Shown in pieces: positions 1-45,235 of a DNA stretch of 45,235 nt (position 1 is the first letter of the stretch; each line of letters starts with the position of its first letter). The translations under genes were made by a program, and so were the position numbers. Origin of the DNA: a virus; IMG/VR virus record IMGVR_UViG_3300032331_001681, positions 1 to 45,235 of that record; one strand, given 5' to 3'. A model generated the notes under the pieces. The model had not been told where the DNA came from. It did not search any database and saw nothing but the letters and a program-made list of their open reading frames with translations.

Positions 1-72
1 ATCCGCTTTGACATGGCACAACTAATCGCCGCGCTCGACAAGCGCATCACTCTGCTTGAAAAGGGCAAATAA
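1..72 (+). CDS. C-terminal end of a gene starting outside the window
   Basis: An open frame runs from base 1 to a TAA at 70-72 and gives 23 residues ending LDKRITLLEKGK. The stop touches the ATG of the holin-like gene at 73, the tight spacing seen throughout this operon. The heptad-like Leu/Ile pattern suggests a short helix or coiled coil at the protein's end. The rest lies upstream of the window, presumably between the capsid gene and here if the genome is circular. Function cannot be assigned. Confidence 0.6.
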   Translation: MRFDMAQLIAALDKRITLLEKGK

Positions 73-594
73 ATGGACCTTCTTGCTAAATTTGGCCCCC
101 TACTTGGTCAACTGGCCCCGTCCATCGCCACGGCGTTGGGTGGCCCGCTGGCTGGCGTTGCCGTCAAGACCCTGTCCAGCGCCCTCTTTGGGCATGAGGA
201 CGGCACCGAGGAGCAGATCTCCGAGGCCATGGCGTCCGCCACGCCCGACCAGCTCGCCGCCATCAAGAAGATCGACGCCGACTTCAAGGTCCAAATGAAG
301 TCCCTCGACATCGACCTTGAGCGCATTGCCGCTGGTGACCGCGACAGCGCCCGGCAGATGCAGCGGGAGACCAAAGATTGGACGCCGAAGGCGTTGGCCT
401 TCTTCATCACGTTCGGCTTCTTCGGGGCGCTGATATGGATCATGGTGTTTGGAATCCCACAGACGGGGACCGAGGTTCTTCTGATGATGCTGGGATCTCT
501 CAGCACTTCATGGACTGGCGTCGTCCAGTTTTATTATGGGTCGTCGGCTGGTTCAAAGGCCAAGAACGACCTCCTTGCGGCAAAGGACAAGTGA
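73..594 (+). CDS. Holin (three-TM holin family-like)
   Basis: This 173-residue protein probably forms the inner-membrane lesion that releases the endolysin. A hydrophobic N-terminal stretch (about residues 4-40) is followed by a charged middle (45-105). Two strongly hydrophobic segments follow, about 106-128 (ALAFFITFGFFGALIWIMVF) and 132-152, then a short GSSAGSKAK tail. That layout, and the YYGSSAGSK ending, match the 3-TM phage holin family (Holin_3TMs). The endolysin gene begins one base after its stop, a classic lysis cassette. A general membrane protein is possible, but the neighbour makes holin by far the best call. Confidence 0.8.
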   Translation: MDLLAKFGPLLGQLAPSIATALGGPLAGVAVKTLSSALFGHEDGTEEQISEAMASATPDQLAAIKKIDADFKVQMKSLDIDLERIAAGDRDSARQMQRETKDWTPKALAFFITFGFFGALIWIMVFGIPQTGTEVLLMMLGSLSTSWTGVVQFYYGSSAGSKAKNDLLAAKDK

Positions 595-595
595 C

Positions 596-1108
596 ATGAG
601 AGAGAATTGGGAATCCTGCTTTGAGATGGTTCTGAAGCACGAGGGCGGCTTTGTAAATAATCCAAAAGATCCAGGTGGGATGACAAACTTGGGCGTTACA
701 AAAGCTGCTTGGGAGTCCTATTGGAAGCGAAGTTCTTCAGAATCAGAGATGCGCAGCTTGACCCCCAATATCGTCAAGCCGTTCTATAAAGCGATGTATT
801 GGGACAAGATCAAGGGCGATGATCTCCCTTCTGGCGCGGATTACGCAGCCTATGACTTGGCTGTTAACTCCGGGGTTGGCCGGGCGGCAAAATACCTTCA
901 AGAGATTGCTGGCGTAACTGCTGACGGCGTAATTGGCCCTAAGTCATTGGAGGCTATCAAAGTTTGTGACCCCCAAGAATTGGCTAATGCTCTTTGCGAT
1001 AAGCGGCTTGATTTCTTGAAGCGGCTCCCAACTTTTGAAACTTTTGGCAAAGGGTGGAGCCGCCGTGTTGCCGAGGTTAAAGAAAAGGCCATGAGCATGA
1101 CAACCTAA
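596..1108 (+). CDS. Endolysin, GH108-type N-acetylmuramidase
   Basis: The 170-residue product should cleave glycan strands of peptidoglycan at lysis. The N-terminus contains LKHEGGF with the expected catalytic glutamate at residue 16. GGMTNLGVTKAAW and YDLAVNSGVGRAAKYLQ follow, as in glycosyl hydrolase family 108, and the C-terminal half (ADGVIGPKSLEAI) matches the peptidoglycan-binding region that normally follows this domain. No signal peptide is seen, so export depends on the holin upstream. The start at 596 (MRENWES) was chosen over an upstream in-frame ATG because it sits just after the holin stop. Confidence 0.88.
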   Translation: MRENWESCFEMVLKHEGGFVNNPKDPGGMTNLGVTKAAWESYWKRSSSESEMRSLTPNIVKPFYKAMYWDKIKGDDLPSGADYAAYDLAVNSGVGRAAKYLQEIAGVTADGVIGPKSLEAIKVCDPQELANALCDKRLDFLKRLPTFETFGKGWSRRVAEVKEKAMSMTT

Positions 1109-1126
1109 GGGGAATGATGCTATAGT
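1097..1126 (+). promoter_or_regulatory. Putative promoter, extended -10 type
   Basis: An ATGACA box (1097-1102) lies 18 bases before TGC TATAGT (extended -10, TATAGT at 1121-1126), inside the gap between endolysin and adaptor genes. GCTATAGT recurs in the divergent promoter pair at 33452-33484. It would drive the adaptor and following tail genes. Confidence 0.45.
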
Positions 1127-1147
1127 GAGCGGATCACGGGGTTAGTC

Positions 1148-1921
1148 ATGACCACAGGCCTCACATATTCGCAGTATGTTACCCAGATCGCCACCATGGC
1201 GGTCGTGGAGCCAACCGATACTGCGTTCTTGACCATTTTGCCCCAGATGATCACCTACGCCGAGAACCGGATGTACCGTGACATTGACTTCATGTTCACG
1301 TCCACGTCCCTGCACGGCGTCAGCTTTGTTCTAACGGCTGGAAACAGGAACTTATCTTTTGACATAAACTTAGCATCAAATTTAGATGCGGCCTCAGGTA
1401 CATTTGTTGTCAGCGAGCAGATTAATCTTTTGACTGACGCAAGCGGCAACGCCGCTAGTACAACCAATCCAGACGCTTGCGTCCGAGTCCCGCTTCTGCC
1501 AACGACAAAAGAATTTCTTGATGCAGTTTATGGCTCGTCTTTGACTGCTAACCGTGGCCAACCCCAGTATTTTGTACCCTTCAACGAGACGTTGTTCTTC
1601 GTCGGCCCGGTGCCTGATCAAAACTATCCCGTTGAAGTTGTTGGCACATATAGGCCCAACAGTCTCTCGGCGACGAACACATCGACATTCATTAGCCTTT
1701 ATTTGCCAGATGTGTTTATCATGGCCTCCATGATCTACATCTCTGCCTATCAGCGTAACTTTGGCCGCGCCAACGACGACCCGCAGATGGCCGTCACCTA
1801 TGAGAGCCAGTATCAAGCCCTCCTGAAGAGCGCCATTGTTGAAGAGGCTCGAAAGAAGTTTGACTCCGCAGGATGGTCTTCGCAGAGCCCCGCCACTGTT
1901 GCTACGCCGACAAGGGGATAA
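1148..1921 (+). CDS. Head-tail adaptor protein (SU10 adaptor-like)
   Basis: This 257-residue protein probably docks under the portal and joins it to the tail nozzle. The N-terminal part has the AENRMYRDIDF motif (about residues 38-48), and the middle carries a beta-rich stretch ending in VGTYRPNSLS. The pattern resembles the adaptor family typified by Escherichia phage SU10 and other short-tailed phages. The next gene encodes a large beta-rich nozzle-like protein, which supports the assignment. Family recognition is from memory of motifs, so the exact structural role is inferred. Confidence 0.65.
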   Translation: MTTGLTYSQYVTQIATMAVVEPTDTAFLTILPQMITYAENRMYRDIDFMFTSTSLHGVSFVLTAGNRNLSFDINLASNLDAASGTFVVSEQINLLTDASGNAASTTNPDACVRVPLLPTTKEFLDAVYGSSLTANRGQPQYFVPFNETLFFVGPVPDQNYPVEVVGTYRPNSLSATNTSTFISLYLPDVFIMASMIYISAYQRNFGRANDDPQMAVTYESQYQALLKSAIVEEARKKFDSAGWSSQSPATVATPTRG

Positions 1922-1924
1922 CCC

Positions 1925-4228
1925 ATGCCCCATCAAGCGCTCAAGCTTCAGCCAGGCGTCGATCAGAACAAGACGCCCGCGCTCAATGAAGCTGCAATCT
2001 CGGAAAGCCAGCTTATCCGGTTCATCCCGGATCGGACTCTTGGCGGATTGGTACAGAAACTGGGTGGCTGGACAAAGTTTTATGCCAACAAGATCGGCTC
2101 TACAGTCCGCTGTCTATGGGGATGGGAAGATACCAACTCAAATTCTTATTTGGCCGTTGGCGCGGAGGGCGCATCTCCCATTGCTGTCACAGGCGCGAGT
2201 GGCACAGGAACTACGGCTACGTTGACGTTCACGGGCCCGTTCTCTTTTGTCGTTGGGCATTTGATAACAGTCAGCGGTGTAAATCCTAGTGGATATAATG
2301 GGACCTATACGATCACTGCAACCACTTCTACTAGCGTGTCTTACGCCAGTGCTACTACGACTCCGTATGTATCTGGAGGGTTGATAACTGGCGGCGGCGG
2401 ATCGTTGGAAGTCATTATCAGCGGCGGCAGTCAGGACATCACGCCTGAGAAACTTACGGTCAACACAACTGTAAGCTTCAGCACCACATCAGGTAGCGAT
2501 GTGGTGACCGTTTTTGATACTGGCCGCAATACAAGCGATTTCTGGGTTGTCGACATAAAAACCCAGATCAGCGTTGGCGGTCTCATCCTCTTTGGGCAAT
2601 ATCAAATCTACAATCCGGGTCTAACGGCAAACCAATATAACATTTACGCTACGGATGTTGGCGGCTCTCCTAGCAACGCAACCTTTACTGTCGCTAATGG
2701 CGGTTCCGTCTCGTTGTTTACAACTGCTGCTGGACTGCCTCAAGTAAATGTCACCCTCAACAATCATGGATATATTGCGGGTGAAACTTTCCCAATTCTT
2801 GTGGCTACTTCTGTTGGCGGAATCACTTTGTACGGGAATTACACTATTGTTAGCATCGCAGATGCCAATAATTTTGTAATCAATGCCACATCAATTCCCA
2901 CCACAAGCGCTTCCGCATCAGAAAATGGCGGTCAAGTTCAGTTTGTTTATTACAATGGCGTTGGCCCGTTGCCGCCGGGGATTGGGTACGGCATCAGTGG
3001 CTATGGATTCTATGGATACGGCGGAACGATTTCTGGCACGAGTGCCCGTGGGGTTCCTATCAACGCAACGGACTGGACCTTAGACAATTGGGGCGCAACC
3101 CTGATTGCCAGCCCGCTCAGTGGGCCTGTTTACGCATGGAATCCATCTGCATCAAATGCAGTGGCAAGCATCATCGCTGCTGCGCCACCTGTTAATCTGG
3201 GCGTTTTTGTTGCAATGCCCCAGCGTCAGATTATCGCGTGGGGTTCGACATTTACAGGCATTGCAGATCCGTTGTTGATCCGTTGGTGCGATGTCGATAA
3301 CTACGATCAGTGGGCTGCGTCGATCACAAATCAAGCAGGCTCATACCGAATTCCAAAAGGGTCGCGAATTGTTCAGGGCATTCAGGCCGGTCAGCAGGGT
3401 CTGATATGGACTGATCTTGGCGTTTGGGCGATGCAATATGTCGGACTTCCATATGTCTATCAGTTCAATGAGCTTGGGACTGGGTGCGGTTTGATTGGCC
3501 GCAAGGCTGCTGGTTCGGTAAACGGAATCGTTTATTGGATGGGCGCAAGCCAGTTTTATAGGCTTTCTGGCAGTGGTGTTGAACCCATTCGTTGCCCCGT
3601 TTGGGATGTTGTTTTTCAGGATCTGGATACGACAAATCTTGACCGTATCAGAGTTGCGCCCAACTCTCGCTTTGGCGAAATCACTTGGTATTTCCCCACC
3701 ATCAGCAATGGCGGTGAAAACTATGGCTACGTCAAATACAACTTTGTTTTGGACCAGTGGGATTACGGGTTCAACTCTGCGTCTAATCCCTATGTGGCGC
3801 GGTCTGCGTGGATCAACGAGTCGGTTTTGGGTGCGCCAATTGGCGCAGGCTTAAACCAATACATCTATCAGCATGAAACATCGACGGACGCTGATGGAAC
3901 AGCTATGAACAGCTACTTCCAAACAGGTTATTTTGCTTTGACGGAAGCCGATGTCAAAAGCTTCATAGATCAGGTTTGGCCTGATATGAAATGGGGTTAC
4001 TATGATGGTACGCAAGGTGCCAATATCTTGCTGACCTTCTATGTAACTGATTACCCCGGACAAACGCCAACAGCGTATGGCCCCTACACTTTGACGCAAG
4101 CAACAACCTACATCACCCCACGATTCCGTGGCCGTTTGGTTGCGATAAGGGTCGAGAGTGATGACATTGGCTCGTTTTGGCGTCTTGGGAATATGCGCTA
4201 CCGCATTCAGCCCGATGGGAAGTTCTGA
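1925..4228 (+). CDS. Tail nozzle / tail tubular protein
   Basis: This 767-residue, Gly/Thr/Ser- and Tyr-rich protein is predicted to be mainly beta strand. It begins MPHQALKLQPGVDQNKTPAL and soon has LGGLVQKLGGWTKFY, a KxxGW-type motif common at the start of nozzle or stabilisation proteins of short-tailed phages. Residues about 80-310 contain repeated Ig-like or propeller-like strands, and the C-terminal half (YRIPKGSRIVQGIQAGQQGLIWTD onward in meaning) resembles the propeller of nozzle proteins. It follows the adaptor with a 3-base gap. A baseplate or spike role is the alternative. Confidence 0.62.
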   Translation: MPHQALKLQPGVDQNKTPALNEAAISESQLIRFIPDRTLGGLVQKLGGWTKFYANKIGSTVRCLWGWEDTNSNSYLAVGAEGASPIAVTGASGTGTTATLTFTGPFSFVVGHLITVSGVNPSGYNGTYTITATTSTSVSYASATTTPYVSGGLITGGGGSLEVIISGGSQDITPEKLTVNTTVSFSTTSGSDVVTVFDTGRNTSDFWVVDIKTQISVGGLILFGQYQIYNPGLTANQYNIYATDVGGSPSNATFTVANGGSVSLFTTAAGLPQVNVTLNNHGYIAGETFPILVATSVGGITLYGNYTIVSIADANNFVINATSIPTTSASASENGGQVQFVYYNGVGPLPPGIGYGISGYGFYGYGGTISGTSARGVPINATDWTLDNWGATLIASPLSGPVYAWNPSASNAVASIIAAAPPVNLGVFVAMPQRQIIAWGSTFTGIADPLLIRWCDVDNYDQWAASITNQAGSYRIPKGSRIVQGIQAGQQGLIWTDLGVWAMQYVGLPYVYQFNELGTGCGLIGRKAAGSVNGIVYWMGASQFYRLSGSGVEPIRCPVWDVVFQDLDTTNLDRIRVAPNSRFGEITWYFPTISNGGENYGYVKYNFVLDQWDYGFNSASNPYVARSAWINESVLGAPIGAGLNQYIYQHETSTDADGTAMNSYFQTGYFALTEADVKSFIDQVWPDMKWGYYDGTQGANILLTFYVTDYPGQTPTAYGPYTLTQATTYITPRFRGRLVAIRVESDDIGSFWRLGNMRYRIQPDGKF

Positions 4229-4686
4229 TGCCAGCATCACTTGACGATATTCTTACAACACAGAAGAACGGCGTCGTTGCTATCAACGGCATCAACCAAA
4301 CGCTCAGACAGATTGAGGCTGATCTGCCGTGCATTTGCACCAATTTGGCTGCAATTGTCGTTCAGTTAGAAGGTTTAGCCACCAATCTTTATCCATCAAC
4401 TGTCAGCGCAACAATTCAAGCGTCTACAACGTCCCTTATCATTGCTGGATCAGGCCGTATTTTTGCGGTTTCCATTCCAACTCATTCTGGCTCTGCTCAG
4501 ATTGAGGTTTATAATTCCGCGACCACAGGCGGCATTGCGGCGACAAACCTGATCTACAAATCACTGCCATCAAATGCTTCTTCATTTACGCCCTATGAGA
4601 CGGTCAACCTTGCCTACACAAATGGCATAGTCATCAAAACAGATGCTGGCATTACATGCTGCATCGCTTACACTCCCGCTCCATGA
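4228..4686 (+). CDS. Hypothetical small tail-associated protein
   Basis: The ATG shares one base with the nozzle stop (TGATG), so the two are translationally coupled. The 152-residue product starts [20 protein letters not shown], continues with a predicted helix ([14 protein letters not shown]), then a beta-rich second half (about 60-150) rich in Thr, Ser and Ala. A helix followed by a beta domain suits a fibre-attachment or decoration protein. No family was recognised with confidence. Confidence 0.6.
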
Positions 4687-4693
4687 GGACGCC

Positions 4694-5260
4694 ATGCCAC
4701 TAGCCAAAGGTTCCTCGCAAAAGACAATCAGTTCTAATATCAGCGAGCTTGTCCATACAGGCAAGTATCCGCAAAAACAGGCTATCGCGATTGCTCTTAG
4801 CGAATCGCGCAAGAAAAGAGCTGCTGGTGGAACCATGACAAAAACTGTCACCGCGCCAAAGATGAGTGGCATCAAGCCTCATATTGGCCCAATCCATAGC
4901 GCTGTGGCTGGGCGCACAGACCATCTTCCCATGCATGTACCATCAGGATCTTACGTAATCCCAGCAGACATAATCTCGGCTATGGGCGAAGGGAATACCA
5001 TGGCTGGGTTCAAGATTATGAACGACATTACTAAGATGTACGGCGGTTTACCCAAGGCTTTTGCTGGCGGGGGCATGGCTGGTGAACATGTCCCAATTGT
5101 TGCTGCTGGCGGGGAATATGTTATTCCTCCTGAAGTGGTGGTTAATATTGGTGGCGGCAATATGGATAGCGGCCACACAGAATTGGATGATTTCGTAAAA
5201 AAGATGCGGGCTAAGACGGTAAAAACGCTTAAGGCGTTGCCTGGGCCGAAGAAGAACTAG
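4694..5260 (+). CDS. Hypothetical structural protein with Gly-rich repeats
   Basis: The 188-residue product has an N-terminal helix-rich motif ([20 protein letters not shown], about residues 19-38) seen in small phage proteins of the DUF6496 type. The C-terminal half contains a two-fold repeat: [19 protein letters not shown] and [19 protein letters not shown]. Similar Gly-rich GGEYVIP segments occur in virion proteins elsewhere in this genome. It sits between the nozzle region and the ejection proteins, so a virion role is likely but unproven. Confidence 0.6.
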
Positions 5261-5270
5261 GGGGTAGTTC

Positions 5271-5762
5271 ATGTCTGATGACTTTGGGGTAAGAATTGGA
5301 ACGCCGGAAGATGTCCATCCCATGATGGACTTAGCGCTCCAGGCTTGTGAAGAAAATGGGTTCGTGGACCCAAATCCTCAAAAGCTTTTAGCTGAGATCT
5401 GGCCAGCTCTTAACCTTGATCACGGCCTTGTAGGAATTATTCAAGATGGCGGCGGGGAACTTGAGGGAGCTATCCTTCTCAGGGTGGGGCCGATGTGGTA
5501 TTCTGACGCCAATGTCTTGGAAGAGCGCGCTATTTTCATTCATCCAAACTACCGTAGTGCAAAAGGGGGTAGAGCCCGTCGCCTGTGTGAGTTCTCCAAA
5601 AAGACTGCTGATACTTTGGGGATCCCGCTGATGATTGGGGTTTTGTCGAACCACCGGACGGAAGCTAAAGTCCGTCTGTATGAGCGTCAATTTGGGAAGC
5701 CAAGTGGCGCGTTTTTCCTGTATAATGCGCGCACTGGCGCATTTAAGGCGGCTGCGGAGTAG
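5271..5762 (+). CDS. GNAT-family N-acetyltransferase
   Basis: The 163-residue protein shows the layout of the GNAT fold: an N-terminal RIGTPEDVHPMMDLA helix, a central strand LEGAILLRVGPMW, then LEERAIFIHPNYRSAKGGRARRLCEFSKKTA, whose RSAKGGRARRL segment fits the acetyl-CoA pyrophosphate loop (Q/RxxGxG/A). The C-terminal LYERQFGKPSGAFFLY also fits. Substrate is unknown; virion or host proteins are candidates because the gene lies in the structural operon. Such acetyltransferases recur between tail genes in related environmental phages. Confidence 0.75.
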   Translation: MSDDFGVRIGTPEDVHPMMDLALQACEENGFVDPNPQKLLAEIWPALNLDHGLVGIIQDGGGELEGAILLRVGPMWYSDANVLEERAIFIHPNYRSAKGGRARRLCEFSKKTADTLGIPLMIGVLSNHRTEAKVRLYERQFGKPSGAFFLYNARTGAFKAAAE

Positions 5763-5767
5763 ACAAT

Positions 5768-8700
5768 ATGGGCGGTGGCGGCAAAGGTGGTACCACCACA
5801 CAGACAGTATCTATTCCGCCAGAAGTTTTGGCGCGGTATAACGCTGTCAATGCCAGGGCTGAAGAAACGGCAAAACAGCCTTTTCAGCAATATGGCGGTG
5901 AATTTGTTGCCCCGCTGACTCCTACGCAGACCGCTGGCATCCAAGGCACCAACGTCGCTGCTAGCCAAGCGCAGCCTTATTTTAATGCCGCAACTCAAGG
6001 CCTTTTGGGCGCTCAGCAGGGCGGCGCTAACTACATTGGCGCGGCCACTAATGCCGCATTGGCTGGGGCAATGCCAGTCAATCCGGGCGGTCTTCAGGTT
6101 GGCCGCTACATGAACCCATTTACCCAAAGCGTTGTTGGAGCAACCCAAGCCGCTATGGGTCAGCAGTTTGGTCAGCAACAGGCTCAGCAGCAAGCTGAAG
6201 CTATTCGCGCTGGCGCTTTTGGCGGTGATCGTTCTGGTTTGCAGCGCCAAGCATTGCGTGGTCAGCAGGCTCTTGCAGGGGCCCAGGCCATTGCCCCCCT
6301 TTATCAGCAGGGTTACCAGCAGGCGCTTCAGACAGCGCAGCAGCAACAGGGCGTTGGCCTTGGCGCGGCTCAAGCAAATCGTCAGGCAATTCAACAGCTT
6401 AGCCAGCAACTTGGTGGCCTTGGACAACAGGGCTACACAATGGGCGCTGGCGCTTCTCAGCAACTTGCCGGTCTTGGCACTGGTGCGCAGCAGGCTGCTT
6501 TGCAGGGTTCGCAGGCGCAGTTGGCGGCTGGTCAAATTGCTCAGCAGACTCAGCAGGCGCAAGATACCGCTCAGTATCAACAGTTTTTGCAAGAGCGTGG
6601 CTATCCATTCCAAGTGGCTCAGTTCTTGGCGAACATTGCCATGGGCACTGGCGCGCTGTCTGGTTCGACAACGACGACGCAACAGCCTGGCGGGTTCTTC
6701 TCTGATAAGCGCCTCAAGGATGATGTTAGAGAGATCGGCGAGACCCATGATGGTCAGCCAATCTACAGCTATAAGTACAAGGGTGATGACCGCACCCAGA
6801 TCGGTCTTATGGCGCAGGATGTCGAGAAGAAGCATCCTGAGGCTGTTGGCCTCATGGGCGGTTACAAGACCGTTGACTATAAGAAGGCTACCGAAGACTC
6901 AGAGCGCTCCCATAAAGATATGGGCGGTGGCTTGGTGCCTGATGGTTATGACTACAGCTCCATGGGCGGCGCAGTCACCTCAGACATGGCTGGCGAAGGC
7001 TTTGAGCGCGGCGGCTATGTTGGCGGGGGCCTTGTCGGCAACGATGACTGGGCTCAGATCATTGCGGCCAACAAGCAGGCTCTTGGCGTCTACGGCGGTC
7101 AGCAACCTATGGGTGGCGGCGCGCCGGGCGCAATGGGTGGCCTAAACATCCCCACATCTATGGCAACGCCCAAACTCATTACCGCTGGCGCGGCACCTAA
7201 ACAGCAGCCTTCTGGTATGTCTAGCGCTATGCAAACCGGCAAGGATATTGCTGGAATTTATAAAAGCGGCAAAGAAACTGTCGCCGATCTTGGGAAAGCC
7301 AAAGATTGGCTTAAGGAGAATATTTTTGCTGCCCATGGTGGCTTCATTGTTCCCCGCCACGCATATGCTGATGGCGGCAGTGAAGACAGCCAAGGTGAAG
7401 AGGCTGTGCCCTATGATCCTAGCGATGTCATGGGCGGCAAGGATCCTATGGAGGGCGTACTCAAGGCCGGGTCTCAGAAGCATGAGATGTTGAAGCCTGC
7501 TAATGCCCCTGGCGGAAGCGGTGGCGGATCAGGGCTTGGCCTTGGAAAATTGGCTGGCTCTGCAATAGGATCTGCTTTTGGCCCACTTGGATCAATGGCT
7601 GGTGGTTTCCTTGGCGGCTTGCTCCCGTTTGCTGAAGGCGGTCTTGTCCCGCGCCAAGGGTATGACGAGGGCGGTCCAGCAGAGCCTCCGTCTCTCGACA
7701 AGGACCCAACGCTTGGGCTCATTTCCAAATTTGAAGGGTTCCGCGAGCGCCCATACTGGGATGTTAACGCGCTTCGTACTGGGTTTGGATCCGACACAAT
7801 AACGCTCCCCAATGGAACTGTGCAGCGTGTTAATGAGGATACTCGGGTTTCTGTAGAAGATGCGAAGCGAGATCTTGCGCGCCGTACCGCAGAGTTTCAG
7901 GGCCACATTAAAGGCGCTGTTGGTGATGAATCTTGGGGCAAACTTGATCCCAATTCTCAAGCGGCACTGACTTCTGTAACCTATAACTATGGCCGTCTTC
8001 CCAAGTCCGTTGTGGAGGCTGTAAAATCAGGCGACAGAGCATCAATTGGGGCTGCGGTTAACGCTCTTGGCGTACATAATGAAGGCGTCAATGCGCGCCG
8101 TCGTGCAGAAGAGGCGTCTCTTATTGATCCTGAAGGCAAATATATGATGTCTTCAGCAGCACCTCGTCCACCGGGGCTTGTTGGTGGTGGCTTGCAGGCA
8201 TCTGCGGCTCCTACACCTTCTGGCGCGGGAGAGAAGAAGGGCCTTGGTGACATCGTTACCTCTGAGGGCTTCATTGTCCCCGCACTCGGCTTCCTCGGCT
8301 CTATGCTAGCGTCCAATAAGCCCAATCTTGGTCAAGCCCTTGGCGAAGGCATCATGGGCGGCGTTGGCGCTTACCAGACCCAGAAGAAGCAGACTGCTGA
8401 GCTTGCAAAAGGTGTTTTGGACATTGTTAAGGATCGGTTTCATCTTTCAACTGATCCAAAAACCGGGCAGACAGTTTACTTCAATAAAGCAACTGGGATG
8501 CCGATTTCCGCTGGCCAGTATGCCCAAGCTGTTGGCGGCATCGCAGATTCTCTGGGTGTCCCCCGTGGCATCCTTGGTATTCCTACAACAGGTATTGATC
8601 TTCCCAGCATTAGCGGTGGTCCAACAAAGCCTGGTGAGTTCTCTCGCCCTGGCGTGACGGCTAAGCCTGGTGAGGAGGCAAAGCCGGGGGAAGCTGCGCC

Positions 8701-9715
8701 TAAAGAACAAAAAATTGCAGGAACTGTTGACGAAGCAGATCTCCGCAAATTGTCACCAACCCAGTTGATGGAGTTTGCGCGCAAAAACAAGGAACAATTT
8801 GGCCTTGTTAAAGATCGCGATCCAGATGCCATGCAAGAGCGCATCGACGCCTATCGCAGAACTGCCCGGTCAGCTACCTTGGCGGGGAATACGGCGGAAG
8901 CTGCCACTAACGATAAATTGGCTCAGGACGAGCAGAAGCGCATGGACGATTATCTCCGCGATGCCGTTAAAATCCATGTTATGAATAACGAAGAGCTGAC
9001 AAAATCAAATGTTCAAAGCTCTCAAAAGTACATGGATGATGTCATCACGCGGATGGGAAATTACGACAACGCTCGTGGTTCTTTGAAAAGGTTGGCAGAC
9101 ATCTATAGCCGTTATGAGCCTAATCGCGCTGCTGAGATTAAGGCTAATATTGGCGACTGGGCTAATCAATTTGGCATTAATCTTGGGCCAAACTTTGAAG
9201 CTGCCGCGCCAGATGAGGCAATTAAGATTGCTACAGCGCAGGCTATTTCTGCGGCTGGCGCAAGCCAACTTGGCCGTGCGCCTAAGGTTGTTCTTGAAAA
9301 TGAGCTTAGAACTGTTCCGTCTCCAAGGCTCGCCCCTGGTGCAATCTATTCGATCATTGGTCGCACTATCGGCGAGATCGATTACGCTAATGCTCGCGAC
9401 CGTGCTTATGCAGAAAAAGGTACTGGCACTGAAGTTCCAAAGTTCCTTAGCGACTTTACGCGCCGTGAGAAACCAACCACATATATTGGCAACGCTTTTG
9501 CCGAAATACCTGTTGTTAAGGGTATGAAGCGTGAAGAGATTGATAGCCTTATGAAGAGCTACAAATTCACGCCGAGGCAAGAGGCTGAAGCAGCGGCACA
9601 GGTTGGGGCTGCGCCTGCGGTTCCGTCAGCACCGGCTGCTGGAACGGTTCTTCAGGGCTATAGATTCAATGGCGGAAATCCCGCAGATCAAAGCAACTGG
9701 ACAAAGGTGCAGTAA
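5768..9715 (+). CDS. Ejection-type internal virion protein with S74-like and GH24 lysozyme domains
   Basis: This 1315-residue protein is mosaic. Residues 1-300 are Gln/Ala/Gly-rich (QQ repeats). Residues 310-370 hold FFSDKRLKDDV and TQIGLMAQDVE, as in S74 intramolecular chaperones, with the S-x4-K pair at S312/K317. Residues 430-640 are Gly-rich with HAYADGG motifs. Residues about 647-800 form a T4-lysozyme-like domain with E656, D665 and T671, exactly the spacing of the T4 catalytic triad. The remainder is helical. It likely enters the cell envelope with the DNA and opens peptidoglycan. Its stop overlaps the next gene as TAATG. An S74 domain in the middle, not at the C-terminus, is unusual. 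Confidence 0.75.
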   Translation: MGGGGKGGTTTQTVSIPPEVLARYNAVNARAEETAKQPFQQYGGEFVAPLTPTQTAGIQGTNVAASQAQPYFNAATQGLLGAQQGGANYIGAATNAALAGAMPVNPGGLQVGRYMNPFTQSVVGATQAAMGQQFGQQQAQQQAEAIRAGAFGGDRSGLQRQALRGQQALAGAQAIAPLYQQGYQQALQTAQQQQGVGLGAAQANRQAIQQLSQQLGGLGQQGYTMGAGASQQLAGLGTGAQQAALQGSQAQLAAGQIAQQTQQAQDTAQYQQFLQERGYPFQVAQFLANIAMGTGALSGSTTTTQQPGGFFSDKRLKDDVREIGETHDGQPIYSYKYKGDDRTQIGLMAQDVEKKHPEAVGLMGGYKTVDYKKATEDSERSHKDMGGGLVPDGYDYSSMGGAVTSDMAGEGFERGGYVGGGLVGNDDWAQIIAANKQALGVYGGQQPMGGGAPGAMGGLNIPTSMATPKLITAGAAPKQQPSGMSSAMQTGKDIAGIYKSGKETVADLGKAKDWLKENIFAAHGGFIVPRHAYADGGSEDSQGEEAVPYDPSDVMGGKDPMEGVLKAGSQKHEMLKPANAPGGSGGGSGLGLGKLAGSAIGSAFGPLGSMAGGFLGGLLPFAEGGLVPRQGYDEGGPAEPPSLDKDPTLGLISKFEGFRERPYWDVNALRTGFGSDTITLPNGTVQRVNEDTRVSVEDAKRDLARRTAEFQGHIKGAVGDESWGKLDPNSQAALTSVTYNYGRLPKSVVEAVKSGDRASIGAAVNALGVHNEGVNARRRAEEASLIDPEGKYMMSSAAPRPPGLVGGGLQASAAPTPSGAGEKKGLGDIVTSEGFIVPALGFLGSMLASNKPNLGQALGEGIMGGVGAYQTQKKQTAELAKGVLDIVKDRFHLSTDPKTGQTVYFNKATGMPISAGQYAQAVGGIADSLGVPRGILGIPTTGIDLPSISGGPTKPGEFSRPGVTAKPGEEAKPGEAAPKEQKIAGTVDEADLRKLSPTQLMEFARKNKEQFGLVKDRDPDAMQERIDAYRRTARSATLAGNTAEAATNDKLAQDEQKRMDDYLRDAVKIHVMNNEELTKSNVQSSQKYMDDVITRMGNYDNARGSLKRLADIYSRYEPNRAAEIKANIGDWANQFGINLGPNFEAAAPDEAIKIATAQAISAAGASQLGRAPKVVLENELRTVPSPRLAPGAIYSIIGRTIGEIDYANARDRAYAEKGTGTEVPKFLSDFTRREKPTTYIGNAFAEIPVVKGMKREEIDSLMKSYKFTPRQEAEAAAQVGAAPAVPSAPAAGTVLQGYRFNGGNPADQSNWTKVQ

Positions 9716-12027
9716 TGGCTGGACCGTGGGAACAGTTTCAAGCGCCTGCTGCTGCGGAAGCGCCTCCGGCCAAAGAGGGGCCATGGTCTCAGTTTGCTGA
9801 AAAGCCAGTTGCTATAACTTCAGGTGAAAAGCAGGCTGAAGCCGACAAGGCGCTTGTCGCAAAAGAGGCTGGCGTTGTTCCTGGCGCGGTCAAGGCTGGC
9901 TTGTACTCTGCTGCCAATGTTGCTGGCATGAATGTCCCATCTCATGCTGTTGCGGCATACGAGTCTGTCTCCAAGAGCAAGCCTTATTGGGAAGCCTACA
10001 AAGAACAAAAGAAATACGAAGAGGCTCTTGAGCGCCAATATCCAACGGCGTCAAAGGTTGGAACTGGCGTTGGGCTTGTTGGTGGTCTTGCTGTGCCCCT
10101 TGGCCCTGCTGCCAAGATTGCCACGTATGGGGCAAAGGCGGCTGCGCCTGTCCTTGGACGGATTGGTGGGGAAGCGGCTGGGAGCGCTCTGTTGGGCGGA
10201 ACGCTTTCCGGGGCGTCGTCCTTAATTGAAAGCCAAGATCTAGAAAAAGCAGCGAAAGACGCAGCTATTGGCGCGGGCGCGGGTGCTGTTCTCGGTCCTG
10301 CGGCCAATGCTATAGCGGCCCGGTTCGCTGGCAAAGCGCCCGTGATTGACAAGGCCACCGGTAATTTGACCCAAGAAGCCATTGATGTCGGCGAGCGTGT
10401 TCTCGGTCGCAAAATGACACCTGAAGACATTACTGCGCTCCAACCGCAGCTCGAAAGCGTCATGGGCAAGAAGGGCGTCTCCCAAGAAGCCTTTAAGGAG
10501 GCATTGCTTAAGGAGCAGGGGATTGAGCCATCTCGCAGCTTGGTAACTGGTCGCAAGGCTCCTGCTGCTGCTGAAGATGTTGCGGCTGAAGCCAAGGCAG
10601 TTGCTGGCGAAAAACTGACGCAGCAGGCAGAAAAGCTTGGCGGACCACGGCCTCCTGTAAATGCTGTTGCGCAAGAGCTTCATGCAGATCTGACAACTCG
10701 CCAGGCTGCTGCTAAAGCGCAGTATGATGCAACATTTAGCCACCCAGGATATTTTGCGGAAGATATCCAAGACAATGTAATGAGGAACATTGGCCGCGCC
10801 TTGGCGGCAAACAAGGTTCCCTCAAACATTGACAAGCTTAGCTTGGTCCCCAAGCAATATGGAGATACGGCTACAGCGTTCAAGCTTGTCGAGAACACGC
10901 TTGCCTCTGGACAAATGCCCTTTGGTCAAAAGCTTGACATGCACAATCTTGAATCAATTCACAAGGAACTGAATCAGCTTTGGTCAAAGGCCTCTACAAC
11001 CGATAGGCGTGGAATTGACGCAATCAAACAAGGGTACATGAAAACCCTTGAAGATGCAGTCAATAACGGTCTTTTCTATGGGAACGGAGCCCAAGTCATA
11101 GCTGACATGAAAAAAGCTAGAGCTTTGCATTCAGATCTTATGTCAACATACATGACTGGCAAGGCTTTAGAAGACAAGGCGCTAAAAACGGCCATCAGTA
11201 GCTTCGTAGACTCTACCGGCAAGATAACCCCCAATCTTGATGCTGCGGCAGCGCAAACTGCGCAGGCTGCAATCAATCTTAAGTTGTTGAACAATGCCGC
11301 TGGCACATCGTTTTACAACAAGCTGGAAAAAACACTTGGGCCGCAGTCTGCTGGCATGGATGCGGTCAACAAGTACATCCGTACCTACGCCTTTGACACG
11401 AAGGGCGATCTATCAAAGCTTCCTGGTCAAATAGAGAAGTTCTTGCAGCCCAACAACATGGCGATTGCGAGCAAAGTCTTCTCAAAAGAAGAGCTTGCGC
11501 AGATGCGCCGTTTGGCCGACACGGCGAAGATCATCAATGCCAAGCAGCTTCCTAATGACCAGAAAACTGGGTTGCTTATGAGCGCGCTACAGAAAGTTGC
11601 TCCTGGCATCGTCAGCGCCATATCGGCAGCTTTCCATGGGCCTGTTGGAGCGTTCACGGGAACGGTGGCGGGCGAGACTGCACTGCGCGGGCTTCAGGGG
11701 ATTGGCCGTTCCAAAGCTGTGAGATCTGAAGAGTTTGGTGCGCCCGTTGTCCGCCCGGAACAGAATGTTCTTGCGCCCGTGAGGAACCCAGCAGCCATGT
11801 ATCCGGCTGAAACGGAAACTGGCTATGGTGACGCTCGCCCGCTAACGATCTATGGCCCAGGCAACCGCCAAGGTCGTAAATCTGGTGGCCGTGTCTCAGA
11901 TAAGCTGGTGACCATGGTTGACCGCGCCAGGAAGAACATCAACAATCAGACCGAGGGCCTTCTCAGCACCCATGATAACCACGTGGCGCGGGCGCTAGAG
12001 ATTGCCAACCAGAATCTTGAGGGCTGA
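9715..12027 (+). CDS. Probable internal virion / DNA ejection protein
   Basis: This 770-residue, Ala/Lys-rich, largely helical protein begins with a repeated GPWEQFQ / GPWSQFA motif. Residues about 105-210 hold Gly/Ala-rich amphipathic or hydrophobic stretches (VGTGVGLVGGLAVPLGPAA, AAIGAGAGAVLGPAANAIA) that could insert into a membrane. The long helical middle (240-640) resembles ejection proteins of short-tailed phages. It is coupled by TAATG to the lysozyme-bearing protein upstream, so both probably act in one ejection channel. Assignment rests on size, composition and position. Confidence 0.6.
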   Translation: MAGPWEQFQAPAAAEAPPAKEGPWSQFAEKPVAITSGEKQAEADKALVAKEAGVVPGAVKAGLYSAANVAGMNVPSHAVAAYESVSKSKPYWEAYKEQKKYEEALERQYPTASKVGTGVGLVGGLAVPLGPAAKIATYGAKAAAPVLGRIGGEAAGSALLGGTLSGASSLIESQDLEKAAKDAAIGAGAGAVLGPAANAIAARFAGKAPVIDKATGNLTQEAIDVGERVLGRKMTPEDITALQPQLESVMGKKGVSQEAFKEALLKEQGIEPSRSLVTGRKAPAAAEDVAAEAKAVAGEKLTQQAEKLGGPRPPVNAVAQELHADLTTRQAAAKAQYDATFSHPGYFAEDIQDNVMRNIGRALAANKVPSNIDKLSLVPKQYGDTATAFKLVENTLASGQMPFGQKLDMHNLESIHKELNQLWSKASTTDRRGIDAIKQGYMKTLEDAVNNGLFYGNGAQVIADMKKARALHSDLMSTYMTGKALEDKALKTAISSFVDSTGKITPNLDAAAAQTAQAAINLKLLNNAAGTSFYNKLEKTLGPQSAGMDAVNKYIRTYAFDTKGDLSKLPGQIEKFLQPNNMAIASKVFSKEELAQMRRLADTAKIINAKQLPNDQKTGLLMSALQKVAPGIVSAISAAFHGPVGAFTGTVAGETALRGLQGIGRSKAVRSEEFGAPVVRPEQNVLAPVRNPAAMYPAETETGYGDARPLTIYGPGNRQGRKSGGRVSDKLVTMVDRARKNINNQTEGLLSTHDNHVARALEIANQNLEG

Positions 12028-12029
12028 AA

Positions 12030-12593
12030 ATGACCGTCACTTTTAGCACGAACAAGGACCTTCTGCTGCCCGGTAACGGCGACTACGTCAACACATGGAA
12101 CATTCCAGTCAACGGGGATATGTCTATCATTGACGCAGCTTTTGGTGGGACAACCAACCTAAATGCTACTTCTGGCTCAGTCACGCTTTTGAATGTACAA
12201 TATCAAAAGCTGATTCTGAACGTGACTGGCTCCATCGCGGCAGATGTGACCTACACAATTCCGTCCGGTGTTGGCGGTCAGTGGGTTGTGCGTAATGCCA
12301 CAACAGGCAACCAGAACATCGTCATAGCTTCTGGTGGCGCTGGAGCGTCCGCTACTGTTCTTCCGGGCCTTGTGGTAACTGTCGCTTGTGATGGGACGAA
12401 CTGCTATGTAGTAACGGCAAGCATCGCCCCTACTGGCGGGGGGGTGAACCAAGCCTTTTATCTTAATGACATAACCGTCACTACAGACTACACTATCCCG
12501 ACAGGAAAGAACGCTGGCACATTTGGTCCCGTGACGATCAATAGCGGCATAACGGTCACAATCCCCTCTGGCAGTTATTGGAGCATTGTCTGA
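12030..12593 (+). CDS. Tail fibre-associated protein
   Basis: The 187-residue protein is Thr/Gly/Asn/Val-rich and beta-strand-like, starting MTVTFSTNKDLLLPGNGDYV. Its C-terminal 40 residues (TIPTGKNAGTFGPVTINSG) have the YTIPTGKNA style typical of short fibre shafts and ends with a SGSYWSIV strand. It is coupled to the next fibre gene by TGATG. A receptor-binding or shaft subunit role is inferred from the neighbours. Confidence 0.6.
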   Translation: MTVTFSTNKDLLLPGNGDYVNTWNIPVNGDMSIIDAAFGGTTNLNATSGSVTLLNVQYQKLILNVTGSIAADVTYTIPSGVGGQWVVRNATTGNQNIVIASGGAGASATVLPGLVVTVACDGTNCYVVTASIAPTGGGVNQAFYLNDITVTTDYTIPTGKNAGTFGPVTINSGITVTIPSGSYWSIV

Positions 12594-13243
12594 TGCCCGT
12601 ATCAATTAAAGGAACTGGCGGCGGCTCTGTAACCATTTCTTCTGGTTCGGCTGCTTCTGACACGACTCTCACGCTCCCTAATGTGACCGGGACGCTCTTG
12701 CAGTCTGGCACAGCCGTCACGGTAACGCAGGGCGGCACTGGCGTATCATCTTTGACCGCCAACAATGTGCTTTTAGGAAATGGGGCAAGCGCTGTTCAGT
12801 TTGTTGCGCCCGGCAACTCTGGAAATGTTTTGACGAGTAACGGAACAACATGGGCGAGCACCGCTGGTGTAAACTCTATTGTTGCGGGAACTAATGTTAC
12901 GGTCTCCGGTTCTACAGGGGCAGTGACGATCAATGCTACCGTTCCTGCGCAGGCGAGCACTTGGACTGATGTGACCGGTTCGCGTGCATTTGGAACTACC
13001 TACACAAACTCTACCGGAAAAACGATCACGGCGATGCTGTCAATAACTTGGCCTGTAGGCGGCACGGGTAGCTACCAAGTTTATGTTGGCTCTGTTCAGA
13101 TAGCTGGTGGTGGTGGAATGTCGAATTACAACAGTGAATTTTATAAAACTGTCGATGTCATCTCGTTCCCCATCCCGACTGGCGCAACATACCGCGTAGC
13201 TGCTTCAGGCCCAACATTGACTATCTGGGCTGAATTTTCATGA
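12593..13243 (+). CDS. Tail fibre protein with GGTG repeat
   Basis: The 216-residue protein contains LPNVTGTLLQSGTAVTVTQG followed by GGTGVSSLTANNVLLGNGAS, a module repeated in phage tail fibres that alternates strands and turns. The C-terminal 90 residues (WTDVTGSRAFGTTYTNSTGK to TIWAEFS) look like a compact beta-sandwich tip that could bind a receptor. The ATG at 12593 overlaps the preceding stop and was chosen over an ATG 15 bases upstream. Confidence 0.7.
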   Translation: MPVSIKGTGGGSVTISSGSAASDTTLTLPNVTGTLLQSGTAVTVTQGGTGVSSLTANNVLLGNGASAVQFVAPGNSGNVLTSNGTTWASTAGVNSIVAGTNVTVSGSTGAVTINATVPAQASTWTDVTGSRAFGTTYTNSTGKTITAMLSITWPVGGTGSYQVYVGSVQIAGGGGMSNYNSEFYKTVDVISFPIPTGATYRVAASGPTLTIWAEFS

Positions 13244-13284
13244 TCGCAAAGCGTCTGCCGAATACTCAATAAAGGACCGCTTCT

Positions 13285-14532
13285 ATGTCAACGCTCAAGT
13301 CAATCAACGTCATTCACCCATCTGGCTCAACGAACAACATTGTCAATGATGCCAGCGGCAATGTGACGATTGGCAACAATCTGACGGTGACGGGCAGCAC
13401 GAATCTTGGATCGTCTATTGTTGTTTCCACCGTCACTGGCGGAACCGGGGCTTCTTCTACGCTGACGTTGAAGTCAACATCCGGCGTTGGCACAAGCGAT
13501 AGCATTCTGCTCAAAGTGGGCAATAACGGCGCTACGACCGCCATGACGGTCGATACCTCAGGGAACGTAGGAATTGGGACGGCTTCCTTTGGCAGCAACA
13601 AGTTCGTCGTCTCTGGAGGCAATGCGTCATTTGTCAGCGGCTTGACGGTCAACACGGGCCGCACAGTTTCCGGTGGCACTGGTGGTTCCGTACTTGCGTC
13701 TAATGGCATCAACAATGACTTCGTAAGCAATGGCCGTAATTCGTCTGCTGCTTTGCCTTCTGGGTCCAGCACTGTCCGTGTTGCGCCAGTAGCCTCTACC
13801 GCCGGATTGAGTATCGTTGGTGATGTTGGTCAAAGCGAGAATTACCTGAACGTCTACGACAATTCGTTCAACACGATCTTCAACGTCACTGCGGGCGGCA
13901 GCGTCGGAATTGGAACAAACAGCCCAACGCAGAAACTTGACGTTTATACGGGCTCTGCTGCATATGCCACTATCACTGCAAGGAACACTGTCTCTGGCCT
14001 CAATCTAGCCGTAGCTGGCACTGGCTCTGCTCAGATCGTTCAGACGGGCGCGTACAATCTGGACTTTGCAACCAACAATACGATCCAGATGTACATCGAC
14101 TATCTAGGCAAGCTTTACTGCAATGGTGTTTATACCAACACTGTTGGCGCGACTAACCGAGATGTGTACGTCGATAACACTGGATTGCTTGGCTACGTCA
14201 GCTCTGTTCAGGCAAGCAAGACAAACATCTCAGACATTACGGATGCCTCTTGGCTTTTGAGCCTTAATCCGGTTGAGTTCAATCGTCGTAAGAAAGACGA
14301 AGACGGGAACTACACGGACGAGGCATATGACGAGACTGAGTATGGTCTCATTGCTGAAGCGGTGGAGCAGGTCAACGATAAGCTCTGTTTCTATGATGAT
14401 GTAGATGGTGTTCGCGAGTTGCGTGGAGTCCACTACAGCAAGCTTGTCACGCCAATGCTAAAGCTCATACAAGAGCTATCAGCTAAGAACGATGCACTTG
14501 AGGTTCGATTGGCCGCGCTAGAAGCTAAATGA
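13285..14532 (+). CDS. Tail fibre / spike with C-terminal S74 intramolecular chaperone
   Basis: The 415-residue protein has repeated GNVGIGT-type strands (about residues 100 and 215) like trimeric fibre shafts. It ends in an intramolecular chaperone. S307 and K312 (in GYVSSVQASK) have the S-x4-K spacing of the self-cleaving S74 dyad, and EYGLIAEAVEQVN plus a final coiled coil (LIQELSAKNDALEVRLAALE) complete the family pattern. Trimer folding followed by release of the last ~109 residues is expected. AAAGGA precedes the ATG. A hairpin follows the gene. Confidence 0.82.
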   Translation: MSTLKSINVIHPSGSTNNIVNDASGNVTIGNNLTVTGSTNLGSSIVVSTVTGGTGASSTLTLKSTSGVGTSDSILLKVGNNGATTAMTVDTSGNVGIGTASFGSNKFVVSGGNASFVSGLTVNTGRTVSGGTGGSVLASNGINNDFVSNGRNSSAALPSGSSTVRVAPVASTAGLSIVGDVGQSENYLNVYDNSFNTIFNVTAGGSVGIGTNSPTQKLDVYTGSAAYATITARNTVSGLNLAVAGTGSAQIVQTGAYNLDFATNNTIQMYIDYLGKLYCNGVYTNTVGATNRDVYVDNTGLLGYVSSVQASKTNISDITDASWLLSLNPVEFNRRKKDEDGNYTDEAYDETEYGLIAEAVEQVNDKLCFYDDVDGVRELRGVHYSKLVTPMLKLIQELSAKNDALEVRLAALEAK

Positions 14533-14536
14533 AAGA

Positions 14537-14558
14537 CCCCAGCCGGTTAGGGCTGGGG
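14537..14558. terminator. Hairpin between convergent operons
   Basis: CCCCAGCC and GGCTGGGG form an 8-bp perfect stem around the loop GGTTAG, right after the fibre gene stop. There is no long T tract on either side. Its place between convergent late (+) and early-left (-) transcription units suggests a bidirectional terminator. Confidence 0.6.
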
Positions 14559-14679
14559 CAAGTAGGCGTTTCGACAATTCACGGGGCTGGGCCTACAAGC
14601 GCCTGACGCATAACTATCGCCGCATGTAAGCCAAGGACCATTCCTTGACTCAATCAGTGTGCCACACTTTGTATTAGCT

Positions 14680-14874
14680 TCAAGCAGAAGATCGGCCAAA
14701 AGTGATATTTTTTTCTGCGCGTATGTCTTGGTTGCGCCATGACCAGCATTCCCCATCATCTTGGAACACAACCCAGATAAGGTCTGCCTCAACGCCATAG
14801 TCGATCAGCACATGGGCTATGCCTTTGCCCTTTGGAGTTACCACTGGAATTGCTGGGTTAAGCTGTAGCATCAT
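14680..14874 (-). CDS. Small conserved-type hypothetical protein
   Basis: This 64-residue protein (or 63 from the second ATG) starts MMLQLNPAIPVVTPKGKGIA and contains DYGVEADLIWVVFQDDGECW near the middle. The compact SH3-like strand pattern resembles small phage proteins found beside early genes. It overlaps the end of the upstream gene by 17 bases. It is the last gene of the leftward operon. Function unknown. Confidence 0.6.
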   Translation of the reverse strand: MMLQLNPAIPVVTPKGKGIAHVLIDYGVEADLIWVVFQDDGECWSWRNQDIRAEKNITFGRSSA

Positions 14875-15358
14875 CTTTTTTGCTCCTGGGTGGTTCCATC
14901 GACATTGGATTGAGATCTTCTTCAGGTACGCGCCAAACAGTTGTCTTATTGTTCACCCATGGTGCCAGATACTTGTCTTGCTTGGCATCCGCGCCACGAA
15001 GCCAGCCGCAGACCCTGTAGTTTGGCGAGCATCCTTTGACGAGGTAGTAGAAGTAGTTTGGATTGTCTTTCGGGTAGATCAGAAGGCCGTAGTCTTCCCG
15101 GTTAGTGGTGCGGACGCCTATGTCTTCACCGAGATCCGGCTTGCCGTAGGTGTTAATACCGCCAGGAAAGTGGATGTTCAAAACTTTGGCTACACACACT
15201 TCTCCCATCGCGCCCTCAATGTGCGATGTCAGAGGTGTCATCTTCTCCCCTGTAAAACCCTCAGAATACTCAGATCCCCTTTGGTCAGAGGCATATTGCC
15301 GGATGGTGCCAGCGTTAGACGCACTCAACATCTCAGGAAGATTAAGTTTTACTTTCAT
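14858..15358 (-). CDS. Hypothetical protein, possible nuclease-fold
   Basis: The 166-residue product contains EGAMGEVCVAKVLN (about residues 48-61), then KPDLGEDIGVRTTNREDYGL, then NYFYYLVKG and GWLRGADAKQDKYL. The order helix-with-GE, PD..., xVRT, strand is reminiscent of PD-(D/E)XK-type nuclease folds, with VRTT where E-x-K would be expected. That reading is tentative, because the key lysine is not obvious. The gene overlaps both neighbours by 17 bases, indicating tight coupling. Confidence 0.55.
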   Translation of the reverse strand: MKVKLNLPEMLSASNAGTIRQYASDQRGSEYSEGFTGEKMTPLTSHIEGAMGEVCVAKVLNIHFPGGINTYGKPDLGEDIGVRTTNREDYGLLIYPKDNPNYFYYLVKGCSPNYRVCGWLRGADAKQDKYLAPWVNNKTTVWRVPEEDLNPMSMEPPRSKKDDATA

Positions 15359-15872
15359 TCTTGATGGTCCTTACAAGGGTGTAGTAGCACAACTTCGCAT
15401 GCCCTTCGCAGTAAGACCCGCGCTCCTTTGGTTGCCCACAGAACAAGAAGTCCTTCACGCTTCCGCTATTGATGACATACCGACACGACCGTGATGTCAG
15501 TTGCTCGAACCTCAGTGGCTCACCCACTGGCGCGGGCACTTCCTTGTGAAAGACAAAGTTAACAGCGTTACCCACGGGCTCTGCGTTTACCTTTGCCAAG
15601 GGTATGAGCTTGTCTTCTATCTTGTATAGGCTTACCTCTGGAGGCTTCTGTTTTGTCAATTCTGGAGAGCGGCCAGCATTAGCTTTCCTTGATTGCTCTT
15701 TGATGATGAACAATCGCTCATCGACGTTCCTCTTCTCTATGCGGCCAGATATCTTAAAGCGATGGAGCTTACCCGCAATTGTGTTGCGGGTGAGCCCTAG
15801 TTCGTTAGCTATGTGCTTGGCTGTGTGCCCCTTCTGCCATAACTCAATCATCTTTTCATCTATGTCTTCCAT
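15342..15872 (-). CDS. gcrA-like: GcrA-family transcriptional regulator
   Basis: The 176-residue protein begins MEDIDEKMIELWQKGHTAKH and continues IANELGLTRNTIAGKLHRF, the GcrA helix-turn-helix signature (W-x-G-x-[ST]-A-x-x-I-A, then R-N-x-[IV]-x-G-K-x-H-R). The C-terminal SCRYV...FLFCGQP...SYCEGH repeats the family's Cys/His ending. Length matches Caulobacter GcrA (about 173). GcrA proteins bind sigma-70 and methylated GANTC sites to activate promoters. In this phage a GANTC-dense block lies at 28.9-31.9 kb. The start at 15872 is coupled to the upstream stop (TGATG); a GTG at 15875 is less likely. Confidence 0.85.
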   Translation of the reverse strand: MEDIDEKMIELWQKGHTAKHIANELGLTRNTIAGKLHRFKISGRIEKRNVDERLFIIKEQSRKANAGRSPELTKQKPPEVSLYKIEDKLIPLAKVNAEPVGNAVNFVFHKEVPAPVGEPLRFEQLTSRSCRYVINSGSVKDFLFCGQPKERGSYCEGHAKLCYYTLVRTIKNESKT

Positions 15873-16213
15873 CACCTGAACTCACCTACAGGCTCTTCTG
15901 CCGGTACTGTTACGGCCATGTGAACAGCCTTCTCAAGGTCATAGGGATCCTTCTCTTCGGTAATCAACTCACCGGCAAAGGCCATATAGTTGACCCCATC
16001 AATGTAGTGGTCAGGATTCTTTCGATCACTGCTGAGCCGCGACAGCTTTACAGCATGCAAGACCAAGGCAACATCGTGGGCCGTCAAATGGATGCCGGTG
16101 ATGAGGGTTGCAATCTGAGCCACGTTTTCCATACCCACGCGCATGTCTCCATACTTTGGGTTTCTCTCATTGAAGACTTCTGCTGCGTTTCTCATGATGT
16201 CGTAGTAGTTCAT
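15872..16213 (-). CDS. DUF6378-type phage protein
   Basis: The 113-residue protein contains AAEVFNERNPKYGDMRVGME, then NVAQIATLITGIHLTAHDVA and VKLSRLSSDRKNPDHYIDGV with a terminal NYMAFAGEL. The YGD, dV..vm..vKlsR and D...D..nY elements match the DUF6378 family, helical proteins related in shape to MazG-like nucleotide pyrophosphohydrolases. A role in nucleotide housekeeping is possible but not shown. It is coupled to the GcrA-like gene. Confidence 0.7.
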   Translation of the reverse strand: MNYYDIMRNAAEVFNERNPKYGDMRVGMENVAQIATLITGIHLTAHDVALVLHAVKLSRLSSDRKNPDHYIDGVNYMAFAGELITEEKDPYDLEKAVHMAVTVPAEEPVGEFR

Positions 16214-16228
16214 GGGTATCCCCTTTGA

Positions 16229-16537
16229 TTAAAAGTTGCGGGTGGCTGGACGCTTAAAGGTACGCTTCTGAACGTCTGCATCTTTGTCGGTATCGAAGTC
16301 TATGAACTCTTGTGCTTTACCGATCCAGTGCGTGTTGACGATGATCTCGCCGCGATCTTGGAACCATATTTCTCCATCTTGGCCTTGGCGACGATAGAAC
16401 ATGCGGAAGATGATGAACTCTTGCTTGTTCAAGAGGGCGCACATCTCCTCCTGAGAATTTACAGGATGCTCTAACGTTAGCTGGTGGGTATCCATGCCAT
16501 TGATGCTTGGCATGTTCATTGTGACTAAGAATCGCAT
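16229..16537 (-). CDS. Hypothetical early protein
   Basis: The 102-residue product has a central strand-helix region (HPVNSQEEMCALLNKQEFII) followed by RMFYRRQGQDGEIWFQDRGE and IIVNTHWIGKAQEF, ending in a basic tail KRTFKRPATR. The pattern resembles small phage proteins of unknown role. It overlaps the HNH gene by 13 bases. Confidence 0.6.
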   Translation of the reverse strand: MRFLVTMNMPSINGMDTHQLTLEHPVNSQEEMCALLNKQEFIIFRMFYRRQGQDGEIWFQDRGEIIVNTHWIGKAQEFIDFDTDKDADVQKRTFKRPATRNF

Positions 16538-16893
16538 GTTTCATCGCCTTTGTTGCGCAAAACCACTGTTCCATCCATTCGCTTCTTCCAACGTGAAAGA
16601 CGCCCGCCTGGCAGTGGGGACTTAGATCTTGTAGCTCCGATGTGTTTTTGGTGCTTTCTGCGCACCTTGGCAATCAGGGGCATATCAACAGTGCTAGTAT
16701 GAACCCGGTGACACTTCCTATGAGCAACCAGCCAATTGCTTGCATCATCTCGCCCACCAGCTTCAAGAGGAATCTCATGGCTTACATCCCATTCCTGGCC
16801 GGGCAACACCTTCATGCTGCACAAATGGCACTGGCCATCATGTCGCATGAAAATGTCTGCCCTCATCTTGGTTGTTATGCGAACGCGCTTCAT
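16525..16893 (-). CDS. HNH endonuclease
   Basis: The 122-residue protein has CHLC (about residues 22-25), then WDVSHEIPLEAGG with the catalytic-type His, DDASNWLVAHRKCHRVHT with Asn and a terminal C..H pair, giving the DH/N/H order of HNH nucleases plus four-Cys/His zinc site. A basic tail follows. In this early operon it may act in recombination or as a free-standing nuclease. Position is not next to terminase, so a cos-packaging role is less likely. It is TGATG-coupled to the upstream gene. Confidence 0.82.
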   Translation of the reverse strand: MKRVRITTKMRADIFMRHDGQCHLCSMKVLPGQEWDVSHEIPLEAGGRDDASNWLVAHRKCHRVHTSTVDMPLIAKVRRKHQKHIGATRSKSPLPGGRLSRWKKRMDGTVVLRNKGDETCDS

Positions 16894-17138
16894 CAGTGAA
16901 CCGGCTCATCGTCATCTTTGCCATAGTAATAAGAATCAATGCTGTTTATCACGTTGTTTATGAACGTAGCAGCCATAGCCTTTGCTATAACCGGCCCTTG
17001 GTCTTGGCTCAGAACCATCTTCAAGAAGACAAAATTGATGACCGCATTCGCTGTTGGCGGCTCAATCTTTTGGAGGATCTTCTCAATCTTCTCAGATGTT
17101 TTGACCATGATGTCTGCGGCGTCTTGTAGGTTTTCCAT
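16893..17138 (-). CDS. Hypothetical helical early protein
   Basis: The 81-residue protein (MENLQDAADIMVKTSEKIEK...) is mostly helix with an acidic C-terminus DDDEPVH. The start at 17138 overlaps the previous stop (TAATG) and was preferred over an upstream in-frame ATG at 17183 that would lie well inside the neighbour. No family recognised. Confidence 0.6.
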   Translation of the reverse strand: MENLQDAADIMVKTSEKIEKILQKIEPPTANAVINFVFLKMVLSQDQGPVIAKAMAATFINNVINSIDSYYYGKDDDEPVH

Positions 17139-17455
17139 TAGAGCCTCATTTCTGCGCGTTTTGACGCCTCTAGTGATTGCCATTCATTAAATTTCATGCG
17201 GATGTATTCAAGCTTCACCTTAAGGAACGCTGCCTTCTCGCGAGCTTTCACCATGTTGGTGACAAACTCACTCCATTCTGGCGAAGCTTTTGTCTGCATC
17301 TCAGCGCGGCTGACCGGCATGTCGCCCAGAGCGAGCATCATGCGGGCCAGCACAGCGCTTTTGGTTTCCTCAAGAAGAGACGCAGCGGAATCAGCATCCA
17401 CATATGCTTTCGCGACAACTCGATACTGTTCAGAAAGCGGTAGATTGCTGTCCAT
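17138..17455 (-). CDS. Hypothetical coiled-coil early protein
   Basis: The 105-residue, highly helical product runs from an N-terminal SEQYRVVAKAYVDADSAASL to VKAREKAAFLKVKLEYIRMK near the C-terminus. GAGGTGAC precedes the ATG as a good ribosome-binding site. It lies next to the SSB-like and exonuclease genes, so a part in recombination is possible. No family assigned. Confidence 0.6.
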   Translation of the reverse strand: MDSNLPLSEQYRVVAKAYVDADSAASLLEETKSAVLARMMLALGDMPVSRAEMQTKASPEWSEFVTNMVKAREKAAFLKVKLEYIRMKFNEWQSLEASKRAEMRL

Positions 17456-17463
17456 GTGTCACC

Positions 17464-17712
17464 TCAAAAAGGAATTGTGTCCTCGTCTACATCAACCGGC
17501 TTTGCTGCCTGGCGCTGACCGCCAGTTGGGTTCTTCGGGCTAACCGCGAAGCTAATCCATTTCTCGCCGTTCTTGTCTGTCTTTGACCAAGCGCTGACCC
17601 AGTACTCGACGCCGCCGATTAGGGCGTTGCCCGTCAGAGGTGGCGACTTCTCGTTCTTAGGGTTCTTGTTCTTGAAGATAGCCCCGCTGTTATCTTTCTG
17701 CTCAAACGCCAT
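17464..17712 (-). CDS. Small SSB-like single-strand DNA binding protein
   Basis: The 82-residue protein has an OB-fold-like strand pattern: AIFKNKNPKNEKSPPLTGNA, YWVSAWSKTDKNGEKWISFA. It ends in an acidic tail DVDEDTIPF that mimics the C-terminal DDDIPF peptide by which bacterial SSB recruits repair proteins. It is encoded between the exonuclease and helical early genes and near the Erf protein, as expected for a recombination set. It is shorter than classical SSB, so 'SSB-like' is the safe name. Confidence 0.65.
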   Translation of the reverse strand: MAFEQKDNSGAIFKNKNPKNEKSPPLTGNALIGGVEYWVSAWSKTDKNGEKWISFAVSPKNPTGGQRQAAKPVDVDEDTIPF

Positions 17713-18319
17713 CAGTCTTCTCCTTCAGTTGAGCGATCTTGCTCTCCAGTTCATTGAGAAAATTCACAACTTCACGCTCAAGCTCGGCGATAGCGGCGTT
17801 GTCGCGATCTACGCGCTTGATGAAGAGCTGCATCTTCTCTGGCATGCGGGGGTCATAGGACACGAAATCGCACCACTTGCGACCTGTGCAGGCCATCTGC
17901 CACTGCATCTGAGTGACATAGCGGCCAGGCACGGATTGCCCCAAAAGGGTGTCGATATGCGTGGCGGTTATTGGACATTTGATCTCGACAAGCCCATCGT
18001 CACCGATGAGCCCGTCTGGAGATGCCCCCGCCATAGGGATTGCGTTGTGGGGAGCGAAGCCAAGCTCAATCACAAGAGAGCCAGTAGCCCCCTCATAAGC
18101 TGATCTAGCTTGTGGCTCGACCTCGACTCCCCACAACATTGCTGCGTTTGTATAGGATGCCCCCTGCATCCCAGTCAGACGCTCGCAAATCAATTCAGCC
18201 ATATAGTTCATGCGGCTGGTGCTATAACCGGTCTTGGTCTTGGCGACGATGTCTGCAACACGAGACGCCGTCACCTTGCCGAGTCGAGCCGCATACCATT
18301 CAGGTGAGCGCTGATCCAT
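17702..18319 (-). CDS. YqaJ / lambda exonuclease-like recombination nuclease
   Basis: The 205-residue protein starts MDQRSPEWYAARLGKVTAS, the typical beginning of this nuclease family. It has MLWGVEVEPQARSAYE (about 62-77) and the catalytic core GASPDGLIGDDGLVEIKCP, where D and E-x-K are the PD-(D/E)XK metal ligands. The protein likely resects double-stranded ends 5' to 3' so that the Erf protein encoded just upstream can anneal the strands. A coiled coil ends the protein. Start chosen at the ATG in the TGATG overlap; a GTG three bases upstream is the alternative. Confidence 0.88.
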   Translation of the reverse strand: MDQRSPEWYAARLGKVTASRVADIVAKTKTGYSTSRMNYMAELICERLTGMQGASYTNAAMLWGVEVEPQARSAYEGATGSLVIELGFAPHNAIPMAGASPDGLIGDDGLVEIKCPITATHIDTLLGQSVPGRYVTQMQWQMACTGRKWCDFVSYDPRMPEKMQLFIKRVDRDNAAIAELEREVVNFLNELESKIAQLKEKTDGV

Positions 18320-18630
18320 CACGCCACCACTTTCTTAGGACGACCGGGCTTGCGCTTCGCAGGCGCAACAATAGCCTTCTTGGTCACCTTTGGAAGATCG
18401 CCGCGAATCATTTTCACGCTTTTAACAATCGGCAAATCCGGGGCCTTGGGTGCCTTGGCAGCCTTCTTCAAGTCGGCAACTTGGCCCTCCAATTCAATGC
18501 GAAAACTCCGCTCCTCATTGTAATGATCAACCAGCTCTTCAAACTGATCAATTTTGGCCTTAAGCTTATGTATCAAGGCGTCGATGATGATTTCATTGTT
18601 GTCGGAGAAATAGAGATTCATGTCGTCCAT
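18319..18630 (-). CDS. Coiled-coil protein with C-terminal AT-hook
   Basis: Residues 10-60 form an acidic/basic heptad-rich helix (ALIHKLKAKIDQFEELVDHY). The tail is Lys/Pro-rich and ends KRKPGRPKKVVA, with the GRP core of an AT-hook that binds the minor groove of AT-rich DNA. It is encoded between Erf and exonuclease with stop/start overlaps on both sides (TAATG, TGATG). It could be a DNA-binding accessory of the recombinase pair; that role is inference. Confidence 0.65.
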   Translation of the reverse strand: MDDMNLYFSDNNEIIIDALIHKLKAKIDQFEELVDHYNEERSFRIELEGQVADLKKAAKAPKAPDLPIVKSVKMIRGDLPKVTKKAIVAPAKRKPGRPKKVVA

Positions 18631-19220
18631 TATTCTGCGTCCTTCTTGTTTGATACAACTGCGATTGCGATAGCCTTGAGGTCTTTCAGGGCTTCTGGGG
18701 TTAAGAGCTTGCGCTCATCTGCATCCAGCCCCCGCCAGAAAGCATTGAGGGCGTCCATGCCCTTCTCAGCCTCCTTCTTGGCGCGAACAGCCATCTCACG
18801 GACAACCTTAGGATCAGGCTCCGCAACCGGCTTAGCTGTCTGGGCAGCATTGCCGTCATCATCATCTGCCGCCAAATTGGCGATGGACATGAGGGCGTAG
18901 CGGCGGGCATAGGAGATCCCGCTGCCGATGGGGTGTGGCTCATGCTTCACGGGCATGAACAACGTCTCAGCCATGAACTCCCCAGATGAATGGAGAAGCA
19001 TGGTTTCGACCTCAACCCCGCCAGGAACCGTGCGGGGGAACTGCACCACCGACAATCCGTTGTCAGCGAAGGGCTGACGGACAGCGGCGCGCACTGACGC
19101 CAGATCGGCGTACTTTGACTTGTAGAAGTCGTTCTTGCTGGACTTGGTAGCGTCCTCGATCTGCCCTTGGGCGATGGCGAGCGCGGTAGCAAGCTGATCA
19201 ATTGTGTCAGACATTTTCAT
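18630..19220 (-). CDS. erf: ERF-family single-strand annealing protein
   Basis: The 196-residue protein contains ATKSSKNDFYKSKYADLASV, then RQPFADNGLSVVQFPRTVPG and ISYARRYALMSIANLAADDD, the three conserved blocks of ERF recombinases (Y-Y-Y-A-D-L and Y-A-R-R-Y-x-L). It forms rings that anneal complementary strands made by the exonuclease. A C-terminal linker and helical tail follow. The ATG at 19220 was chosen because AAGGA lies 8 bases upstream; an earlier in-frame GTG lacks this. Confidence 0.87.
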   Translation of the reverse strand: MKMSDTIDQLATALAIAQGQIEDATKSSKNDFYKSKYADLASVRAAVRQPFADNGLSVVQFPRTVPGGVEVETMLLHSSGEFMAETLFMPVKHEPHPIGSGISYARRYALMSIANLAADDDDGNAAQTAKPVAEPDPKVVREMAVRAKKEAEKGMDALNAFWRGLDADERKLLTPEALKDLKAIAIAVVSNKKDAE

Positions 19221-19231
19221 TGCGGTTTTCC

Positions 19232-19525
19232 TTATTCCCACATGCCTTCACGGGCGCATTCGTCAAAGATGTCATCCATTAGCTTCTTGTCGTTATGGAG
19301 GAATCTGCGGATATCTTCATCAGTCCGCGAATTATCCTTGTCGCTGAGATCATAATAGTGATCGACAGAGCGACCGGTCTCTGGGCTCGTCACCTTTAAG
19401 TGAAAGGCGTGGATGTAGGGAGCCTCATCGATCATGTCGATCTCAATCTCCAAGGTACCACTGATCATCACATGGTCAGGCAGTTCGTAGTCTTCTAGAT
19501 TGTAGTTGATTGGCACTAAGTTCAT
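19232..19525 (-). CDS. Hypothetical first gene of leftward operon
   Basis: The 97-residue acidic protein starts MNLVPINYNLEDYELPDHVM with GGGAG just upstream, which decides this start over an ATG 36 bases earlier. Beta-type strands (MISGTLEIEIDMID, AFHLKVTSP) precede an acidic helical end. It is the promoter-proximal gene of the early-left unit. No family recognised. Confidence 0.62.
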   Translation of the reverse strand: MNLVPINYNLEDYELPDHVMISGTLEIEIDMIDEAPYIHAFHLKVTSPETGRSVDHYYDLSDKDNSRTDEDIRRFLHNDKKLMDDIFDECAREGMWE

Positions 19526-19574
19526 TTGTCTCTCCCGTTGTAGGGTGTCTCTTTCTCGCATGCCCCCTGATTCG

Positions 19575-19616
19575 TGTCAACAAACAATTTGACTTATGTT
19601 GAAAATAGTCCATAAT
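19575..19616. promoter_or_regulatory. Divergent early promoters with shared operator
   Basis: The minus strand carries a perfect TTGACA (19575-19580) pointing left; its -10 is weak. The plus strand carries TTGACT (19589-19594) and CATAAT (19611-19616) with a 16-bp spacer, pointing right. The two -35 boxes form an inverted repeat GTCAA-N8-TTGAC. A second inverted repeat TTATG-N12-CATAA spans the rightward core. This is the layout of a phage repressor-controlled genetic switch, with the Cro/YdaS-like gene immediately to the right. Confidence 0.65.
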
Positions 19617-19623
19617 GCACAAC

Positions 19624-19821
19624 ATGACAAGGAAACGAACCCCAGAATTGAACAGCGTCATCCTGCACTATGGGTCTCTCAAGACCCTGGCGGGGGAGCT
19701 AGGTCTTACCCTCCAGGCAGTCTCTAAGTGGGACAGAGTGCCGTTCAAACATTTGTCGCGTATATCTAGAGAGACGGGCGTTCCCCGCCAGACATTGAGG
19801 CCTGATCTGTACGAGGACTGA
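19624..19821 (+). CDS. Cro/YdaS-type HTH repressor
   Basis: The 65-residue protein has ILHYGSLKTLAGELGLTLQA followed by VSKWDRVPFKHLSRISRETG and VPRQTLRPDLYED, the pattern of YdaS/Cro-like HTH proteins. It should bind the adjoining operator and control both early operons. An ATG at 19615 (adding MHN) overlaps the -10 box, so the start at 19624 is preferred. The transcript would then begin at or next to the start codon, like the leaderless lambda cI message. Confidence 0.75.
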   Translation: MTRKRTPELNSVILHYGSLKTLAGELGLTLQAVSKWDRVPFKHLSRISRETGVPRQTLRPDLYED

Positions 19822-19822
19822 C

Positions 19823-20020
19823 ATGAACGACAAGCAGCCCCCCAGCCGAATCAGAGTGAAGATGTTCTGGGATCTTGGCTATGACAGCTATGAAATAGCC
19901 AAAATAATAAAGAACTCAGAGGCAAATGTTTGTCGCGTAATCGCAAAAATGCTTGATGAAAGATACATGACGGAGAGAATCAGTGATCAAAATCATTATC
20001 CCGCTCCCGCCAAGTGTTAA
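19823..20020 (+). CDS. Small HTH-like hypothetical protein
   Basis: The 65-residue product reads MNDKQPPSRIRVKMFWDLGY then DSYEIAKIIKNSEANVCRVI, which looks like a Sigma-70-r4 or MerR-like helix-turn-helix (A-x-I...E-x-x-V-x-R). The last 13 codons overlap the resolvase gene in another frame. It may be a second early regulator. Confidence 0.55.
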   Translation: MNDKQPPSRIRVKMFWDLGYDSYEIAKIIKNSEANVCRVIAKMLDERYMTERISDQNHYPAPAKC

Positions 20021-20339
20021 CCGCCTATGGAGAACGACCGCAACAGGAGGGATGTACAGATCCAAGGAGTACACGGCATGGAGGAAAACTGCCGTACTGA
20101 ACGCCCTGCTCCAGTCTGGGCGGAAGAAGATCGACGGATCCTACAAGCTTACCTTAGAAGCTGTGAGACCCGACAAAAGAAAACGCGACCTAGACAATTT
20201 ACTAAAAGCAGCCAGCGATTGCCTAGTTGAAGCTGGCATCATAGACGACAGTAAATGTGAACACATCGAAGCTCGCTGGGTGCAGAGCGAGAACTCCTGC
20301 ACACTGATAGTACAGGAAATAGACAAAACAACGGAATAG
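19983..20339 (+). CDS. rusA: RusA-family Holliday junction resolvase
   Basis: The 118-residue protein starts at GTG with GGAG 10 bases upstream: MIKIIIPLPPSVNRLWR is the RusA N-terminus. VRPDKRKRDLDNLLKAASDC carries the family's catalytic Asp residues in R-D-x-D-N, and GIIDDSKCEHIEARW supplies the third acidic cluster. The enzyme cuts four-way junctions and would resolve recombination or replication intermediates before packaging. It complements the Erf/exonuclease set on the other strand. Confidence 0.88.
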   Translation: MIKIIIPLPPSVNRLWRTTATGGMYRSKEYTAWRKTAVLNALLQSGRKKIDGSYKLTLEAVRPDKRKRDLDNLLKAASDCLVEAGIIDDSKCEHIEARWVQSENSCTLIVQEIDKTTE

Positions 20340-20347
20340 GTGAGAAT

Positions 20348-20842
20348 ATGAACAAAGCAGACATCGCACTGGTCAAGATAGAACAAGCCTTCGCCAAAAT
20401 CACAGCCGCATTTGATCAACGGATCGCACGGCTTATGAAATCTGAAGAGAAGCGCATTGCGCTAGCTGTCTCAGATCGCAAGCGCAAGCGAACAGCTCGC
20501 CGCAAAGAGCTTGAAGCGAACGGCGAGAAGATACCCAAGTATCTGCTTGAGGATGATGAGAAGCACCTGAAGTCGATCTTTGATATCCCGCGCTACATCA
20601 CAGACGCCTATGAGCGGTCATATGCCTTGTCTGTGGTTCTCGACATCAACAACCTGAAGACAAACATTCAGGAGTACTGCGAGTTCCTGGCGCGGCTTAA
20701 GGACAGCGATAATCCGACTCTGCATGATTCGGCCTATGAGCTTCTCCCAAGAGCCCAGAAGCTTTTATCATTGCTCCACATCCACAGGGCGCACCCAGAT
20801 GATGCAATCAAAAGAGCCAATGCTATCATAAACTCACAATGA
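20348..20842 (+). CDS. Hypothetical helical early protein
   Basis: The 164-residue basic, helical protein has a Lys/Arg-rich middle (RKRKRTARRKELEANGEKIP, about residues 44-63). A helical C-terminal domain follows. GGTGAG precedes the ATG. No family recognised; DNA or RNA binding is possible from the basic patch. Confidence 0.6.
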   Translation: MNKADIALVKIEQAFAKITAAFDQRIARLMKSEEKRIALAVSDRKRKRTARRKELEANGEKIPKYLLEDDEKHLKSIFDIPRYITDAYERSYALSVVLDINNLKTNIQEYCEFLARLKDSDNPTLHDSAYELLPRAQKLLSLLHIHRAHPDDAIKRANAIINSQ

Positions 20843-20858
20843 ACCATGGGAGATCAGC

Positions 20859-21113
20859 ATGCGTCTCAACATTCACCCAGGCATAGCTCATGACGTTAAG
20901 GAGACCGCTTCCCACGTCGGGATGGCGCACTTTGCATTAACTGGACCGCCAGGCACGTTCTGTAGCCAGTGTGACTATAGGTCAAAGGGTGGCTGCGCCA
21001 AGTTTGTTCAAATGACTAGGGACAAGCTAAGAATGTTCCCATCTGAAACACCATCTTGCAAGTACTTCACCCCCAAGCAGCTTCAACTGGATCCTATACG
21101 CGATGACGAGTGA
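20859..21113 (+). CDS. Cysteine-motif small protein
   Basis: The 84-residue protein contains FCSQCDYRSKGGCAKFVQ and, 19 residues later, PSCKYF. The C-x2-C-x7-C-x(20)-C spacing suggests a zinc or iron-sulfur site. GGGAG lies before the start. It overlaps the next gene by 11 bases. Function unknown. Confidence 0.58.
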   Translation: MRLNIHPGIAHDVKETASHVGMAHFALTGPPGTFCSQCDYRSKGGCAKFVQMTRDKLRMFPSETPSCKYFTPKQLQLDPIRDDE

Positions 21114-21495
21114 TGCAGAAACTATCCGGGGTCTGCGGATGAAAGTCGCGCTTCTTGAGTTGGAGCTGAACAAGGTTAACCAAGAGGAGGTGCAAGCTAG
21201 CTTGGCGTTTGCAGGCGTCCTGACAAAGCTTGAACTGGTTCTCTTGCTTGGGATCTCCAAGAGGGAAGTTGCCCAATGGTCATATCTCGACAACATCACG
21301 GAGCAGAATGGCAAGTATGATCGCCACAGTGGCGAGATGCATCAGACGCTGCGGACCAAGGTAGCTGTGTGGAAGATGCGCAAGAAGCTGAAGCCCTATA
21401 GCATTGAGATCAAAACATGGCGCGGCATCGGCTACTATCTGGATGAAGCTGACAAAGCAAAGTTAAAGCAACTGATGGAGAAGAAAGATGGATGA
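21103..21495 (+). CDS. Winged-helix DNA-binding protein, OmpR C-terminal-like
   Basis: The 130-residue protein has an N-terminal coiled segment. Its second half resembles the DNA-binding domain of OmpR/PhoB regulators: HQTLRTKVAVWKMRKKLKPY then IEIKTWRGIGYYLDEADKAK (recognition helix followed by the wing W-R-G-x-G-Y). There is no receiver domain, so it would act as a free DNA-binding module. It may regulate phage or host promoters. It overlaps both neighbours. Confidence 0.65.
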   Translation: MTSDAETIRGLRMKVALLELELNKVNQEEVQASLAFAGVLTKLELVLLLGISKREVAQWSYLDNITEQNGKYDRHSGEMHQTLRTKVAVWKMRKKLKPYSIEIKTWRGIGYYLDEADKAKLKQLMEKKDG

Positions 21496-21700
21496 CGCCC
21501 CCGACTCCATGCTCGTCCACTGCGGCTGGTGCCGTCACGAATGGTTTGCCTTTAAGTTGCCAATGCCAATCTTTGAGGCGGCAGAACTTGCAGAAAAGAT
21601 GCGCTGCCCTGAATGCGACAGGCCAAGCAGCGAAATCTACTGCGGGCCTGCGCCAGTTAACACATCCGCAGAACGTGTTAAAAAAACGGGAGAAAGTTAA
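21488..21700 (+). CDS. Small zinc-ribbon protein
   Basis: The 70-residue protein has CGWC (residues 12-15) and CPEC (40-43), two knuckles spaced like a zinc ribbon. The tail is basic. GGAGA precedes the ATG inside the upstream gene's end. Likely a DNA-, RNA- or protein-binding adaptor; no function assigned. Confidence 0.6.
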   Translation: MDDAPDSMLVHCGWCRHEWFAFKLPMPIFEAAELAEKMRCPECDRPSSEIYCGPAPVNTSAERVKKTGES

Positions 21701-21701
21701 C

Positions 21702-21947
21702 ATGAGCGATGATCTTGTGAAGCGGCTGGAATGCTATGCCGACTTGAGTGACGCCGTCTATCACCCGTGGGTTTATAAGGAAGCAGCCGACCGCATCGAG
21801 AAGCTGGAGGCGGCGCTGCGAAAGATCGCTGACATTGAACATGAGGATTTGCCAAAGCCTGCTGGAGCCGCAGAAGGCACGTTATGGGTAATCTTGGCTG
21901 GATGCGTTGAGGTTGCTGAAAAAGCACTGGAGGGGAAAGATGGTTGA
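21702..21947 (+). CDS. IEKLEAAL-family small protein, copy 1
   Basis: The 81-residue product has WVYKEAADRIEKLEAALRKI in the first half and VEVAEKALEGKDG at its end. It is a paralogue of the next gene and of 26455-26661 (-). The ATG at 21702 follows GGGAG. Its last codons contain the GGAGGGG ribosome-binding site of the next gene. The helical N-terminus suggests a small coiled coil. Role unknown. Confidence 0.62.
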   Translation: MSDDLVKRLECYADLSDAVYHPWVYKEAADRIEKLEAALRKIADIEHEDLPKPAGAAEGTLWVILAGCVEVAEKALEGKDG

Positions 21948-22185
21948 CCTTCAAGCGAAGTCCATCGAGATGTGGCGCGAAAAAGTTTGGGAGTTGCATA
22001 GCAAGTTGCGCGCTGCGGAAAACCGCATCGAAAAGCTGGAGGCTGCGCTGCGGGATTGCGTGAATGTCTTGGCATGTTTTGAACGTCCAGACTTTTATCA
22101 ACTTGAGCAAACATCGCCAATAAAACCATATGCTCTTGGCGCATTAGATGTAGCCCGCAAAGCACTGGAGGGGAAAGATGACTGA
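21940..22185 (+). CDS. IEKLEAAL-family small protein, copy 2
   Basis: This 81-residue paralogue carries AAENRIEKLEAALRDCVNVL and LDVARKALEGKDD. The 3' end shares a 22-base identical stretch with copy 1 (22159-22180 versus 21921-21942), pointing to tandem duplication. The ATG at 21940 overlaps copy 1 by 8 bases. An earlier in-frame ATG at 21907 lacks a ribosome-binding site. Confidence 0.62.
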   Translation: MVDLQAKSIEMWREKVWELHSKLRAAENRIEKLEAALRDCVNVLACFERPDFYQLEQTSPIKPYALGALDVARKALEGKDD

Positions 22186-22309
22186 CTACATGCAAATCCT
22201 AATGAACATATGCTTCACCGTAGTGACTGGCATCATCATCGTTGGCGGCATTGGCACCATGATCTTTCTGGCTCTGATGTTCTGGAACATGATTGGGGAT
22301 GAACTCTGA
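22178..22309 (+). CDS. Small single-pass membrane protein
   Basis: A 43-residue frame starts at the ATG behind GGAGGGG and ends at TGA 22307-22309, which overlaps the next start. Residues 10-37 are strongly hydrophobic (VVTGIIIVGGIGTMIFLALM). Tight overlaps on both sides and the good ribosome-binding site argue that it is real. It may be an inner-membrane modulator; the role is unknown. Confidence 0.6.
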   Translation: MTDYMQILMNICFTVVTGIIIVGGIGTMIFLALMFWNMIGDEL

Positions 22310-22857
22310 TGGGCAAGAGGTCAAGCTTCGAGCGCAGGCCCATGGACTTTTACGCCACCCCTGAGGCGGCTGTACTGCCGTTGCTGCCATATCTCCCGCG
22401 CCAGACGAGGTTCTGCGAGCCATGCGCTGGCGATGGAGATCTCATCCGCCATCTAGAGAAGCATGGGCATCAATGCACCCATGCCTTTGATGTAAATTCA
22501 GATAAATTTTATCGGGTTAAAGATGCCAGGTTTATGGTTTCATCTGAGTTAGCAGGGGCAGATTACATCATCACAAACCCACCTTGGTCCCGGCATATCT
22601 TACACGCCATGATAGATCGGTTTACATCACTAGCTCCGACTTGGCTATTGTTTGATGCTGACTGGGCGTTTACCAAACAATCAACCCCCTACATGGAACG
22701 CTGCCGGATGATCGTGGCCGTAGGGCGCGTGAAGTGGATTGCTGATTCCAAATACACCGGCAAAGACAATTGCGCTTGGTACCTGTTTGGTCGAAATGTA
22801 GCGATCTATCCAGAAGGCCTTAAACCCGCACCTCCACTCTTTGTGGGCCGCAGATGA
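22309..22857 (+). CDS. DNA N6-adenine methyltransferase-like protein
   Basis: The 182-residue protein has MDFYATPEAAVLPLL, a SAM-binding motif CEPCAGDGDL (about 36-45) and the catalytic NPPW (90-93), the hallmark of amino-methyltransferases. It should methylate adenine in phage DNA; the site is unknown. It lacks the size and C-terminal domain of CcrM-type enzymes, so GANTC specificity is not indicated. Coupled to its neighbours by ATGA-type overlaps. Confidence 0.78.
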   Translation: MGKRSSFERRPMDFYATPEAAVLPLLPYLPRQTRFCEPCAGDGDLIRHLEKHGHQCTHAFDVNSDKFYRVKDARFMVSSELAGADYIITNPPWSRHILHAMIDRFTSLAPTWLLFDADWAFTKQSTPYMERCRMIVAVGRVKWIADSKYTGKDNCAWYLFGRNVAIYPEGLKPAPPLFVGRR

Positions 22858-23090
22858 AGATCCCCCTCGATGCCCAGGTCACGGCGCTGGAGGAGGCTGT
22901 TATAGCCCACCGCAGCTATGTGAACACCGTCAAACGGCTGGTCATCCTCAAGGAGCGCCCCAAGGAAATTCTAGAGGACACAGAGCGTCGTCTCCCATTA
23001 ATGGAGGCGGCACTAAAAACATTGAAATGGGTGCAGGCAAATCGGGAATTAATTATTCACGTGCATGAAAAGGCCAAAAATAGTTCTTGA
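22854..23090 (+). CDS. Hypothetical helical early protein
   Basis: The 78-residue product (MKIPLDAQVTALEEAVIAHR...) is helical and charged, with a mid-protein KERPKEILEDTERRLPLMEA. The ATG overlaps the methyltransferase stop by 4 bases. No family recognised. Confidence 0.58.
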   Translation: MKIPLDAQVTALEEAVIAHRSYVNTVKRLVILKERPKEILEDTERRLPLMEAALKTLKWVQANRELIIHVHEKAKNSS

Positions 23091-23143
23091 TTTATGCAGA
23101 TAGTGCATTTAAAAATGCATTTACCGCACAAATGGAGAGCAAA

Positions 23144-23323
23144 ATGGACCCGACAAATCAAGAAGAATTAATTCGATTAATTGGCGAATTAAAATTAATT
23201 CGGGCCGAAATAGCCGACTACCTTGGTATCAAACCGCGCACTCTGTACACATGGCTGAACGGTGAAGTTCGCGTTCCTAAGATGGCGATCATCGCCTTGA
23301 AAGTCTTGGCGAAAGAGGTATAG
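23144..23323 (+). CDS. Small HTH regulator
   Basis: The 59-residue protein contains IRAEIADYLGIKPRTLYTWL followed by NGEVRVPKMAIIALKVLAKE, a compact Cro/CI-like HTH. GGAGAG lies six bases before the ATG at 23144, deciding this start over an ATG at 23132 and a TTG at 23087. It sits at the end of this gene block, before a terminator-like hairpin, and may repress the following replication genes. Confidence 0.65.
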   Translation: MDPTNQEELIRLIGELKLIRAEIADYLGIKPRTLYTWLNGEVRVPKMAIIALKVLAKEV

Positions 23324-23335
23324 TAGCGAATGAAA

Positions 23336-23366
23336 GAGGCCCGCCAGCGGCAAACTGGCGAGCCTC
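23336..23366 (+). terminator. Hairpin after HTH gene
   Basis: GAGGCcCGCCAG and CTGGCGaGCCTC form a 12-bp stem with one mismatch around loop CGGCAAA. No T tract follows, so termination may be weak or rho-assisted. The 100 bases after it (to 23467) hold CGACC/GGTCG inverted-repeat arms just before the next start. Confidence 0.5.
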
Positions 23367-23467
23367 GCAACCAACCATGCGGTCGCATCGCACGTTGGGC
23401 TTGAACGGATAATTACCGCTTTTCGCCTAAATTGCAATACGACCCGCATAAAATGTAGGTCGCAATT

Positions 23468-23842
23468 ATGTCTTATCGCGCCTTATCATGGGCCGCAAAG
23501 CAGGCTCTTCCAGCTTATGAAAAGCTTGTCCTGCTTATGCTTGCAGACAGAGCGGATAGCCATGACAAGTGCTGGCCTTCAGTACCCAAGCTTATGAAGG
23601 ATTGCGGCATCTCTAGAGCGCAAGTTCAAAAGTGTCGGAAGAAGCTAGAAGAACGTGGGCTTGTCCGCAGAGATGCCCAGACGAGAACCTATGGCCAAAC
23701 CTCAAACATGTACTATCTGGACTTAAACGTTACAATTGAGCATGAGGTCAGTACCCCCGCCTCCAATAGAGGCCCCCCCGCCTCTAATAGACGCCCAGAA
23801 CCAGTAACCATTAACCAGTCAGTAGGATCTCTGGCATCCTAG
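23468..23842 (+). CDS. HTH_36-type replication initiator-like protein
   Basis: The 124-residue protein starts MSYRALSWAAKQALPAYEKL, then LADRADSHDKCWPSVPKLMK and DCGISRAQVQKCRKKLEERG, a winged-helix of the HTH_36 type found at the N-terminus of phage replication O/DnaD-like proteins. The C-terminus (STPASNRGPPASNRRP) is Pro/Ser-rich and disordered. It precedes helicase and primase genes. It probably binds DNA at the origin or acts as a regulator. Confidence 0.65.
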   Translation: MSYRALSWAAKQALPAYEKLVLLMLADRADSHDKCWPSVPKLMKDCGISRAQVQKCRKKLEERGLVRRDAQTRTYGQTSNMYYLDLNVTIEHEVSTPASNRGPPASNRRPEPVTINQSVGSLAS

Positions 23843-23895
23843 CCAGAGAAGATAGTTAATATAATAATATACTATAAACCACGCGGAACAGGAAC

Positions 23896-25374
23896 ATGAC
23901 AATGGAACTCAGAAGCTACCAACAACGCGCCATCGATGAACTGCGGCAAGCATTGGGTACCGGCAAGCGCAGGCCAGTGGTGCAATCTCCCACCGGCAGC
24001 GGCAAGACCGTCATCGCCGCCGCCATCGTGAACATGGCTAGGGGCAAGGACAAGCGGATCATCTTCGCCGTGCCTGCGCTGTCCCTGATCGATCAGACGG
24101 TGGACCGGTTCCGGCAGAACGGGATCTTCGAGATCGGCGTGATGCAGGGCCAGCACGAGATGACCGACTATGATCAGCCGGTTCAAGTCTGTTCAGTTCA
24201 AACCTTGGCGCGGAGACAACCACCTAAGGCGGATCTGGTCATCATCGATGAATGCCATGTCATGTTCAAGCTTTACGATGATTGGATGAACCGCCCTGAG
24301 TGGCAGCATGTCCCGTTCATAGGCTTGACTGCAACGCCTTGGGCGAAGGGCATGGGTGCTCTGGGCCGGTGGGATCACCTCATCATCGGCTCGACCTTGC
24401 AGGAACTGATCGAGCTTGGCCATCTGTCGGACTTCCGGTGCTATGCCCCAGCTCACCCTGATCTGGCGGGGGTGAAGACGGTCGCTGGAGATTACGATCT
24501 GAAGGGACTGGGCAAGGCCATGGACAAGGCCCCTCTGGTCGCCGACATCGTGACGACATGGCTGGAGCGAGGCGAGAACAGATCTACCATATGCTTCGCC
24601 GTGAACCGGGTGCATGCCAAGCACATCCAGAATCAGTTCATCGACGCCGGAGTGAAGGCTGAGTACATGGACGCCTACACCAATCTGGAGGATCGGGGCG
24701 ACATCGTGCGCCGGTTCAGCGATGGCGACGTTCAGGTGATCTGCAATGTGGGTGTGCTGACGACCGGGTTCGATGCAGATGTCAGGTGCATTATTCTGGC
24801 GCGGCCCACTAAGTCTGAGATCTTGTATGTCCAGATGATCGGCAGAGGCCTTAGGACGGCTGATGGCAAGGATATGTGCAAGATCCTCGATCATAGCGAT
24901 ACAACCCTGCGGCTGGGCTTCGTAACCGACATAGGAACGAACAAGCTGCATGACGGGACGGCCAACAGGCAAGTAGCGGACAAGACAGCGCCGCTCCCCA
25001 AGGAATGCCCGCAGTGTGCGTTCCTGAAGCCCCGGAAGCTCCGCAAGTGCCCATCATGTGGTTTTGAGGCGGTCGCCAAATCTGAGGTAGAGAACCAGGA
25101 TGGCGAGCTTCTGGAGCTTACCCGCGACAAGAAGGTGAAAGCTGAGAAGTTCACCATGAGCGAGAAGCAGGACTGGTATAGTCAGCTCTTGTTGCATGCC
25201 CATCTGCGTGGGTACAAACCTGGCTGGGCTTATTGGGCTTACAAAGATAAATTCAAGGTGGGTCCAGATCATTCGCTTGATGACCGACCCGCCGCGATGA
25301 TGAGCTATGAAGTGCAGAATTGGATTACAGCGCGGAACATCCGCAAAGCTAAGTCAAGGGAGAAGGCAGCGTGA
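23896..25374 (+). CDS. SF2 DEAD/DEAH-type helicase with zinc ribbon
   Basis: The 492-residue protein has Q-tip ELRSYQQRAIDEL, Walker A SPTGSGKT (31-38), DECH box (118-121), TATP (145-148), a second RecA fold with VLTTGFDAD, and motif VI QMIGRGLR. It then has a four-Cys zinc ribbon (CPQC...CPSC) and a helical tail. This is the RadD-like or UvsW-like class of SF2 helicases, probably remodelling forks or recombination intermediates. It is coupled to the primase gene by GTGA. The ATG at 23902 is an alternative start. Confidence 0.88.
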   Translation: MTMELRSYQQRAIDELRQALGTGKRRPVVQSPTGSGKTVIAAAIVNMARGKDKRIIFAVPALSLIDQTVDRFRQNGIFEIGVMQGQHEMTDYDQPVQVCSVQTLARRQPPKADLVIIDECHVMFKLYDDWMNRPEWQHVPFIGLTATPWAKGMGALGRWDHLIIGSTLQELIELGHLSDFRCYAPAHPDLAGVKTVAGDYDLKGLGKAMDKAPLVADIVTTWLERGENRSTICFAVNRVHAKHIQNQFIDAGVKAEYMDAYTNLEDRGDIVRRFSDGDVQVICNVGVLTTGFDADVRCIILARPTKSEILYVQMIGRGLRTADGKDMCKILDHSDTTLRLGFVTDIGTNKLHDGTANRQVADKTAPLPKECPQCAFLKPRKLRKCPSCGFEAVAKSEVENQDGELLELTRDKKVKAEKFTMSEKQDWYSQLLLHAHLRGYKPGWAYWAYKDKFKVGPDHSLDDRPAAMMSYEVQNWITARNIRKAKSREKAA

Positions 25375-26300
25375 CTGAGGCGAGGCAGATCGCGAAGGGC
25401 CATTGGAAAGATCTTTTGCCTGCGCTGGGGGTGGACGCCAAGTATCTCACCAACAAGCATGGCCCATGCCCTATCTGTGGCGGGGCTGACCGCTTCCGCT
25501 GGGATGACCAGCATGGCGAAGGCGGGTTTATCTGCTCGCAATGCGGCGGGGGCGATGGTTTTAGGCTTGCCGGGCGCGTCACTGGGCAGACATTCGCGCA
25601 GTTAGCGAGTCAGGTAGAAGAGATGCTTGGCCACAGCAATGACTACCGCGGGCCAACTGGCGACGTTGAGGAGATGCGCCAACGGGAGAAAATGAAAAGC
25701 GTCTGGGATGGGTCTAGGACGCCCGCAGTGGGTGGACCCACCGATACCTACTTGGAGGACCGTGTGGGCTGTCTATGGCCTTCTCAGGCGATCCGTGAGG
25801 CATTCTGGGGTCAGACTCCGGTCATGGTCTGCAAGATCGTGGATCATGCAGGTGAAAGAGCCGTAAATCTGCATCTGACCATGCTCACTCCCGATGGTCA
25901 GAAGGCCAACTTGGACGTAGCAAAGCGGGTGATGAAGGGAAAGCTGCCTGATGGGTGCGCGATCCGGCTGGGTCCAGAGAAGGCTGTGATGGGTGTCGCG
26001 GAGGGCATCGAGACCGCCATCAGCGCCGCCATTATGTTCGATATGCCGGTTTGGGCCTGCGTGAATGGCACACTGCTATCGAAATGGATTCCCCCCGCCA
26101 AGGCAGAGCAAATAACCATCTTTGGCGACAATGATGGCAACTTCACTGGCCAAGCGAAGGCGTACCATCTCGCAAACAGGCTCGAGGTCCAGCACAAGAG
26201 GCGTGTCACCGTGATGATCCCGCCAGTCGCGGATGAGGACTGGAACGATCACCACCACCGCACATGGAGCCAGCCTACGTTTCTGCGGGTTGTGAAATAA
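25371..26300 (+). CDS. Toprim-domain DNA primase with zinc finger
   Basis: The 309-residue protein starts at GTG overlapping the helicase stop. Residues about 32-70 hold the primase zinc-binding domain (CPICGG then CSQCGG). The C-terminal half has the Toprim pattern: MGVAEGIETAISAAI with conserved Glu, then ITIFGDNDGNFTGQ with the D-x-D pair. It synthesises RNA primers for replication, probably with the host polymerase. It belongs to the Toprim primases of temperate and plasmid-type phages (DUF7146-like). No C-terminal helicase domain follows. Confidence 0.85.
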   Translation: MTEARQIAKGHWKDLLPALGVDAKYLTNKHGPCPICGGADRFRWDDQHGEGGFICSQCGGGDGFRLAGRVTGQTFAQLASQVEEMLGHSNDYRGPTGDVEEMRQREKMKSVWDGSRTPAVGGPTDTYLEDRVGCLWPSQAIREAFWGQTPVMVCKIVDHAGERAVNLHLTMLTPDGQKANLDVAKRVMKGKLPDGCAIRLGPEKAVMGVAEGIETAISAAIMFDMPVWACVNGTLLSKWIPPAKAEQITIFGDNDGNFTGQAKAYHLANRLEVQHKRRVTVMIPPVADEDWNDHHHRTWSQPTFLRVVK

Positions 26301-26338
26301 AAAAGGCGACACCGGAAGAGTCAGTCCCGGTGCCGCCC
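26300..26338 (-). terminator. Rho-independent terminator for the leftward operon
   Basis: GGCGaCACCGG (26306-26316) and CCGGTGcCGCC (26328-26338) form an 11-bp stem with one mismatch. Read on the minus strand, the stem is followed by six U residues (26300-26305). It ends transcription coming from 28.45 kb and lies just past the primase stop, so it may also stop rightward transcription. Confidence 0.72.
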
Positions 26339-26365
26339 CATAAGCGCAACGCACTACCAGAGCGC

Positions 26366-26467
26366 CTAATGGTGTTTTCTATTCCTTGGCGGGGTGAAGA
26401 AGGCCGCGAACAGTATGAACGCGCCAAATAGGGTGAAGTAGAGGACCGCGCCAGCTAATCTGAGCAT
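26366..26467 (-). CDS. Small membrane peptide
   Basis: A 33-residue frame starts at an ATG preceded by GGGTG and overlaps the upstream gene by 13 bases. Residues 5-26 (AGAVLYFTLFGAFILFAAFF) form a clear transmembrane helix and the tail is basic (PPRNRKHH). It is the last gene before the terminator. Role unknown. Confidence 0.5.
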   Translation of the reverse strand: MLRLAGAVLYFTLFGAFILFAAFFTPPRNRKHH

Positions 26468-26661
26468 GTTTCACCCAATGCTTCACGGGCAATCTTCGCC
26501 ATTTCATCGCTGTATAGGTATGGGTCAGGATGAATTGAGATTTTCCACAGAGCCGCCGCCAGCTTTTCGATGCAGTCAGCAGCCCTGTTTAGATCTGACT
26601 TGAGTGGGTCATAGAAGGTTGCCTTAGCTGACTCGCGTAGTTCTTGTGCGATGTTGCTCAT
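26455..26661 (-). CDS. IEKLEAAL-family small protein, copy 3
   Basis: The 68-residue protein contains LNRAADCIEKLAAALWKISI and EMAKIAREALGE, the same two blocks as the tandem pair at 21702-22185 (+). The ATG at 26661 overlaps the previous stop (ATGA) with GGGAG upstream. A dispersed paralogue on the other strand suggests the family is useful to the phage. Role unknown. Confidence 0.6.
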   Translation of the reverse strand: MSNIAQELRESAKATFYDPLKSDLNRAADCIEKLAAALWKISIHPDPYLYSDEMAKIAREALGETCSD

Positions 26662-26948
26662 TTCCATCTCCCACCCTTAGCGCCACCAATCTTGCCAGCG
26701 CGTGACGCCAACTCTGGATCCATGCTGAAGGCCCGTTTGCTTGCGCGCACTGCTTTGCCACCCTTGACCCCGGACTTGGACGCCAGATCCCTGTTGACCG
26801 AATAAGCCCGCTTTTCCTTAGGGACAGATTTGCCGCCTTTGGTCGCGATCTCTTTGCGCTTCTCCGGCGTCATACCAGCAAAGCCCCGCTTACTAGGCTT
26901 TACAATTTTCCAGTTGGTTCCTTCAGTCTTGTTTGATTCATTAGTCAT
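26658..26948 (-). CDS. KGG-repeat (Con-10-like) stress-type protein
   Basis: The 96-residue basic protein contains three KGG repeats (TKGGKSVPKEKR, GVKGGKAVRASKR, GAKGG), each near FAGM/AYSV/AFSM motifs. These match the KGG domain of the Con-10/GsiB family of hydrophilic stress proteins, predicted to be disordered. In a phage it might protect or compact nucleic acid; that is inference. It overlaps its neighbours by 4 and 8 bases. Confidence 0.75.
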   Translation of the reverse strand: MTNESNKTEGTNWKIVKPSKRGFAGMTPEKRKEIATKGGKSVPKEKRAYSVNRDLASKSGVKGGKAVRASKRAFSMDPELASRAGKIGGAKGGRWK

Positions 26949-27189
26949 CGTTTGCTGCCTCCTCAGTTCCGTTCAACAGGTAATTTCCATAGGCCATGTC
27001 CAAGAACCTATGAATGGCGCGAATGTGAGCCATGCTAAGGGTGACCATGACGGTTTTGGGTGTCGTAAACTCATCAGACACAATCAGGCCGGTCGCCTCC
27101 AACATCAGAAGATTCGGCGCATCAAAGTCATGGGAAAGCGAAACGCTGTCCCCGTCATCGTCAGTTATGGTTATGCTATAGTCGATCAT
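26941..27189 (-). CDS. Hypothetical acidic protein
   Basis: The 82-residue product starts MIDYSITITDDDGDSVSLSH, has a strand region and then LSMAHIRAIHRFLDMAYGNY. The start at 27189 is one base after the upstream stop; a longer frame into the neighbour is unlikely. It contains a coincidental CTATAG sequence. No family recognised. Confidence 0.58.
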   Translation of the reverse strand: MIDYSITITDDDGDSVSLSHDFDAPNLLMLEATGLIVSDEFTTPKTVMVTLSMAHIRAIHRFLDMAYGNYLLNGTEEAANDD

Positions 27190-27190
27190 G

Positions 27191-27478
27191 TCAAACCCCC
27201 TTCGCGTTGCACAGAACATCCACTGCTTTATGGATTTCGATATCCAATCGGTCCTTATCACCACTGTTATGGGCAAGCGCGATGGCCTCAAGGGCGGCCA
27301 GCATCTCTGGCGCGGCCAGTATGATGCTCAGATTGTTCTCTGTCCTATGGCTCATCACCCGACAGACGGAAACATCCCGGTCTGTGTCCTGCGCTTTGAT
27401 GTAGATGCTGTTACCCACCCATCTTGTGGTCCATGGTCCCGGCGTATGCGGAAGCCTGTGTGGCACATAGTGTTTCAT
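27191..27478 (-). CDS. HTPGPW-motif phage protein
   Basis: The 95-residue protein starts MKHYVPHRLPHTPGPWTTRW and has SIILAAPEMLAALEAIALAH. The HTPGPW...AAPEML pattern is a widespread small phage family of unknown function. GGGGGA precedes the ATG at 27478, which overlaps the upstream stop (ATGA). Confidence 0.68.
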   Translation of the reverse strand: MKHYVPHRLPHTPGPWTTRWVGNSIYIKAQDTDRDVSVCRVMSHRTENNLSIILAAPEMLAALEAIALAHNSGDKDRLDIEIHKAVDVLCNAKGV

Positions 27479-28074
27479 ATTGTCCCCCATTGTTCAGCCA
27501 TTGCGTCTGCGATCCCTTGATATGTGGTGGATCTGATCTTCCACTGATCTGGTCCCGGAGGAACCCGATTCTGTCCGCTGTTCGTCTGGTTTGCCCAGCG
27601 GGGTTTGCCATCGACCATGCGGGGCGCGACAGCACTGGTCGCGACCAACTTGGGCAGATTGGTCAGCCACAAGCATGTGGATTTGCTGGCATCGTGACCA
27701 AATTGGTGCGGCTGGATTGTCTGATCTGGCTTGCGCCAGCGCGTTGACAAGCAGCCAATTGGGTTCTCGATAGCGATGCGCGGGATTGGTGCATTCGCCA
27801 GCGCAAGCACAAACTTAAGGGCTTCCTCAGTCTGTGCGGCGCGTTCTGGCCTGCGCTTGTTCCAATGCAGTCCAGATGAGGTCAGATAAGTGCAAGGCGG
27901 GTGCGCGATCATCAGATCCCAGCCACCACCAATGAAGTCCAGCACATCGCCTCGCTGATGATATGTGGGGTCCGCATCGCACGGCAGAAGGTCACATGAC
28001 CATGCGTCATGGCCTCTGGCGCGGAAAGAATCCCGTACTGTTCCAGAGTACTCACAAGCGACCAGCACCCTCAT
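27475..28074 (-). CDS. DNA cytosine methyltransferase-like protein
   Basis: The 199-residue protein starts MRVLVACEYSGTVRDSFRAR (SAM-binding region) and has DLMIAHPPCTYLTSSG with the HPPC (58-61) catalytic-type cysteine motif and IAIENPIG. These fit the compact cytosine methyltransferase-like family common in phages. It could protect phage DNA against restriction or adjust gene control. Target unknown. The ATG at 28074 overlaps the previous stop (TGATG). Confidence 0.72.
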   Translation of the reverse strand: MRVLVACEYSGTVRDSFRARGHDAWSCDLLPCDADPTYHQRGDVLDFIGGGWDLMIAHPPCTYLTSSGLHWNKRRPERAAQTEEALKFVLALANAPIPRIAIENPIGCLSTRWRKPDQTIQPHQFGHDASKSTCLWLTNLPKLVATSAVAPRMVDGKPRWANQTNSGQNRVPPGPDQWKIRSTTYQGIADAMAEQWGTI

Positions 28075-28223
28075 CACGCCACCCAATAATAAAAGGGACC
28101 AGAACGGTCGCCATTCATCTTGACTGCATACCGGCAAGCGGCGCGCAGGGTGTTAAACAGGCCTGCATGGTCACCTACATGGCGATAACCAGCGTCTTTC
28201 GGGCGATAAAGCACTGCATACAT
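28074..28223 (-). CDS. Small hypothetical protein
   Basis: The 49-residue product starts MYAVLYRPKDAGYRHVGDHA and ends GPFYYWVA. GGGGGAT lies upstream of the ATG. The strand-helix-strand look and tight overlap with the methyltransferase gene support it. No function assigned. Confidence 0.52.
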   Translation of the reverse strand: MYAVLYRPKDAGYRHVGDHAGLFNTLRAACRYAVKMNGDRSGPFYYWVA

Positions 28224-28234
28224 GACCAATCCCC

Positions 28235-28447
28235 CTAGTGATAAGCGGCAAGCAGCCACTGACGGGCGCTTTCCAATGAATAGCAATGCTTGACCTCGCC
28301 ATGAACCGATACGGCGCGCCAATGATGACGGTCCCGATTCTTGACCTTGATTGGTCCAATGAAGCCCGTGGGATGACCAAAGTAGGTTAGCTGATAGATT
28401 CCGTCCGCTTTGGTTAACTGGATTGGGTTGCTGTTTTGGGTTACCAT
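28235..28447 (-). CDS. Small hypothetical protein, first gene of the leftward unit
   Basis: The 70-residue protein starts MVTQNSNPIQLTKADGIYQL and ends ESARQWLLAAYH; the middle is strand-rich. GGAGA lies upstream of the ATG at 28447, preferred over a TTG six bases earlier. It is the promoter-proximal gene of the 26.3-28.5 kb unit. Confidence 0.58.
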   Translation of the reverse strand: MVTQNSNPIQLTKADGIYQLTYFGHPTGFIGPIKVKNRDRHHWRAVSVHGEVKHCYSLESARQWLLAAYH

Positions 28448-28478
28448 GACCAAGTCTCCGTTGTGGGTGACGACTCAT

Positions 28479-28506
28479 AAGTTATCATATACTTGACCAT
28501 AGTCAA
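28479..28506 (-). promoter_or_regulatory. Putative leftward promoter with TTGAC/GTCAA operator
   Basis: On the minus strand TTGACT (28501-28506) lies 16 bases before TAACTT (28479-28484). The -35 box is inside the palindrome TTGAC-CATA-GTCAA (28493-28506). The same half-sites occur in the switch at 19576-19593, so one regulator may act at both. Confidence 0.45.
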
Positions 28507-28523
28507 CAGCTAAATTCACAAAC

Positions 28524-28773
28524 GGTCCAATGACCAATGGTCCAGCGGTCCAATGACCAATGACCAATCCAGAAAGGCGAATCCAATGGATGAAATGACC
28601 ATCTTCTATATTTCCGTTTTCGTGTTTTTCATCTGTCCAGTGGTCATAGTCTTATGCGCTGTGGTCTCTGACCAAATGACCAGATCCAATCCGCCCGAGC
28701 CAATAGATGACCAATGGTCATGTCCAGTGGTCCGAACGGTGGTCCGGTCCAATGGTCCAGACCAATGACCAAT
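28524..28773. repeat. GACCAAT / GGTCC repeat array
   Basis: GGTCCAATGACCAATG occurs at 28524-28539 and 28547-28562 with a 23-bp period. Related GGTCCAAT and ATGACCAAT units follow around 28700-28773, in both orientations. The array lies at the boundary between the leftward accessory unit and the GANTC-rich block. It resembles iterons or a protein-binding array. The short membrane-protein gene at 28586 runs through it. Confidence 0.55.
28586..28768 (+). CDS. Small membrane protein with repeat-derived tail
   Basis: The 60-residue frame starts MDEMTIFYISVFVFFICPVV with AAAGG upstream and has one transmembrane segment (5-30). Its C-terminal half (from about SDQMTRSNPPEP onward) is encoded by the GACCAAT repeat array and so may be an accident of the repeat. 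It could be a real single-pass peptide. Confidence 0.4.
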   Translation: MDEMTIFYISVFVFFICPVVIVLCAVVSDQMTRSNPPEPIDDQWSCPVVRTVVRSNGPDQ

Positions 28774-28843
28774 AGGCGCGCATCATCGAACCTGGGCTTA
28801 AAGCCAAGGTCAAGTAATCCCCAGGTTGACGCAAGCCTATAGT

Positions 28844-28866
28844 CCCGCGCCAATGACGGGCGCGGG
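28844..28866. terminator. GC-rich hairpin
   Basis: CCCGCGC and GCGCGGG form a 7-bp stem (8 with the C51/G59 pair) around AATGACG-type loop. No T tract. It lies between the repeat array and the gene ending at 28907 and may stop transcription or be a structural element. Confidence 0.35.
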
Positions 28867-28906
28867 TTATGTGGTCCAGTCTTATGGAAAAGCTTTTTCC
28901 GTAAGC

Positions 28907-29122
28907 CTATCGCTGGAGTCGTTTCCGGCGCGATAGCTCGAAAGTAATAGAGTCCATTTCAGCCAATAGCTTAACCACATATGGATCCCTTGTGTCGCGT
29001 TCGCGATATATCGGGAGAGTCGCGGCGATATCGGTTAAGGCATGGTTTAATTCGGCAATGGGCTTTCCCTTGGCGCGGGTTTCATACCATGCGAGGGAAT
29101 AGGGCGCGGGCTCAATTCTCAT
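28907..29122 (-). CDS. Hypothetical small protein
   Basis: The 71-residue product begins MRIEPAPYSLAWYETRAKGK and continues with helical PIAELNHALTDIAATLPIYR. GGAGTCGTC lies before the ATG; here the ribosome-binding site itself creates a GANTC. A basic C-terminus (SRRKRLQR) is present. No family recognised. Confidence 0.58.
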   Translation of the reverse strand: MRIEPAPYSLAWYETRAKGKPIAELNHALTDIAATLPIYRERDTRDPYVVKLLAEMDSITFELSRRKRLQR

Positions 29123-29174
29123 TTGACGACTCCATGTTAAGCTTGATTGTTAGCGTTACTGGCGACTCATAGGC

Positions 29175-29209
29175 AAAAAAAAGAGCCGGGGCTTATCCCG
29201 ACTCCTTTT
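29175..29209 (-). terminator. Rho-independent terminator
   Basis: GAGcCGGG (29183-29190) and CCCGaCTC (29197-29204) form a stem with one mismatch. On the minus strand it is followed by eight U residues (29175-29182), ending the leftward unit 29990-29213. A shorter CTTTT follows on the plus strand. Confidence 0.68.
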
Positions 29210-29212
29210 CGA

Positions 29213-29293
29213 TTAGATGAAACACAAGGCGCACAATCCGCCCACGAAAAGCCAGCACACAAGCGCTGCAATAAGTTCGATTGTCTTTTCCAT
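29213..29293 (-). CDS. Small membrane peptide
   Basis: A 26-residue frame starts after AAGGAGTC and reads MEKTIELIAALVCWLFVGGL then a hydrophobic end CALCFI. It is a single transmembrane helix with three Cys. The strong ribosome-binding site and the terminator immediately after the stop argue for a real gene. Confidence 0.55.
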   Translation of the reverse strand: MEKTIELIAALVCWLFVGGLCALCFI

Positions 29294-29303
29294 GTTTGAC
29301 TCC

Positions 29304-29990
29304 TTATGCGGCGATAGCATCCGCCTTGCGCTTTTGAACCCCATGGGCGGGGAAACCCACAATAGCGTCACGTTGCAAGGCGCAAAGCCCGCATGATGCG
29401 CAAGAAACCTCGTCTCGATATGTGGCGGGACAAACAACAATCTTGCGCCCTTGTGGCGTCGCAAGCTTAACATTGCCGTGAATGGTAGAAGGTAGCACTA
29501 CGGCAATGGGCGCAATATTGAGCGCCGCTAAATCATCCGCATGGGCGAGATTGTTTGCGCTTAGATTAACCGTGAAACCGTTTTTGTTGGCGCTCGCAAT
29601 GGCGTCACGGTTAGCCTCATTTGAGAGCGAGTCGTAATGAGTATATGTGAACCCGCGCTTTCCCTTGTTGGCGCGCACAAGCTTTGCCAATGCAATGGAG
29701 TCAATGGCGACTCCATCTCCCGGCAAGTCTCCCGCTTGATTGTGACGCCATAAGATTCCCTTGTTGAGTTTGGAGACTTGTTTCGTGAATTCATCCCATG
29801 CGACTCCAAGCTTGCGAGTCGTCACCTTTTGCCAAAAGAGATTCAGTGGACCGTTTCCCGCATAGCATCCGCCCTTATTATTGAATGGGCAAGCGGGGGG
29901 ACAAGTCTCGGCGCTTGTTGTGGAAACGGGAATCGGACCCGTTTTCGCATTGCGCGATATAGCAGTGAGGCTAACGTTATAATCTTGCAT
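29304..29990 (-). CDS. Cys-cluster protein of the DUF7227/Gp88-like type
   Basis: The 228-residue protein starts MQDYNVSLTAISRNAKTGPI. It contains TSAETCPPACPFNNKGGCYA, a C-x3-C-x7-C cluster, then a TIM-barrel-like sequence with HYDSLSNEANRDAIASANK and GFTVNLSANNLAHADDL. A second Cys cluster near the end (CASCGLCAL) may bind metal. The pattern matches phage families of unknown function (DUF7227, Gp88-like) that may be iron-sulfur proteins. The ATG at 29990 was chosen because GGAG precedes it; an upstream in-frame extension covers the promoter element. Confidence 0.65.
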   Translation of the reverse strand: MQDYNVSLTAISRNAKTGPIPVSTTSAETCPPACPFNNKGGCYAGNGPLNLFWQKVTTRKLGVAWDEFTKQVSKLNKGILWRHNQAGDLPGDGVAIDSIALAKLVRANKGKRGFTYTHYDSLSNEANRDAIASANKNGFTVNLSANNLAHADDLAALNIAPIAVVLPSTIHGNVKLATPQGRKIVVCPATYRDEVSCASCGLCALQRDAIVGFPAHGVQKRKADAIAA

Positions 29991-30025
29991 TTGATTGACT
30001 CCGTGTTCTGTAGTGAGAACGACTC

Positions 30026-30137
30026 GATTCTTATATGCATTTCCCGCACAATGCAACGTAATATTTTCGCCAGGCTTGTGTAATGAATTTATTACAAAAA
30101 TAGGGCTTGGCATATGCAGGAAATGCATATAAGAATC
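30026..30137. promoter_or_regulatory. Twin inverted 19-bp promoter elements
   Basis: GGAAATGCATATAAGAATC occurs on the plus strand at 30119-30137 and on the minus strand at 30026-30044, a perfect 19-bp inverted repeat 74 bp apart. Each copy points at the gene beside it, 36-39 bases before its ATG. Each has TTGnnn 15 bases upstream of TATAAG, and each ends in GAATC, a GANTC site. This looks like a pair of identical divergent promoters, possibly activated through GcrA-type control. Confidence 0.65.
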
Positions 30138-30175
30138 AGATCAAGTTAAACGGAAACAACAAACGGAGTCGGACA

Positions 30176-30733
30176 ATGGTTTATCATCTAGCGAAAAATG
30201 AAGTCCCGGAGTTTATGCGCGGCGCATATAATGGTAGCAAATTTCGCGCTGAGCCCACCACAAGCGTGACAATTAGATCAGATGCGGGATTGTGGCAAGG
30301 CGGGAGTCGTGATTTCTTTTATGCTATCGATCTGAAAACGGGGCGCAAGGTAGCATTGCCGGGACAAGATGGCGCGCCATGGGATGCTAGCCGTGAGACT
30401 CGCACAATAGATTTGTGCCCCGGCTATGCAATTGTGGAATCTAGTATCTTTTGTGGAAAGCATATGGGGCTTGTCTTTTATGTTCATCCCGATGATATCG
30501 CCCGGCTTATACCTAAAAATAGCGGCGCAGAATTATGTGACGTAGAAAAGCGGGTTCTTCGCATAATTGACGGCTATAAATCTTTTGCGCGCAATGATGA
30601 ATTTCGCCGCGCTGGAATTGAGCTAGGCGAGGTTGACGCTATCAAAGCCCGACTCATAAGCTTAGGCTTGTTGAATAAGGCGGGAGCGATAACGGTTAAG
30701 GGACGCAATGCTTGTGAAGGAGTCCGGCTATGA
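30176..30733 (+). CDS. Hypothetical protein
   Basis: The 185-residue product starts MVYHLAKNEVPEFMRGAYNG. Its first half is strand-rich (VTIRSDAGLWQGGSRDFFYA). Its C-terminal part resembles a winged-helix (EVDAIKARLISLGLLNKAGA, then ITVKGRNACEGVRL). CGGAGTC precedes the ATG. Function unknown; a regulator is possible from the wing-like end. Confidence 0.6.
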   Translation: MVYHLAKNEVPEFMRGAYNGSKFRAEPTTSVTIRSDAGLWQGGSRDFFYAIDLKTGRKVALPGQDGAPWDASRETRTIDLCPGYAIVESSIFCGKHMGLVFYVHPDDIARLIPKNSGAELCDVEKRVLRIIDGYKSFARNDEFRRAGIELGEVDAIKARLISLGLLNKAGAITVKGRNACEGVRL

Positions 30734-30825
30734 TCAGAACTAGAAAGATTGGCGGGATGCGATTCATATGGATTGGACGACTCGTCATTAGCTTTTGCAT
30801 AAAGAAAAAGAGGGACTCAAAATGA
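30730..30825 (+). CDS. Small basic peptide
   Basis: A 31-residue frame starts with ATG overlapping the upstream stop, has AAGGAGTC as ribosome-binding site, and ends in TGA overlapping the next start (ATGA). It reads MIRTRKIGGMRFIWIGRLVI then SFCIKKKRDSK, a basic peptide with a short hydrophobic core. Tight coupling supports translation. Confidence 0.45.
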   Translation: MIRTRKIGGMRFIWIGRLVISFCIKKKRDSK

Positions 30826-31052
30826 AATCACAATGGCGCATAATCAAAACAGATAGAAAACAATTTCCTTGGCGCTTGGAAAGCTTGCATCATCTAGATG
30901 ATGGGGCTTGTACGGGATGGGAAAAGCTATCGGATTACAAGACTCGCAAGGCGGCGATAACTGTAGGAATGCTAATGAGGGAAAGAGGCGAGTCGATATC
31001 ATGGCCGGGCGGAGCGATTAGAATGGGCTTGGCAATGGTGGAGTCATGTTAG
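30822..31052 (+). CDS. Small hypothetical protein
   Basis: The 76-residue product starts MKSQWRIIKTDRKQFPWRLE and has WEKLSDYKTRKAAITVGMLM. The start at 30822 sits in an ATGA overlap with a GGGAC upstream. It ends before a strong terminator. No family recognised. Confidence 0.55.
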   Translation: MKSQWRIIKTDRKQFPWRLESLHHLDDGACTGWEKLSDYKTRKAAITVGMLMRERGESISWPGGAIRMGLAMVESC

Positions 31053-31084
31053 CTTAAACACTAGAATAACCCGCGCCAATAATA

Positions 31085-31120
31085 GGCTGGAGTCATTGCG
31101 ACTCCGGCCTTTTCTGTTTT
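31085..31120 (+). terminator. Rho-independent terminator
   Basis: GGCTGGAGTC (31085-31094) and GACTCCGGCC (31100-31109) form a 10-bp stem (one T-G wobble) with loop ATTGC, followed by TTTTCTGTTTT. It ends the rightward unit before the terminase small subunit gene. The stem contains two GANTC sites. Confidence 0.8.
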
Positions 31121-31121
31121 G

Positions 31122-31135
31122 ACGACTCGAGTCGT
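31122..31135. promoter_or_regulatory. 14-bp palindrome with overlapping GANTC sites
   Basis: ACGACTCGAGTCGT is a perfect 14-bp palindrome containing GACTC and GAGTC. It lies 120 bases before the terminase small subunit gene, right after the terminator. It may be an operator or a methylation-controlled site. The intergenic stretch 31136-31256 holds no clear gene. Confidence 0.4.
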
Positions 31136-31256
31136 TTCCTTTGATTCGTCAATAGGTTATTGCGTGAAGCTTGGCCGTGTAACATTAGGCCTGGAGATTG
31201 TTAGCAAAATTGTTAGCGTCTGGAATGGTTCTACAGGCTTGTGATATGGTTTCCCT

Positions 31257-31904
31257 ATGGCGCTCAATTGTTGGCGCGGGAACATGGGGATTTCCACAAT
31301 GGCCGGAAAGAAAGCGCAAAGGGAAGCCAAGCCCTATAGCATGGGACAACTGAGGGAAAGCCTACAAGGCGCATTGCCCGATATCAAAGCCAAAGCCAAA
31401 GAGATGAATAGCGTAGTAAGACGCAAGCCATATAGCAAAGAGACTTTCATTAGGGTTTGCGAGCGTATGGCCGGAGGGGAAACGACAAGGGAAGCGCTAG
31501 ATAATGAGGGATTAGCGCCTAGCACATTTTATCAATGGTTAGAGCGGGAAGATGAAGAAGGGGCTTCTTTGCGGACTCTATTCGCGCACGCACGAGTCAT
31601 GCTAGCGGAGTCGGCTTTTGGTGAAGCATTACAACGGTCTAGGGCTTTGTTAGACGAGCCGGAGATTGACGCTGCACGTGTTGGCGCGGCGCGTCTGCTA
31701 GTCGACACTCTCAAGTGGTATGCGGAACGGCTAAACCCGCGCCAATATGCGATGCAACGAGTCGAACCCATAGCGCAAACGGTGCACAACGTGACAAACA
31801 ATAACTTGACCATGATTGACGGGGCGAGCTTAGGCGCTGATCAGCGTTCCGCCTTGCGCGCAATGCTCACACAAGCCCGCGACTCCAAACTAATCGAGGG
31901 ATGA
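31257..31904 (+). CDS. terS: Terminase small subunit
   Basis: The 215-residue protein recognises phage DNA for packaging. After a basic N-terminus it has KETFIRVCERMAGGETTREA and LDNEGLAPSTFYQWLEREDE, a helix-turn-helix with the S-T-F-Y-x-W motif. The core RVGAARLLVDTLKWYAERLN followed by PRQYAMQ is typical of small terminases. The C-terminus is the likely TerL-contacting end. Start is uncertain: ATG at 31257, 31284 or 31299 (MAGKKAQ) are all possible, and none has a strong ribosome-binding site. TerL lies 1.76 kb downstream, an unusual separation. Confidence 0.8.
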   Translation: MALNCWRGNMGISTMAGKKAQREAKPYSMGQLRESLQGALPDIKAKAKEMNSVVRRKPYSKETFIRVCERMAGGETTREALDNEGLAPSTFYQWLEREDEEGASLRTLFAHARVMLAESAFGEALQRSRALLDEPEIDAARVGAARLLVDTLKWYAERLNPRQYAMQRVEPIAQTVHNVTNNNLTMIDGASLGADQRSALRAMLTQARDSKLIEG

Positions 31905-31974
31905 ACTAAACTAAACTAAACATAACTAAACTAAATCACGCAACATAACTAAACTAAACTAAACTAAACTAATA
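31905..31974. repeat. CTAAA pentanucleotide tandem repeat
   Basis: About 70 bases right after the terminase small subunit stop consist of (CTAAA)n interrupted by CATAACTAAACTAAA (31921-31935 and 31944-31958) and a short CACGCAA spacer. A complementary stretch GGTTTAGTTTTAGTTAGTT (32025-32043) could fold back onto the array. It may be a packaging signal, a slippage-prone array or a binding site. Confidence 0.7.
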
Positions 31975-32205
31975 GTTTATGCACTTCGTCACCGCTCGGA
32001 GACAAAGCTTAACTATGTTTCTGTGGTTTAGTTTTAGTTAGTTGAGGTACCCTGACGGATGCCCACCCTAGGCCGCTGTCCAGAAGAGGCCGGGGGGTCT
32101 TAGGTACCAAATCCCCCCAGTGTTAACCCCACCAGTATGCGAATTCGTAATCCCCTCCACGTTAATACCACCATATCTGCGGTTATATACCATATGCCCA
32201 AGCTA

Positions 32206-32221
32206 TGTTTCACGTGAAACA
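32206..32221. other. parS: parS site 1
   Basis: Perfect TGTTTCACGTGAAACA, the bacterial chromosomal parS consensus bound by ParB. It lies in noncoding DNA. Confidence 0.88.
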
Positions 32222-32358
32222 CACCCCCCCCACTACCCCCGCCCTGTAGGTACCTGCTCTCTATACAGTGCGGCTTAGCGCGCTACCCCAGCGTAGGACA
32301 TAGGCATACCCCCGGTACTACCCCCCGGTGTTAGGTACCCTTTGGTATGTAGGTGAGA

Positions 32359-32374
32359 TGTTTCACGTGAAACA
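32359..32374. other. parS: parS site 2
   Basis: Perfect TGTTTCACGTGAAACA, 153 bp after site 1, in noncoding DNA. The flanking CACGTGG repeats half of the core. Confidence 0.88.
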
Positions 32375-32432
32375 CGTGGTCTTGGCTGTCCGCGCCAGTA
32401 GGTATGGTCAATGAGTTGTGGCTAAGCATATG

Positions 32433-32448
32433 TGTTTCACGTGAAACA
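32433..32448. other. parS: parS site 3
   Basis: Perfect TGTTTCACGTGAAACA, 74 bp after site 2; the palindrome extends to 18 bp (32432-32449). Confidence 0.88.
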
Positions 32449-32581
32449 CTGTTAGTCCTAGTTAGCTGTTAGCCTAACTATGGGTGGGGACCGGCCCCTG
32501 CAACAAGTCCGGCCCCCATGCCGAAGAGGGAGCTGCCAAGCAACTCTCCAGCAAAACCAGTATATCCCACTGGCGGGGGTG

Positions 32582-32707
32582 TTAAAAGTCAAATTTGATG
32601 GGCTGGCGGGCCTCCAGCATCTTGATAACCTGGTGCGCACCCAGGATCTCACCGGCCATCCCGGCCATCAATGGGTGTCTACCACACAGATGTTTCACGT
32701 GAAACAT
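32582..32707 (-). CDS. Small protein starting in parS
   Basis: A 41-residue frame starts at the ATG of the parS-derived MFHVKH, then LCGRHPLMAGMAGEILGAHQ and VIKMLEARQPIKFDF. It overlaps the end of the upstream gene by 13 bases. The MFHVKH start is the usual reading of parS in this frame. Composition looks protein-like, but the ribosome-binding site is poor. It may be real or a by-product of the parS site. Confidence 0.4.
   Translation of the reverse strand: MFHVKHLCGRHPLMAGMAGEILGAHQVIKMLEARQPIKFDF
32691..32706. other. parS: parS site 4
   Basis: Perfect TGTTTCACGTGAAACA (18-bp palindrome 32690-32707). It contains the stop codon of the gene 32695-32961 (-) and the start of the small frame 32582-32707 (-). 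Confidence 0.88.
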
Positions 32708-32961
32708 TTATGGGTTGCTGACCGCCATTTGCCATCCAGCAAAATGTAAGCCGTTTCTGGGTCACGGCCAGAAACCGTTACAATAATTCGGACATCCTTC
32801 ATTAACCTTTTGGCAAATTTGATTGCTCCGCTCATGTCTGTGCAATTTTTAGGGCATAGAATAAGATGAACCGACTTATCTATAAAATCTGCCTGTACCT
32901 CCATGAGAGAACACATGAGTTCCTTGTTAAACAGTTTGTCTGCGAGATCTACCTGATCCAT
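32695..32961 (-). CDS. Hypothetical protein flanked by parS sites
   Basis: The 88-residue product starts MDQVDLADKLFNKELMCSLM with GGGGGGAG upstream. It has a Rossmann-like strand-helix pattern (HLILCPKNCTDMSGAIKFAK, RIIVTVSGRDPETAYILLDG) and ends ATHKCFT with the stop inside parS site 4. parS site 5 lies 16 bp before its start. No family recognised; it does not resemble ParA or ParB. Confidence 0.55.
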   Translation of the reverse strand: MDQVDLADKLFNKELMCSLMEVQADFIDKSVHLILCPKNCTDMSGAIKFAKRLMKDVRIIVTVSGRDPETAYILLDGKWRSATHKCFT

Positions 32962-32976
32962 TTGCTCCCCCCTTCA

Positions 32977-33072
32977 ATGTTTCACGTGAAACATTTGGAG
33001 TCCGTTGTCCCTTTTTCAGAACACCCATCTTTCGATGTGACCAGCACGGACAAACACTGGCAAGTTAGTTAG
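32977..33072 (+). CDS. Very small possible gene starting in parS
   Basis: A 31-residue plus-strand frame begins at the ATG of parS site 5 (MFHVKHLESVVPFSEHP) and ends at TAG. No ribosome-binding site is seen. It is probably a by-product of the parS sequence, kept here because the same MFHVKH start recurs at site 4. Confidence 0.2.
   Translation: MFHVKHLESVVPFSEHPSFDVTSTDKHWQVS
32978..32993. other. parS: parS site 5
   Basis: Perfect TGTTTCACGTGAAACA, 287 bp after site 4, just upstream of the minus-strand gene 32695-32961. No further perfect site was seen elsewhere in the window. Confidence 0.88.
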
Positions 33073-33144
33073 CCGCTATGGAGCCATCCCCAATACCCGC
33101 TGACCTGTTGGCGCGGCTAAACCAACCGGGCGTTCCTTGGCGCG

Positions 33145-33408
33145 TTACTCTTCGCCACCCAAATCGTAGTCAGCTACCGTCCGGCCATTGTAGTTCATCA
33201 CATAGGCCATACCAAAGTCTAATGTTTTTGTCAGGCGACCACCATGAATCAGCGGGCCGGTGGTGTAGTGAAGTTTGCCGCGAATAAGATCGGCGCTAAA
33301 TGGTTTGTTTAGAGCAATAAGTTCTTCAGAGTTGTCTGTGTACCAAACGCTTTCGGCTTCAATGAGGTGTTCAGTGTTTTTATGGTCGATATGCTTGATG
33401 GTAAACAT
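33145..33408 (-). CDS. Hypothetical phage protein
   Basis: The 87-residue protein starts MFTIKHIDHKNTEHLIEAES with GGAGAG upstream, has a strand-rich body and ends AYVMNYNGRTVADYDLGGEE, a pattern seen in small phage proteins. It reads leftward from the divergent promoter pair at 33452-33484. No function assigned. Confidence 0.6.
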   Translation of the reverse strand: MFTIKHIDHKNTEHLIEAESVWYTDNSEELIALNKPFSADLIRGKLHYTTGPLIHGGRLTKTLDFGMAYVMNYNGRTVADYDLGGEE

Positions 33409-33451
33409 GCTGCTCTCCTACTGCTGCTATGACGGGAGATCCGTCCAAATC

Positions 33452-33484
33452 ACTATAGCAAAATAATCAACCATGAGCTATAGT
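33452..33484. promoter_or_regulatory. Divergent promoter pair with GCTATAGT boxes
   Basis: ACTATAGC (33452-33459) and GCTATAGT (33477-33484) form an inverted repeat with a 17-bp spacer. Each reads as an extended -10 (TGC or AGC before TATAGT) aimed at one neighbour: left gene 33145-33408, right gene 33508-33669 and TerL. No -35 box is clear. The same box is at 1119-1126. Confidence 0.5.
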
Positions 33485-33507
33485 TATATTGAATAAGGGG
33501 GATGCTG

Positions 33508-33669
33508 ATGCGCAAAAATGTTTCTAAACGCCGTTGGAAAGCCCGGCTCCTCATAGGCAAATGGATCCCAGGCATGGTGGTCTATCATTACGGCTTTGAC
33601 CGCATATATAGTGGAGCACTGGTCCAGCACCCCGAAATGGACTTCTACAGGATCGCCCCCATCCTATGA
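33508..33669 (+). CDS. Small protein just before terminase large subunit
   Basis: A 53-residue frame starts MRKNVSKRRWKARLLIGKWI, is basic at the N-terminus and ends YRIAPIL. GGGGG lies upstream at good distance, and its TGA overlaps the TerL ATG (ATGA), indicating coupling. A small DNA-binding or packaging accessory is possible; no family recognised. Confidence 0.58.
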   Translation: MRKNVSKRRWKARLLIGKWIPGMVVYHYGFDRIYSGALVQHPEMDFYRIAPIL

Positions 33670-35390
33670 CCACACTTACCCTCGACGGCCAGCAGATTGA
33701 CATTGAACGCCAGCTTGCAGAGCTGGATCGGGTAGATTGTGAAGAAAGCCTTTACGCATTCCTAAAGCACTCATGGAAATATATTGACGCATCCCCCTTT
33801 ACCGAGGGCTGGCCCATCGAGGCCATAGCGGAACATCTGCAAGCAGTCGCAGATGGTGAGATTCGCAGGCTTATCATCAACATTCCGCCCCGCATGGGTA
33901 AATCGTCCATCACCTCGTGCGCGTTCCCTGCGTGGGTGTGGGCGCAATCTCACACCAGCCCAACCTCTGGCGCGGGCGTACAGTTCCTTCATGCATCATA
34001 TGCTCAGCAGTTGTCCCTGCGTGATAGCGTCAAATGCCGCCGCCTCATTGAAAGCCCATGGTACCGCAGCCTCTGGGGCGACAGGTTCAAGCTCACTTCA
34101 GACCAAAACACCAAGGGGCGCTTTGACAATGACAAAAATGGTTCGCGCCTTAGCACGTCCGTTGGTTCGGCGCTTACTGGCGAAGGCGGATCTATTATTG
34201 TGGTCGATGACCCGAATGCCGCTCAAGAAGCATTCTCAGAAGCTACCATCGCATCAACCATCGAATGGTGGGACGGCGCGCTCTCGACCCGCCTCAACGA
34301 CCCCAAGACTGGCGCGTTTGTTGTCATCCAACAGAGGCTGTCTGAAGAAGACCTGACCGGCCACATCATGTCCAAGGACGAAGGCGAGTGGACCCACCTC
34401 TGCTTGCCCATGCGCTACGAATGGCAGCGGCACTCCGTTACCTCTATTGGCTGGAATGACCCCCGTGGCTGTGACGATGAAGGCGAACCCCTTGTTGAAG
34501 TAGATGATGACGGCAACCGAGTCGCCATCAACATTGAAGCTCAGATTGAGCTTGAGGAAACCCGCGAAGGTGAACTTCTTTGGCCAGATCGTTTTGGCGA
34601 GACCGAAGTCACTATCCTTGAGAAGCAGCTTGGGCCTTGGTCTGCAGCCGGTCAGCTTCAGCAACGCCCGGAACCCAAGGGCGGCGGCATCATAAAGCGT
34701 GAGTGGTGGCAGCCGTGGGATTCCCCGCATTTCCCCAATATGGACTTGATCATAGCAACGCTAGACACCGCATACACGACCAAAACCGAGAACGACCCGT
34801 CTGCCATGACGGTATGGGGCGTATTTTCAAGTGGAGTTTCTGTTCAATCTCCCAGCCATGCCGGTAACCGCCACGGTGAACGCATGGCCTATGAGCGCCA
34901 GTACACGGAAACCGCGCCAAGAGTTATGCTCATGCATGCTTGGCAAGGCCGGTACGAGTTGCACGATCTGGTCCTAAAGGTCTCTGACACATGCCGCAGG
35001 CTCAAGGTAGACACGCTGCTCATCGAGAACAAAGCCGCCGGGCATTCGGTTGCCCAAGAAATCCGCCGGATGTACGGGTTTGAGAAGTTTGGCGTCCACA
35101 TGTTTGATCCAAAGTCTCAAGACAAGCTGGCGCGGTTGTACTCGGTTCAACATTTATTTGCTGAAGGGTTAGTCTTCGCCCCCGCCAGGCAGTGGGCCGA
35201 GATGGTCATCACCCAAGTGGGCCAGTTTCCCAAAGGCAAGCACGACGATTTGGTGGATACCGTAAGCATGGCCATGAGGCATCTGCGCGAGACCGGGGCC
35301 ATCATGCGTGGCGACGAGTTCAAAGCAGAGCTTGAGGATAGCTTGGCCTTTAAGGGCAACAATCAGTGGACGCCGCTCTATCCAGTTTAG
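33666..35390 (+). CDS. terL: Terminase large subunit
   Basis: The 574-residue packaging motor has an N-terminal ATPase with Walker A-like PPRMGKS (74-80) and Walker B VVDDPN (about 179-184). Its C-terminal RNase H-like nuclease shows DTAYTTK (about 367), LLIENKAAGHSVAQE (about 452) and KHDDLVDTVSMAM, carrying the three expected acidic residues. It drives DNA into the prohead through the portal encoded downstream. Length is normal for this family. The overlap with the small upstream gene fixes the start. Confidence 0.92.
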   Translation: MTTLTLDGQQIDIERQLAELDRVDCEESLYAFLKHSWKYIDASPFTEGWPIEAIAEHLQAVADGEIRRLIINIPPRMGKSSITSCAFPAWVWAQSHTSPTSGAGVQFLHASYAQQLSLRDSVKCRRLIESPWYRSLWGDRFKLTSDQNTKGRFDNDKNGSRLSTSVGSALTGEGGSIIVVDDPNAAQEAFSEATIASTIEWWDGALSTRLNDPKTGAFVVIQQRLSEEDLTGHIMSKDEGEWTHLCLPMRYEWQRHSVTSIGWNDPRGCDDEGEPLVEVDDDGNRVAINIEAQIELEETREGELLWPDRFGETEVTILEKQLGPWSAAGQLQQRPEPKGGGIIKREWWQPWDSPHFPNMDLIIATLDTAYTTKTENDPSAMTVWGVFSSGVSVQSPSHAGNRHGERMAYERQYTETAPRVMLMHAWQGRYELHDLVLKVSDTCRRLKVDTLLIENKAAGHSVAQEIRRMYGFEKFGVHMFDPKSQDKLARLYSVQHLFAEGLVFAPARQWAEMVITQVGQFPKGKHDDLVDTVSMAMRHLRETGAIMRGDEFKAELEDSLAFKGNNQWTPLYPV

Positions 35391-35432
35391 CCAAAATCCT
35401 GTAAAGTTCTGGGCATTCAGCAGGAAAAACGC

Positions 35433-35645
35433 ATGTCCCAGGTACTCGCCAGCGCAATTGTGGATGTCATTACGCCAAATACGCCTGTCCGTATTGGCAA
35501 CTTCAGGGTCGAGGTCTGGGGCAAGAAGCCCTATGACTATGTGCGGCACTATGAAATTATGGCGCAATCCGATACTATTGCGGCTCAAGAAGGTATTCGG
35601 CGCTTCGTCGCAGAGATGGAAGCCCTTGGCCTTAAAGAGGAATAA
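35433..35645 (+). CDS. Small hypothetical protein
   Basis: The 70-residue product starts MSQVLASAIVDVITPNTPVR and has YDYVRHYEIMAQSDTIAAQE, a strand-helix small phage protein. AGGA precedes the ATG. It sits between terminase and portal genes. Confidence 0.6.
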   Translation: MSQVLASAIVDVITPNTPVRIGNFRVEVWGKKPYDYVRHYEIMAQSDTIAAQEGIRRFVAEMEALGLKEE

Positions 35646-35650
35646 CTTCT

Positions 35651-37975
35651 ATGCCGATGACCCCCGGTTTGATGCCCAACATCAGGCAAGCTCCACCTGA
35701 AGATGAGGCCCTTGGCGGGGAAGACGCTCTTATTGAGATCATCGAGGACGGCGAAGACACCCCTAAATCCGATTCAAGCGGCGCGATCCTTGAAATTGAG
35801 CATGCAGACGGCTCGATAACCATTTCCCTCGATGGGAAACCCATTGACGACAACCGTAAAGAGCGCGACGAGACCGATTGGTACCGCAATCTGGTCGATG
35901 ATGTCGCTGAAGGCAACCTTAACAACATCGCACAAGAGCTTTTGCGCGGCATTCGGGACGATATCCAGAGCCGCAACGATTGGATCGAGGACCGGGCGCA
36001 GGGAATCAAGCTGCTTGGCCTCAAAATTGAGATCCCCGGTTTGCAGGGAGCCGCTGACGGGGCTCCGGTGGAGGGCATGTCTAAGGTCCGGCACCCGCTG
36101 CTGCTTGAAGCAGTGCTGCGATTCCAAGCAAATGCGCGTTCTGAGCTGCTGCCCACCGATGGGCCGGTCAAAATTCGCAATGACAACAACAACGCGACCC
36201 TTGAGAACGACCAGCTAGCCAATGCGTTGGAGAATGACCTTAATCATTACCTGACCGCGACCGCTACTGAGTATTATCCTGACACGGATCGCATGCTTCT
36301 TATGCTTGGTTTTGGCGGCACAAGCTTCAAGAAGGTGTATTTCTGCCCGTTGCGCAACCGCCCGGTCTCCGAGAGCGTTGATGCAAACGATTTGATCGTC
36401 AACAACGCTGCGACAGACCTACGTAATGCAAAACGCATTACACATCGGTCCTATATGCGTCCTAGCACGGTCAAAAGGCTGCAAATTCTTGGCGTTTACC
36501 GGGATATTGATCTATCAACGCCCAAAGAGCCTGATCTTGACAGCGTTCAGCGCGAGAAAAACGCCCAGCAGGGCATTAGCTCGGGGTCCATGAACCCGGA
36601 TGACCGTGATCGCGAGATCTATGAGGTCTATTGCGAGCTGGATCTGCCGGGTTTTGAGCATAAGCACAAGGGCAAGCCGTCTGGGCTTGAGATTCCCTAC
36701 ATTGTGACCCTCGATGTGTCGTCCAACCAAGTTTTGTCGGTGGTGCGCAACTATGCAGAGGATGATGCAGAGCTTCCGGTCGCTAAGCGTCGGTTTGTTA
36801 AGTACACTTTTGTCCCTGGCATGGGCTTCTATGACATTGGCCTGCTCCATATACTTGGCAATACGACGAATGCTATCACGGCAGCGTGGCGGGAACTCCT
36901 AGACGCTGGCATGTACAACAATTTCCCCGGTTTCCTTATGGCTGACACCGGAGCCCGGCAGAATACCAACATATTCCGTGTTCCTCCTGGCGGGGGTGCA
37001 TTGGTCAAGACCAACGGCATGCCCATCAATCAAGCTATCATGCCGCTCCCCTACAAAGAGCCGTCTGGAGCCCTGATGAACCTTGTCGTTCAAATGGCTG
37101 AGACTGGCATGCGCGTTGGCGGCACATCTGAAGTTATGGTGACCGAGGGTAAGCCCGATGCGCCCGTGGGCACAACGCTTGCTATGATTGAGCAGGCTCA
37201 AAAGGTTCTAAACTCGGTCCACAAGCGCCTCCATGCAGCTCAATCTGAAGAGTTTGAGATGTTGGTTGAGTGCTTCAAGGATCACCCAGAGAGTTTCTGG
37301 CAAAAGCGCCGGAAAGCAGCATATCCTTGGGACGAAAAGACATTTTTGGACGCGCTGGACAATTACTATTTTGTTCCGCAGGCGGATCCCAATACCTCAA
37401 GCCAAACCCAACGCCTTATGAAAGTGCTGGCGTTGAAACAGTTGGTGGCGTCCAATCCGTCTCTGTATGATCCAATTGCGGTCGATACGGCTGCGTTGCA
37501 GGCCCTTGGCTGGTCCAACCCGCAGCAGTTTATGATCCCGCCGTCTGCGCAGGGCAAGCCCCCGCCAGAGCTTATGCAGGCCATGGCTAAGGCCCAGAAC
37601 GACAAGAGCAACGCTGACGCCCGGATGCTGGATAGCCAGACCCGTGCGCAGGAATCTCAGGCTCGTTTGGAACTTGATCACATGCGGCTCCAGATGGAAA
37701 TGCAGCGCGATCAAGGTGACCCCGCCAAGATGGCTCAGGTTGATACGCAGCGGATGGAGATCCAGCAGCGCAATCAGGACACCATGTTTGACGCCATCAA
37801 CCGCAAGCGTGACCGCGAAAGCCGTGAGCGCCTTGCCGCCATTAAGCTTGCTGAAGAAGTCATGCGCAACCCCGATGGGCTTGCTGATGCTCAGCAATTT
37901 CTAGATCCTCAAATGCTTCAGCGTCTGGAGGGCAATGAGCCCACTCTGGACGGCACCAAGACTGGAGAACTGTAA
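35651..37975 (+). CDS. Portal protein
   Basis: The 774-residue protein forms the dodecameric DNA channel at the head vertex. After an acidic N-terminus, the core contains RHPLLLEAVLRFQANARSEL and TEYYPDTDRMLLMLGFGGTS, then LDVSSNQVLSVVRN. The C-terminal helical part (QTRAQESQARLELDHMRLQM) resembles a barrel. The size and pattern fit the large P22-type portals of short-tailed phages. It follows TerL and precedes the scaffold and capsid genes. Confidence 0.85.
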   Translation: MPMTPGLMPNIRQAPPEDEALGGEDALIEIIEDGEDTPKSDSSGAILEIEHADGSITISLDGKPIDDNRKERDETDWYRNLVDDVAEGNLNNIAQELLRGIRDDIQSRNDWIEDRAQGIKLLGLKIEIPGLQGAADGAPVEGMSKVRHPLLLEAVLRFQANARSELLPTDGPVKIRNDNNNATLENDQLANALENDLNHYLTATATEYYPDTDRMLLMLGFGGTSFKKVYFCPLRNRPVSESVDANDLIVNNAATDLRNAKRITHRSYMRPSTVKRLQILGVYRDIDLSTPKEPDLDSVQREKNAQQGISSGSMNPDDRDREIYEVYCELDLPGFEHKHKGKPSGLEIPYIVTLDVSSNQVLSVVRNYAEDDAELPVAKRRFVKYTFVPGMGFYDIGLLHILGNTTNAITAAWRELLDAGMYNNFPGFLMADTGARQNTNIFRVPPGGGALVKTNGMPINQAIMPLPYKEPSGALMNLVVQMAETGMRVGGTSEVMVTEGKPDAPVGTTLAMIEQAQKVLNSVHKRLHAAQSEEFEMLVECFKDHPESFWQKRRKAAYPWDEKTFLDALDNYYFVPQADPNTSSQTQRLMKVLALKQLVASNPSLYDPIAVDTAALQALGWSNPQQFMIPPSAQGKPPPELMQAMAKAQNDKSNADARMLDSQTRAQESQARLELDHMRLQMEMQRDQGDPAKMAQVDTQRMEIQQRNQDTMFDAINRKRDRESRERLAAIKLAEEVMRNPDGLADAQQFLDPQMLQRLEGNEPTLDGTKTGEL

Positions 37976-39021
37976 TGGCTTTTGGTCTTCCCTCCGCAGA
38001 ACAAATGCGTGATTATTTAATCAGCCAGGGCGTTGATCCGGCTGTAGCGGCTGAACGGGCCAATGTGGCCGCTCGCCAGAATGCTGCGCAGGCAGCTCGC
38101 ACATCTGCGCTGAGCATTGCGGCTGGCGCTGCTCCGGCCCGTGCGGCTGGCGCGGCTGCTGTAGAAGCTGCCCCGGCAGTTGCCCGTTCTGCCATGGGCA
38201 TAGGCGAACGAATTGCCGCCGCGCCGCGCACCGCTTGGGAATATTTGACAACGCCTGCTGGCGTGGTTCGCAACCCCACAACTGGCGCTCGAATCCCCAC
38301 CAGAAACGTAACTACGGGCCGCATGGAGCGGACACCTGATTACTTTCTGCCGGGCCAGCGCGCTGCGCAGGGGACTGCTGGCGGCTTAGCTCTTGGCGCG
38401 GGTACTGCTGGTGTTGGCGCGTTGACGGAGCAGCCTGCTGAAGCGCCAAGGCCCATTGATCCAGAAATAAAAACAAGAGATGGGTGGCCTGTTTATTTTA
38501 CAGGCCCACAATATGATATCAATGATAAAAGTCCGGCTGATTGGAAATACGCTACGCCTGCTGAAGTTCTTGGCTCACGACGCGCCACTGCGTCAGCCAT
38601 TAATTCAGCTTACGCGCCTGTGGGGGCTGGGGAAGTTCAAGGCCCCCCTGAAATGCAAGGGCCTCCTATGCCCCCGGCTATACAAATTGCAAAACAGCGC
38701 ATGGCAGCAGCACAAGCAACTGGAGAAGCGGCTCCCGCGCCAATGCGTCGTCCTGAAGAAGGGTTTTTCTCAAACCTTTTCACAAACAGGCCCGCTACCA
38801 CAAAACAGCTCTTTGAGCAGTCGCAGGCTGATCCTAGTGACTCCGGTGCTTGGATGCGGGCAGAGCGCCAGTATGCCAGAACCCATAAAGATGATCCAAA
38901 CTTTAATGTGACCAAGCTCAATGAGCAGGGCATGAAACGTGGCGGGGCTGCCAATGCCAAGCCGGACTCGCTTCACAAGGCCCTTGAGATCATCCATCAT
39001 CTTCTGACCCGCAGTCATTAA
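37975..39021 (+). CDS. Ala-rich structural protein
   Basis: The 348-residue, Ala/Pro-rich protein starts MAFGLPSAEQMRDYLISQGV and has long Ala-rich helices (SALSIAAGAAPARAAGAAAV). Its C-terminus (GAANAKPDSLHKALEIIHHL) is a conserved-looking end found in related virion proteins. It is coupled to the portal by TAATG. It may be an internal or packaging-related virion protein. Confidence 0.6.
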   Translation: MAFGLPSAEQMRDYLISQGVDPAVAAERANVAARQNAAQAARTSALSIAAGAAPARAAGAAAVEAAPAVARSAMGIGERIAAAPRTAWEYLTTPAGVVRNPTTGARIPTRNVTTGRMERTPDYFLPGQRAAQGTAGGLALGAGTAGVGALTEQPAEAPRPIDPEIKTRDGWPVYFTGPQYDINDKSPADWKYATPAEVLGSRRATASAINSAYAPVGAGEVQGPPEMQGPPMPPAIQIAKQRMAAAQATGEAAPAPMRRPEEGFFSNLFTNRPATTKQLFEQSQADPSDSGAWMRAERQYARTHKDDPNFNVTKLNEQGMKRGGAANAKPDSLHKALEIIHHLLTRSH

Positions 39022-39031
39022 GGGCTCAGCC

Positions 39032-40450
39032 ATGAAGCGTCCTACTTCCGTCAGCGAAGCCCTGCGCTTAGCCCGCAAGCGTTACGCTGATGGCGGTAGC
39101 CCCTTTTATGACCAGTCCATCTATGACCAGATGATGCGGAGCATAGATGAGCAGCGGAAGAAAAAGCTGCCAGAGATTGAACCTTTGCGCGTAGATAAGC
39201 CCGCGCCAAAAGCGGATGCGCCAATAACACCAACTGAAGTAAAGCACGATTTGGGCGGCTATGAGCCTGTCAACTCGCCGGCTATCACACCAATATCTGG
39301 CGGCGGTGGCGATGGGTTGCCCGGCTCGTATGGCGGCGGCACATCTACTCCGTTTGGTGGCGCTCCAGCGGGTTCTACGGGGGCATCTGCGCCCGGCGGA
39401 ACATCGCCCGGCTTCTCGTTTACTGGCGCGCCTATTGGTCAGGTAGACGTATATGATCTCCCATCTCCAGCGCCTGTAGCGCCGCTTGATACAAAGTCCG
39501 TTACGACAACATCCGTTGCCCCTACGCCGGGCATGTTTGGTAATGCCTATACGGGACAACCGGCGGCAAGTCCGTTTGGCGCTCTTGTTGGCCCCACCCC
39601 TACTGATCCCACTTATGATGTGATGGGCAATGTCGCTATGCCTGGATCAAGGGGACAGATAGGAGCCACACCGGCACCGGCTCCTGCGCCTGCACCCGCT
39701 CCCTCTGCATCTCGCGGGACAACGCCGGGCGTCCAACAGCCATCAGTTTTTGCCCCGCCAGCATTTGCAGCGCCAGAACAGCTTGAAGATAACCCAGATT
39801 TAACCGGGCCTACATCAGCCGGGGCAGCATTCCAAGCAGCCGATACGGCGGCAAACGTTATGGATGCTGGGCCTGGCCCCGAAGGCGCGCCCGGATCTAG
39901 CACAGGCGCACCCGGCGTTGGGGGCACCACTACTGGCGCTAGCGTAGGTGCAAGTGCGCCATCTGCCGCTCCGGCTCAAGGTCTTTCCGTTATGGACCCT
40001 GCTGACATGCCGCAAAGCATGATAGACGCAATGAACGCTGCAAATCCTGCACCCCCAACCCCTCCGACTGAGCTTGAGGATGAAGCAGATGAAGGCGATG
40101 ATGGTGACGATGGCGACGGTGGCGATGACGGCAGTGAAGGCGACGGCGGTGACGGTGGTGATGGTGGAGACGGCGGTGATGGGGGAGATGGCGGCGGTGA
40201 CGGCGGTGATGGTGGCGGTGGTGGCGATGGCGGTGGCGGTGGAGACGGCGGCGGCGGCGGTGAAAAGCGCGGCGGCTTTGTAGCCAAAACCCCACGTTCC
40301 AGTAGAGATAAGATGATAAAGAAAGCTTTAGATGTTTCCACAAACCGGAAACCTAAACCTAGGCCTCAAAAGGGGAAAAGCCGCTCTGTTACTGAGCAAG
40401 CTATTATGATAGCTTCTAAATTGGCAAATCGCCAACGGGGACGCCCGTAA
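39032..40450 (+). CDS. Low-complexity Gly/Asp-rich structural protein
   Basis: The 472-residue protein begins ALRLARKRYADGG (a motif shared with other virion genes). Residues 90-340 are Gly/Ala/Pro-rich. Residues about 350-410 are almost purely Asp and Gly (DGGDGG repeats). The C-terminus is basic (RKPKPRPQKGKSRSVTEQAI). It looks disordered and might be a condensing or spacer component of the virion. The repeat is encoded by GGTGATGGC-type DNA (40078-40262). Confidence 0.6.
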   Translation: MKRPTSVSEALRLARKRYADGGSPFYDQSIYDQMMRSIDEQRKKKLPEIEPLRVDKPAPKADAPITPTEVKHDLGGYEPVNSPAITPISGGGGDGLPGSYGGGTSTPFGGAPAGSTGASAPGGTSPGFSFTGAPIGQVDVYDLPSPAPVAPLDTKSVTTTSVAPTPGMFGNAYTGQPAASPFGALVGPTPTDPTYDVMGNVAMPGSRGQIGATPAPAPAPAPAPSASRGTTPGVQQPSVFAPPAFAAPEQLEDNPDLTGPTSAGAAFQAADTAANVMDAGPGPEGAPGSSTGAPGVGGTTTGASVGASAPSAAPAQGLSVMDPADMPQSMIDAMNAANPAPPTPPTELEDEADEGDDGDDGDGGDDGSEGDGGDGGDGGDGGDGGDGGGDGGDGGGGGDGGGGGDGGGGGEKRGGFVAKTPRSSRDKMIKKALDVSTNRKPKPRPQKGKSRSVTEQAIMIASKLANRQRGRP

Positions 40451-40470
40451 TCCTGGTACTAGGAGTCGTC

Positions 40471-41952
40471 ATGTCTGAAATGGCAAAACAGGCCCGTGCG
40501 GCCATGAAAGCTAAGGCTCAACGCCTTGGCGCGGATCGCCCAACTGAAAAAGTTGATTCATCCACTTGGAGCCCGCCCGAGCTGCTTAATGCAGACGTAA
40601 AGACGGGAATGCGCCCCATTTCTCGCCGGGCCTATAAGTCCGGTGGCAAGGTCGAGGGAAGCAAGGCTGTGGCCAACATGGGCAAATCTGTCCGCACTGG
40701 CAACAAGCCCATTACTGCTGACTCCCTTGTGAACAAGGACATGAAGGAAGCCAATGAGGAGCGCGAAGGCTACAAGCACATTGGTGGCTTGAAGTCTGGT
40801 GGCCGCGCCAAAAAGATGGTTGGCGGACCTATGGCCGGTGCCGCTAAGATGATGCAGCGCGCACAGGCTGTTGGCGATGTCCCCGGCGCTACCATGAACT
40901 TCTCGCCCATTAAGAAGGGCGCGCTCTCCCCTCTTCGCGGTATGAAGAAGGGCGGCGCTGCCTCAAGGGAAAAGTATGCAGATGGCGGCATGAAAGCTGA
41001 GCAAGGTGTCCCGTTGCCGTCTATAGATGACGCCAGCCCCGCCAAGCAAATGTTTGAAGTTTATGATCGTCATACTGGCGATATTGTCGGTAATTACGGA
41101 TCATTAAAATCTGCGTCTCGCGCTGTTGACCGCCGCGATAATGAGTATGGCGGCTACCGTTATGGCCATCGTCCGGTTGGTAGAGCGCACGGCGGCAAGA
41201 CTGAAGGGCATGAGGATATCGCTGCCGACAAGGCGCTCATCAAGAAGATGGTGAAGCCGTCTGCCCGTACCGGCAAGACCATTGGCGGCGCAATGTCGAT
41301 GTTCAGTCCTCTTGCCATGGGCCTCAACGCTCTTCGTGGCGATGATGATGACGGCAAGAAGAGCGGTGGCCGCGCTAAGCGGGCTACCGGTGGCGGCATC
41401 TTCTCCGGCCCCGGCTATCCCGGCAAGGTTCCCGGCGCTACTGGCGGTCGCACTGCTCATGCTCGCGGCGGCAAAGCCAAGGGCAAGACCAACATCAACA
41501 TCATTATTGGCGCGGGCAAGCCTGCTGGGATGGGCGACATGATGCCCAACCCCATGGGTGGTCCGACCAAGCCTCCGGGCATGGATGGGATGCCTGGTGG
41601 CATGCCTATAGCTGTTCCGCCTCCGGGTGGCGCTCCCGGCGCGGCTCCAATGCCAATGCCGATGCCTATCCCAATGCCCGGCCCTGCTGGTCCTGCTGGC
41701 CCTCCGGGTATGCCGATGCCCCGCAAGTCTGGTGGTCGCGCAACGTCCTATAAGGACATGACTGCTGGCGCGGGCTCTGGCAAAGGTCGTCTTGAGAAGA
41801 CCGAGATTGCTGAACGTAGCGCCCGCAAGGTTGGTGGCCGCACCTATAGCTCCTACAAGGATATGGATGCCGGTTCTGGCGGGGGCAAAGGGCGCTTGGA
41901 AAAGGCTGAGATTGCCTCTAAAACTGCCCGCATTAAGCCGGGTAACTACTGA
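40471..41952 (+). CDS. Gly/Lys-rich structural protein with KSGGRA repeats
   Basis: The 493-residue basic protein repeats the motif KSGGRAK or KSGGRAT many times, contains SREKYADGGMK, and has a proline-methionine-glycine stretch (MPMPMPIPMPGPAGPAGPPG). It ends with two copies of SYKDM..GSG.GKGRLEK.EIA. The Lys/Gly character suggests nucleic-acid binding inside the capsid. It lies between portal and co-chaperonin genes; function unknown. Confidence 0.6.
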   Translation: MSEMAKQARAAMKAKAQRLGADRPTEKVDSSTWSPPELLNADVKTGMRPISRRAYKSGGKVEGSKAVANMGKSVRTGNKPITADSLVNKDMKEANEEREGYKHIGGLKSGGRAKKMVGGPMAGAAKMMQRAQAVGDVPGATMNFSPIKKGALSPLRGMKKGGAASREKYADGGMKAEQGVPLPSIDDASPAKQMFEVYDRHTGDIVGNYGSLKSASRAVDRRDNEYGGYRYGHRPVGRAHGGKTEGHEDIAADKALIKKMVKPSARTGKTIGGAMSMFSPLAMGLNALRGDDDDGKKSGGRAKRATGGGIFSGPGYPGKVPGATGGRTAHARGGKAKGKTNINIIIGAGKPAGMGDMMPNPMGGPTKPPGMDGMPGGMPIAVPPPGGAPGAAPMPMPMPIPMPGPAGPAGPPGMPMPRKSGGRATSYKDMTAGAGSGKGRLEKTEIAERSARKVGGRTYSSYKDMDAGSGGGKGRLEKAEIASKTARIKPGNY

Positions 41953-41953
41953 G

Positions 41954-41983
41954 TTTGCACCTAAAGCGCGCTTAGGCTGCAAA
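41954..41983. terminator. Hairpin after structural gene
   Basis: TTTGCA-CCTAA and TTAGG-c-TGCAAA form an 11-bp stem with one bulged C and loop AGCGCGC. No T tract follows. The stretch to 42054 holds further complementary G/C-rich segments but no gene. Confidence 0.45.
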
Positions 41984-42054
41984 TTGGGTGGGGATGCGAT
42001 CCCCCTTCGTATCTCCACCCACCAATCCATCAGGGGAACCGCAGGGGGCGGTCT

Positions 42055-42267
42055 ATGAAGACAACATATCAAGCATACTATCAGTATGAGCTGAAAAAGC
42101 TCCTGAATGAGCATATCGAGAGAATTAAAGAAACTCTCGTAAGCTCTTATCAAATCAACGGTTTTGACTTTTCGGGCTACCGACACCATGTAGGTAGAGT
42201 CGAAGGACTTCGCACGGCGCTTGAGCTGTGCGATGAGGCGGAAGCCATTGTGAATGGCAAAGAGTAG
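42055..42267 (+). CDS. Small helical phage protein
   Basis: The 70-residue product starts MKTTYQAYYQYELKKLLNEH and has GYRHHVGRVEGLRTALELCD, a helical pattern common in small phage proteins. It opens the co-chaperonin/scaffold/capsid segment. No function assigned. Confidence 0.58.
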   Translation: MKTTYQAYYQYELKKLLNEHIERIKETLVSSYQINGFDFSGYRHHVGRVEGLRTALELCDEAEAIVNGKE

Positions 42268-42278
42268 GGGGAATAAAA

Positions 42279-42671
42279 ATGCCTTTTATGACGATGGAGC
42301 ATGAGACAGATCCGGCTGAGTCAATACGGACTGAAATGGGGGACATTTCATCAGTTGAAGTGTTTAACAACCAAGTTTTGGTGGCGGTGTACATCCGCCC
42401 TCAGAAGACCAAGAGCGGGATCATTTTAACCAGCCAAACAACTGATGAAGATCGATATCAGTCCAAAGTTGGCCTTGTCATTAAAAAAGGTCCGCAGGCT
42501 TTTGAAGATGTTTCTGGCCAATGGTTCAGTGGTTTGAACATTGAAGAGGGTGACTGGATTGTTTTCCGCCCGTCTGATGGCTGGAGCATCACGGTCAACA
42601 ATGTCCTTTGCCGGATGATTGATGATGTGAACATAAAAAGCCGCATTGATCAGCCTGATCGTGTTTGGTGA
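42279..42671 (+). CDS. GroES-like co-chaperonin
   Basis: The 130-residue protein follows the GroES fold: VEVFNNQVLVAVYIRPQKTK then SGIILTSQTTDEDRYQSKVG, then GPQAFEDVSGQWFSGLNIEE and GDWIVFRPSDGWSITVNNVL, ending CRMIDDVNIKSRI. T4 gp31 and related phage proteins substitute for host GroES so that GroEL can fold the large capsid protein. Its position before scaffold and capsid genes fits that role. It is longer than host GroES (about 97). Confidence 0.78.
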   Translation: MPFMTMEHETDPAESIRTEMGDISSVEVFNNQVLVAVYIRPQKTKSGIILTSQTTDEDRYQSKVGLVIKKGPQAFEDVSGQWFSGLNIEEGDWIVFRPSDGWSITVNNVLCRMIDDVNIKSRIDQPDRVW

Positions 42672-42683
42672 TAGGAGAAACCA

Positions 42684-43598
42684 ATGTCTGGTGATGAAGA
42701 ACAGATTGAATTTAAGCTGGACGACGCCCCGCCAATAGAGGGGGCCAAGGAAAATGACCCGGAAGTTGAGATTGTTGACGATCCGGTTGAAGTTGAGGCT
42801 AAAGCACCTGAAAAGGATGTTGATAAAGCCTTGAAAAAGCTAAATAAAAAGCTTGATGAAGAGCGCAAAGCCCGCATGGACGCCGAAGCTATGGCTAGGC
42901 AATCTGCGGAACAAGCTAGAATGGCTCAGAATGAAGCCAGTGACAGCAATATGCACCTTGTGAGTGGTGCAATTGAATCTGTTCGTCGCGATCAGGAAAT
43001 CTTGAAGTCTAATCTTCGCGATGCCATGGCTATTGGCGACTTTGATAAGGCCGCTGACCTCCAAGAACAGATGACTGCTAACATCACAAACCTTCGCCAG
43101 CTTGAGCGTGGGTTTGAAGAGATGAAGCAGCAGCCTCGAATGCAGCCTCAAGCAGCTCCGCAAGGGGAATTGACGGTTGATACGCTTATTGACCGGGTTA
43201 CCCCGCGATCTGCGGAGTGGCTAAAGAAAAATCGGGATGCTTTGCCAGATGCACGGTCAATTCGTGTGATGGCGCGGGCGCATGAGGATGCGGTTGATTA
43301 TGGGATTGCTCCTGAATCAGATGCGTACTTCCAGTTTGTAGAGAACAGGCTTGGGATTAACGCCACCCGCAGATCTATCCCTGAGGTCGATGACGTTATG
43401 TCCAGTGCAGCATCAAGCAAGCAGAGGCGATCAGCCCCTCCGTCAGCCCCGGTGTCCCGCCAGCCTATTGATTCGCCTAATCATAGGCCGGGGGTCATTA
43501 CGCTGACTGCCGCAGAGGTGGAGGCCGCTAAAATCAGCGGGATTACGCCTCAAGAGTACTACCGGAACAAGATGCGCGAGAATAATCGCCTGAACTGA
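42684..43598 (+). CDS. Scaffolding protein
   Basis: The 304-residue acidic protein is mostly helix, with a coiled coil at about 55-155 (ALKKLNKKLDEERKARMDAE, MTANITNLRQLERGFEEMKQ). Its C-terminal part has GVITLTAAEVEAAKISGITP, then QEYYRNKMRE, resembling the capsid-binding end of scaffold proteins. Position between co-chaperonin and capsid genes agrees. Scaffolds guide procapsid assembly and are then lost. Confidence 0.72.
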   Translation: MSGDEEQIEFKLDDAPPIEGAKENDPEVEIVDDPVEVEAKAPEKDVDKALKKLNKKLDEERKARMDAEAMARQSAEQARMAQNEASDSNMHLVSGAIESVRRDQEILKSNLRDAMAIGDFDKAADLQEQMTANITNLRQLERGFEEMKQQPRMQPQAAPQGELTVDTLIDRVTPRSAEWLKKNRDALPDARSIRVMARAHEDAVDYGIAPESDAYFQFVENRLGINATRRSIPEVDDVMSSAASSKQRRSAPPSAPVSRQPIDSPNHRPGVITLTAAEVEAAKISGITPQEYYRNKMRENNRLN

Positions 43599-43608
43599 GG
43601 AGAGTTAA

Positions 43609-44214
43609 ATGACTGATTCTACTGCAAAACGTCGCGGTCGCCCGCCCAGGACAGCTCCGTCTCCCGTAACTGAAGGGCAAGATGCGTCTCTTGAGGCTGT
43701 TGATGTCCAAGAAGTAATCTCGGCGCGTCCGCCTATGCGTCCTGCTATGCGCGAAGATGACCCTAGGGCTGCTGCGGCTCGCCGTGCGGCTGAAATTCGC
43801 GACCAGTTTGAGAACGTAGACGAGGGTGTGGACGAATTTCGCACCCCGGATGCGCCAGATGGCTGGACCTACGAGTGGAAGCGCCGCACTTTGCTGGGCC
43901 AAGAGGATCCTGCGTATCAAGTTGAGCTGGCGCGCATGGGTTGGGAACCTGTTTCTACCAATCGCCATCCTAATATGATGCCAATTCAGGGCAATCACCC
44001 TGTAATTGAGCGCAAAGGCATGGTTCTCATGCAGCGCCCGGCGATTATTTCGGACGAGGCGCGGGCAAATGAGTTGAGAAAGGCTCGAAACCAAGTTCGC
44101 GTGAAAGAACAACAACTTAACGCTGCACCGGATGGCACTTTGACCCGTGACCATCCCAGCGCTAGGGCTCAAATCAAGAAGGGTTATTCCCCGATTGAGG
44201 TTCCCAACGATTAA
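43609..44214 (+). CDS. Hypothetical virion-region protein with AT-hook-like start
   Basis: The 201-residue protein starts MTDSTAKRRGRPPRTAPSPV with KRRGRPPR, an AT-hook-like motif. The middle has DGWTYEWKRRTLLGQEDPAY then QVELARMGWEPVSTNRHPNM, a recurring small domain in environmental phages. It ends before a terminator. It may bind DNA during capsid assembly; that is inference. Confidence 0.62.
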   Translation: MTDSTAKRRGRPPRTAPSPVTEGQDASLEAVDVQEVISARPPMRPAMREDDPRAAAARRAAEIRDQFENVDEGVDEFRTPDAPDGWTYEWKRRTLLGQEDPAYQVELARMGWEPVSTNRHPNMMPIQGNHPVIERKGMVLMQRPAIISDEARANELRKARNQVRVKEQQLNAAPDGTLTRDHPSARAQIKKGYSPIEVPND

Positions 44215-44229
44215 AATATGTTTCTGGAG

Positions 44230-44259
44230 GGGGTCGCATTTTGCGGCCCCTTTACATTT
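44230..44259 (+). terminator. Rho-independent terminator
   Basis: GGGGTCGC and GCGGCCCC form an 8-bp stem (one T-G wobble) with loop ATTTT, followed by TTTACATTT. It separates the scaffold unit from the decoration/capsid unit. Confidence 0.62.
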
Positions 44260-44373
44260 GTAGATTATAATTGTAATTTCTCATTTGAAGCCCTCATGGG
44301 CTGTTCCCATCCCCCGGCGCGGATGGCTAAACTTTCCCCGGCTTCCGAGTCTCCCCGGCGTGAGATGACGAGC

Positions 44374-44388
44374 CTCCTGAAAAAGGAG
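44374..44388 (+). promoter_or_regulatory. Hairpin covering ribosome-binding site
   Basis: CTCCT-GAAAA-AGGAG forms a 5-bp stem whose right arm is the AGGAG ribosome-binding site of the decoration gene at 44397. It could delay or tune translation. The preceding bases (44260-44373) show no gene. Confidence 0.4.
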
Positions 44389-44396
44389 ATTCCGTC

Positions 44397-44981
44397 ATGG
44401 CGAACACTGCCGCCTATAACGGTTTTCAACAGTACAGTGGCACGGGTTCCGCCCCGACCTATGAGCAGGTCGCGGTCCTTATCTCGTCCAGCAGCACGAC
44501 TGCTATCTACAACGGTGACCCCGTAGAGCCCGATGCGAACGGCTTCATTGTCCGTGGCACGACTTCTAGCTCGTCCGGCAACACTCAGATCGCTGGCATC
44601 TTCATTGGGTGCAAGTATCTCTCGGTGTCGCAGAAGCGCACTGTTTGGTCCAACTACTGGCCCGGCAGCGACAATAGCGGCAATGTCGAGGCGTACATCA
44701 TCAATGATCCCAATGCCAAGTTCGTGGCTCAGTTTGGCAACGTCAGCGTTGCTCAGAGCTATGTTAACAGCGGCGTCGGTTTCAACATTGGTACCGGCAA
44801 TGCCAACAGCGGCATTTCTGGCGCTTACCTCGCCACTCTGGCGACTGACAGCTCCATGCCGTTCAAGGTGGTTGCTCTCGTGACCGATCCCCCTGGGGCT
44901 AACGGCACGGAATCTGGCGCTTATCAGAGGGCTATCGTCGCCTTCAATAACGTCTCCACCAAGCAGCTCACGGGCGTCTAA
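44397..44981 (+). CDS. Head decoration protein-like
   Basis: The 194-residue protein is rich in Ser, Gly, Asn and Ala, with short strands such as YEQVAVLISSSSTTAIYNGD and FIGCKYLSVSQKRTVWSNYW. Lack of Cys pairs and the strand content fit a capsid decoration or spike fold. It is encoded immediately before the major capsid gene, where decoration proteins often are. AGGAG lies 9 bases before the ATG. Confidence 0.62.
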   Translation: MANTAAYNGFQQYSGTGSAPTYEQVAVLISSSSTTAIYNGDPVEPDANGFIVRGTTSSSSGNTQIAGIFIGCKYLSVSQKRTVWSNYWPGSDNSGNVEAYIINDPNAKFVAQFGNVSVAQSYVNSGVGFNIGTGNANSGISGAYLATLATDSSMPFKVVALVTDPPGANGTESGAYQRAIVAFNNVSTKQLTGV

Positions 44982-44996
44982 TAAGGAGTAGGGACT

Positions 44997-45235
44997 ATGG
45001 CTGTTAATCTTTCTGCCATTAAAGACCTTCTGCTCCCCGGTCTCCGTGGGGTTGAAGGCAAGTACGAGCAGATCCCGTCGCAGTACGACAAGATCTTCAC
45101 GAAGCATGATTCCAAGATGGCGCTTGAGCGCACCGCTGAAATGCGTTTCTTGGGTCTCGCTCAGCTCAAGACCGAAGGCGGCCAGACTGCCTTTGATAAC
45201 GGCGCTGGCGAACGCTACGTCTACAACCAGGAGCA
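44997..45235 (+). CDS. Major capsid protein (N-terminal part)
   Basis: The gene runs off the end of the window after 79 complete codons. The N-terminus MAVNLSAIKDLLLPGLRGVE continues with GKYEQIPSQYDKIFTKHDSK and GLAQLKTEGGQTAFDNGAGE, as in HK97-fold coats of short-tailed phages. AAGGAG lies upstream. Position after scaffold and decoration genes supports the call. Confidence 0.75.
   Translation, partial: MAVNLSAIKDLLLPGLRGVEGKYEQIPSQYDKIFTKHDSKMALERTAEMRFLGLAQLKTEGGQTAFDNGAGERYVYNQE

Follow-up and report, generated by a model that had tools for sequence, protein, structure and literature searches.

The mobile element SGI1 carries parS-like sites through which it hijacks the ParABS system of IncC plasmids, as documented by binding and stability assays (PMC10954446), and the parABS systems of phage-plasmids, exemplified by P1, N15 and the cyanophage Mic1 (PMC7156551), pair a phage-borne centromere site with the phage's own ParA and ParB. 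Lacachita-type phages encode ParB alone (PMC10286716). Among alphaproteobacterial phages, those with clustered host CtrA sites have been proposed to practise 'lytic deferment' (PMC9437464), and phiCbK-like phages encode the cell-cycle regulator GcrA (PMC3556154).

The window analysed here, a whole IMG/VR entry of 45,235 bp, resembles SGI1 in carrying parS mimics only, with ParB and ParA, as we propose for the phage, encoded elsewhere; it differs in that SGI1 draws on a helper plasmid's system, whereas the carrier here is a tailed phage with the chromosomal motif, at its terminase locus, and no integrase detected. We regard SGI1 as the nearest precedent for the principle. With P1, N15 and Mic1 the window shares a centromere site on a phage genome but not the accompanying ParA and ParB, neither of which was found, and it mirrors the incomplete partition set of Lacachita-type phages, which have ParB without ParA where this phage has parS without ParB. 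The CtrA-site and phiCbK-like phages are similarly wired into the host cell cycle via host-factor sites or GcrA homologues, yet our record has parS and a cluster of GANTC sites and no TTAA-N7-TTAA CtrA box, while the work on CtrA-site phages reports no positional asymmetry of GcrA sites and leaves parS unmentioned in its main text (PMC9437464). In the literature searched, which lay largely outside subscription journals, we found no report of phages with chromosomal parS and no ParA or ParB, nor of phage parS at a terminase locus.

The preliminary description of the window had placed five perfect parS sites between the two terminase genes and held that such a cluster could not be due to chance. 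All five are indeed exact copies of the 16-bp palindrome TGTTTCACGTGAAACA, the consensus of chromosomal-type parS, and lie within the following arrangement:

31257 to 31904, plus strand: terS, terminase small subunit (phrog_1482; PF20901, Sf6-like)
31904 to 31972, strand not applicable: AACTA/ACTAAA short direct repeats, immediately 3' of terS
31905 to 33665, strand not applicable: terS-terL spacer, mostly non-coding and the longest such stretch of the record, with parS sites 1 to 5 inside it
32206 to 32221, strand not applicable: parS site 1, exact match to the 16-mer
32359 to 32374, strand not applicable: parS site 2, exact match to the 16-mer
32433 to 32448, strand not applicable: parS site 3, exact match to the 16-mer
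32691 to 32706, strand not applicable: parS site 4, exact match to the 16-mer, overlapping short ORFs of doubtful status
32695 to 32961 and 33145 to 33408, minus strand: two small ORFs in the terS-terL spacer
32978 to 32993, strand not applicable: parS site 5, exact match to the 16-mer
33666 to 35390, plus strand: terL, terminase large subunit (phrog_38)
35651 to 37975, plus strand: portal protein (phrog_1216; PF23899, SU10 portal)

No further match with up to three mismatches occurs elsewhere in the whole record, and shuffled sequences contain a mean of 0.14 copies with none attaining five, which rules out a chance origin of the cluster. Only the site at 32691 touches potential coding sequence, in that it overlaps two small, mutually overlapping ORFs that are possibly not both real; the other four are non-coding. 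No other non-coding stretch of this gene-dense genome is as long as the terS-terL spacer, so that the positional pattern may in part reflect available space. Sigma-70 promoters and terminators were considered as an explanation of the spacer, and their counts are no higher than the chance level; the idea that the AACTA repeats are general replication iterons beside parS was likewise dropped, since they are shared with few relatives only (L173, L132) and form no general part of the locus.

That the window lacks a ParA or ParB gene, as had been noted from its open reading frames, holds with Pfam models. The parB families PF02195 and PF17762 are absent from the record and from those of its own family (hereafter family 1), ParB_N matches none of 28 family-1 records, and no ParB_N match exceeds the cut-off among the further phage records searched. 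Across 21 records we detected no AAA_31 (PF13614) that would betray a parA, no HTH_ParB and no tyrosine integrase (PF00589), the last of which speaks against a prophage state. Neither the parB nor the parA that a phage-plasmid parABS would have was thus found. The phage presents sites with no ParAB of its own detected, one half of what makes an SGI1-type mimic; the other half, use of a ParAB in trans, is what we propose here. It is important to note that the record is incomplete with respect to a circularly closing 61 kb relative, with about 10-12 kb missing, and that this region contains no ParB in that relative. A phage ParB outside the record was looked for in the 28 family-1 records and not found, also not in the circularly closing G008 (61.1 kb with three sites; its ends overlap by 146 bp at 99.3% identity) and G007 (exact 127-bp end overlap); as these overlaps fit circularly closed assemblies, it is unlikely that an unassembled segment of either genome hides a ParB. 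A divergent phage protein, missed by Pfam, may recognise the same palindrome.

The phage motif is identical with real alphaproteobacterial parS. In a Maricaulis MAG contig (L342), the same 16-mer occurs at 3352 and 5369, on either side of a gene that we take to be mnmG, one copy 5' of that gene and the other at the start of the following one, and these sites are followed by parA (5947-6789) and parB (6786-7673), so that a chromosome uses the motif close to its parAB genes. More broadly, 24 of 60 Pseudomonadota genomes contain the 16-mer one to seven times each (control, 0), and a purine is preferred just 5' of it in phage and chromosomal sites alike.

Conservation among relatives, proposed earlier as support for the sites, is borne out in family 1. 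Of the best 80 terL relatives from an IMG/VR scan, a sample that includes near-copies of one virus, 38 have between one and five exact copies upstream of terL, and in two others a single-mismatch copy is the only one. Every relative with a clearly placed terS has its sites in the interval from terS to terL, even where the two genes are 4-5 kb apart (L154, L156, L170); in one relative (L142) a site lies upstream of the terS match, which is partial. Searching whole records with up to two mismatches returned sites in 20 of 21, against none for a reversed-pattern control, and the family-1 sites are confined to the terminase locus, a placement that is partly shared ancestry, since near relatives are non-independent samples. 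The 19 terS-terL spacers compared (38.7 kb) hold 54 perfect sites; a further three deviate at one base and not a single one at two to four, meaning that decayed copies are nearly absent, while spacer identity outside the sites is 46-89% between near relatives. The comparison with L127 is particularly telling: the terL proteins are 95% identical, the spacers align at only 46%, and no site is aligned to another site, yet each spacer holds four to five perfect copies. The sites therefore turn over and are re-made while the motif itself stays exact, and together these data show that the parS sites are maintained under selection. Members without parS occur in this family (e.g. L165) and in the second one described below, which indicates that a phage profits from the sites but can do without them.

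Among the matches listed by a 16-mer scan of IMG/VR are many divergent phages whose site lies shortly upstream of terL. A terL accompanies 37 of these parS loci, and in 16 of the 37 the site falls within -250 to +60 of the gene start, where random site positions would give 1.6. Most of these phages group around the pelagiphages HTVC027P and HTVC023P (family 2), whose terL is about 28% identical to that of our record. An exact site lies at most 400 bp upstream of terL in 45 of the 69 such relatives with enough upstream sequence, mostly as one perfect copy near -108, with a subgroup near -1056, and over both families a site can be as close to terL as about 60 bp or as far from it as 4.7 kb. When 22 family-2 members picked for having the site are aligned, 15 of the 16 parS columns show no variation and only one sequence deviates in the remaining column, whereas column identity averages 48%. 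The site sits between two conserved upstream elements near the terL start, and in some members the parS segment is missing with the elements on both sides, the promoter-like one included, intact; parS thus behaves as a module. A terL tree with 89 rows, which carries long-branch warnings, requires 11 changes of the parS trait (gain and loss undistinguished); starred branches force at least eight of them, and rows without parS fall between the two families. One family-2 genome (G028, 57.5 kb) has an exact 301-bp terminal repeat (L340 1-301 and the end of L341), and its contig stops about 450 bp before terL, near parS; family-2 contig ends cluster 0-600 bp before terL and may be assembly breaks, so that a physical genome end beside parS in this family is suggestive only.

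Perfect parS sites in phages in which no partition protein gene was found suggest that these phages recruit the host chromosome-segregation machinery, which supports the reading of the preliminary description that the sites probably attract host ParB. Given the identity of the motif, host ParB very likely binds the phage sites, and we consider it probable that the five copies are functional chromosomal-type parS loaded in cis by host ParB at the terminase locus. ParB-CTP clamps of the host would load at the phage parS and slide onto neighbouring DNA, and the resulting patch, similar to a partition complex, would tie phage genomes to the host ParA/ParB positioning system. Two much less credible readings dispute the identity of the sites themselves. 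The palindrome could serve some unrelated DNA-binding protein, of phage or host, as its operator and match parS by convergence: each of these phages encodes many proteins of unknown function, and ParB binding at the phage sites is something that we infer. Such convergence would have had to yield the full 16-bp consensus, perfect in two families and identical to chromosomal parS, along with a flank preference that agrees with that of chromosomal sites, and we hold it to be quite improbable. The presence of parS without parA or parB might also be read as what is left of a former parABS system or of host DNA acquired by transduction; this we regard as barely tenable, as perfect copies persist in diverging spacers and turn over, the relatives searched gave no parA or parB match, and the mismatch spectrum of the 19 spacers already speaks against it.

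What the phage would gain from host ParB is less certain. Our tentative preference is for positioning or segregation of phage genomes in long or deferred infections, a role that would be apt in hosts under cell-cycle control, in line with the proposal for CtrA-controlled phages (PMC9437464). Since sites adjoin the terminase genes in both families, in family 2 between conserved elements close to the terL start, ParB beside terS and terL might instead mark the start of packaging, or regulate terminase or late transcription by spreading. Such a packaging- or late-expression-linked role would account for the sites staying at terS-terL, and the contig with the 301-bp repeat and the clustering of contig ends before terL can be cited in its favor; VirB, a ParB-like protein, offers a parallel in counteracting silencing from a distant parS-like site. 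Loss of the parS segment beside an intact promoter-like element, however, shows that the site is no core promoter part, its distance to terL is variable, and the contig ends are open to the assembly explanation given above, so that we rate this role as possible but rather doubtful. Replicated phage parS could finally act as a decoy that titrates host ParB and disturbs chromosome segregation and division. A genome with as many as five sites, copied further as it replicates, would serve this end, but many members have a single site, and sites used purely for titration could lie anywhere, yet these keep to one locus; we consider ParB titration improbable as the benefit. The preliminary description had named stable inheritance, polar positioning, condensation, a packaging-linked role and ParB sequestration as candidate uses; among these, the terminase placement in two families leans toward a packaging/late-region or positioning role over simple titration.

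Recruitment of host ParB, if it takes place, may be accompanied by further ties to the host cell cycle, for which two additional features of the window are relevant:

15342 to 15875, minus strand: GcrA cell-cycle regulator homologue (PF07750, 70.7 bits, cut-off 26.9)
28916 to 31885, strand not applicable: GANTC (CcrM-type methylation) cluster, 41 sites, 13.6 versus 2.1 per kb elsewhere

GcrA was found in nine records, each of them from family 1 and at least 34 kb long, and in no family-2 record. As GcrA has been described as an alphaproteobacterial regulator (PMC3667746), its presence in the record indicates that the host is probably an alphaproteobacterium; a terL search of genome contigs for the host returned two relatives, both MAG contigs, and was uninformative. 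GANTC is the CcrM site and is read by GcrA. The cluster spans several genes and ends inside terS, directly before the parS spacer; its 41 sites compare with a mean of 10 and a maximum of 20 in shuffles, and GANTC is the most enriched palindrome among those tested at 28.9-31.9 kb and is depleted across most of the record. A GANTC cluster near terS recurs in most family-1 relatives examined, the parS-less L165 included, but not in L142. The outgroup MW202675 (L203, L224), a 61 kb circular relative, has two GANTC in all, a near-total avoidance. The two phage methyltransferases gave no Pfam family above cut-off and no PDB match that could indicate GANTC specificity. The pac site of P1 similarly features clustered Dam sites at the small-terminase region, whereas the cluster here consists of GANTC rather than GATC and extends over about 3 kb; any part of it in packaging would be hypothetical. 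It is conceivable, if speculative, that host ParB at parS, phage GcrA and the GANTC cluster together tie the host cell cycle to phage genome positioning, to late expression or to packaging, with the parS part present in at least two distant families.

If host ParB does load at these sites, they would represent a new route by which a lytic-looking phage can use the host chromosome-segregation machinery, in phages that are repeatedly recovered from environmental metagenomes. A testable link to a cultured system is provided by the pelagiphage HTVC027P, where a single site, one base off the consensus, is found at 16412 between the annotated terS and terL.

Other contigs also contain clustered parS. 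Two GC-rich viral contigs, in which ParB_N was undetected, hold two to three exact copies each (L066, 276-910; L027, 3235-3773), and two further GC-rich contigs (L090, L119) display arrays of parS with one or two mismatches every few hundred bases and are possibly bacterial origin regions misfiled as viral. Within the window itself, the replication-initiator (O-like) gene contains, at 23754-23819, two 21-bp repeats followed by 7-bp units, and short repeats inside an initiator gene resemble lambda-type origins.
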